The notes under the pieces were generated by a model. That model saw nothing but the letters and a program-made list of their open reading frames with translations. It did no database searches and was not told the DNA's origin. Made by a program: the position numbers and the translations under genes. A stretch of 36,538 bases of DNA from an uncultured bacterium (GTDB lineage: Bacteria; Cyanobacteriota; Vampirovibrionia; Gastranaerophilales; Gastranaerophilaceae): positions 1 through 36,538 of the forward strand of contig CAOJDT010000010.1 in assembly GCA_948433295.1 (NCBI GenBank). Reading direction: 5' to 3'. Positions 1-36,538 of the stretch are shown piece by piece (positions within the stretch are counted from its first letter, which is position 1; every line of letters starts with the position of its first letter).

Positions 1-2
1 CT

Positions 3-152
3 ATTGAAATTCATTTTGAAGAAAAAATTAAAATGCTAAAGGAAATAACTGCAATGGCATCCTACGCAATTGAAGAAACAGAAAAACTCCAACAAAAATT
101 TATTGAAATAGAAGTCGAATATATGAACAATATAAATAACAAATTACACTAG
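3..152 (+). CDS. C-terminal end of an unknown protein (partial)
   Basis: An open frame runs in from the left edge and stops with TAG at 150-152, giving 49 residues. The peptide is rich in Glu, Lys and Ile with a heptad-like hydrophobic spacing and ends in NNINNKLH, so it is probably a helical or coiled-coil tail. The start lies outside the window. A strong Shine-Dalgarno-like AAAGGAGG follows at 173-180, but no start codon sits at a usable distance behind it. I do not recognise the family. Confidence 0.45.
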   Translation: MEIHFEEKIKMLKEITAMASYAIEETEKLQQKFIEIEVEYMNNINNKLH

Positions 153-205
153 TCAAATATAATTTAACTTTTAAAGGAGGTAAATATAAATAGCAAAAAA
201 ATAAA

Positions 206-349
206 TTAAATTTTTAGATTATAAAAAATGGGTTCTATATATTCTAAACCAAACATAAACAGATCAAATATGGCAATTAGCATAAATGCTATTATGCCGA
301 TACTTTGTAATGCTGTAATTATTCCATTACAAAGAAATTTTTGTTTATT
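206..349 (-). pseudogene. Possible remnant of a small membrane protein
   Basis: On the minus strand an open frame from 349 down to a TAA at 206-208 encodes about 47 residues with one clear hydrophobic segment (IITALQSIGIIAFMLIAIFD) followed by a short aromatic tail. It has no ATG, GTG or TTG at its head; the only in-frame ATGs are inside the hydrophobic segment. It lies directly downstream of the membrane protein at 363-725 on the same strand. It is therefore more likely a fragment, or a frameshifted extension of that gene, than an independent gene. The opposite strand has a competing 41-codon frame whose translation looks random. Confidence 0.25.
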
Positions 350-362
350 TTAATAGAGAAAA

Positions 363-725
363 TTAACTCAAAAAAATAAATACCAATAATAATAAAACCA
401 TTATTATTGGTAAAAATGCAAAAATTATTCCTAAATATTGGATTATTTTTATATATTTGTTATCCAAAAATTTTTCATTGGTTATTCTTTTCCAACTAAC
501 AATTTCAAATACATATATAAAAAATGTAATTAAATAAAATAAAATACTAATTGCTAATAATCCTAAAAATGTAACTCCAATACCCCAACCGTGTTCTGTG
601 TTACCAATTATGTAAGTAATAAACAATTCTGGACAAGTGTAAATACAAAACAAAACAAATATTAACCATCCACATACAGATAAAAAGTTAAAACTATAAC
701 GATTTCTAAATTTATCTAAAAACAT
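363..725 (-). CDS. Small three-helix membrane protein, unknown function
   Basis: This encodes 120 residues with three predicted membrane segments, roughly residues 15-33 (LSVCGWLIFVLFCIYTC), 45-72 and 92-119. The last reaches almost to the C-terminus. No enzymatic motif is visible. The gene is divergent from the lipase-domain gene with only 37 bp between their starts, so the two share one intergenic region. A small membrane protein beside a lipase-like protein could be a cognate immunity or partner protein, but that rests on position alone. No convincing ribosome-binding site is seen before the ATG. Confidence 0.5.
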   Translation of the reverse strand: MFLDKFRNRYSFNFLSVCGWLIFVLFCIYTCPELFITYIIGNTEHGWGIGVTFLGLLAISILFYLITFFIYVFEIVSWKRITNEKFLDNKYIKIIQYLGIIFAFLPIIMVLLLLVFIFLS

Positions 726-762
726 AAGTTAATACTACAAAAAAATGAAAGGAAAAACAACT

Positions 763-1683
763 ATGACAAAAATTGAAACAACAAAATTTGACAATGAAAT
801 TAAAGCTCTTGCTCAAGGCGTTTACAAAGGAAACGAAAAATCAATTCCAAAAGACTGGATTAAAGTTTCAGAATATGACAAAAAAAGTGGCTTTCATGGA
901 GAAGCATTTTACAAAGATGGAAAAGTTGTAATAGCAATGAGAGGAACAGATGAATTTGTAAATGATTTTGTTAAAGAAGATATTGGACACTTGGCAATGA
1001 AAAAACTTCCAAATCAATATGTAGATGCCCAAAAATTTTATGAAAAAGTTAGAAAAGATTTTCCAAATCAAGAAATTATTTTTACAGGACATTCATTAGG
1101 TGGCAGTTTAGCACAATTAATGTCGAATAAAACTGGTCATGAAACTGTCACTTTTAACGCTTATGGTGTAAGGGATATTTTACAAGGAAATGTTAGAGAT
1201 AACTTAGACAACATAAGAAATTACGGAAATGTTGATGATAGTACCTATAATCTTAATTTAAGAAATCAATTGGGAAAGACTTATGTCATTGGGTATGGTA
1301 AAGGTAGTGAATATATAACGAAAAGTCCAGAAGGGGATTATTTAGGAGGAACAAAACCTTCGCAAAAACATTTTATAGAAACAATGGGCAACTTGGAAGA
1401 TGCTATTGAATTTAAGCCAAATTATTTAGAAGGGCAGATTAACATGGATATTGATTTTAAAGATATTGATAATAATAGAGTGTTTACAAACGAAGAAATC
1501 GGTCAAATGTCTACTAATGAATTTGAAAGATTAGAGAATTTTATTAATCAACAAGTCACAGCTGGTAAAATTATGTCTGATGCTCAAGCAAGACAACAAG
1601 TCCATACAGGAAATTTAATTTATGTAAATTCTTATACTCGTTCTGATGGTACAGAAGTTAAAGGATATTATCGCAGTCGTTAA
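763..1683 (+). CDS. Lipase-like alpha/beta hydrolase domain protein (GxSxG), toxin-like architecture
   Basis: The 306-residue protein has a class-3-lipase / Mbeg1-like alpha/beta hydrolase fold in its N-terminal half. An RGTDE oxyanion-type motif lies near residue 60 and the nucleophile elbow GHSLGG puts the catalytic Ser at about 111. The C-terminal third is polar and ends in a YTRSDGTEVKGYYRSR motif; repeats of the RxDGTxVxxYxR type are common at the ends of phage and polymorphic-toxin proteins. The start at 763 is preferred over the in-frame ATG at 745, because AAAGGA at 748-753 gives a proper ribosome-binding site for 763 and nothing serves 745. No signal peptide is seen. A hairpin terminator follows. 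The substrate is unknown; an effector aimed at lipids is an inference. Confidence 0.7.
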   Translation: MTKIETTKFDNEIKALAQGVYKGNEKSIPKDWIKVSEYDKKSGFHGEAFYKDGKVVIAMRGTDEFVNDFVKEDIGHLAMKKLPNQYVDAQKFYEKVRKDFPNQEIIFTGHSLGGSLAQLMSNKTGHETVTFNAYGVRDILQGNVRDNLDNIRNYGNVDDSTYNLNLRNQLGKTYVIGYGKGSEYITKSPEGDYLGGTKPSQKHFIETMGNLEDAIEFKPNYLEGQINMDIDFKDIDNNRVFTNEEIGQMSTNEFERLENFINQQVTAGKIMSDAQARQQVHTGNLIYVNSYTRSDGTEVKGYYRSR

Positions 1684-1695
1684 AACATATAAAAA

Positions 1696-1727
1696 AATAA
1701 GCGTTATATATTTTTATAACGCTTATT
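1696..1727. terminator. Bidirectional hairpin terminator between convergent genes
   Basis: AATAAGCGTTATA at 1696-1708 pairs perfectly with TATAACGCTTATT at 1715-1727 around a 6-nt loop. It is flanked by A-rich sequence on the left and TTTTA on the right. It separates the lipase-like gene from the convergent recombinase, and the recombinase stop codon lies inside the right arm. Confidence 0.75.
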
Positions 1728-3325
1728 TTAAATTAATCAATTTCTGCAAACTCAATTCTTTTGGCTGGGTTCCATTTAAAATTTGTTCGGTTAGTTTAGG
1801 GGAAATGTATTTTAGATTTAGAATATTGCGGATGTATTTGGAATCCTTTAAACCTTCTTCTGCTTGCAAATCTTCAATAGTTTTACCTGTTTGAATTTGC
1901 TTATGATAATAAAAACTTTTTACTATTGCATTTACAAGATACGGATTTGGAGCGGACGTATCATATTCTTTAGCATTCAAAATTAAAATATTATCGTTTC
2001 GTGACGGCTGTGTAATTTTTATATTTTTTGAAGTTACAATCGGAGTCAATTCTTCACTTTTATCAGAAATAACAATTTCTTGATTATTAGCTAAAGCGTT
2101 CAAAACTTTCTTTATTGATGCTCCATTATATGTTATTTCAATCAAATTTTTTGAAACCATAATTTTGTGAATAATTGTCCTTATAAGTTTCGGTTCAGAA
2201 TAATCTTGAATATTTTGTGCCGTATAAATCAATTTGTTTTGTTTCCTAATTTTGTACTCTGAAACAATATTTTGAATTTGTTCTTTGTCTTTTAAAAATT
2301 CTTTTGTTGTTTCGACTATAAATTGCTCAACTTCACCTGCGGGAACTTTTGAAACAGAGCCTGTTTCTTCATTGTTTTTCAAAGCTCTGCTTATATAGTA
2401 ACGATATCTTCTGCCATGATTATTGCTATGACTCGGTGTCATTTTATTTCCCAAATCGTCATAAATTAAGCCTGCAAGAAGTGAATTAGAAGAAGATTTA
2501 ACCCCGCAAGTTTTATCAACTTTATTTTCATACAATAACTTTTGCACTTTCTCAAAAATTTCATCACAAATAATAGCTTCATGCTCTCCGTCATAAATTT
2601 TATCTTTATGCGTAATTTTGCCGATATAAACCTTATTAGAAAGCAAATGATACAATTGACCTTTTGAAAAATATTTATCGGTTTTTGTCTTGATTTCGTT
2701 CTCTTTCAGATATTGCACCAATTTTGGTACACTTTTTAATTCAAGATATTTGTCAAAAAGCATTTGAACTTTTTTGAGCATCCTCATTATGAATAATCAG
2801 TTTTTTATCTTCTTTTAAATAACCAAGCGGGACTTTTCCTCCCATCCACATTCCTTTTTTCTTGGAAGCAGCGATTTTATCTCGAATTCTCTCACATGTA
2901 ACCTCTCGTTCAAACTGTGCAAAAGATAAGAGGATCTTTAATGTTAATCGCCCCATTGAAGTTGTGGTATTAAACTGTTGAGTTATAGACACAAAAGAAG
3001 TTTCATGCCTGTCAAATACATCAATAATTTTTGAAAAATCCATCAATGAACGGGTTAAACGGTCAACCTTATAAACAACAACGATATCGATTTTATCGTT
3101 TTCTATATCTTTTAAAAGTTCTTTAAAGGCAGGTCGTTCCATTGTTCCACCTGAAAAACCACCGTCATTGTATTGCTTATCTAACAAAACCCAACCTTCG
3201 TGCATTTGAGATTTTATGTAAGCCTCGCAAGCTTCACGCTGTGCATCAAGTGAATTAAAATCTTGTTCCAAACCTTCTTCGGAGGATTTTCTTGTATAAA
3301 TCGCACATCTGATTTTTTTATCCAT
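1723..3325 (-). pseudogene. Large serine recombinase, split by a 1-nt frameshift
   Basis: The N-terminal part (2753-3325) is a resolvase catalytic domain: YTRKSS with the nucleophile Ser at about residue 14, the DGGFSGG segment, VYKVDRLTR, and the helix-E region ending QFEREVTCERIRDKI. The C-terminal part (1723-2787, frame shifted) continues with a recombinase domain and a long helical tail. The frames meet at a run of six A on the coding strand (around 2770). Removing one A gives a continuous EDAQKVQMLFDKYLELK, as expected for a recombinase domain. The C-terminal region lacks an obvious Cys4 zinc ribbon. Intact, the protein of about 530 residues would perform site-specific integration and excision. 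It overlaps the DUF2924 gene by TAATG. A sequencing error in the A-run cannot be excluded. Confidence 0.85.
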
Positions 3326-3729
3326 TATGCCACTCCGAAAAATTTCTTACCATTCCAATGTGTGCCGGTTATTACATTTGCAACAGCGGAAAGGGTTTTG
3401 TATAATTTACCGTTAAAATTAAAACCTCCATTGACTGCAACAACTTCATATTTTTCACCTTTAAATTCTCGAATAAATTTAGTTCCGATAGTAACCTCAA
3501 GTTTTTTGATTTTCTTGGTATCTATTGTTTTTGTTGCGGAATAGTGTTCGACAAGTTTATCTAATCTTTTTTTAAGTTCGTCTGATAATTTTCCGTATTT
3601 ATAATGCCATTCTATCTCTTTGATTAAGAATGACTTAGTATAACCTTTTGGCGCAGGTATTTTAAAAATTTCCTGCCATTTGGTTTGAAGTTCCTTTGTT
3701 GTTAGTGTTTTTAAGTTATCTATACTCAC
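3325..3729 (-). CDS. DUF2924 family protein
   Basis: This 134-residue protein has the DUF2924 layout: an N-terminal helical region (LKTLTTKELQTKWQEIFKIPAPKGYTKSFLI), a basic helical centre, and a C-terminal beta-rich segment (GEKYEVVAVNGGFNFNGKLYKTLSAVANVITGTHWNGKKFFG). The family typically sits directly before a serine recombinase in prophage-like modules, as here; it may be a DNA-binding accessory or directionality factor, but its biochemistry is not settled. The start is GTG at 3729 (MSIDNLK); an in-frame TAA lies shortly upstream. The start sits 3 bp from the 51-bp repeat at 3733-3783. Confidence 0.8.
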   Translation of the reverse strand: MSIDNLKTLTTKELQTKWQEIFKIPAPKGYTKSFLIKEIEWHYKYGKLSDELKKRLDKLVEHYSATKTIDTKKIKKLEVTIGTKFIREFKGEKYEVVAVNGGFNFNGKLYKTLSAVANVITGTHWNGKKFFGVA

Positions 3730-3732
3730 ATT

Positions 3733-3783
3733 AATCGCTCTTGTTGCAGGTTAAATCAAGTCCATTGACATAATTCGTATCAA
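3733..3783 (-). repeat. 51-bp imperfect inverted repeat, copy 1 (candidate att site)
   Basis: Read on the minus strand this is TTGATACGAATTATGTC, a 17-nt centre, then CTGCAACAAGAGCGATT. The same two 17-nt blocks with the same 17-nt spacing recur on the plus strand at 24937-24987, while only about 9 of 17 centre positions match. Its place immediately upstream of the DUF2924-recombinase operon is typical of the attachment site of a large serine integrase. The plus-strand sequence also contains TTGACA at 3765-3770, but I see no properly spaced -10 for it. Confidence 0.7.
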
Positions 3784-3904
3784 AATGCACTCATATAGTA
3801 TGTTTTGGCTTCCTTTAAATTTTTACTTTCTAATGTCGAAAACTTTTTCCTAATTTTTATATGGATGCATTTGTAATCCGTAGAAAAAATAAAAGGAGAA
3901 AAAT
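3784..3904. other. Intergenic leader before the methyltransferase
   Basis: This is AT-rich sequence between the 51-bp repeat and the methyltransferase. A strong ribosome-binding site, AAAAGGAG at about 3891-3898, precedes the ATG at 3905. TATAGT at 3794-3799 resembles a -10 box, but I find no well-placed -35 for it. Confidence 0.35.
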
Positions 3905-5221
3905 ATGAAAACTCAACAAGAGAATTTGGAAATTCGTTACTTGAATCCTACAGAGTTAAAACTCAACCCAAAGAATTCAAGAACACACAGTAAAAAGCAA
4001 TTGCATAAAATTGCACAGAGTATCGAAAAGTTAGGATTTAATAATCCTGTACTTATTGATGCAGAAAACATTATCGTTGCAGGACATGGCAGGGTCCTGG
4101 CAGCAAGGGAATTAGGACTAACTGAAATCCCAACCATTTGTTTAAGCCACATGAGTCAGGAGCAAATTAGAGCTTATATTATTGCTGACAATAAACTCGC
4201 CGAGGAAGCCGGTTGGGACAATGAAATCTTGAAAATTGAATTAGATTTTCTAATGAATCTTGAACCTGAGATTGGATTTGATGCTACTGTTACAGGCTTT
4301 GATATTCCTCAACTCGACTTAATACTAAATCCGGAAGCGCTTGAGAGTGTAAAAGAAGCGTCAAAAGCAGATCCTGATATGGAATTTTTAGCAAATGTAG
4401 TTGATATTCCAAAACGAGTAAATCGTGGTGAACTTTGGAAACTTGGCGAGCATTTGCTCTATTGCGGGAATTCATTAGAAGAAAACAGTTACAAAAAACT
4501 TTTGAAAAATGAGCAAGCACAGATTGTTTTTACAGATCCGCCTTATAACGTCAAAATTAAAGGGAATGTTACCAAGCAAAAACAACATGAAGAATTTGAG
4601 CTTGCTTCCGGCGAAATGAAAAAAGATGAATTTACTGATTTTCTCAAAACTGCAATGAGTTTGCAAGCAAAATATTCTATTGACGGTTCTATACATTATC
4701 AATGTATGGATTGGCGTCATGTTAGTGAAATGCTTGATACTGGTGGCAAAGTCTATTCTTCGCTCAAAAATATTTGCGTTTGGGATAAAGGCACAGGTGG
4801 GTGGTATGGGGTCACTATATCGTTCTCAGCATGAATTTATTTTTGTATTCAAAAATGGCAACCTCATATAAATAATGTCGAACTTGGGGTTCACAGAAGA
4901 TATCGTACAAATGTTTGGAAATATAAAGGAATGCATGCCAGCAATCCGCAAGCTAAAACTTTAGTAAAATTACACCCGACAGCTAAACCCGTTCCAATGA
5001 TTATGGATGCACTTTTAGACTGTTCTTCGCCAAACGGAATTGTACTTGATTCTTTTGGTGGTTCCGGTTCAACTTTAATTGCAGCAGAACGTACCAAACG
5101 AAGGGCGAGAATTATAGAACTTGAACCTAAATATTGTGATGTGATTTTATATCGTTGGGAGCATCTTACAGGTAAAACTGCCGAGTTAGTTGAACTTGAG
5201 GAGGTTTGTGATGTCGAATAA
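3905..5221 (+). pseudogene. ParB-domain N4/N6 DNA methyltransferase, broken by two frameshifts
   Basis: The first 309 codons contain an N-terminal ParB-like domain (LKLNPKNSRTHSKKQL, GHGRVLAARELG) and then a methyltransferase domain with the catalytic DPPYN motif near residue 211. At about 4800 the frame changes: a 4-nt tandem-type insertion in GGTGGGTGG displaces the expected GGMGSLYRSQHEFIFVFKNG, which is found in the next frame. At about 4864 one base is missing (CCT-CAT expected, giving NPHINN). The last part, in a third frame up to 5221, carries HPTAKPVPMI and the SAM-binding DSFGGSGSTLIAAE. Motif order (DPPY before FxGxG) is that of a beta-class enzyme, as found before phage terminases. 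Two lesions within about 65 bp make a dead gene likely. The ribosome-binding site is strong. Confidence 0.88.
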
Positions 5222-5588
5222 GGATTTGCAGAAATACGAGGTGGGCTATAAACACCCGCCTCGTGAACACCAATTTAAACCAGGGCAGTCAGGAAACCCG
5301 AAAGGACGTCCTAAAAAGAATAATAACTTTGCTGAAGATGTCATGGATGAAATGAATGAAGTTATTACTATTCAAGAAAACGGGAAATTAAAGAAAATCA
5401 CAAAAAAGCGTGCATTAGCTAAACGACTGATCGCAGATTCACTCAGCGGGAAAGTTTCTGCGATAAAAATTCTTACTCCTATCTTAGCCGGAGAAACTAA
5501 GATAACAAAAGATTTTGAAGAAGAATTAACACCGCAGGATGCTCAGATTTTGGAAGATTATATACAAAGGAGATTAAATCATGAATAA
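5211..5588 (+). CDS. DUF5681 phage protein, possible small-terminase-like role
   Basis: This 125-residue protein has the DUF5681 signature FKPGQSGNPKGRPK near residue 30, followed by an acidic/basic helical region (KRALAKRLIADSLSGKVSAIKILTPI). The family is usually encoded directly before the terminase large subunit, and a small-terminase or DNA-recognition role is often suspected. The ATG at 5211 is chosen because GAGGAGG lies just upstream at about 5199-5205; an upstream in-frame TTG at 5190 has no such site. It overlaps the end of the methyltransferase by 11 nt and the terminase start by 8 nt, so translation is probably coupled. Confidence 0.78.
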   Translation: MSNKDLQKYEVGYKHPPREHQFKPGQSGNPKGRPKKNNNFAEDVMDEMNEVITIQENGKLKKITKKRALAKRLIADSLSGKVSAIKILTPILAGETKITKDFEEELTPQDAQILEDYIQRRLNHE

Positions 5589-6666
5589 CAAGGGAATTTT
5601 ATATGCTGCTTGCAGGAATGATCTTTATGCGTTTATGCAAAAATCATTTTATGAAATTGATGGTTCGCAGAAATTTAAAGGGAATTGGCACTTAGAACTT
5701 ATATGTGATAAGTTGCAGCAGTGTTTAGACGGCAAAATTAAACGATTAATAATAAATCTTCCGCCAAGAAATTTAAAATCTCACATAGCTTCTATAACAT
5801 TTCCGGCTTATATTCTTGGACACTCACCATCTGAAAGAATTATCTGTGCTAGTTATGCACAAACTCTTGCTAATGATTTGTCACGAAAAACCAGACAGCT
5901 TATGGAAACTGAATTTTATAAACAAGTTTTTAAAACCCGTTTAGGTAATAAAAATACTGAAAATATGTTTGAAACAACTTTTAACGGATATAGATTTGCA
6001 ACATCTGTTGACGGATCATTAACAGGTTTTGGCGGGAATTGGATAATACTTGACGACCCTATAAAAGCAGATGATGCCCAATCTGAAGTAAAACGAAATA
6101 ATGTTAATAATTGGTATGACAATACACTGATTTCAAGATTAAACGATAAAGTTAACGGTGTAATTATTGTCGTTATGCAACGCTTACATATTGATGATTT
6201 AACCGGTCATTTGCTTAAACAAGATGGTTGGGATTTACTGTCACTCCCTGCAATAGCAGAATACGATGAATGTTTTGAACTTTCAAACGGTAAAACTGTT
6301 GGTCGTAAAGCAGGAGAAGCATTAAATCCTGCTCTAGAACCTTTGGATATTCTTGATAATCAACGAAAACTAATGTCAAATTATAACTTTTCTGCACAGT
6401 ATCAACAGAATCCAATACCTGCAAAAGGTAATGTGATAAACTTTGATGATTTTGGATTTTTTGATTGTTATCCAACTGGAGCCAAAACTTTTCAAAGTTG
6501 GGATATTGCCTTAAAAGATGGGAAAGATAATGATTATTCGGTTTGTATTACTGCAAAATATAAAGATAATCTTTTTTACGTTGTGAATGTTCAAAGGTTT
6601 AAACTTGATATGTTTGCACTTGCAAATAAAATCAAAGAAATGTATCAGGATTTTAGTTGTAATTAA
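5581..6666 (+). pseudogene. Phage terminase large subunit, C-terminally truncated
   Basis: Residues 1-200 form the packaging ATPase: an atypical Walker A PPRNLKS near residue 62, CASYAQTLANDLS, and a Walker B WIILDDP near residue 157. Next come the QQNPIPAKG linker and the start of the RNase H-like nuclease (SWDIALKDGKDNDYSVCI, first catalytic Asp). The protein stops at residue 361, shortly after the first nuclease strands, whereas related large terminases run to about 450-500 residues. The later nuclease acidic residues are missing, so it could not complete headful or cos cleavage. The next sequence is an unrelated open frame. No portal, capsid or tail gene follows. Confidence 0.82.
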
Positions 6667-7079
6667 AAAAGCGGTTAGCAAATATTGTTGTACCTAATCT
6701 TAATATAACTTTTAATAATGCTCGGTATCGAAAAAAGACTCAACGAAGTGAGATTCGTATAAAACTTTTTCATATAAAACTTGATAAAAAAATTATATGG
6801 AGATTTCCTGATGATACCCAACAACCTATTGATGAAAACTACACTTGGGGACATTTCTTGACAGAGAATGGCGAATTTGAAGTTATAGAATTTCCAATAC
6901 AATCAATTTTAAAATACCTAGATTTACCAAAAGATGAATTATTTGATTATCAAGACAAAGCTGGAATTGCGAATATTTTAAAAACTTGTGACAGAAGAAT
7001 TGGTTATAATCGGTTAAAAAATTTGAACCTTTCAGATGCTGGAAGAAAAATTTTTAATAAAAGATTTAAGAATAAATAA
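6663..7079 (+). pseudogene. Orphan 3' fragment of an unknown gene fused behind the terminase
   Basis: An open frame starts within the terminase stop region and runs to TAA at 7077-7079 (about 138 codons). It has no ATG; the first usable codon is a TTG at 6858 without a ribosome-binding site. The peptide is charged and reads like real protein (RIKLFHIKLDKKIIWRFPDD, then SILKYLDLPKDELFDYQDKAGIANILKTCDRRIGYNRLKNL). I do not recognise it. Its missing 5' end at the point where the terminase loses its 3' end suggests a deletion or insertion junction near 6660-6690. An ATG overlapping the stop (7079) opens only a 20-codon frame. Confidence 0.45.
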
Positions 7080-7190
7080 TGATAAAAAGGTACTGCAATT
7101 CAAAGCAGGGTTGTAGAAAATCATATCTTGATAACTCTTAATGGAAAAGATTACAGACAAAGTAATAATTATAAAGATTAAATATATTTA

Positions 7191-7403
7191 TTAAAAATCA
7201 AACAAATCTTTAACAGGTATTTCTAATGCTTCTGCAAGTTTTGCAATCGTTTTGAGGTTAGGGAATTTCTCTCCTCGCTCGATTTTTCCAATATATGAAA
7301 TATCTACATCGGCAAGTTCCGATAACTTACTTTTAGTAAACTTTTTTGCTTCTCTTATTTCTTGTAGTTTTGTTGCAAACTGCTTGCAGATATCACTATT
7401 CAT
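7191..7403 (-). CDS. XRE/Cro-CI type HTH regulator
   Basis: This is a 70-residue single HTH_3 domain: helices around LQEIREAKKFTKSKLSELADVDISYIGKIERGEKFPNLKTIAKLAEALEIP, with the recognition-helix pattern DISYIGKIERGEKFPN. Proteins of this size act as autoregulatory repressors in prophages and in restriction-modification or defence loci (controller-type). It is divergent from the PD-(D/E)XK nuclease gene, and the shared 123-bp region holds two inverted repeats that look like operators. AAGG lies almost directly against the start codon, so the leader is very short. Confidence 0.85.
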   Translation of the reverse strand: MNSDICKQFATKLQEIREAKKFTKSKLSELADVDISYIGKIERGEKFPNLKTIAKLAEALEIPVKDLFDF

Positions 7404-7415
7404 ACCTTAATTGTG

Positions 7416-7452
7416 CTATACTCAAGACAATACAGTATAGACTTACAGTCTA
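7416..7452. promoter_or_regulatory. Two inverted repeats, candidate operators of the XRE regulator
   Basis: CTATACT at 7416-7422 is repeated inverted as AGTATAG at 7434-7440 (11-nt spacer). TAGACT at 7438-7443 pairs with AGTCTA at 7447-7452 (3-nt spacer). Both lie between the divergent XRE and nuclease genes, where an autoregulator would bind. The binding itself is inferred. Confidence 0.5.
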
Positions 7453-7506
7453 ATGAGCAAAAATTGTTACGTCAGGAAATGACATAGACTTATGCTAAAG
7501 TGTTGT

Positions 7507-7529
7507 TAAAACGAAAGGAGTTAATTATG
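7507..7529 (+). repeat. 23-bp translation-start repeat, copy 1
   Basis: A 23-bp stretch ending AACGAAAGGAGTTAATTATG, including ribosome-binding site, spacer and ATG of the nuclease gene, is identical to 8601-8623 before the next gene. The identity ends exactly on both sides. Confidence 0.75.
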
Positions 7530-8600
7530 ATTACTAAGGAAAGAGAATGGAATTTACTGAATTCTCCAATATACAACATGTCTATGTGTTCTTTAGAAAA
7601 CTTTCATACCTGTTTTTTGTCTTGGTTAGGAAATAATTATAAACACGAATTCTTAGAAATTTTAACTGGCGTACATTATATTGATAAAGTTGAAATAAAA
7701 GTTGACACACAGGTAAACTATGGCAAAAACAATATACTTGATATGATAGTTACTGTAAAAAATGGAGATAATACAGAATATATAGTAATTGAAAATAAAC
7801 TTAAGTCATTTACGACAAAAGAGCAATTAAAAAGATATCAAGAATGTTTTGTTGATAAAAATACAAAATTTATACTTTTATCATTAGCACCAAAATTTGA
7901 GTTACCGAAAGGATGGGGTTATCTTAATTATTCTGAGCTTGCTGAAAAAATGAAAGGTAAATTTTCGTACAAAAATGATTATGACAAATATATAATTGAA
8001 GACTATATATCTGTTATAACTAAAATTACAAAAGCATTTCCAAAAACATCTTCACAAAAATATGATTTTTATGAAAATAATAAACTTGATGAAATTGGGT
8101 TAAAAGACATTTATGTAAAATGGAGAACTTCCGAATTTGCAAACTATATTAAACAAAAGTTTAACCGAACAGACTGGGACATTGGTTTTAGTTTTCACAA
8201 TAAAAAAGGAACTATTGATATTGTGAAAAATTTTTCTGAATATGGTTTTAATATAGGTATTCAGATTGAAAATAACCAATATCGGTATTTTATGAATATA
8301 TTATGGAGTGATACATCCGATAAAACAAACAAACAGAGAGAAATAATAGCTACCCAAATTGTTGTGAATGATTATTGGTTTCGAAATACTATGAATCCGC
8401 GCAAAACCAGAATTTATGAAAATTTTTGTGGCTATGCTCCGGGTTTTATATATCGGTATTTTTATATTGATAAATACTTTGGTGAATACAACTTAAGCGA
8501 TATATCTTATGAAAATATTGTTGAGCAGATTGAAAAAGATATAAAACATCTTGATGAAAATCAACATGAAATAATAAGAATAATTGAAGAAAATTTATAA
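7527..8600 (+). CDS. PD-(D/E)XK nuclease superfamily protein (PF14281-like)
   Basis: The 357-residue protein has a PD-(D/E)XK core in its first 100 residues: Glu24 in ENFHTCFLSWL, Asp72 in NNILDMIVTV, then Glu89 and Lys91 in YIVIENKLKS. This matches the PF14281-type nuclease-fold family seen in defence islands. The rest lacks motifs I recognise; residues 200-330 are aromatic-rich and could form a substrate or sensing domain. The ATG at 7527 is chosen because AAAGGAG at 7514-7520 serves it; an upstream in-frame start at 7500 has none. It leads the operon with the 65-residue protein and the GIY-YIG-like remnant and may be under the divergent XRE regulator. Target and nuclease activity are not shown by sequence. 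Confidence 0.75.
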   Translation: MITKEREWNLLNSPIYNMSMCSLENFHTCFLSWLGNNYKHEFLEILTGVHYIDKVEIKVDTQVNYGKNNILDMIVTVKNGDNTEYIVIENKLKSFTTKEQLKRYQECFVDKNTKFILLSLAPKFELPKGWGYLNYSELAEKMKGKFSYKNDYDKYIIEDYISVITKITKAFPKTSSQKYDFYENNKLDEIGLKDIYVKWRTSEFANYIKQKFNRTDWDIGFSFHNKKGTIDIVKNFSEYGFNIGIQIENNQYRYFMNILWSDTSDKTNKQREIIATQIVVNDYWFRNTMNPRKTRIYENFCGYAPGFIYRYFYIDKYFGEYNLSDISYENIVEQIEKDIKHLDENQHEIIRIIEENL

Positions 8601-8623
8601 TAAAACGAAAGGAGTTAATTATG
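8601..8623 (+). repeat. 23-bp translation-start repeat, copy 2
   Basis: This is an exact copy of 7507-7529, covering the ribosome-binding site and ATG of the 65-residue gene. It begins directly after the nuclease stop codon. Confidence 0.75.
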
Positions 8624-8818
8624 GCAATAGCAAATGTAACGGTGAGTGCTGGTCAAGCACATATATTTGATGAAAAGGGTCACAAGTTAAAAATTCTTGG
8701 ACTTGCTGGCGGAGAATTAGTCGGTTTTACCTCAACAACAATTAGTATAAAAAGAAGTGGTAAAATTTGGCTTTACAATGAAAAAGGTTCACAAGTAGGT
8801 TCAACACCTATTAAATAA
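8621..8818 (+). CDS. Small beta-rich protein with a two-fold internal repeat
   Basis: This 65-residue protein contains two similar units, AHIFDEKGHKLKILG and WLYNEKGSQVGS, separated by a GELVGFTSTTISIKRSG segment. The (F/Y)(D/N)EKG turn and alternating hydrophobic residues predict beta-hairpins, as in short beta-propeller-like blades. I recall similar small proteins in bacterial accessory regions but know no function. It is co-directional and tightly spaced (20 nt before, 14 nt after) within the three-gene run starting at the PD-(D/E)XK nuclease, and it has a perfect ribosome-binding site. Confidence 0.7.
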   Translation: MAIANVTVSAGQAHIFDEKGHKLKILGLAGGELVGFTSTTISIKRSGKIWLYNEKGSQVGSTPIK

Positions 8819-8832
8819 AAGAAAGGAAATAT

Positions 8833-9553
8833 ATGAAAGAGATTTTATTAGAAAATTTATTACATATTTTAGAGCGGGAATTTAGTACAAAAGTAAAAGT
8901 AAAATTTAACCAATATAATGGACAGGATAATCCAATGGAATTATATAAAGCTAATCCTGATGAAATTAATAATGACTGGTTATTTTGGCGAACAGATAAA
9001 AGATATTTTAATGTAGGTGATATCGCAATTTGTTTCTTAAAACTTGCAAATGATAAATGGTTACTAACAACTATTAAAAAAGTTACAGAAGAATTTAATG
9101 TTAAAAATGCTGTTAATTATGCTGGTCAAGAACTTGACGAATATAAAGAATTTTTTGGAAGAATAATTGTAACTTATCACAAAGAACATCAAACCCAATG
9201 TTGTTATTACAATAATATCTCTGATAGGTTGATTCTTAATCAAGTTTTGCCAACACAATTTGATGGTGAAGATTTTCCAGGTTATGACAAAGTAAGATTA
9301 ACTTATTTTCAACTTGAAACAATTATTAAGCGGATTACAAAGATGGCAAAATTATATATGCAATGGGCATGGCGGAAATATTGGTTTGATAGAACTTATT
9401 AATGAAAAAGGATTTGATTATGTAAAACAATATTTTCAATATTCAATTCTTGAAAATTATAATGCTAAAGTTGATGATAAAATTATTTTAGAAAGAGAGT
9501 CTTGGTGGAAAGAAACTCTTTGTAGCAAAATTTTTGGTTATAACAAAAATTAA
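8833..9553 (+). pseudogene. GIY-YIG nuclease-like gene with the catalytic core deleted
   Basis: The first frame (8833-9402, 189 codons) encodes an N-terminal domain ending ...LTYFQLETIIKR. From about 9330 the real continuation lies in another frame (to 9553): RWQNYICNGHGGN, LINEKGFDYVKQYFQYSILE, then ESWWKETLCSKIFGYNKN. That block is what follows the GIY-YIG motif in a family of GIY-YIG proteins known to me, whose members carry a segment like KGIYLI...YVGSAYG between these two parts. Here that segment is absent and the frame changes at the join, as expected of an out-of-frame internal deletion of some tens of codons. The catalytic Tyr and Arg would be lost. The family assignment rests on recall of the C-terminal motif. 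A strong terminator follows. Confidence 0.65.
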
Positions 9554-9567
9554 AAACAAAATCTATT

Positions 9568-9600
9568 AAACTGCGTCATGAAATGACGCAGTTTTGTTTT
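9568..9600 (+). terminator. Rho-independent terminator
   Basis: AAACTGCGTCA at 9568-9578 pairs perfectly with TGACGCAGTTT at 9584-9594 around a 5-nt loop and is followed by TTTGTTTT. It closes the operon that starts at 7527. Confidence 0.85.
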
Positions 9601-9637
9601 ATTATATTATTATAGAATTACTTTATCAGAGGGTAAA

Positions 9638-10612
9638 ATGTCACGATTAAATAAAGCAGAAGAAATAATAGAACTTGCAATGATGTTTCAAAACAGTTAT
9701 TGCGGGTTATGTATTGATGATATTCAGGAGCATTTTGAATGTTCACGGAGGTCAGCAGAAAGAATGAAGTCATTATTGTTTGACATGTTTCCTGAAAAAG
9801 TTGAAGAAGTCCCAACTTCTGATAAGAAAAAACGCTGGCGATTTGTCAAAGGTACAATGAATTTCTTGATTTCTTTTAATGCTATGGAATTGGCAAATTT
9901 GATGTTTTTAAGTCAACTTACTCAGGATGAAAGCAGAAAAAAGGTTATAAATGAATTGATTGAAAAAATTAAGGCTCTAACCCCTCGAAGGAAATTTCAA
10001 TCAATTCAAACAGATATTGAAGCAATAATGGAATCAGAAGGGTTTGCGGTTCGACAATATTCAAGACCACTGGTTAAATCTAAAACAATGGAGAAGTTGC
10101 GTAATTCAATGATTGCTTACAAGAAAGTGCAATTTGACTATCCGACAGGTAAAGGCAATCGTAGAATCACACTTAATCCTTACGGACTTATTATTTCCGA
10201 CAAACATTATCTCGTCGGCTTTAATGAATATGTTAGCAACTTACGTCTTTATAAAGTCGATAAAATCTCTAATCTTGAGATTTTAGATGAATATTATTTG
10301 AAAGATGAAAAATTTTCTCTAACAGAATATTGCAAAAATTCGTTTTCGATTTATCAGGAAGAGCCGATTAACATCACACTAGAATTTGATAAATCTGTTG
10401 CGGAAGATGTTTTGAGCTATCATTTTCACCCGACACAAAAGATGAAACAGCTTGATAATGATAATGTTCAGGTCAAATTTACTTGTGGTGGAAAGTATGC
10501 AATTTGTCATGAACTTTTCAAATGGGGCGGTAAAGTTCAAATCAAAAAACCTGTCGAATTGAAAAATTACTACAAACAGTATCTCAAGGATGTAATTGAC
10601 AACCTTCAATAA
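9638..10612 (+). CDS. WYL-domain transcriptional regulator
   Basis: This 324-residue protein has an N-terminal winged HTH (IDDIQEHFECSRRSAERMKSLLFDMF, about residues 25-55). Its central WYL domain reads FDYPTGKGNRRITLNPYGLIISDKHYLVGFNEYVSNLRLYKVDKISNLEIL, about residues 165-215. A C-terminal extension (WCX-type) follows. WYL regulators bind nucleic-acid-derived ligands and often control phage-defence loci. It stands between a terminator and a convergent gene; its end overlaps the DUF1643 gene by 29 nt. GAGGGT about 8 nt before the ATG is a fair ribosome-binding site. Likely targets are the adjacent defence genes, by position only. Confidence 0.88.
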   Translation: MSRLNKAEEIIELAMMFQNSYCGLCIDDIQEHFECSRRSAERMKSLLFDMFPEKVEEVPTSDKKKRWRFVKGTMNFLISFNAMELANLMFLSQLTQDESRKKVINELIEKIKALTPRRKFQSIQTDIEAIMESEGFAVRQYSRPLVKSKTMEKLRNSMIAYKKVQFDYPTGKGNRRITLNPYGLIISDKHYLVGFNEYVSNLRLYKVDKISNLEILDEYYLKDEKFSLTEYCKNSFSIYQEEPINITLEFDKSVAEDVLSYHFHPTQKMKQLDNDNVQVKFTCGGKYAICHELFKWGGKVQIKKPVELKNYYKQYLKDVIDNLQ

Positions 10613-11315
10613 TTTTTAATGAATTAATATTATACAATTCAATTTTATACAAACATGGATTTTCTTGAAAATTATTATAGTAACTACGATTTTGTTTTGA
10701 TTGTGTACTAAGATGTCGTGGTCTATTTTTTGAAGTTAAATTGGGTGCATATGTCCACATGTTTATTGTAGGTAAAGTTAAAATCTCAAGATACTTTTTA
10801 TATAAATTGGCGCTAACGTTATTTCCACATGCTAATAAAAGATTGTTACATTTTTTGCTCAATACTTCATTAACGAATTTATTGTTAAGTTTGTTTTCAG
10901 GAATATCTTTATTTTCTTCATAATATTTAGAAGCTTCATCACCTTTACTTAAAATAACAGGAAAAGAGTTCAGTACAACAATAGTAGAAAATTTCATTTT
11001 ATCTGCTAGGATAATTAAATTTCTTACAGTATTGTCAAATCTAGATTTTTCGTCTGGTAAACTTGGAAAAGTATTAGAAGGATTCATTAATAAGGTAGTT
11101 AAAGTTTTACCGTTTCTTTTGTATTTAGTTAATTCAATTATTAAACAATAACGTGAGTTATATTGCCGTTTTAAATTTTTATTATCTTCATAAATTCCAT
11201 ATCCACATGCGTCGATATTATATTTACCTAAATACTTATCCCTGATAGGTTCAGATAATTCATATTTTTTATTCGATATATTATTTAAAATTTTTAAAAT
11301 CTTTTGTTTTATCAT
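10584..11315 (-). CDS. DUF1643 family protein
   Basis: This 243-residue protein matches DUF1643 by the order of its motifs: RYCLIIELTKY, LLMNPSNTFPSLPDEKSRFDNTVRNLI (family MxNPS...D.T.R), FSTIVVLNSFP, and NLLLACGNN in place of the family's aWGnnG. The biochemical role of DUF1643 is unknown to me. It follows the antitoxin gene by only 17 nt on the same strand, so it is probably the third gene of that operon. It has no clear ribosome-binding site of its own. The 3' end overlaps the convergent WYL regulator by 29 nt. Confidence 0.75.
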   Translation of the reverse strand: MIKQKILKILNNISNKKYELSEPIRDKYLGKYNIDACGYGIYEDNKNLKRQYNSRYCLIIELTKYKRNGKTLTTLLMNPSNTFPSLPDEKSRFDNTVRNLIILADKMKFSTIVVLNSFPVILSKGDEASKYYEENKDIPENKLNNKFVNEVLSKKCNNLLLACGNNVSANLYKKYLEILTLPTINMWTYAPNLTSKNRPRHLSTQSKQNRSYYNNFQENPCLYKIELYNINSLKIIEGCQLHP

Positions 11316-11332
11316 ATTTATAATTTATATAG

Positions 11333-11638
11333 TTATGCAACTTCTAATTCATAACCTAATTCTTGAAAAATTTTAACAATAGTAGAGAATTTAGGTTCTT
11401 TTTCGGATTTAAAAATACTATAAAGATGAGTTCTGGACATTCCAACTTTTTCTGCAAACCCGGAAACTGTATCTTTGGCTTTAATAACTATTTCTAATGC
11501 ACGATAAAATGAATTAAAATCTCCATCATCAAGATAATCTTTCAAACTTGCATTCAAATATAATTTAATATCTTCGTCAGATTTTAAATCATTAACTATG
11601 TAATTTTCTAAATCTAGTGTATGTTTTAATTCTTTCAT
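11333..11638 (-). CDS. Antitoxin, HI1420-type HTH protein
   Basis: This 101-residue antitoxin begins MKELKHTLDLENYIVNDLKSDEDIKLYLNASLKDYLDDGDFNSFYRALE and continues with an HTH (TVSGFAEKVGMSRTHLYSIFKSEKEPKFSTIVKIFQELGYEL). That is the layout of the HI1420-type 'addiction module antidote' family. I choose the ATG at 11638: it forms an ATGA overlap with the toxin stop and has GGAG 9 nt upstream; an upstream in-frame ATG at 11653 would overlap the toxin more and has no site. The product would neutralise the toxin and repress the promoter. Downstream is the DUF1643 gene. Confidence 0.85.
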   Translation of the reverse strand: MKELKHTLDLENYIVNDLKSDEDIKLYLNASLKDYLDDGDFNSFYRALEIVIKAKDTVSGFAEKVGMSRTHLYSIFKSEKEPKFSTIVKIFQELGYELEVA

Positions 11639-11958
11639 TGTAAGTTTCTCCATTCTTGAAGTATACTTTTAGCTTTTTCGATATCCTTTGATTGGGTAGA
11701 TTTATCCCCACCATTTATAAGTAAGATAATTATATTATCAATTTCTGTATAATAAATCCGATAACCGGAGCCAAATTTCAAGCGAAGTTCTGATATTTCA
11801 TTATCGATTTTCTTATGATCCCCAAAATTATTTTCTAATAATCTGGTTAATCTACTTTGAACTCTGGCTTTTGTGGTTTTATCCAACGAATTCACCCATT
11901 CAATAAATGGTATTTTGTCATTTGCAATTTGAGCAATTTTAATAATTCGTTGTTCCAT
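11635..11958 (-). CDS. Toxin, HI1419/HigB-type RelE-superfamily mRNA interferase
   Basis: This is a 107-residue RelE/ParE-superfamily toxin of the HI1419 (Gp49-like) branch. The core LRLKFGSGYRIYYTEIDNIIILLINGGDKSTQSKDIEKAKSILQEW matches the family's elRi.yG.GYRvYf...g..ivlLl.GGdKssQ.kDI.kA. The toxin-first order is typical. The start is taken as ATG 11958 (MEQRIIKIAQ), not the in-frame ATG at 11985. The latter lies inside the promoter spacer: a perfect TTGACA at 11988-11993 and TACACT at 11965-11970 would start transcription at about 11958. The message would then be leaderless or nearly so. Confidence 0.85.
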   Translation of the reverse strand: MEQRIIKIAQIANDKIPFIEWVNSLDKTTKARVQSRLTRLLENNFGDHKKIDNEISELRLKFGSGYRIYYTEIDNIIILLINGGDKSTQSKDIEKAKSILQEWRNLQ

Positions 11959-11964
11959 ATTAAT

Positions 11965-11993
11965 AGTGTACTCTGCAGCAGACATTTTGTCAA
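11965..11993 (-). promoter_or_regulatory. Sigma-A-type promoter of the toxin-antitoxin operon
   Basis: On the minus strand TTGACA (11993-11988) and TACACT (11970-11965) are separated by exactly 17 nt. Six nucleotides after the -10 comes the ATG of the toxin, so the transcript should begin at or next to the start codon. CTGCAG lies in the spacer. Confidence 0.6.
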
Positions 11994-12030
11994 GGTATGC
12001 TTTTTATTTGATTTGAGTTATAGTAATTTT

Positions 12031-13311
12031 ATGGAAAAGTCTTTAATTCAATATTTTGATGAACATGTAGAAAACTCCGACTTTAGAAAAATAAAACAAC
12101 AAGGTTTTGGCAAAAGTATAGAATCTTGGATTTCAAATGGGGAAAGACATATTAATGTGAATGGAGAAATTCTTAAAATAACTAATTGTAAAACTTTCCA
12201 TGATTTTTTATTATATTTTTTTGAATATAAATTTGATAAAAACTGGTTAAGAGCTCCTGAGAATATTAGTCACCCATTAAGTATTTGGTATAATAAAACA
12301 ATTGAAATTATATCATACCAACAAGTAAGTTCACGAGGTTTTTATAAGACTCCTTGCATAGGAGCCGTGATGGCACTGTTGAGATTATCTTATAATTTAT
12401 ATTTATTAGCTCATAATGTTGAGTTACAATCCCAGTTGATAAACAGATTAAAACAAATTGACCAGTTTCAAGGTGCATATTATGAAACTTACGTTGTTTC
12501 ATATTTGATATATAGCGGTTTTGATGTTGCTATAGAAAATGAAAAAGATGGTAGTGTTAAACATCACGATTATATTGCTACTGTAAAAGAAACAGGAATA
12601 AAATATGCAGTTGAAGTTAAAATGTGTAGTAAAAAAAATGTTTTAGGCGCTCGACAAGGTAATAAAACTACTAAAACAGTGGGTGATCATTTATATAAAG
12701 CATTATTAAAACCCACTGATAAAAAAAGAATTATTTTTATTGAAATGAATACTGATAATAATAATTGGTATAATGATGTTTCTGAAATTTTAAATCAAAA
12801 AGAACAATCTCTAACTATTAAAGGAAAGCCTGCTCCAAAGGCATATCTATTTTTAACCAATATAAATTACCATTATCATCTTAACGATACAGATTACGAA
12901 GCTAACAATATCTTTACAGGATTCAAAATTGATGATTTTCATAAAAACCCCCAAAACCATAAGGATATATTAGATTTTGAGTTAAAACATATTGATTGCT
13001 TAGAACTATTTTTGGATATGCAAAACTTCGAAATACCTTCTACATTTAATGGTGAAAATCCTAATATTGAATTTGCCACAAATAAAGTTAATAGTGTTAT
13101 TAATGAACTCATAAAGCATCAAGAAAACATAGGTCAAAAGTCCACATTTGAAATGTATAATTTTTATTATCAATGTTATAGACAATCGAAAAAAGAAAAG
13201 CTTTTAGAATTTATAGATCCTAAAAATTGGCATCCGGAAATTAATGATTTTTCTCAAGAGCGGTTAGCCAAACTATACTGTAGATTATTATCTTTTTATG
13301 GGAGATTTTAA
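12031..13311 (+). CDS. Unrecognised PD-(D/E)XK nuclease-like protein, first gene of a two-gene operon
   Basis: The 426-residue protein contains a likely PD-(D/E)XK core in the middle: Glu152 in YYETYVVSYLIYSGFDV, Asp180 in KHHDYIATV, then Glu195 and Lys197 in YAVEVKMCS. A basic helix (LGARQGNKTTKTVGDHLYKAL) and a strand (KKRIIFIEMN) follow, consistent with a restriction-endonuclease fold. The N-terminal 140 residues are helical and the C-terminal 150 have no motif I know. The ATG at 12031 sits 6 nt behind TATAGT (12019-12024), so this message may also be nearly leaderless; no ribosome-binding site is visible. An upstream-extended frame exists but overlaps the divergent toxin gene. The next gene starts 2 nt after the stop. 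A role in defence is inferred from fold and place. Confidence 0.65.
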   Translation: MEKSLIQYFDEHVENSDFRKIKQQGFGKSIESWISNGERHINVNGEILKITNCKTFHDFLLYFFEYKFDKNWLRAPENISHPLSIWYNKTIEIISYQQVSSRGFYKTPCIGAVMALLRLSYNLYLLAHNVELQSQLINRLKQIDQFQGAYYETYVVSYLIYSGFDVAIENEKDGSVKHHDYIATVKETGIKYAVEVKMCSKKNVLGARQGNKTTKTVGDHLYKALLKPTDKKRIIFIEMNTDNNNWYNDVSEILNQKEQSLTIKGKPAPKAYLFLTNINYHYHLNDTDYEANNIFTGFKIDDFHKNPQNHKDILDFELKHIDCLELFLDMQNFEIPSTFNGENPNIEFATNKVNSVINELIKHQENIGQKSTFEMYNFYYQCYRQSKKEKLLEFIDPKNWHPEINDFSQERLAKLYCRLLSFYGRF

Positions 13312-13313
13312 TA

Positions 13314-14691
13314 TTGAAAAGTCGAAAAATTGAAAGAGGAATATCTGTTAATACAACAGAAAAAACTTTATCAGATTTATGTGATCTTGCTTTCTTGAAA
13401 CTATGGTCTTTTCCTAATCCATATAAGGAACTTTGGAAAGAATTATGCGATGTCTTAGTTGTTTTTGATAATAATATAATTGTTTTTTCTGTTAAAAATA
13501 TTAAATATAATGAAAATAAAGGTCTTGCTGGCTGGCAAAGATGGAAAAGAAAAGCTATTGATGAATCTATAACTCAAATCAATGGAGCTGAAAAATGGAT
13601 AAAGAATCATCCAGATCAAATATATTTAAATAAAAACTGTAATACGATTATTCCAATAAATTCAAAAATGAAATTTAAAATATACCGAATTGTAGTTGCA
13701 CATGGGATTTCAGATAGTATCGCTAACATACCAGGTAACACTTCTGGAAGCCTTGGAATAAAATATTCTGATAATAATCATTTTGAAGATGTTCAATATT
13801 TCGTAGAATTACCTAAATCTCCTATTTATCATATATTAGACTCTGCAAACCTTGAAATTTTATTAAAAGAGTTAGACACAATTACAGATTTTATCAGTTA
13901 CCTGAAAGAAAAAGAAAAAGCAATAAAACTTAGTAAAATTGTAACATATACTGGTGAAGAAGATGTTATGGGACAATATTTAAGAACTATTGAACCTGAA
14001 ACAGGAAAACATTATATTTTAAAAGACGAAAATAAAGATTTAATAGTAGATTTTGAAAATATGATTTGGAAAAATTTTTCGAATTCTTATGAATATAAAG
14101 AAAAGAAAATTTTAGATAAATCTTCATACCTATGGGATGAATATCTACAACAACTTTGTGAATATGCATTAAACGGTGAATTAACTGGGAATATAGACGT
14201 TTTTCAAGAGAGTAGTCCTATAAAAAGAGATGGCAAAAGAGTCAAGATTCTACAGACGAATACTTAGCAATGGAATAATTCAATCTGTTAATTATTTCCC
14301 GGAAATAGCAGATGATTATACAAGGCAAGTACGTCTTATAATGTCTGAAGATAACAAATCTGCATATGTATTTCTACAAATAAAATACAATGAACAAGAC
14401 GATTATGAAACAGTCGTGAGACCAAAAAGAAGACAAATGTTGAATATAGCATGCGGGACTTTAAAAAATAAACATTCTTTTCTTAAGAAAATAGTTGGGA
14501 TAGCAATTAATTCTCCAAAACATCATATATATGCGGATCAAGATTATATATTATTAGACTGTAAAAAATGGACAAGGGAAGATAGAAGTCATTATTACAA
14601 TTTAAATAAAGATTATAACTTTTGGAAACAGAAAAATGAATTAAAAATTGTTAACTCATATGAATATCCCTCTGTTAATATTGGGTTTTAG
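13314..14691 (+). pseudogene. Second nuclease-like gene of the operon, probably frameshifted
   Basis: The first frame (13314-14267, 317 residues) starts with TTG served by GGGAGA 8 nt upstream. Its N-terminus reads LWSFPNPYKELWKELCDVLVVFDNNIIVFSVKNIKY, then WQRWKRKAIDESITQINGAEKWI. This is a PD-(D/E)XK-like arrangement with Asp46 and a variant Ser-Val-Lys at 59-61. A second frame (from 14230 to 14691) begins MAKESRFYRRILSNGI and holds a C-terminal domain with VRPKRRQMLNIACG and KIVGIAIN. Deleting one A from the five-A run at 14222-14226 joins the two as SSPIKEMAKESRFYRR, and I recall homologues as single proteins of about 450-500 residues. A true two-gene overlap is the alternative. Its end overlaps the convergent HNH-like gene by 17 nt. 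Confidence 0.6.
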
Positions 14692-15688
14692 CAAACGTTG
14701 AAAAGAATTCTTCTAAAGTATATTCCTTTTTATTTTTAAAGTCACACAAAAAACCTAAAGGCATTATAAATTTTTCTCCAGGATTTTTTCCTAGTTTAAA
14801 GACATGCTTCCAACCATAAATACTTACTTCTGCAAAAATATATCCGTTAATATCTGTTATAATGCAATAATGTCCAGTTAAATCTGAAATAAGAAAATTT
14901 AAATTACTATTTCTGTTTGGGAAACAGTTGATATTCAAATCTTTTTCGCCAATAATCCATTTTCTCAAATTATCAAATGCCGGATTTAGAACAAATTCTT
15001 TTCCTTTATATTTCGCTAAAACATTAAAGGCAATTTTTGCATATACTTTAACATTATCCTTTGAGATTGTCATTGTATTTTTTACACAAACTTGGGATTT
15101 ATTATTTTCAAACTTTGCATTTTTGTTTATTGACTGTAAAAACATATCAATAATATTTTTTATTTTTGATATTTCTATTTTTTCATATGAAGAAGCTATA
15201 AAATATTTATTTTGATAGTATCCTATTAATATTTCATCTTGAGGAATATCATTATATTCTATATAGACAAACTTTTCTTTAAAATTTTCTAATTTTTGAA
15301 GAAAAATATTTAAATATTCACTCCCTTCTTTTTTATCTATAGAAAGCTCTACTTTACCTGTTTTTATATTTACATTTATATGTGGTATTGTATAAGGTTT
15401 ACCTTTAAAAAGATATCCTAATTTATAATTATTTTGCTCATCATTCATTACGCAAACATTAACTTCTCCTATTTTATTTGTCCCCCTCTTTCCTGGCCCA
15501 TAAATTTCTCTTGACATTGAAACCATTGAATATTTTAATAATTCTTGTTCAAGTCTTGAAAAATAATTATTAGCTTGATCTGACACATAACCTATAGGTA
15601 GCTTTTCAATACCACCTATAGAAGCTGGAAAAATATGTTCTTGACCCGTGTAAGTTAGATTTTCTTTGTTGTTATAATATATACACAT
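14675..15688 (-). CDS. HNH-like protein with lost zinc cysteines, third gene of the Gabija-like operon
   Basis: This 337-residue protein opens with CIYYNNKENLTYTGQEHIFPASIGG and continues VSDQANNYFSRLEQELL. HNH_5-type proteins that look like this normally have CxxC before the EHiiP..lGG motif and a second CxxCN (VCxxCNxxF). Here the pairs read CIYY and SDQAN, so three of four zinc ligands are gone while Glu-His and Asn remain. The other 270 residues are beta-rich with no known motif. It follows the helicase gene by 11 nt on the same strand, so it is almost certainly in the same transcript. It may be a regulator, a third effector or a passenger. Confidence 0.6.
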   Translation of the reverse strand: MCIYYNNKENLTYTGQEHIFPASIGGIEKLPIGYVSDQANNYFSRLEQELLKYSMVSMSREIYGPGKRGTNKIGEVNVCVMNDEQNNYKLGYLFKGKPYTIPHINVNIKTGKVELSIDKKEGSEYLNIFLQKLENFKEKFVYIEYNDIPQDEILIGYYQNKYFIASSYEKIEISKIKNIIDMFLQSINKNAKFENNKSQVCVKNTMTISKDNVKVYAKIAFNVLAKYKGKEFVLNPAFDNLRKWIIGEKDLNINCFPNRNSNLNFLISDLTGHYCIITDINGYIFAEVSIYGWKHVFKLGKNPGEKFIMPLGFLCDFKNKKEYTLEEFFSTFAKTQY

Positions 15689-15699
15689 AAATTCATTAC

Positions 15700-17469
15700 C
15701 TATATTTCTATAATATTGTCAAAAAATTCAAACAATTTTTTCTTTTGTAAATCTTTATTGATATTATCATAAGTATTCTTATGAATACAAAGTATCAAAT
15801 CTTTTTTCGCTCTAGATAAAGCAACAAATATTATTCTTTGTTCTTCTCCACTATCCCACCACGTTTCTGATGGGCATTGTTCATAAGATTTAGCACTAGG
15901 TTTCTCACAATATATCAAGCAAGTCTCAAATTCTTCACCTTTAACTCCATGAATAGTATCTATTCTTGTAATATTTTTCCACCATAAATTTTCTTGTTTA
16001 AGTTTTAGATTTCTTTTAATAATCCCTTTTTTATTATCTTTAGATAATTTTTTGTTAAAACTTTTATGGTATAGACCATATTTCTTTGATATATCAAGCA
16101 ATAAATTATTAATTCTGCTCATCCAATCATTCCAAGTTTCATTTTCTTTTACTTCATATAACTCTATAATTAACAAATATAAATCTTTTTTCCATGTACT
16201 TTTACTGATATTATGCTTCATCAATAATTCTTGTAACTCATAATCTTGATTAGTTTCAAATAACAGATGTGATATACATTTTTCAAATTGCTTATAGGCT
16301 TTACTTTTATCTACATTAAAATAATTATGCAAAATATAATTTATTTGTTTTGCTAAATGACTTTGTACAGGACATTCATTATATTTGGTATAACGAAATT
16401 TATTACATATACTATTACGTCTTGCAAGAATTGCAAAAGAACCATTATTTGAAATTAATTTTGCTACTTCTTCTTTAAATTTATTATCTAAATTTTTAGA
16501 ATGATTGTGAATAATTAAAGTATTATTACCTTTATAACTTTTTACAGAATTTATAGTTTTTCCTTTTTGAGAAAAGGTTGAAATTAATTTTGTAATATTG
16601 GAACAACTCCGGAAATTGTTAGTTAAAGAATATTCAATTATTCCTTGTTCTTTTAATATTTTAAATATTCTAGCTTCTGCTCCTATAAAGCTATAAATAG
16701 ATTGATCTGAATCTCCTATGAGGAAGTTTTTCGTTGAGTTTTTCATTAAAAATAATAGAACTTCTTCTAAAAAATAACCTGTATCTTGAATTTCATCAAC
16801 AAAAATATATGGGAATTTATAATTTAATACTTCAAGAATGTGCGAGCCGAACTCAGGATGTCTTAATAATTGTAGTGTAAGGTATTTAAGATCTGAATAA
16901 TTAATAATTCCTTTTTGCCAGCAATCTTCTTTTGCTTTTTTTACATGATTTTCCCAAGTCCACTTATTTATAAATTTTCCTTTATCATATGAAACTCTTG
17001 GAAAATTCGAGTTTTCGCCAATAAATTCTAAGTCTAAAATTGATTTTTTAATTGATTCATCATTACTGTCCTTTGCACAATAAACGTTATTTTTTTGTAA
17101 AAATGAGTTATAATTTTTATCTTCAATAATATAAAGTTTGTCTGTTGATAAATAGCCAAGTAAATGACCATATGGTCTGATAATGTAAGTATAAATAAAA
17201 GAATCAAAAGTTCCAACGAAATGCTTATTAGGAAGAATATTTCCATAATCTTTTTTAATTTTTTCTTGGGCAACATTTGTAAACGATAAACAAGCAATTC
17301 CTCCATGTAACTCCCAATTTTTAATGCACTTTTGAAAAATATCGACTAAAAGAGTTGTTTTACCACTACCAGGGCAAGCGTTTACAAGAATAGTTTGTTC
17401 TTTTGAGTTTGTAACAGCATCAATAATAGATTTTTGTTCATCATTTGGATAATTACTAATGTTCTCCAT
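15700..17469 (-). CDS. gajB: UvrD/Rep-type helicase, Gabija GajB-like
   Basis: This 589-residue superfamily 1A helicase has Walker A ACPGSGKTTL (31-40), AcLSFTNVAQEKI, Walker B YIFVDEIQDT, motif III GDSDQSIYSFIGA, NNFRS, motif V TIHGVKGEEFETCLIY and motif VI RIIFVALSRAKKDLIL. It overlaps the OLD-family gene upstream by 14 nt with AGGAG just before its ATG, which is the order and coupling of gajA-gajB. In Gabija, GajB works with the GajA nuclease against phage DNA. The protein is longer than the commonly cited GajB (about 500 residues); the additional length appears to be in the middle, around residues 330-470. Another OLD-helicase pair is possible but Gabija fits best. Confidence 0.85.
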   Translation of the reverse strand: MENISNYPNDEQKSIIDAVTNSKEQTILVNACPGSGKTTLLVDIFQKCIKNWELHGGIACLSFTNVAQEKIKKDYGNILPNKHFVGTFDSFIYTYIIRPYGHLLGYLSTDKLYIIEDKNYNSFLQKNNVYCAKDSNDESIKKSILDLEFIGENSNFPRVSYDKGKFINKWTWENHVKKAKEDCWQKGIINYSDLKYLTLQLLRHPEFGSHILEVLNYKFPYIFVDEIQDTGYFLEEVLLFLMKNSTKNFLIGDSDQSIYSFIGAEARIFKILKEQGIIEYSLTNNFRSCSNITKLISTFSQKGKTINSVKSYKGNNTLIIHNHSKNLDNKFKEEVAKLISNNGSFAILARRNSICNKFRYTKYNECPVQSHLAKQINYILHNYFNVDKSKAYKQFEKCISHLLFETNQDYELQELLMKHNISKSTWKKDLYLLIIELYEVKENETWNDWMSRINNLLLDISKKYGLYHKSFNKKLSKDNKKGIIKRNLKLKQENLWWKNITRIDTIHGVKGEEFETCLIYCEKPSAKSYEQCPSETWWDSGEEQRIIFVALSRAKKDLILCIHKNTYDNINKDLQKKKLFEFFDNIIEI

Positions 17470-19237
17470 ATTCTCCTATCACATGTTCTATAGCCTGTTT
17501 GATGTAAATAGGACATTCTATTTTTAAAGAATTTTCTTCAATTTGCATTAGTAATTGTTCCATAAATTCGCATTTAGAATTTTTAGAAGTAGTACAAATG
17601 TCTAACCAAATTGCTTTAATTTTTTTTTGATTTTCTGTTTCATTATTTATTAATTCTCTTAATTTAGAACCTTTATTTGGATGGATTTGTTCCCAAGCCA
17701 CCAATATAGGTTCTAAATCATTTATATTAGCTTTTGCAAGTTCATACTCTAATGTTACATCAGACGTAAATATTTGAAGGCTATTTTTATTATCATAATT
17801 TTCTATTAAATTTTTAACTCTGGCACATTTTTCTTTGTTTTTTAAACCTATAATTTTATCTTTATCATCTTTTTGGGTTTCTGGATCAGAATCAGTAATT
17901 ATTGATACTGGAATATTTATACCATCACTAGTATATAATTCTGCTATTTCTTTAAACTCTACACCACATGGAATAATAGAAACACCGTGCTCTTTTAAAT
18001 TATATCCCATTTCAGTAGCAAGTTTATTTATAAGCATTGCTTCGGTAATCCCTTCAACAAATATAATACCTTTGGCAAAAAACATTGTAGCTTTTGTAAT
18101 ATCAACAAATCTTTTGAATTTTCCCCAACTAAGTTTTTTATCCACAAATGTATTTTTTAGATTTATCAGACTAAAACTTTTTATTTTTGTTCCCGTATTA
18201 TACATCAGGTGTATTGATTCAGGTTCAACATTTTGCGATAAAACTGCTGAATGTGATGTTACAATTGTTTGAACTTTTTTGTCATTAGAGCAATTGTTAT
18301 CTAATGTTTCAGCAAGTAAGGCTTGTAATTGCGGATGTAAATGAGCCTCTGGTTCTTCAATAATCAATAAAGGTACTTTAATATTCTCAGAATCTTCCAA
18401 TTGCATACATAATTTTGCAATGATTATGGAAATACAAAGTAAATTATTATAACCTAATCCATTAGTCGATAATTCAGTAATATTACCTTTTAAATTAACT
18501 TTTAAATTTTGTATAATTTGCTCAAATGATGTTTCGGAAGAATTTATAGAAGCCTCTTGTTTAAAAGCTTTATCTCCGCATACTCTTTTAAGATTATCGT
18601 TCAAATCGTTTTCTACAGCTTTTATAAGTGTTGATTTACTCATCTCTTCATTCGCTTTGTTAATTTTATCAACTAGTTCTTCTTTATGTTCAGGATTTTT
18701 TAGCACTTTTAGATTAAATAATTCACTAATATAATTTCTCTTACCTGGAATAATTTGTTTGAGTGCATCTCTCAAAGCTCCTAAATAAGTTATAGGTAAT
18801 GATTGAAAAATGTCTGAGTCAACTGAATTATTCCCAATTCCACCATACCATCCACGAGTATATCTTTGATTTTTTTCATTCCAACTCCAATTAAATGTTA
18901 AATAAGCTGTTCTTGGAGATATTGTTGTGCCATCTGCTAAAATGCTTTGGAACTCAGCTTCTAAAGGAACTGAATCAATACCATTAAATTCTAATGTAAT
19001 TCTAATTGGTTTAGAAAAATCTTGTTTTCCTTCACCGTTTATATATATATCATCTTTTGATAAGTTAATTGGTTCAACAGGATCAAAAAAACAGTTCAAA
19101 GCTATTCTTAATGCTGAAACTAAATTAGTTTTTCCAACATTATTTTCACCTAAGATTACATTAAGTCCTTTATTTAAATTTATTTCAAAATTTTCTAAAT
19201 TTCTAAAATTTTCTACTTTTACTTTAGATATAAACAC
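17456..19237 (-). CDS. gajA: OLD-family ATPase-TOPRIM nuclease, Gabija GajA-like
   Basis: This 593-residue protein combines an ABC-type ATPase and a TOPRIM nuclease. Walker A GENNVGKTN spans residues 30-38, the signature region STNGLGYNNLL lies near 257, Walker B LLIIEEPEAHLHPQ near 290, and TSHSA near 327. The TOPRIM domain has Glu395 in FVEGITEAML and the DxD pair Asp449/Asp451 in ITDSDPE. Length is close to known GajA. GajA is a sequence-preferring DNA nickase held inactive by nucleotides in the cell. The start is GTG at 19237 (VFISKVKVENFRN), served by GGGAG 5 nt upstream. A possible -10 TATAAT lies at 19273-19278 on the minus strand with only a weak -35. It leads a three-gene operon. Confidence 0.88.
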   Translation of the reverse strand: MFISKVKVENFRNLENFEINLNKGLNVILGENNVGKTNLVSALRIALNCFFDPVEPINLSKDDIYINGEGKQDFSKPIRITLEFNGIDSVPLEAEFQSILADGTTISPRTAYLTFNWSWNEKNQRYTRGWYGGIGNNSVDSDIFQSLPITYLGALRDALKQIIPGKRNYISELFNLKVLKNPEHKEELVDKINKANEEMSKSTLIKAVENDLNDNLKRVCGDKAFKQEASINSSETSFEQIIQNLKVNLKGNITELSTNGLGYNNLLCISIIIAKLCMQLEDSENIKVPLLIIEEPEAHLHPQLQALLAETLDNNCSNDKKVQTIVTSHSAVLSQNVEPESIHLMYNTGTKIKSFSLINLKNTFVDKKLSWGKFKRFVDITKATMFFAKGIIFVEGITEAMLINKLATEMGYNLKEHGVSIIPCGVEFKEIAELYTSDGINIPVSIITDSDPETQKDDKDKIIGLKNKEKCARVKNLIENYDNKNSLQIFTSDVTLEYELAKANINDLEPILVAWEQIHPNKGSKLRELINNETENQKKIKAIWLDICTTSKNSKCEFMEQLLMQIEENSLKIECPIYIKQAIEHVIGEYGEH

Positions 19238-19717
19238 ACTGACTCCCAGATTTATAGTATCATTTTATTTTTATTATACATTTAATTTTAAATTATTCTT
19301 AAATTTTAAGATAAATTAATAATTACAAATTTCCCTGCAAATTCCCTGTTTTATATTTTAGGGAATTGTGATAAAAAATAGTTGATATATCTCGAGTTTT
19401 ACAATGTAATTTTGAATAAATCGCTGTAAAATTTTAAGAATTCCCAGTAAATTCGTTATTATCAGGGAAAGTAAACAGAGCCTGTTGCTGGGTGGACTGT
19501 TCGCTCCAGTTTATGACTTTTTCTTAAATTTAATAAAGCAGAAAACGCGGAATGCGGTGTTATTATTAGGTTTGTGCCGTCGAATAAAAATAATAAAAAA
19601 CAAGCAGAGAATTTATTTTATCAAAATTCTCTATTTTTTAATGCTTATTTTTATTGAAATTCTCTGTTCACCAAAGCCCTAGTCCCAAATGGATTTTTAA
19701 ATAATTAGCCTTATTAT
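19238..19717. other. Long non-coding edge region with TTCCCTG repeats and small hairpins
   Basis: No convincing gene is present in these 480 bp. TTCCCTG occurs at 19331-19337 and 19342-19348, 11 bp apart (one helical turn). Inverted or partial copies follow: AGGGAATT at 19360-19367, TTCCCA at 19441-19446 and CAGGGAA at 19463-19469. Further right CAGAGAATTT at 19605-19614 can pair with AAATTCTCT at 19624-19632 or AAATTCTCTG at 19657-19666. Such clusters occur at recombination or regulatory sites and at element edges. A TTG-started frame at 19485-19682 looks unlike a real protein. Confidence 0.45.
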
Positions 19718-19979
19718 ATGAATAATATGCATTCAAATACAGAACAATTTAGCCTGAGAATCCCGAATGATTTAAAGAAAACATTAGAAAAAAAGCAAAA
19801 TTATTAAGATTACCTCTTCCTGATTATGTAAGAGCAGTGAAGAACTCGAATTTGAAATAAATTTAATTGAAACAGAAGCAAATGTTGGCTCGAAATGTGT
19901 TCAAACACTTAAAATAAAATCCTTTCGAGCGATGTATGTAAATACAGAACCAGAAAGGATTTTATTATGGCAAATTTAG
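19718..19979 (+). pseudogene. Ribbon-helix-helix (Arc-like) protein remnant with two frameshifts
   Basis: The frame starts MNNMHSNTEQFSLRIPNDLKKTLEKK and stops early. Adding one A to the seven-A run at 19788-19794 continues it as AKLLRLPLPDYVRAV, and restoring one further base near 19836 gives EELEFEINLIETEANVGSKCVQTLKIKSFRAMYVNTEPERILLWQI, ending at TAG 19977-19979. FSLRIPNDLKKTLEKKA is the strand-helix start of an RHH DNA-binding domain, as in antitoxins and plasmid regulators. Two one-base losses make this a dead gene. It overlaps the stop of the convergent secreted-protein gene by 4 nt. Confidence 0.55.
19913..19966. terminator. 14-bp inverted repeat near the island edge, possible terminator for the minus-strand operon
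   Basis: AATAAAATCCTTTC at 19913-19926 is the exact inverse of GAAAGGATTTTATT at 19953-19966 with a 26-nt loop. It lies just downstream of the minus-strand gene ending at 19976 and is followed on that strand by a T-rich stretch. The large loop makes a classic terminator uncertain; an element end or protein-binding site is the alternative. Confidence 0.4.
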
Positions 19980-21922
19980 AACTTCGATGCGACTTGTTGA
20001 ATTAACGGATAAATATATTTCATTAATTCATTTTCAATTATCCTCTTATTATTTTCAGTCGGTACAATTATAGTTACGGTTTGCATTAAACCATCCTGTT
20101 TAATAACATCTTCACTATTTTTACTAACTATACCAACAATTACATCATACTGTTGTTTTAGTACAGTACCTTTTGTTTCTTCTGATTTCAAATTTACTTT
20201 ATAAACAACCTTTATTGAAAGATTACTGTTATTTTCCGGAATAGAAATTTTATTTTTAAATCCCAAAGAATTTAATTCATCTACCTGTTCTTGAAATTCT
20301 GAAGGATGGATGGCAATCGGAGCTTTTAAACTTGACGCTAATGCACCAAATGCTATTTTTTCAAAATTTGTAATTTTAACTTCATTTCCATCAACTTCTA
20401 CTTTATCAGGATAATAATTAAACATATTTGCTTTATTTGCACTTCTGGTCATTGTTGTCATATGAACAATATCTCTTTTACTTGGGTAATCAATACCGTC
20501 AATATAAGGTTTACTCATTTTGCATTCTGCAGTGCCGTTATTTACGGAAACGACTCGATAGTCCCAGGTTGGTACAAGAATTTGTTTTCCTGATTTTTCG
20601 GTTTTTATCTTTTTGAATACCGTTATAACATTACCGACCTTTAAAAAGCCATTGGAATCTACTAATGTTATATATTGATTATCTGTTTTAGATATTTTAA
20701 ATTGTATATCTTTAAATTGAATTTCTTTCTGCATTGATAATGCTAATTTATTCAACAAATTTTTAGCTAAAATTTCCATATTAGCTTCATCATTAAATCG
20801 GAAATCACCCACTACTTTGTTAGTTATTTCGTCATCAGAACAGTGTGAGTAAACAATTCTTCCTGCTTTATCAAAAATTATCCCGCAAGCAAGCATTGAA
20901 TATTTATCAGTATTAAAATATGCTTTATTTGATTTATATTGAGCATAAGCCGGCGGAGTAAAATACAGTTTCAAAAAGTAATCAGGCATTGTTCTGTTAT
21001 AAGCATTCATACTTTTGAAATCCATATTGAGTGACACTAATGCAGATTGCATATCATAATACGTTTTATCAGTTGTCATTAATGAAAATTCTGCATTGGT
21101 TCCCAAAGATGTTGCAAATATATTATATAATTTTTCATTTGCAAAATCATTAATAAAAAGAATTTTTGGCTTCTTCAATTGAGTAATATTAGTATTGGCA
21201 AATTTACTAAAATTGCTGTTTCCTGACGGTTTACCTAAAACTTTTTCCGCAACAGAATAATTTAAGTCAGAATAAATAACGGAAATTTGGTTGACATTTT
21301 CATCTGTAAGCAAATCTCCCTTTGCAATACCGCTTTCAAGCCCTTTGTCTAAAATATAAAGCTGTCTGTATGTATCGGTAATTTTGGTATTAATATCAAA
21401 CGGTTTAAAATCTATACTCGCCTGTTTAACTATTTCTTCCAAAGTCTGCTCATAGTTTTTATTATATAATTCCGAAATTTTTTCTTTTCTTTTTTCTAAA
21501 TTTGATTCTGCAAGTGTTTCATATTTAAAATAATTAGTAACAGGATAAGAATATAAAGTTTCACCCGTAGCCATATTAACAAAATTAATACTCATCGTTA
21601 ACGGCAAATAAATATCCAACAGTTTATCTGATTTTTTTACATAATATTGAGAAACTCTCGGTACATGGACGTAAGCTGCAAAAGTTTTATATTTTGTTTT
21701 TTCGGAAATTTCGCTGTTTGCATTTGGAAAATATTTATGAAATTGATTCAAATATTTATTAACAAACGACTCTCTATGTTTTTCCAAAACTTTGTTAAAA
21801 GTTTTATCATCTATATTTTTGCTTGTAAAAACCGCAGGAATAGGATAAACATTTAATTCCTGAGAATGTGCAGCAATGGCTGTAAAAATTACAGCCATTG
21901 TCATTATTATTAATTTCTTCAT
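19976..21922 (-). CDS. Secreted FlgT-like protein with SH3-like repeats
   Basis: This 648-residue protein has a signal peptide (residues 1-20, MKKLIIMTMAVIFTAIAAHS|QE). No lipobox or other membrane segment is seen. Two stretches resemble the SH3-like C-terminal domain of FlgT-type proteins: LYILDKGLESGIAKGDLLTDENVNQISVIY near residue 190, and ITLVDSNGFLKVGNVITVFKKI with a following VVSVNNGTAECKM segment near 420-480. The segment between them (KPKILFINDFANEKLYNIFATSL) is globular and unrecognised. It is translationally coupled to the upstream 579-residue gene by an ATGA overlap. A periplasmic or outer-membrane-associated assembly role is plausible; the assignment is by pattern only. Confidence 0.5.
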   Translation of the reverse strand: MKKLIIMTMAVIFTAIAAHSQELNVYPIPAVFTSKNIDDKTFNKVLEKHRESFVNKYLNQFHKYFPNANSEISEKTKYKTFAAYVHVPRVSQYYVKKSDKLLDIYLPLTMSINFVNMATGETLYSYPVTNYFKYETLAESNLEKRKEKISELYNKNYEQTLEEIVKQASIDFKPFDINTKITDTYRQLYILDKGLESGIAKGDLLTDENVNQISVIYSDLNYSVAEKVLGKPSGNSNFSKFANTNITQLKKPKILFINDFANEKLYNIFATSLGTNAEFSLMTTDKTYYDMQSALVSLNMDFKSMNAYNRTMPDYFLKLYFTPPAYAQYKSNKAYFNTDKYSMLACGIIFDKAGRIVYSHCSDDEITNKVVGDFRFNDEANMEILAKNLLNKLALSMQKEIQFKDIQFKISKTDNQYITLVDSNGFLKVGNVITVFKKIKTEKSGKQILVPTWDYRVVSVNNGTAECKMSKPYIDGIDYPSKRDIVHMTTMTRSANKANMFNYYPDKVEVDGNEVKITNFEKIAFGALASSLKAPIAIHPSEFQEQVDELNSLGFKNKISIPENNSNLSIKVVYKVNLKSEETKGTVLKQQYDVIVGIVSKNSEDVIKQDGLMQTVTIIVPTENNKRIIENELMKYIYPLIQQVASKF

Positions 21923-23658
21923 AAATTAGGAATTCCTTTCGCATTCATTGGTGAAAAAATAATCTGATTTCCATTGATTTTGTAATCATAATTTTGGAAT
22001 TTAGCAGACATGTTCGAATCATACAATTTCATAAAAATTGCATCCGCTAAACCATCTTGTCCTGAATAATTAACAGTAAACTCTGCCTGTGTAGAATCGG
22101 AAGTTCTTTGATTAACATTTTTTATCCCATCAACATTTTGGATTGCTTTATTTATTGTAATTTTTTCAATAGGCAAGAAGTTACCTTTTACCAGAACAAC
22201 GTATTCTGAACCGTACATCATACGTCTTTTCCAATAATCTTGAATTTTCTTTGATAAAACTTCACCGAGTTCATTACCGATTTTTTTTGCAACCGCACTT
22301 CTCGCTTGATCGGCAGAATTGCCTGAGGCAGTTTCGGTAAAAGTACCTGAAGCAATAACTTCTCCATCAACTGTTGAATATACTTTTACAAAAACATTAC
22401 CGTCACAAGTATTTCTACCGGTATTTTCATTCTTGCCATTGTCTGTAATATACGAAACTCCTATTGCAAAGAAATCAGCTTTTGCATCTTTTCTTGCTGC
22501 TTCCACATAGTTTGCGAGTTCGGCTGAATTTGCCAATTTATCGGAAGTTACAGGCTTTCCTTTAAAATATTTACTTTTAAATATATCATTATCCAATGCT
22601 CTTATATCATACATTACAAATGCATCTTGCAAAGCGGGCTGAGTAAAATTAAGATTTTCAGCCTTTGGAGATGCTACATCATACTCTTTAATATTTTGGA
22701 AAAATTCATTTTCTTTTTTGCTGTAATCAACAAAATGACCATAAGAAGCTTTTGCTCCGGAAGAAGAAGCATAATTATATCTCTTTGCATTGGAACCGCT
22801 GCTTTTATAGCTGTTATTATGGCTGCTGTTTACAGAACCGGAATATCCTCCGCCTCCATAAGCTCCATAATAACCGGCAGAACCTCCTGCGCTATAATTT
22901 CCTCTGCTTTTTGAATTTACATTATAGGTATTTGAACTGCTGCCACTGCCTTTTGCATTTGCGTAGCTGCTTGCAGATGCTTTTTCATTATCCTTTAGTT
23001 TTTCATCATAATCATATTTATATGTCGTAACTTCCTTAGTTAATACATTTTTAGTTAAATCTGACGGTCTTGCAAAAAATTCATCCAATACCAACATAAT
23101 TGAATGAGCTCTGACGACCTGAGTATTTAAAGCAACACCCATATCAGAAAGAAGTGTTCTAAACTCTGTTTCATCAACAGTTAAATATACTTTTGCAATA
23201 TAATTGTTATCTTCTACTTCGCCTGTAAAACTCTGATCCAAAATGTAAGTACTTGATTGAGAAAGAATTTCATCAAATTTTTCTTGAATTTCAGGCTTTT
23301 TAGAAGCATTTGCGCCCAGGGTTCTATCAATCAAAACGCTAATACCTGCTTTTAACGCATTGTCTTGAGCTTCAGATACAACAGTGGTTCGAACTGCATC
23401 ACTTAATCTTTTATCCTGTTTTTTTCGAGTTTCTGCCTGCCTCGACGCCTCTTTTATTTGTTGAGATTGTACGACTTCTAAATCGGAATTTTTTGCCTTT
23501 TTATTCATTTTAGCATCTTGTTTATCACGGACAGCCTTAATATCATAACCTGTTAATGGCGCATAACCTTTACCCTCGATTTTTATCTCAACCGCCATTA
23601 ACGAATTAAAAATCCCGCAAATGAGAAATATTGCCGAACATATTAATATATTTTTCAT
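21919..23658 (-). CDS. Secreted FlgT/LPP20-like protein with a Ser/Gly/Tyr/Asn-rich insert
   Basis: This 579-residue protein has a signal peptide (MKNILICSAIFLICGIFNSLMA|VE). The N-terminus (EIKIEGKGYAPLTGYDIKAVRDKQDA...AVRTTVVSEAQDNALKAGISVLIDRTLG) has the 'EG.A......A...A...A' pattern of FlgT/LPP20-type domains. Residues about 228-310 are low-complexity, dominated by Ser, Gly, Tyr, Asn and Ala (for example GGSAGYYGAYGGGGYSGS). A second globular region (DAKADFFAIGVSYITD...NVFVKVYSTVDGEVIASGTFTETASG) and a C-terminal domain (EYVVLVKGNFLPIEKITINKAIQNVDGIKNVNQR) follow. Ribosome-binding site AAGGAG lies right behind a terminator hairpin. Likely an envelope protein working with the coupled downstream gene. 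Confidence 0.55.
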   Translation of the reverse strand: MKNILICSAIFLICGIFNSLMAVEIKIEGKGYAPLTGYDIKAVRDKQDAKMNKKAKNSDLEVVQSQQIKEASRQAETRKKQDKRLSDAVRTTVVSEAQDNALKAGISVLIDRTLGANASKKPEIQEKFDEILSQSSTYILDQSFTGEVEDNNYIAKVYLTVDETEFRTLLSDMGVALNTQVVRAHSIMLVLDEFFARPSDLTKNVLTKEVTTYKYDYDEKLKDNEKASASSYANAKGSGSSSNTYNVNSKSRGNYSAGGSAGYYGAYGGGGYSGSVNSSHNNSYKSSGSNAKRYNYASSSGAKASYGHFVDYSKKENEFFQNIKEYDVASPKAENLNFTQPALQDAFVMYDIRALDNDIFKSKYFKGKPVTSDKLANSAELANYVEAARKDAKADFFAIGVSYITDNGKNENTGRNTCDGNVFVKVYSTVDGEVIASGTFTETASGNSADQARSAVAKKIGNELGEVLSKKIQDYWKRRMMYGSEYVVLVKGNFLPIEKITINKAIQNVDGIKNVNQRTSDSTQAEFTVNYSGQDGLADAIFMKLYDSNMSAKFQNYDYKINGNQIIFSPMNAKGIPNL

Positions 23659-23668
23659 TCTTACTCCT

Positions 23669-23702
23669 TAAAAAGTGCGTAGTTATTAAATAACTACGCA
23701 CT
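23669..23702 (-). terminator. Terminator hairpin directly before a ribosome-binding site
   Basis: AGTGCGTAGTTATT at 23674-23687 and AATAACTACGCACT at 23689-23702 form a near-perfect 14-bp stem. On the minus strand it is followed by TTTTTAAGGAG, so the T-tract runs straight into the ribosome-binding site of the next gene. It can end the 242-residue gene's message or attenuate read-through into the FlgT-like pair. Confidence 0.75.
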
Positions 23703-23710
23703 GACAACAC

Positions 23711-24439
23711 TTATTTACCTAATTTTGAAAAATCAACTTTTTTTGTTGAAGATGATTTAGATGCTGTCTTTTGAACTTTTATACCACAGCTTTTGCAAAG
23801 ATTAAATGCACCTGATGAAACATTTTTCAATGATTTTAAGTTTGATTTCAAGATTTTACCGGTCTCTTTTATTTCAGTAAAATCACCTTTCATACTCATT
23901 GCAAGTGTAGGATCGTAAGCAATCTGAGTTACTATAGATTGTACATCATTAAGCAAATCCGTATATTTTACGGTAGCATCTGTCAATTTTTCCAAAGCTG
24001 CAAGGATTTGATCTGTTTTTGCAGAAGATGCAGATTTTAATTGTCCTTTTAATTCGTCATTAGCATTTTTTAAATTGTCGCCGTAATCTGACATAATTTC
24101 AGCAAGTTTTGCACTTTTTTCGGCTGCACTAAGATTTGTATTTGCATTAATAGCATTGATTTGCGCTTTAATTTTTGCAGCCTCTTCCTTTGAAGACAAC
24201 GCTGAAACTAAAGCTGAAAATGCTGCTTGAACATCTTTATCTGCCAAAGCCAATTTATAATTTAATCCTTTTATTGATTTTCTGATAGTAGTAGTATCAG
24301 CGCTTGTAGCAGTAGTTTTTACACTTGAAGTTGCAGATTTTAGAGCGCCTCCAGCTGCATTTTTAATTTCTAAAGCATAAACCCCGGATGCTGAAATTGT
24401 ACTAATCAAACACAATACCAATAACAAATTTTTTCTCAT
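23711..24439 (-). CDS. Secreted alpha-helical protein, unknown function
   Basis: This 242-residue protein has a signal peptide (MRKNLLLVLCLISTISASGVYA|LE). The mature part is Ala/Lys/Ser-rich and predicted helical, with long amphipathic stretches (DVQAAFSALVSALSSKEEAAKIKAQINAINA, SAAEKSAKLAEIMSDYGDNLKNANDELKGQL). There is one CKSCG motif near residue 218 and a basic Ser/Lys tail. No family is recognised. It is followed by the hairpin terminator and lies upstream of the FlgT-like pair on the same strand, so it may be expressed more strongly than them. About 170 bp of AT-rich sequence separates it from the divergent XRE gene. Confidence 0.5.
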   Translation of the reverse strand: MRKNLLLVLCLISTISASGVYALEIKNAAGGALKSATSSVKTTATSADTTTIRKSIKGLNYKLALADKDVQAAFSALVSALSSKEEAAKIKAQINAINANTNLSAAEKSAKLAEIMSDYGDNLKNANDELKGQLKSASSAKTDQILAALEKLTDATVKYTDLLNDVQSIVTQIAYDPTLAMSMKGDFTEIKETGKILKSNLKSLKNVSSGAFNLCKSCGIKVQKTASKSSSTKKVDFSKLGK

Positions 24440-24613
24440 TCTTAACTCTCCTATATTTTTTGTGTGCTACTAAGTATTTCATGCGAAGTTTATAATAAAA
24501 CTTGTTATTATTCAATAATTTATTTACATAATTTACATACTTTTTACAAAAAATATACCTTATTTCCGCTTATTTTTTATTTATCTATTGAATATCATAG
24601 AAAAAGGTAATTT

Positions 24614-24931
24614 ATGGATAATAAAAAATTATTAGGTAAAAGAATAAAAGAACTACGTAAAGAAGCCGGTTTAACGCAGGAAAAGCTTGCTGAGTTAATT
24701 GATATTGAAACAACTTCTCTGAGCGGCATTGAAAGCGGACGGCACTTCCCCTCTTTACCAACACTTGAACGTATTGCCAATAATCTAAACGTTGAAATTA
24801 AATCTCTATTTAATTTTAATCATCTGCAATCTATTGAACAAATGAAATCTGATATAATTAATAATATTGATAAATTAAGTGACGAAAAAATAGCCTTTAT
24901 CCATAAATTTTTTGAAGGATACAAGTATTAA
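24614..24931 (+). CDS. XRE-family HTH regulator with C-terminal extension
   Basis: This 105-residue protein has an HTH_3 domain in residues 5-65 (LGKRIKELRKEAGLTQEKLAELIDIETTSLSGIESGRHFPSLPTLERIANNLNVEIKSLFNF). A helical tail (IEQMKSDIINNIDKLSDEKIAFIHKFFEGYKY) probably mediates dimerisation. AAAAGG at about 24601-24606 is the ribosome-binding site. It is divergent from the secreted helical protein and lies beside the second copy of the 51-bp repeat, so it could control either the secreted genes or a mobile element. Confidence 0.85.
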   Translation: MDNKKLLGKRIKELRKEAGLTQEKLAELIDIETTSLSGIESGRHFPSLPTLERIANNLNVEIKSLFNFNHLQSIEQMKSDIINNIDKLSDEKIAFIHKFFEGYKY

Positions 24932-24936
24932 TATAA

Positions 24937-24987
24937 TTGATACGAATTATGTCTAATGACATAATTTCCTCTGCAACAAGAGCGATT
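24937..24987 (+). repeat. 51-bp imperfect inverted repeat, copy 2 (candidate att site)
   Basis: TTGATACGAATTATGTC at 24937-24953 and CTGCAACAAGAGCGATT at 24971-24987 exactly match the minus-strand copy at 3733-3783, with the same 17-nt centre length but a diverged centre. This copy also contains a perfect inverted repeat: AATTATGTC at 24945-24953, then TAAT, then GACATAATT at 24958-24966. It lies at the start of a membrane-protein fragment. In this window the two copies face each other, unlike a simple integrated attL/attR pair. Confidence 0.7.
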
Positions 24988-25164
24988 GCGGCACAATATG
25001 AAAATATGTTTGCACCTGCAATAATTTTGCTTGCCGTACCGCTTGCGATTTTCGGGGCTATTAAACAGGTGATAACAATCTATATATCAATGCATTTTAT
25101 ATACAAGCTGCAAATTATTAATATCAACAAATTTTTTATATGTATACGGAATTTCAATACTTAA
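24949..25164 (+). pseudogene. Fragment of a small membrane protein at the repeat
   Basis: From ATG 24949 the frame encodes MSNDIISSATRAIAAQYENMF and then a clear membrane segment (APAIILLAVPLAIFGAIKQVI). After about residue 46 it turns into low-quality sequence and overlaps the convergent usher gene by 78 nt before stopping at 25164. The first part reads like a genuine protein and the last like out-of-context DNA, suggesting a gene whose 3' part was lost. Its first codons coincide with the 51-bp repeat. There is no good ribosome-binding site. Confidence 0.35.
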
Positions 25165-28062
25165 AATACTTTTATTTTCGTAATTTTCAAGAGCATTTGC
25201 ATTTATAAAACTATCATCAAGTTTTACAGTATATTTACCCGGTTCAATTCCCGAAAAATTAAAATATCCGTCAGAATTAACGGTACTGTATCCGACTTCT
25301 TCCCCGTTTTCATTATTAATCACTACAATATATTCATCAATTGGTTTTACTCTATCAAAATCATCTATTATTTTTAAATTTCCTGTGACATTACCAACAC
25401 AACTTTTTATGGGAATTTCAATACGAGTTGTTTTCCCTCTGTCTATTCTCACTATTTTATCTGTATCTTTGCCTTTTTCTTGATATAAAGTAGCATTCAG
25501 TTTATCTGCATCAATTTTTACTGTATAAATCCCCGAATCTGTTCCTATTGGAATTGCTTTACCGCTTCTGTTTGTATATATTTCATTATTTACCCAACTG
25601 AATCTTAAAGGAACATTTTTTACAGGAATATCTCCTTTATCAAATTTTCCGTTTTTATTTTTATCAATATATACTGTAACTTCAACATAACCTCGATTAT
25701 CATCGTTAAATCCTACCGATTTTAAACCGGATGGTAACACTGCAAATGTATCATTCATAACTATATTAACAGAATGTCTTGAACTCATAGGGAGATACAT
25801 ATTGTTTATAATATATCCTCCTATTTGATTGTATTGGTAGTTTATATTTATAGTTCTGCCTGATTTTGTTCTGTATGCAAGATTTGCCGAAAAGTCAAAC
25901 CCATTATCAGAACCCGTGTATTTATAACCGGTACCGATACTGAGGGTTACTCTTTTGATTTCAGGGAAAGTGTAACCTATTTTCATCATATTGTATTTGT
26001 TGGAGGTATTAGAGTAATCATAATTAACTACATCATGCCCGATGGAAAGTGAACCAAGATTTTTCGGAATTTTGTAATCAGTTTTTAAATAAATCGTAGA
26101 ATATAATGATTTAAAATCATCATAAGAACTATTGTCATAATTTGTTTGATATTTACTTTCAGTCTTTCCGCATTGCAAAGTCAAATAATCTTTTATTTTT
26201 TTAGAAACATTTAAATCATAATAGTAACTGTTGTTGTGTGCGATTGAATTAGCTCCGTCCCTGCCGTTGATATTAAATCTGAAATCCGCAACTTTTTCGA
26301 TACTTTTGTGAACTCCTAAACTGTATTCATTAAAGTTCAATAACCCGCCTTCAAACTTTTTATCCATATTAGAAAAATACTTTTTAAAAGTTCCGTCTAT
26401 ACCTGAATTTTTACCGCTTATACTGCCCCGAACAAATCCTCCTGTTCTGTCATTTATATAACTCCCGTCACTTCCTGCCAGATAAAAATCGGATGAAGTA
26501 TTAAATAAACCACATCTCAAGCTATAATTATTCTTTGCATAATCTGCCTGAGCAGTAATGGTATAACCTGCATTTTCACCTTTTGTAATATCATTTGCCA
26601 TACTTACTCCAAATGCTGTTTTATATTTCAAAAAATCATTTTTTATATATTCAAGTGTATTTAAACTTGTAGCGCCTTCTAAATTATTCGGATTTTTCCA
26701 GGTACCTGATGTCAAAAGAGAATCTGTTGAATAAACGCTTTGCCAAATTGAATTTTGTGGAGTTGAAAAAATTTTATCAGCAGAAAATTTTGAATCAAAC
26801 TTGATATTATCCTTTATCCCGTATTCAAATTCTGAAGCAAATAAAGCTTTTTTAGTGTTCATTTCATATATGTAACCGTTTGTATTAAAAAGTTTATTGT
26901 TGTAACCTGTAACTCCACCAAGTAATGTGTATTTTTTTTCACCTTGCAAAGGCATGTTTTCATATTTTTTATAAACTTTTCCTAAAACAGTTGCGGTTGT
27001 TCCGTCGGGTTTTAATTCTTCAATACGTATAGACTTTGGTTTTTCATTCAATGAAATATTACTTAAAGAATAATATCCGTCATACGTACTTAAAGTAGTA
27101 TATTCTTTATCGTCGATAAAAACTTTAGCAAGACTTTCTTTATCAACATAACCTTCAATATCTCTGTATGTAGTTTTTTTAGTTTCGTAATTACTGATTT
27201 GCAAGCCTAAAGTTTGATTAGCAATTGTATAATCCTCATCTTTGATTCCGCGTACTCTTCCCAGTTCATAATCATATCCTTTAAATTTATTGTGATAATT
27301 AAATCCAAGCCCTCCAAAAGAAAAGAGTTCACCTTTGTAATTATAAGTATTCAGATCAACGTTTAAATCTCCACCAAAAACTTTTCCTTTTAAAAAAAGT
27401 TGAGTATTGTTATTGATAAACATATTTCGGGTTTTACTCTCATTAAGAAAATATTGAGAAATAGTATCACTCATTGTGTTATTATTAAGTGTTAGAGAAT
27501 TAAAATATATTTTTTTTTCGTTTTCGGGAGCCAGAACATTTTTATAAGCTCTTATTTTTGGCAATTCTGTTTTATCACTACTTTCACTATTCAAAAGCGT
27601 AAGATTTCTCTCTGTAACTGCCGAAACCGATAAATCATTTTTATCGGCATTAAGCTCTGATTCAAAAATCAAACTTAAATCTTTTGCCGAGCAAAAAATT
27701 TCATCTTTAACTTCGTCCATTAAGCCTTGTTTCAAATAGTAATTTTTGTTAGAAGAAATCTTTTTGCCATTAAATTCAATAAAACTTTTGCTGACTCTAC
27801 CTTTTTTACCATCAGTTGTCTCAAAATCAATATCTTTTGTGGAATGATTAGTTTTAATTTTAACCTCAAAAATTTCAGACAGTTGTTTAAACGGCAAAAA
27901 AACTTTTTCACCGGTGATAAGAAGTTCGACATCGTAACAAGCTGTGTTGTTTAAAATTATATATGATATTATTGTTTCTGTTTTTTCTGCCGCAAAACAG
28001 GGCTGAAAAAATATTATCAGCCCTAATATTACGGCAAAAAAAATCCTTATTATGTTATTCAT
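25087..28062 (-). CDS. Outer-membrane fimbrial usher-like protein (CooC/TcfC-like)
   Basis: This 991-residue protein has a signal peptide (to about residue 25, FFQPCFA|AE). Residues 30-130 resemble a copper-amine-oxidase-N-type domain (ITGEKVFLPFKQLSEIFEVKIKT...FCSAKDLSLIFESEL). A long region of alternating beta-strands from about residue 190 to 770 fits a usher barrel with plug (YDYELGRVRGIKDEDYTIANQTLG; VFIDDKEYTTLSTYDGYYSLSNI). Two C-terminal Ig-like domains follow: VYIDKNKNGKFDKGDIPVKNVPLRF (SdrD-B-like) and VNSDGYFNFSGIEPGKYTVKL (carboxypeptidase-regulatory-like). It would thread pilus subunits across the outer membrane. The start codon overlaps the upstream pilin stop (TAATG). Closest type appears to be alpha/CS1-like ushers; exact clade uncertain. 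Confidence 0.75.
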   Translation of the reverse strand: MNNIIRIFFAVILGLIIFFQPCFAAEKTETIISYIILNNTACYDVELLITGEKVFLPFKQLSEIFEVKIKTNHSTKDIDFETTDGKKGRVSKSFIEFNGKKISSNKNYYLKQGLMDEVKDEIFCSAKDLSLIFESELNADKNDLSVSAVTERNLTLLNSESSDKTELPKIRAYKNVLAPENEKKIYFNSLTLNNNTMSDTISQYFLNESKTRNMFINNNTQLFLKGKVFGGDLNVDLNTYNYKGELFSFGGLGFNYHNKFKGYDYELGRVRGIKDEDYTIANQTLGLQISNYETKKTTYRDIEGYVDKESLAKVFIDDKEYTTLSTYDGYYSLSNISLNEKPKSIRIEELKPDGTTATVLGKVYKKYENMPLQGEKKYTLLGGVTGYNNKLFNTNGYIYEMNTKKALFASEFEYGIKDNIKFDSKFSADKIFSTPQNSIWQSVYSTDSLLTSGTWKNPNNLEGATSLNTLEYIKNDFLKYKTAFGVSMANDITKGENAGYTITAQADYAKNNYSLRCGLFNTSSDFYLAGSDGSYINDRTGGFVRGSISGKNSGIDGTFKKYFSNMDKKFEGGLLNFNEYSLGVHKSIEKVADFRFNINGRDGANSIAHNNSYYYDLNVSKKIKDYLTLQCGKTESKYQTNYDNSSYDDFKSLYSTIYLKTDYKIPKNLGSLSIGHDVVNYDYSNTSNKYNMMKIGYTFPEIKRVTLSIGTGYKYTGSDNGFDFSANLAYRTKSGRTININYQYNQIGGYIINNMYLPMSSRHSVNIVMNDTFAVLPSGLKSVGFNDDNRGYVEVTVYIDKNKNGKFDKGDIPVKNVPLRFSWVNNEIYTNRSGKAIPIGTDSGIYTVKIDADKLNATLYQEKGKDTDKIVRIDRGKTTRIEIPIKSCVGNVTGNLKIIDDFDRVKPIDEYIVVINNENGEEVGYSTVNSDGYFNFSGIEPGKYTVKLDDSFINANALENYENKSILSIEIPYTYKKFVDINNLQLVYKMH

Positions 28063-28688
28063 TACGGATTTCTGTTTGCACTAAATGTTACTACTGCCTG
28101 ATACACACCTGCTCTGTCATTTGTAAGCGAATAAGTACTTGTTAAAGGATTACTCCCGACGGTTTGAATAAGAGTCCCGTCTTTGCTTGTTCCTGTTTTA
28201 ACTATATAACATAACCCTCCATAAGCTGAATTATTTGTTAATGTCGCTGACGCAAGGTTGTTAAGAGTATTGGTTAAAGGATAAGCTATAACATTTGCGT
28301 TATTTGCAGATATTGGGGTCCCGCTTTTTATGTCATTAACGGCAGAGACGGTCGGATATAATGTCGGGGAATTATTCCCCAACAAAATATATCCGTTTGA
28401 CGCAATCTGAGCATAAGCATTAACGCTTGTTCCTCCCGTTGTCAGCAGTGATGCTTGAACAACATATGTATAATTTGTATCTGCTCCGTTAGTTTGAAGC
28501 CTGAAAGATGCAACAGGTGATGATGAAACACCTGTTGCAGGATTGATTGTTCCCTGAGCGGCTGATGTGTTTACAGCTGTGACATTAACAGCCGCAGGAA
28601 CAGTTGTTGTTATTGTCTGCTGAAAGGTTGTTGCCGCATAACAAGATTGCATTAATAAAAAACAAATTACGACAGCGGGAAATTTCAA
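28062..28688 (-). CDS. Pilin-like secreted subunit, paralogue 2
   Basis: This 208-residue protein has a signal peptide (MKFPAVVICFLLMQSCYA|AT). The mature chain is Thr/Ser/Ala/Asn-rich and beta-predicted, with few charges. It starts with alternating hydrophobics (TFQQTITTTVPAAVNVTAV), the sort of N-terminal extension used for donor-strand exchange, and ends AGVYQAVVTFSANRNP. It shares ANNANxIAYPL and the YS.T.DxAGxYQAxxT ending with the gene upstream, so the two are tandem duplicates. A single-nucleotide TAATG overlap couples it to the usher. Likely a major or minor pilus subunit. Confidence 0.65.
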   Translation of the reverse strand: MKFPAVVICFLLMQSCYAATTFQQTITTTVPAAVNVTAVNTSAAQGTINPATGVSSSPVASFRLQTNGADTNYTYVVQASLLTTGGTSVNAYAQIASNGYILLGNNSPTLYPTVSAVNDIKSGTPISANNANVIAYPLTNTLNNLASATLTNNSAYGGLCYIVKTGTSKDGTLIQTVGSNPLTSTYSLTNDRAGVYQAVVTFSANRNP

Positions 28689-28696
28689 CTCTTCAC

Positions 28697-29323
28697 CTAC
28701 AAGCTTGTCGAAGTTAGAGTCATGATTGCCTGATAAGTTCCTGCATTATCCAAAAACGAATATGTTCCGGAATAAGGCGTGGTTCCGGTTGTCGTTGTAG
28801 CAATAGTTGTTCCGCCTTTAACAGAAACATTATACTGGTTTTTTGTTGCATCATAAGTTGCAGTACCCGTGTTATCTAAGTTAACACTTGCAATCGGATA
28901 TGCTATAGCATTTGCATTATTTGCGGCAACGGGAGCTGCAGCTTTACAGTCTGCAATTGCTGCGGCTGTCGGTTGTTTACCGGTTGCAGTGTTTGAAAAG
29001 ACAACATAAGTTTGGCTTCCCTGCTGGAAAAGTGCATTTACGTCACCTGTCGAACCTGTAGTTTTTGCTTGAAGAAATAAATTTTGGGTATCAGTGTTAA
29101 GGTTAACCTGAAACTTTGAGACTAAAGCCGCAGCAAGTGCACCCGTATCCGGTGTAATGGTTGTAGTTGTTACTGCACCTGCCGTTACGGGAGTTATATC
29201 CAAATAAGTCCCCAGAGTAGCCTGTAATGTCTGAGATGCTGTGTTTGAGATTGCATGTGACACATTTAATGTTGCAATCAGTGCAGGTAAAATCATTAAG
29301 CCTGCAAGTTTTTTGTTAATCAT
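28697..29323 (-). CDS. Pilin-like secreted subunit, paralogue 1
   Basis: This 208-residue protein has a signal peptide (MINKKLAGLMILPALIATLNVSHA|IS). The N-terminus of the mature chain is SQTLQATLGTYLDITPV. A Thr/Ala-rich beta-domain has VAANNANAIAYPIASV in the middle and YSGTYSFLDNAGTYQAIMTLTS at the end. It has the same length and the same landmark motifs as the neighbouring paralogue, 8 nt downstream. Its start is served by GAGGAGG. Being the first subunit after the chaperone with a strong ribosome-binding site, it may be the major pilin. Confidence 0.65.
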   Translation of the reverse strand: MINKKLAGLMILPALIATLNVSHAISNTASQTLQATLGTYLDITPVTAGAVTTTTITPDTGALAAALVSKFQVNLNTDTQNLFLQAKTTGSTGDVNALFQQGSQTYVVFSNTATGKQPTAAAIADCKAAAPVAANNANAIAYPIASVNLDNTGTATYDATKNQYNVSVKGGTTIATTTTGTTPYSGTYSFLDNAGTYQAIMTLTSTSL

Positions 29324-29339
29324 AATTTATCCTCCTCTC

Positions 29340-30176
29340 TTAAATTGATTGTTTATTATCTACTGTAAACTTATTTTCCTTTATTAAACTTTTTAATCGT
29401 CCTTTTTCGTCTTTATAATTTATTATCAGCCTCAATGTATAATCTCCGTTTTCGGATATATCATTTAAGGGAATTTGCTCATTGGTGATAAGAAAACTGT
29501 TTGCACCCGCAACATTATTTTTTATAGGATATTCTCCTATTAATTTTTTATTTCTAATAATCTGAGCTTTGCCTGAACAGCGAACTTTGCTATTACCTTC
29601 GGACAAGATTTTTAATGCAAGATTAATATCTTTTTCTGATTGTTTAATATCAAATTGTTCAATCTTTGCGCATTTTACAAAATGCCCTTTGTCAACATAA
29701 ACAGGAATTCCTACACGCGTTTTTACAATAAGTTTTGTTTGAACGTTTCTGTTACCCGAAGGCAAAAATAATTCTTTTGCAGCGACATCTTCAAGAAACA
29801 AAACCATTCTTGATTCACCATCAGGCAATGAATTCACATCTGCTATTGTTAATCGAACTTTTTGGATATTACCGTTTTGCAGTGTAAATTCATTTGGAAC
29901 AAATCTCGCGTTTTTTATTAAATTATCACTAGCTTCTGCTTGCTCAAGTATTTCCATTGTTCCCGTTTGCGATATTTTAAAATATTCCGGATAGACTTTA
30001 AAACGAATTGTTTCATTTTCTCCTCCCTGAACGGAAAAAGAAGATGTAAGATAATTTCCTCTGGCACTTGTTGTATCAAGCTCCAATATTGTAGGTGTAA
30101 TTTTTATTGCGCCGTAAGATATTGAAAATATTCCTGTACAAAAAATTGCAAATAAAAAATAAATTATTTTTTTCAT
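29340..30176 (-). CDS. PapD-like periplasmic pilus chaperone
   Basis: This 278-residue protein has a signal peptide (to about residue 22, FSISYG|AI). The N-terminal Ig-like domain (IKITPTILELDTTSARGNYLTSSFSVQGGENETIRFKVYPEYF, ...FVPNEFTLQNGNIQKVRLTI, ESRMVLFLED) fits the PapD fold with its alternating strand. VQTKLIVKTRVGIPVYVDKG corresponds to the G1/F1 region, and a second Ig domain follows. It would cap pilin subunits in the periplasm and deliver them to the usher. Stop and start overlap with the tip-like gene (TAATG), and 16 nt separate it from the first pilin. Confidence 0.75.
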   Translation of the reverse strand: MKKIIYFLFAIFCTGIFSISYGAIKITPTILELDTTSARGNYLTSSFSVQGGENETIRFKVYPEYFKISQTGTMEILEQAEASDNLIKNARFVPNEFTLQNGNIQKVRLTIADVNSLPDGESRMVLFLEDVAAKELFLPSGNRNVQTKLIVKTRVGIPVYVDKGHFVKCAKIEQFDIKQSEKDINLALKILSEGNSKVRCSGKAQIIRNKKLIGEYPIKNNVAGANSFLITNEQIPLNDISENGDYTLRLIINYKDEKGRLKSLIKENKFTVDNKQSI

Positions 30177-31066
30177 TAATTATCTCCCGCCTGTATTGAG
30201 TAAGTAAAACCATTATTATAAGTACCTTCCGGAATATAAGTTCCCGAAGTGTTTTTCAGTCTGAATTTTAAATTTATATAATCTGTCGTATAACTTCCCG
30301 TAACAGGCGTTGTAACTGTCGGATTCCCGCTGGCAAGTACATACTGCATGTTTGGTTGAATTTGTGTTTCGGTATTTATATAGTTTGTAACATTTGAAGA
30401 CACACCCGTTATCAGAAAATAATAATTTGCAGGCAAAGTTCCGATTGTTGCCGTATTCATTATAAGTTTCCAACTGCCGTTTGATTTGATAATAATTTGC
30501 GGAGTTACTGAATTATCCGCAACAACATTCCCATCAAATACATTCTCAGGTGTAAGAATAATATTAACAGGATTTGTTGTGGTTGAAACATCTTGAGTAT
30601 TCGGAATAACAAAACTTAAGGTATAAACAACCGTATTAGGAGAAAGTGTGGTATTTGAATCAAACTGAAGTCTGGTTGTATAGCTTCCGGGAGGAAGTAC
30701 TCCTATGTTTTTTACAATACAGTTATAATTTGCAGTATAACCGCCAACTCCTATAGCAAGACCGTTAATAAGCGTAACCTGATTATTGTATATCATTTGA
30801 AAATCATTTGTTCCGTTATTCAAATAAAGCTGTGATATAGGAATTTTATAATTAGAATTTGTTGTATTAGTAATAAACTGGTCCAGAGCTTTGACTTTCA
30901 AAGTAAGCGTCAAAGATATCAGTGTACTGACTGAAACCTGAATAGGGGTTGATACGGTAGTTGTTCCTACAGTTGTGCCACCTGTGCTTTGTACGGAAAT
31001 TCCGCAAAAACCTTTATTACAAGTTACAATAAAAATTATTATTATTATAAGAAATAATTTTTTCAT
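30176..31066 (-). CDS. Secreted tip/adhesin-like subunit of the pilus operon
   Basis: This 296-residue protein has a signal peptide (MKKLFLIIIIIFIVTCNKGFC|GI). The mature chain is Thr/Asn/Ile-rich, beta-predicted and low in charge. A two-domain build is likely: residues 35-170 (VSVSTLISLTLTLKVKALDQF...YTTRLQFDSNTTLSPNTVVYTLSFVI) and 185-296, ending PEGTYNNGFTYSIQAGDN like the last strand of fimbrial subunits. It is the first gene of the operon and longer than the pilins, so a tip adhesin or initiating subunit is the best guess. No binding pocket can be read from sequence. Confidence 0.55.
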   Translation of the reverse strand: MKKLFLIIIIIFIVTCNKGFCGISVQSTGGTTVGTTTVSTPIQVSVSTLISLTLTLKVKALDQFITNTTNSNYKIPISQLYLNNGTNDFQMIYNNQVTLINGLAIGVGGYTANYNCIVKNIGVLPPGSYTTRLQFDSNTTLSPNTVVYTLSFVIPNTQDVSTTTNPVNIILTPENVFDGNVVADNSVTPQIIIKSNGSWKLIMNTATIGTLPANYYFLITGVSSNVTNYINTETQIQPNMQYVLASGNPTVTTPVTGSYTTDYINLKFRLKNTSGTYIPEGTYNNGFTYSIQAGDN

Positions 31067-31096
31067 AAAGATAATTTATGATTTTTAATCATTTTT

Positions 31097-31124
31097 TTGA
31101 ATTAGTCTTTAATTATCTTATAGA
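31097..31124 (+). promoter_or_regulatory. Possible promoter for the divergent pilin-like gene
   Basis: TTGAAT at 31097-31102 and TATAGA at 31119-31124 are 16 nt apart and would start transcription about 55 nt before the ATG at 31188. Matches to consensus are only partial. The opposite-strand operon promoter must also lie in this 121-bp gap, but I cannot identify it. Confidence 0.3.
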
Positions 31125-31187
31125 ATTAATTTTTATATATCTATACGGGCAAGAGTAAAATATATATTTTTGAATATAATAATTTTA

Positions 31188-31652
31188 ATGAAAAAAATAC
31201 TGATTATACTATTAATTTTTACCGGACAAAGCGTATTTTGCGCCGATCAGATTTTATCGACAACTCTACCGCAAGTTATGGAAATTGAAAAAATTATTGT
31301 TGAAAATATTGAATATAATAGAGATGACCCTATGCCTAATATGAATATTAAAGATTCAACAAATGTGGATGCAAATACTATTACTTTAAGGCTAAGCCCC
31401 GTAAAAGTTCAACTTCACACAAATTCTTCAACTCCTATAAGTGTCAATGCAACTTTTAAAGAATTAAAACACACGAGTGGTATATATAATTTTAATCCAT
31501 CAAATTTGTTAATAAAACCGAGTACATATACAATTAATGACCCGTATGATCACGTTATTACAGACATTTTTACACCTTATGTAAATGTAAAACCTGATAC
31601 GATTTTAGGCAGTTACCGCGGTTCAATTCTTTTTACACTTGGAGGATTATGA
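31188..31652 (+). CDS. Third pilin-like secreted protein, divergent from the pilus operon
   Basis: This 154-residue protein has a signal peptide (MKKILIILLIFTGQSVFC|AD). The ATG at 31188 is chosen because the signal peptide begins there; an upstream TTG at 31170 adds nothing useful. The mature chain begins DQILSTTLPQVMEIEKI, with the same alternating hydrophobic start as the two pilins, and ends ILGSYRGSILFTLGGL, matching the GxYxxxxxxT end of fimbrial subunits. It probably is a minor or anchoring subunit. It overlaps the next gene by ATGA. Confidence 0.5.
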   Translation: MKKILIILLIFTGQSVFCADQILSTTLPQVMEIEKIIVENIEYNRDDPMPNMNIKDSTNVDANTITLRLSPVKVQLHTNSSTPISVNATFKELKHTSGIYNFNPSNLLIKPSTYTINDPYDHVITDIFTPYVNVKPDTILGSYRGSILFTLGGL

Positions 31653-32326
31653 AAAAACTTTTAATTTTTATTTTAGTTTTTTTAATTTGTCCTCTGGCAT
31701 TTGGCACTCCGCAAACAAGCCTCAATTCTTTTGAAATTCCTATTGATGCAGTGCCTCCCGGAACAGATAACTCCACTAATTCAAAACATTCAAACGGTTT
31801 AAGTGATGGAGCTGTTACGGCAATAACATTAGGTTCTGTATTCGGAGGGTTATCAGCTATAGGTGGTTTAGGTTGGTATCTTACAAAACATAACTCCGGA
31901 CTTGCCTGCGGTTGCGCCTGTGGAGTAAAAACACCGCTAAAACCGATATTTTTAAAAGATTTTTGCACAGATTTCTCAAAAAACAAAGCCCTTGAGAAAG
32001 CTTTCGCATTAATCGACAAATCTGAAAACAAAAAATATTTATTTATTACAGATATGAAAATTAAAGAAAAATCTTACAACACAGTAATTTTTGAAATTCC
32101 CCAAAATATGCCGAATTTTAAAATCATTCAGGTAGCCGAAGGACAACTGAATTCAAAACTTATAGTTTCTAATACTGAAATTCCCGTTAAAACCAATCTT
32201 AATAATAAAGTCATTATTAAACAGGGTAAAATTCCGGAAACAAAAGAACAAAACGCAGCTTTAGTTATTGAAAATTATAAGACGGAACAAATCTATGCAA
32301 TAATTATTGAATTTTCACCATCATAA
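31649..32326 (+). CDS. Secreted or membrane-anchored protein with a Cys cluster, unknown
   Basis: This 225-residue protein has a signal peptide (MKKLLIFILVFLICPLAFG|TP), then a Gly-rich hydrophobic segment near residues 56-82 (VTAITLGSVFGGLSAIGGLGWYLTK). Next comes CGCACG, and then a soluble domain of about 130 residues with beta-strands (YNTVIFEIPQNMPNFKIIQVAEGQLNSKLIVSNTEIPV). The final part could be a small Ig-like domain, but I cannot name it. It is coupled by ATGA to the pilin-like gene and so probably belongs to the pilus system. A bidirectional terminator follows. Confidence 0.5.
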   Translation: MKKLLIFILVFLICPLAFGTPQTSLNSFEIPIDAVPPGTDNSTNSKHSNGLSDGAVTAITLGSVFGGLSAIGGLGWYLTKHNSGLACGCACGVKTPLKPIFLKDFCTDFSKNKALEKAFALIDKSENKKYLFITDMKIKEKSYNTVIFEIPQNMPNFKIIQVAEGQLNSKLIVSNTEIPVKTNLNNKVIIKQGKIPETKEQNAALVIENYKTEQIYAIIIEFSPS

Positions 32327-32331
32327 TAGCA

Positions 32332-32359
32332 AAAAAGCCACCTAAAAAGGTGGCTTTTT
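32332..32359. terminator. Bidirectional rho-independent terminator
   Basis: AAAAAGCCACCT at 32332-32343 pairs perfectly with AGGTGGCTTTTT at 32348-32359 around AAAA. A- and T-tracts on both sides suit both the plus-strand pilus pair and the convergent fabF. Confidence 0.9.
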
Positions 32360-32383
32360 GTTTACACGAGGAAATTTTTCCTA

Positions 32384-33634
32384 CTACACTTCTTTCAACA
32401 CGATTGTTGCGTTTTGACCGCCAAATCCGAATGAATTTGACAATGCTGCATGAACTTCCGCTTTTCTCGCTTTATGAGGAACGTAGTCCAAATCAGCAAC
32501 TTTTTCATCCTGATTGTCAAGATTAATTGTAGGCGGAACAATATTGTCGTTAATTGCTTTTACACAGGCGATAACTTCAACTGCACCTGTTGCACCCAGA
32601 AGGTGACCGTGCATACTCTTAGTTGAACTTACCATAAGTTTAGAATTTGTTTTTCTGTCGCCAAATACTTTAGCAATCGCATGAGATTCAGCAATATCTC
32701 CCAAACCTGTGCTTGTTCCGTGAGCATTGATATAATCAATATCTTCAGGTTTCATACCTGCGTCTTCAAGCGCAAATTTCATCGAATGGCTTGCGCCTTT
32801 ACCTTCAGGACAAGGAGCAACTACATCATACGCGTCACCTGTTTGACCGAAGCCAACGATTTCTGCGTAAATTTTTGCACCGCGTTTTTTAGCATGTTCA
32901 TATTCTTCAAGAATAAGTACGCCTGCGCCTTCTGACATTACAAAACCGTCTCTGTCTACATCCCAAGGACGTGAAGCTTTTTGAGGCTCATCGTTACGTT
33001 TGGAAAGTGTTCTTGCACTTGAGAATGCGCCTACACCAACGTCACAAATTGTTGCTTCGCAGCCGCCTGCTACCATAATATCAGCATCCCCATACTGAAT
33101 TGAACGGAAAGCGTCACCCACAGAGTGAGTACCTGTTGCGCATGCCGAAACTACAACTTTATTTATACCTCTGAAACCGTATTTCATAGCAATTCTGCCT
33201 GATGCCATGTTTACTATCATCATAGGGATAGTAAACGGTGAACATTTGTTAGGACCTTTTTCCAAAATACGAACATGGTTTTCTTCAAAAGTTCTAAAAC
33301 CACCTGCTGCAGAACTTACGATTACGCCGATTTTATAAGGGTCAACGTCATTAACTTCTTCCAATTTGGCATCTTTAATGGCTTCATCAGCTGCAACCAT
33401 TGCAAACTGAATAAATCTGTCCATTTTTTTAGCTTCTTTAGGATCAAGATAATCTTCAGGGTTAAAGTCTTTTACTTCGCCCGAAATTTTTGCAACGTGC
33501 TTGTCAACGTCAATAGATTCTGACGTAGCAATGCCACTTTTACCTTCAACAAGACTGTTCCAGAATTTCTCAACACCTGTGCCGAACGGTGTAACTGCGC
33601 CCAATCCTGTGATTACTACTCTTCTTTTAGTCAT
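32384..33634 (-). CDS. fabF: 3-oxoacyl-[acyl-carrier-protein] synthase II (KAS II)
   Basis: This 416-residue condensing enzyme elongates acyl-ACP with malonyl-ACP in type II fatty-acid synthesis in the cytosol. The catalytic Cys165 lies in VVSACATGTHSVGDA; the two active-site His lie in INAHGTSTGLGD and STKSMHGHLLGATGAVE. The C-terminus SNSFGFGGQNATIVLKE is typical. Length matches E. coli FabF (413). It follows acpP, with a 114-bp gap containing a hairpin, so it is either read through or separately expressed. AAAGG just before the ATG serves as the ribosome-binding site. Confidence 0.96.
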   Translation of the reverse strand: MTKRRVVITGLGAVTPFGTGVEKFWNSLVEGKSGIATSESIDVDKHVAKISGEVKDFNPEDYLDPKEAKKMDRFIQFAMVAADEAIKDAKLEEVNDVDPYKIGVIVSSAAGGFRTFEENHVRILEKGPNKCSPFTIPMMIVNMASGRIAMKYGFRGINKVVVSACATGTHSVGDAFRSIQYGDADIMVAGGCEATICDVGVGAFSSARTLSKRNDEPQKASRPWDVDRDGFVMSEGAGVLILEEYEHAKKRGAKIYAEIVGFGQTGDAYDVVAPCPEGKGASHSMKFALEDAGMKPEDIDYINAHGTSTGLGDIAESHAIAKVFGDRKTNSKLMVSSTKSMHGHLLGATGAVEVIACVKAINDNIVPPTINLDNQDEKVADLDYVPHKARKAEVHAALSNSFGFGGQNATIVLKEV

Positions 33635-33669
33635 CTTTTTACCTTTTTAATTCTTTACTGATAAATGAA

Positions 33670-33703
33670 CGAGGGAGAAAATAATATTCAATTTTCACCC
33701 TCG
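33670..33703 (-). terminator. Imperfect hairpin between acpP and fabF (partial terminator or attenuator)
   Basis: CGAGGGAGAAAAT at 33670-33682 pairs with ATTTTCACCCTCG at 33691-33703 with a single A/A mismatch. Only a short TTC follows on the minus strand, so complete termination is doubtful; it may set the high acpP to fabF message ratio. Confidence 0.5.
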
Positions 33704-33748
33704 CATTAAATATCAATCGAAACGATTTACACACTTCCCGTTAAGAGA

Positions 33749-33982
33749 TTAGTTTGAGTGTGAATCAATGTAATCAACTGCGTCTTGAACTGTTTGAATT
33801 TTTTCAGCTTCTTCATCAGGGATTTCGCAACCGAATTCTTCTTCGAAAGCCATTACCAATTCAACTGTATCCAATGAATCTGCACCAAGGTCAGCTGTGA
33901 AGCTAGCTTGTGGAGTTACTAATGCTTCATCAACGCTTAATTGGTCAACTACAACTTTTTTTACTTTTTCTAATGTACTCAT
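33749..33982 (-). CDS. acpP: Acyl carrier protein
   Basis: This 77-residue acidic protein carries the phosphopantetheine site Ser36 in [31 protein letters not shown], as in all type II ACPs. It carries growing acyl chains between Fab enzymes. Length and helix pattern match E. coli AcpP. It has its own promoter upstream (TATAAT at 34031-34036), consistent with ACP's high abundance, and GAGG before the start. It lies between fabG and fabF on the same strand. Confidence 0.97.
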
Positions 33983-34030
33983 TCTTCTTTACCTCATTAA
34001 TTAATTGTATTACTATACATTTTCTTTAAC

Positions 34031-34059
34031 ATTATATCTGCTACAAGATTTTTTTGCAA
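34031..34059 (-). promoter_or_regulatory. Sigma-A-type promoter of acpP
   Basis: On the minus strand TTGCAA (34059-34054) and a perfect TATAAT (34036-34031) are 17 nt apart. The leader to the acpP start would be about 40 nt. Confidence 0.7.
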
Positions 34060-34096
34060 GAAATTTACAATCTTACGGATTTTTTGTTAAAAATCT

Positions 34097-34822
34097 TTAT
34101 ATTATAAGACCGCCATCTACTTCCAAAACCTGACCTGTTACGTATTCAGCATCAACGGCAATGAACTTAACGGCTTTTGCGATATCTTCAGGTTCACCGA
34201 GACGTTTCAAAGGAATGAAGTCCGTGAATTTTGAAGTATCCAAATCTTTTGTCATGTCGGTATTAATAAATCCCGGAGCAATTGCGTTAACTCTGATTCC
34301 GCGTGAACCGAGTTCTTTTGCGAGGGTTTTAGTCAAACCGATAAGACCTGCTTTTGCAGCAGAGTAGTTTGCCTGACCTGCGTTTCCTGAAACTCCTACA
34401 ACGCTTGACATATTAACGATTGCGCCACTTCTTTGTTTCATCATAACCTTAACAACAGGTTGAGAAACATAGAATGCGCTTGAAAGGTTTGTATTAATAA
34501 CAGCGTCCCAATTTTCGGCACTCATTCTCATGAATAAACCGTCTCTTGTGATACCTGCGTTATTAACAAGAACGTCAATTCTTCCGAATTTTGCGATAAT
34601 TTCTTCGATACCTTTTGCGGCTTCGTCTTTATTTGAAACATCAAATTTAAAAGCGGCAGCGTCAACGCCAAATGCTTTTAACTCTTCAACTGTTTTGTTT
34701 GCGGCGTCTACGTTACCTGCGAATGTTACGGCGATATCATAACCTGCTTTTGCAAGTTCAATTGCGCAAGCTTTTCCGATTCCGCGTGAAGCGCCTGTTA
34801 CTATTGCTAATTTTTCAGACAT
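34097..34822 (-). CDS. fabG: 3-oxoacyl-[acyl-carrier-protein] reductase
   Basis: This 241-residue short-chain dehydrogenase reduces 3-oxoacyl-ACP with NADPH. The nucleotide-binding TGASRGIG begins at residue 9. NNAG follows, then Ser in NMSSVVG and the catalytic Tyr-x3-Lys in YSAAKAGLIGLTK; the C-terminal FIAVDAEYVTGQVLEVDGGL is typical. Length equals the family norm (about 244). It overlaps fabD by 16 nt, with GAGGAG before the ATG, so the two are co-translated. Confidence 0.96.
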   Translation of the reverse strand: MSEKLAIVTGASRGIGKACAIELAKAGYDIAVTFAGNVDAANKTVEELKAFGVDAAAFKFDVSNKDEAAKGIEEIIAKFGRIDVLVNNAGITRDGLFMRMSAENWDAVINTNLSSAFYVSQPVVKVMMKQRSGAIVNMSSVVGVSGNAGQANYSAAKAGLIGLTKTLAKELGSRGIRVNAIAPGFINTDMTKDLDTSKFTDFIPLKRLGEPEDIAKAVKFIAVDAEYVTGQVLEVDGGLII

Positions 34823-35763
34823 AACAACTCCTCTTTTAAACTTTCAACTGTGGCATCTAACGATGCTTTATCAAATATATTAAACACCTTAGCTTCAGGT
34901 GCAATTTTTTTATTCAATCCTGCAAGAACTTTACCCGGACCGATTTCAATGAAAATTTCAACGCCGTCGGAAACCATTTTTTCGATGGTTTGAGTCCAGT
35001 ATACGGATGAATAAATTTGTTTCGGCATTTTTTCTCTAAAATCACTTGAAGATGTAGTTGCAGAAGCGTCAACATTTGTAACTACAGGGATTGAAGCATC
35101 GTTCAATTCCAAATCCGACACAAAAGATTCAAACTCTTTGCCTGCTTTTTCCATAAATTTTGAGTGGAAAGCGCCTGATACAGGAAGAGGAACAACTCTT
35201 CTTGCGCCTTTTGCGAGAAGAAGTTCGCCTGCTTTTGCAACCGCTGTTTCGTCACCCGTAATAACAACCTGCGCAGGTGAATTGTAGTTTGCAACGTCAA
35301 CGTAACCAACAGAAGAAGCTTCTGCAAGTGATTCTTTCAAAGCTTCTTCTGAAGCGTTAAGAACCGCAGACATAGCGCCGCCGTTTGCTGAAGCGTTCAT
35401 AAGGTCGGCTCTTTTTTGAATAGCTTTTAATGTATTTTCCAAGGACATAACGCCTGCCGCATACATTGCGCAATATTCACCCAAAGAGTGACCCGCAACG
35501 TAAGATGGAGTAACGCCGCATTCTGATTTCAAAGCTTCCAACGCCGCAATCGACATTGTAACTATTGACGGCTGAGTATTAACGGTTTGTTTTAATGCCT
35601 CATCAGGACCTTCAAAACACATTGTGGTAATACTTTTGCCTAAAACTTTGTCAGCGGTATCAAAAACATTTTTTGAACTTTCGCTGCTTTCGTACAAATC
35701 TTTACCCATACCTACGGCTTGAGAGCCTTGTCCCGGGAAAAGAAACGCGATTTTTTTACTCAT
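34807..35763 (-). CDS. fabD: Malonyl-CoA:ACP transacylase
   Basis: This 318-residue enzyme loads malonyl groups on ACP. It has the N-terminal FPGQGSQAVGMG and the nucleophile Ser93 in GHSLGEYCA; the active-site His is in SGAFHSKFM. Length matches FabD (about 309). It is the first gene of the fabDG transcript, with GAGAGGGA before the ATG and a promoter at 35800-35827. The order fabD-fabG-acpP-fabF is common in bacteria. Confidence 0.96.
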   Translation of the reverse strand: MSKKIAFLFPGQGSQAVGMGKDLYESSESSKNVFDTADKVLGKSITTMCFEGPDEALKQTVNTQPSIVTMSIAALEALKSECGVTPSYVAGHSLGEYCAMYAAGVMSLENTLKAIQKRADLMNASANGGAMSAVLNASEEALKESLAEASSVGYVDVANYNSPAQVVITGDETAVAKAGELLLAKGARRVVPLPVSGAFHSKFMEKAGKEFESFVSDLELNDASIPVVTNVDASATTSSSDFREKMPKQIYSSVYWTQTIEKMVSDGVEIFIEIGPGKVLAGLNKKIAPEAKVFNIFDKASLDATVESLKEELLCLKN

Positions 35764-35799
35764 ATAAAATATCCCTCTCTAAAGTAACTTCCTGAGATA

Positions 35800-35827
35800 A
35801 GTATACAATAAAAACGGGAAAAGTAAA
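35800..35827 (-). promoter_or_regulatory. Sigma-A-type promoter of fabD-fabG
   Basis: On the minus strand TTTACT (35827-35822) and TATACT (35805-35800) are 16 nt apart, giving a leader of about 30 nt to fabD. It lies directly after the terminator of the upstream gene. Confidence 0.55.
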
Positions 35828-35835
35828 CAATTTAT

Positions 35836-35866
35836 AATAAGGCGCGGCTATAAGCCGCGCCTTATT
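35836..35866 (-). terminator. GC-rich rho-independent terminator
   Basis: AATAAGGCGCGGC at 35836-35848 pairs perfectly with GCCGCGCCTTATT at 35854-35866 around a 5-nt loop. It begins 2 bp after the end of the 180-residue gene and separates it from the fab promoter. Confidence 0.85.
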
Positions 35867-35867
35867 C

Positions 35868-36410
35868 TTATTCGTAGTCTGCAAAATAATCCAAATCACT
35901 GATTTCTTCGGATTTAATAAACCTGTTTCCGGAAATATCCACGTCGTAATGGTAAACTTTTATTGAACCGTCCGGTTGTCTTGTTTGAATTACTCCGCCT
36001 GTCTCTTTACCGTTCTTGTCGTATATAGCGAAATGAGCCATATTTTCGGTTTTGACAGACATTGATTTTTCATTATTGAAAGAAGCTAAACGTCTATCCT
36101 TAACTCTGACAGTTACTCCTGTTTTTGGGTTAGTGTAATATTTTCCGCCATTCATATCCATCATAGGTTCTTTTTTCCAACCTTGAGCCTCAAGAGTATC
36201 GGCATCAATAAATTTATCCGTCAAAGCCGTTTCTTTAAGCGCATTATTAAAATCCCTATACTTTTTATTTTGGTCTGTATTTACCTCTGCCGCAATTGAT
36301 GGTTTTTGGGAACCCCATACCGAAACAGGTGTTTCAGTTTTAACTTCTTGTGCCCCATTAACATTGGGATTTTGACCGTTTACAGGCCCAAATTGTCCGA
36401 CTCTTAACAT
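35868..36410 (-). CDS. Unrecognised 180-residue protein
   Basis: The protein begins MLRVGQFGPVNGQNPNVNG, a Gly/Asn/Pro-rich unstructured lead without a signal peptide. It then has an acidic/basic helical stretch (KKYRDFNNALKETALTDKFIDADTLEAQGWKKEPM). The C-terminal half is strand-rich with repeated short turns (GGKYYTNPKTGVTVRVKDRRL; YDKNGKETGGVIQTRQPDGSIKVYHYDVDISGNRFI). The (Y)DxxGK..G and QPDGSIKVYHYD pattern recalls small beta-propeller or YD-type repeats, but I cannot name a family. GAAAGGAG before the ATG is a good ribosome-binding site; a terminator follows directly. It is a single-gene unit and probably lineage-specific. Confidence 0.6.
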   Translation of the reverse strand: MLRVGQFGPVNGQNPNVNGAQEVKTETPVSVWGSQKPSIAAEVNTDQNKKYRDFNNALKETALTDKFIDADTLEAQGWKKEPMMDMNGGKYYTNPKTGVTVRVKDRRLASFNNEKSMSVKTENMAHFAIYDKNGKETGGVIQTRQPDGSIKVYHYDVDISGNRFIKSEEISDLDYFADYE

Positions 36411-36538
36411 ACAATCTCCTTTCGTGTTTAATTTTCATTTAAAGCACATATTTTATATTTATTATGTATATAAAAAGTAAATAACTTTAGATTTATTGTC
36501 TTTTTCAGTAAAAATAAAATTAATTATTTACATTTATT
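36411..36538. other. AT-rich upstream region at the right edge
   Basis: This 128-bp, very AT-rich region should hold the promoter of the minus-strand 180-residue gene. Several TATA-like boxes are present (for example near 36450-36475) but I cannot choose one. No gene is seen. Confidence 0.35.

Follow-up and report, generated by a model that had tools for sequence, protein, structure and literature searches.

We find that the window, as we call the whole 36,538-nt stretch of DNA analysed here, very probably carries an operon for a chaperone-usher (CU) pilus, belonging to a branch of such systems that diverges deeply and occurs in Melainabacteria of the gut (Gastranaerophilales). A sequence-only reading had proposed five ORFs in the order tip, chaperone, pilin, pilin, usher and a Melainabacterium-type host; all five lie on the minus strand at 25087-31066, each of them intact, and the host does belong to Gastranaerophilales. 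The TAATG couplings that it described exist at the tip/chaperone and pilin 2/usher junctions, the other two junctions having gaps of 16 and 8 nt. Support for the CU operon comes from hhalign comparisons of usher and chaperone, from hhalign of separate usher segments, from a conserved gene order in 17 of 25 loci and from usher and chaperone homologues keeping to one shared set of genomes. The divergent gene pair upstream of the operon is part of the locus as well; the protein of its second gene matched no significant family in Pfam, NCBIfam or PHROGs.

Table 1. Genes of the locus and domains of the usher, in window coordinates
Feature	Coordinates	Strand	Details
Tip-like subunit gene	30176..31066	minus	296 aa; first gene of the operon
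Periplasmic chaperone gene	29340..30176	minus	278 aa
Pilin-like subunit 1 gene	28697..29323	minus	208 aa; C-terminus AGTYQAIMTLTSTSL
Pilin-like subunit 2 gene	28062..28688	minus	208 aa; TTG start
Usher gene	25087..28062	minus	991 aa
Usher N-terminal domain, residues 28-180	27523..27981	minus	Cu_amine_oxidN1-like
Usher barrel (predicted), pre-plug part, residues 181-291	27190..27522	minus	boundaries from alignment
Usher plug domain, residues 292-366	26965..27189	minus	hhalign segment
Usher barrel (predicted), post-plug part, residues 367-790	25693..26964	minus	hhalign segment, 65.7%, P 5.8e-5
Two C-terminal beta-sandwich domains of usher, residues 791-991	25090..25692	minus	hhalign segment; SdrD_B and CarboxypepD_reg matches
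Divergent pilin-like minor subunit gene	31188..31652	plus	ATG at 31188; alternative TTG at 31170
Divergent second gene	31649..32326	plus	225-aa protein, probably exported; conserved alongside the locus

Usher and chaperone homology

The window proteins matched no usher, chaperone or pilin model in Pfam and NCBIfam; direct family searches (Pfam, NCBIfam, PHROGs) and PDB sequence searches likewise detected no usher or chaperone, a 13-sequence usher profile returning SdrD from the PDB. PF00577 had no match to the window usher at E up to 1, did not appear in the family list of the 13-member usher alignment (E up to 1) and found nothing in the window's genome at E 0.001. Lying below the PF00577 cut-off bars the name "PF00577 member" for the window usher but does not bar homology, and such a system can sit wholly below standard annotation.

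With hhalign, results became clear only once the profiles were enlarged and the targets included ushers and chaperones from the same phylum. Against 11 ushers (four from E. coli and seven same-phylum PF00577 ushers), a profile of 18 plugged homologues reached 99.2% (score 175.8, P 8.1e-20), collinear over 690 columns, with a score of 22.8 for the reversed target and a maximum of 28.1 among 20 column shuffles. With 35 homologues the value was 99.6% (P 6.6e-24) over 694 collinear columns, the corresponding controls scoring 27.0 and 23.4. The E. coli ushers alone gave 1.4% with the plugged set and 93.7% only with all 35 sequences, and a first attempt with the 13-sequence alignment gave 2% against the four E. 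coli ushers and 0.4% against EcpC. Judged by these profiles, the 991-residue protein is an usher homologue, collinear over barrel, plug and both C-terminal domains and linked through the same-phylum PF00577 ushers. A scan of viral contigs found no homologue, and a plasmid search returned only five weak places, all within the C-terminal part.

Ushers are described as an N-terminal domain, a barrel with an inserted Ig-like plug and two C-terminal domains (PMC4356140, in excerpt). Aligned by segment, the plug of the window usher reached 95.2% (P 2.5e-8, 77 of 83 columns) and the C-terminal segment 95.1% (P 3.2e-8), the pre-plug barrel half alone giving a non-significant 0.2%; in the hhalign alignment, residues 300-373 fall on the FimD plug. 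The protein had been called unlike classical FimD ushers, which apparently holds for its N-terminal domain, with no kinship to the classical one detected by hhalign (2.9%), but not for its plug and Ig-like tail, both homologous to ordinary ones. Pfam does give every domain hit named in the sequence-only reading, although only SdrD_B passes its cut-off (34.6 bits versus 29.7), CarboxypepD_reg (29.8 versus 32.3) and Cu_amine_oxidN1 (19.8 versus 24.2, E 7.8e-4) remaining below theirs. The best SdrD_B and CarboxypepD_reg stretches almost coincide (residues 906-949 and 906-947). Because the collinear usher homology covers both C-terminal domains, the SdrD/carboxypeptidase-like tail is simply the C-terminal domain pair that ushers normally have. 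Cu_amine_oxidN1 matches 9 of the 13 usher alignment members (E up to 1) and passes the cut-off in both scanned homologues of the distant family f9 (33.5 and 31.6 bits); in L103, a distant homologue, there is also a match to CooC_C, which is not significant (E 0.079).

For the chaperone, the target combined four sequences from E. coli with three from the same phylum, against which 30 homologues reached 98.3% and the 23 from Gastranaerophilales 97.4%, compared with 39% and 29% against the E. coli chaperones alone; an earlier, smaller alignment had given 19% against the four E. coli chaperones and 0.6% against EcpB. Given the same-phylum chaperones in the target, the 278-aa protein is, on profile evidence, homologous to the PapD-like CU chaperone superfamily. 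Pfam matched PapD_N in 3 of the 12 chaperone alignment members (best E 0.012, not significant) and WxLIP in some homologues, one of them over the cut-off (L102). As set out in passages of PMC4654587, domain 1 of CU chaperones holds a proline invariant across the superfamily, and classical chaperones have a basic pair that non-classical ones lack. The non-classical (archaic/alternative) chaperones have a domain 1 arginine, Arg89 in CsuC and EcpB. P94 of the window chaperone falls on a proline that all seven reference rows share, and 29 of 30 homologues have it; R123, part of a GESR-like motif in 25 of the 30, is offset by two columns, when aligned by hhalign, from the arginine that the same-phylum chaperones carry. 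The columns of R8 and K112, which we take to be the classical basic pair anchoring the subunit C-terminus, are occupied by I30 and P158 in the window chaperone, so that the pair is absent there.

AlphaFold models were built from few sequences and are of poor quality (mean pLDDT 34.9 for the usher and 53.1 for the chaperone). The sequence-only reading was to count as refuted if the 991-residue protein modelled as something other than a plugged usher barrel, and the model neither contradicts nor confirms it: of the six blocks of ten residues in 301-360, five have a pLDDT of 73-81 and one of 58, with the barrel region, 24-stranded and transmembrane in known ushers, below 50. Foldseek on this low-confidence usher model placed FimD (6e14; E 5e-8, 933 columns) first and PapC (7lhh) second, with ushers in 8 of the first 10 rows, at TM-scores near 0.1 and rmsd of 34-37 Å. 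On the low-confidence chaperone model its first matches were WxLIP and RbmA, with no CU chaperone among the best 50 matches listed. VIA-align compared mainly the final domain of the usher and, for the chaperone, its second domain; in neither case do the best 50 matches listed include an usher or CU chaperone chain, which proves nothing.

Subunits and proposed assembly

The 296-aa protein may be the tip subunit, as its position and size suggest; by eye it has a signal peptide, and its 23 homologues align at 75.4% with the family of the gene at 31188 (0.2% when reversed), the N-terminal half being concerned. The 31188 family in turn aligns with the pilins of the operon (94.0%, P 1.4e-7). The two 208-aa proteins are homologous, each being retrieved by the other's profile, and hhalign found no significant kinship of these proteins to E. 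coli or same-phylum pilins. By eye, the C-termini of the pilin-like proteins have a strand-like G-x-Y pattern in common.

By analogy with known families, subunits with signal peptides would reach the periplasm, where the 278-aa chaperone would keep hold of them by supplying a strand of its own. The usher, 991 aa long and predicted to be an outer-membrane barrel, would take chaperone-subunit pairs, join the subunits by strand exchange and extrude the polymerised fibre through its barrel, tip subunit leading, with the plug closing the barrel at rest; the fibre may then serve surface adhesion. Omp85 is present in the window's genome, and an outer membrane is therefore presumed.

The same machinery might have another product, with the usher homologue exporting a thin coat or single adhesins and no pilus, which we regard as unlikely though worth keeping in mind; it overlaps the pilus reading, and the two are not exclusive. 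Thin amorphous coats are the output of some CU systems, and no relationship of the two 208-aa proteins to known pilins could be demonstrated. Against such a product, two paralogous subunits together with a tip-like and a pilin-like minor subunit resemble a polymer with specialised positions, and the common C-terminal pattern of the pilin-like proteins points the same way.

Far less probable is a reading in which the usher homologue would be a surface adhesin or a generic outer-membrane beta-barrel with Ig-like domains, and its neighbour a WxLIP-like binding protein and not a chaperone. Pfam detection of only SdrD_B and similar domains would fit, as would the place of WxLIP in the Foldseek and Pfam results for the chaperone, but the usher homology runs collinearly over some 690 columns including the plug and is absent from reversed or shuffled profiles. 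The chaperone, moreover, reaches 97-98% in hhalign, and homologues of usher and chaperone were found in one and the same set of 14 among 59 genomes, the window's own being one of them.

Distribution and plug-less relatives

Members of the CU operon's branch come from Gastranaerophilales; more distant ones occur in a further family of the class and in some genomes that share the phylum but not the class. Among family genomes, the chaperone was matched in 42 of 287, sometimes as fragments. Our flank scan comprised 25 Gastranaerophilales loci, which cover only part of the genomes with a match; a 26th, L037, an usher remnant on a 3.3-kb contig, was left out. The tip-chaperone-pilin-pilin-usher order is kept in 17 loci, two of which carry an extra, third pilin ahead of the usher and one of which (L025) has its usher in two ORFs. 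The remaining eight consist of six that are rearranged or without some members, one that stops at a contig edge (L109) and one with broken tip and chaperone genes (L114). The divergent pair was found in 15 of the 25 loci.

dN/dS is 0.052 between the window and G309, at a dS of 2.37 that is near saturation, and 0.072 between L022 and G157. That the operon has lost its function and is decaying is highly improbable: some relatives hold usher fragments only (for example G002, G004, G088 and G200), and the damage in L025 and L114 would fit, but the intact window ORFs, the window-G309 ratio and the gene order conserved across loci all argue against it.

A literature search found no paper with both "Melainabacteria" and "chaperone-usher", and the Melainabacteria papers that were word-searched held no "usher" and no "fimbri", the kind of pili named being type IV. 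The operon would bring CU fibres to a lineage of gut bacteria that are related to cyanobacteria but do not photosynthesise.

The plug domain, present in the window usher, is described as conserved in ushers (PMC4356140, in the portion consulted). In eight related genomes (six genera, two families), we found ushers with the plug missing. Seven of the eight are intact, with full-length barrel halves of 110-111 and 423-426 residues (111 and 424 in the window) and 13-18 residues at the plug place versus 75 in the window; at that place, ushers from a second family of this class have 2-3 residues. These seven make up a single clade (100/100) that branches from within the plugged ushers and next to which the tree program warned of long branches meeting. 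Plugged ushers as a single clade were rejected (AU test p 0.0014), this group having been named after the tree was seen. A plug profile search found nothing in any of 15 plug-less or short-plug genomes (eight plug-less, five f9, two short) and one match in each of seven plugged control genomes, five of which had supplied profile rows, G157 and G323 having supplied none; at this sensitivity, relocation of the plug elsewhere in the genome was rejected. The divergent genes were likewise rejected as a replacement, occurring with plugged and plug-less ushers alike and not being found in the five f9 loci. It seems probable that the usher family includes a clade whose members work although their plug has been lost. 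With the plug gone, the pores must be shut in another way, a resident subunit or a different domain being examples, or must tolerate being open; such ushers would make testable whether fibre assembly and outer-membrane sealing need the plug or whether other means suffice.

Comparison with known systems

The FimCDH type 1 and PapCD P pili of E. coli have their usher domain order in common with the window usher, and FimD and PapC lead its Foldseek matches; by contrast, the window system gives a very weak direct sequence signal to them, apparently has another N-terminal usher domain and lacks equivalents of R8/K112. The E. coli common pilus, EcpABCD, shares with the window a chaperone-usher layout and a chaperone without the classical basic pair (PMC4654587, in excerpt). 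In hhalign with single-sequence targets, a weak test, neither usher nor chaperone matched significantly: the plugged ushers gave 0.1% against EcpC (18.9% with all 35) and the 23 chaperones 0.9% against EcpB (24% with all 30). WxLIP proteins are Gram-positive surface proteins that rank first for the low-confidence chaperone model and have Pfam matches in some chaperone homologues, whereas the window chaperone gene travels with an usher gene.

Ushers of PF00577 were found in 18 of 291 phylum genomes, all 18 of the same phylum and none of the same class. Archaic CU systems occur in Cyanobacteria (PMC4654587, in part), and these 18 genomes are presumably cyanobacteria with archaic-type systems. 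Compared with them, the Gastranaerophilales branch lies below the Pfam cut-off, apparently has a different N-terminal usher domain and has subunits without recognisable kinship, but the ushers of the two are alike over barrel, plug and C-terminal domains (hhalign 98.7% with the plugged set and 99.3% with all 35), and their chaperones are akin by hhalign.

Genomic setting of a conserved chaperone-usher operon

The gene cluster is real and conserved, a chaperone-usher operon that belongs to a divergent branch. It encodes, in order, a tip-like protein, a chaperone, two pilin-like subunits and an usher (see the table), with TAATG overlaps at two junctions, and a divergent gene pair accompanies it in 15 of the 25 Gastranaerophilales loci scanned. 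Usher and chaperone matches were found in the identical 14 of 59 genomes, one of which (G036) carries them on separate contigs. At the profile level, the chaperone matched 42 of 287 family genomes, five of them in pieces only (G002, G004, G257, G327 and G443), and the usher 74 of 291 phylum genomes; the many out-of-class matches restricted to the C-terminal Ig-like part were not counted as ushers.

We inspected eight weak usher-profile matches with their flanks, five from f9 (a second, more distant family of the class) and three from outside the class. All encode proteins of 878-1006 residues, and a chaperone homologue is present at seven of the loci (L097-L100 and L102-L104), none being found at L101. 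At L103:2531-6029 and L104:2438-6085, from two out-of-class genomes of the same phylum (6.7 and 5.8 Mb), a chaperone-usher pair of this family lies side by side, and both ushers are plugged, with an Ig-like domain inserted in the barrel, and missed by the Pfam usher model. Same-phylum genomes outside the class are presumably cyanobacteria.

The genome that the window comes from, 1.96 Mb in size and 99.4% complete, contains Omp85; the Pfam model for LptD gave no match there and is uninformative, matching 2 of 14 control genomes and missing the cyanobacterial control too. Across the window, ARAGORN and Rfam (gathering scores) gave no hits, and promoter- and terminator-like sites are not enriched over shuffled sequence. 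Downstream of the operon, 21919-23658 (minus) encodes a 579-aa protein whose N-terminus points to export; it matches LipL46 weakly (E 6.5e-5), well under the cut-off. The window also holds a Gabija anti-phage pair (15700-19237, minus), GajA-like (E 2.4e-134) and GajB-like UvrD helicase (E 1.9e-74), a weak match to UzuA defence models (8833-9402, plus; E 2.4e-8), and, in its left part, which may therefore be mobile, a Recombinase-domain protein (1723-2787, minus; PF07508, E 1.4e-17).

Coordinates of the operon, its upstream pair and related ushers (L-numbers, loci fetched with flanks)
Feature	Location	Strand	Source
Five intact ORFs (296, 278, 208, 208 and 991 aa)	31066 to 25087	minus	ORF listing
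Divergent gene pair upstream of operon	31188-31652 and 31649-32326		
Usher with 39-residue plug span	L032:4953-7871		
Usher with 39-residue plug span	L033:6126-9044		
Intact plug-less usher	L027:6860-9616		
Intact plug-less usher	L028:4610-7366		
Intact plug-less usher	L029:5802-8558		
Intact plug-less usher	L105:76-2832		
Intact plug-less usher	L106:6247-8988		
Intact plug-less usher	L107:660-3419		
Intact plug-less usher	L108:5715-8465		

Identity of the usher, chaperone and subunits

In Pfam scans, SdrD_B alone exceeded the cut-off for the usher, with CarboxypepD_reg, Cu_amine_oxidN1 and others weaker, and the other four operon proteins matched no significant family. The usher model PF00577 found nothing in the window's genome; it detects ushers in 18 of 291 phylum genomes, all related at the level of phylum and none in the same class or nearer. 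Using hhalign, we compared 18 plugged ushers of the lineage with 11 known-type ushers (four from E. coli and seven same-phylum PF00577 proteins), obtaining 99.2% (score 175.8) over 690 columns, against 22.8 for the reversed target and 28.1 for the top of 20 column shuffles. All 35 usher homologues gave 99.6% (score 212.3; reversed 27.0). By segment, the plug reached 95.2%, the C-terminal domains 95.1% and the post-plug barrel 65.7%; the pre-plug barrel (0.2%) and N-terminal domain (2.9%) gave no significant match. Seven plug-less ushers and five f9 ushers matched the known-type set in the C-terminal part only (93.5% and 90.0%, respectively), and the f9 ushers matched the plugged ones at 98.1% across 445 columns. 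With E. coli ushers alone as target, the plugged set gave 1.4% and all 35 homologues 93.7%; judged by these profiles, the usher homology link depends on the same-phylum ushers in the target.

An AlphaFold model of the usher from five sequences (mean pLDDT 34.9) resolves only the plug, where five of the six blocks in residues 301-360 have pLDDT 73-81, and parts of the tail. Foldseek ranked FimD (6e14) first (E 5e-8) and PapC second in alignments of some 900 columns. TM-scores were near 0.1 and the rmsd was 34-37 Å, so the ranking supports the kind of fold and not its geometry.

Against four E. coli and three same-phylum chaperones, the chaperone profile gave 98.3% with 30 homologues and 97.4% with the 23 from Gastranaerophilales, compared with 39% and 29% against the E. 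coli proteins alone (scores of reversed targets at most 16.7 and of shuffles, 30 each, at most 24.8). The protein keeps the superfamily proline and is without the classical basic pair; one of its arginines is a possible counterpart of that in non-classical chaperones. Its AlphaFold model is poor, the leading Foldseek matches being WxLIP and RbmA. The two 208-aa pilin-like subunits are mutually related, and both are kin to the divergent 160-aa protein (94.0%); kinship is weaker for the tip-like protein, at 75.4% to the divergent family and 19.3% to the pilins. No subunit significantly matched E. coli pilins.

Plug-less relatives

The more surprising part is not the window itself but its plug-less relatives. 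The aligned plug spans 75-80 residues in 18 plugged ushers of the order, 39 in those of genomes G052 and G037, 13-18 in seven (G013, G129, G222, G265, G168, G046 and G041) and 2-3 in the five f9 ushers; an eighth usher (G263) has a like gap and runs to the contig end. The seven have barrel halves of 110-111 and 423-426 residues, compared with 111 and 424 in the window. In a 27-row tree built with plug columns removed, they form one clade (100/100) nested in plugged ushers, the enclosing 19-row node having support of 99/98. Placing 14 plugged ushers in one group was rejected at p 0.0014, for a group picked after the tree and with a program warning of long branches meeting. The plug-less pairs G046-G041 and G129-G265 both gave dN/dS 0.084, the latter at dS 2.16, near saturation; two further pairs were saturated. 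A plug profile had no match in any of the 15 plug-less or short-plug genomes.

The f9 and distant G089 ushers sit on very long branches of a tree without a fixed root, so a missing plug there cannot be termed loss. Each of the five f9 loci (L097-L101) carries a plug-less usher, joined in four of them by two to four pilin-like genes, and the N-terminal domain exceeds the Cu_amine_oxidN1 cut-off in both f9 ushers scanned. The G003 usher (L025:6014-9009) consists of two overlapping ORFs, which may reflect assembly error, frameshift or a real split.

Comparison with described pili and ushers

Our literature search found no paper combining "Melainabacteria" with "chaperone-usher". PMC5877343, which in addition cites partial sets of pili genes in Gastranaerophilales, and PMC4451040 both describe type IV pili, and PMC4040986 names no kind of pili; "usher" and "fimbri" are absent from the main texts of all three. 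Neither "plugless" ushers nor "lacks the plug", "lacking a plug" or "without a plug" appeared among the matches listed, a small part of the literature for the last three phrases, so we make no claim that such ushers are unpublished.

According to the introduction of PMC4356140, an usher begins with an N-terminal domain and continues with a pore, which a conserved plug of Ig-like fold interrupts, and a pair of C-terminal domains; the window usher has the same domain order. The sequence-only reading had called its architecture unusual. That description does not suit the tail, where SdrD- and carboxypeptidase-like are Pfam labels of the usual C-terminal domains; it may suit the N-terminal domain, where the real difference probably lies.
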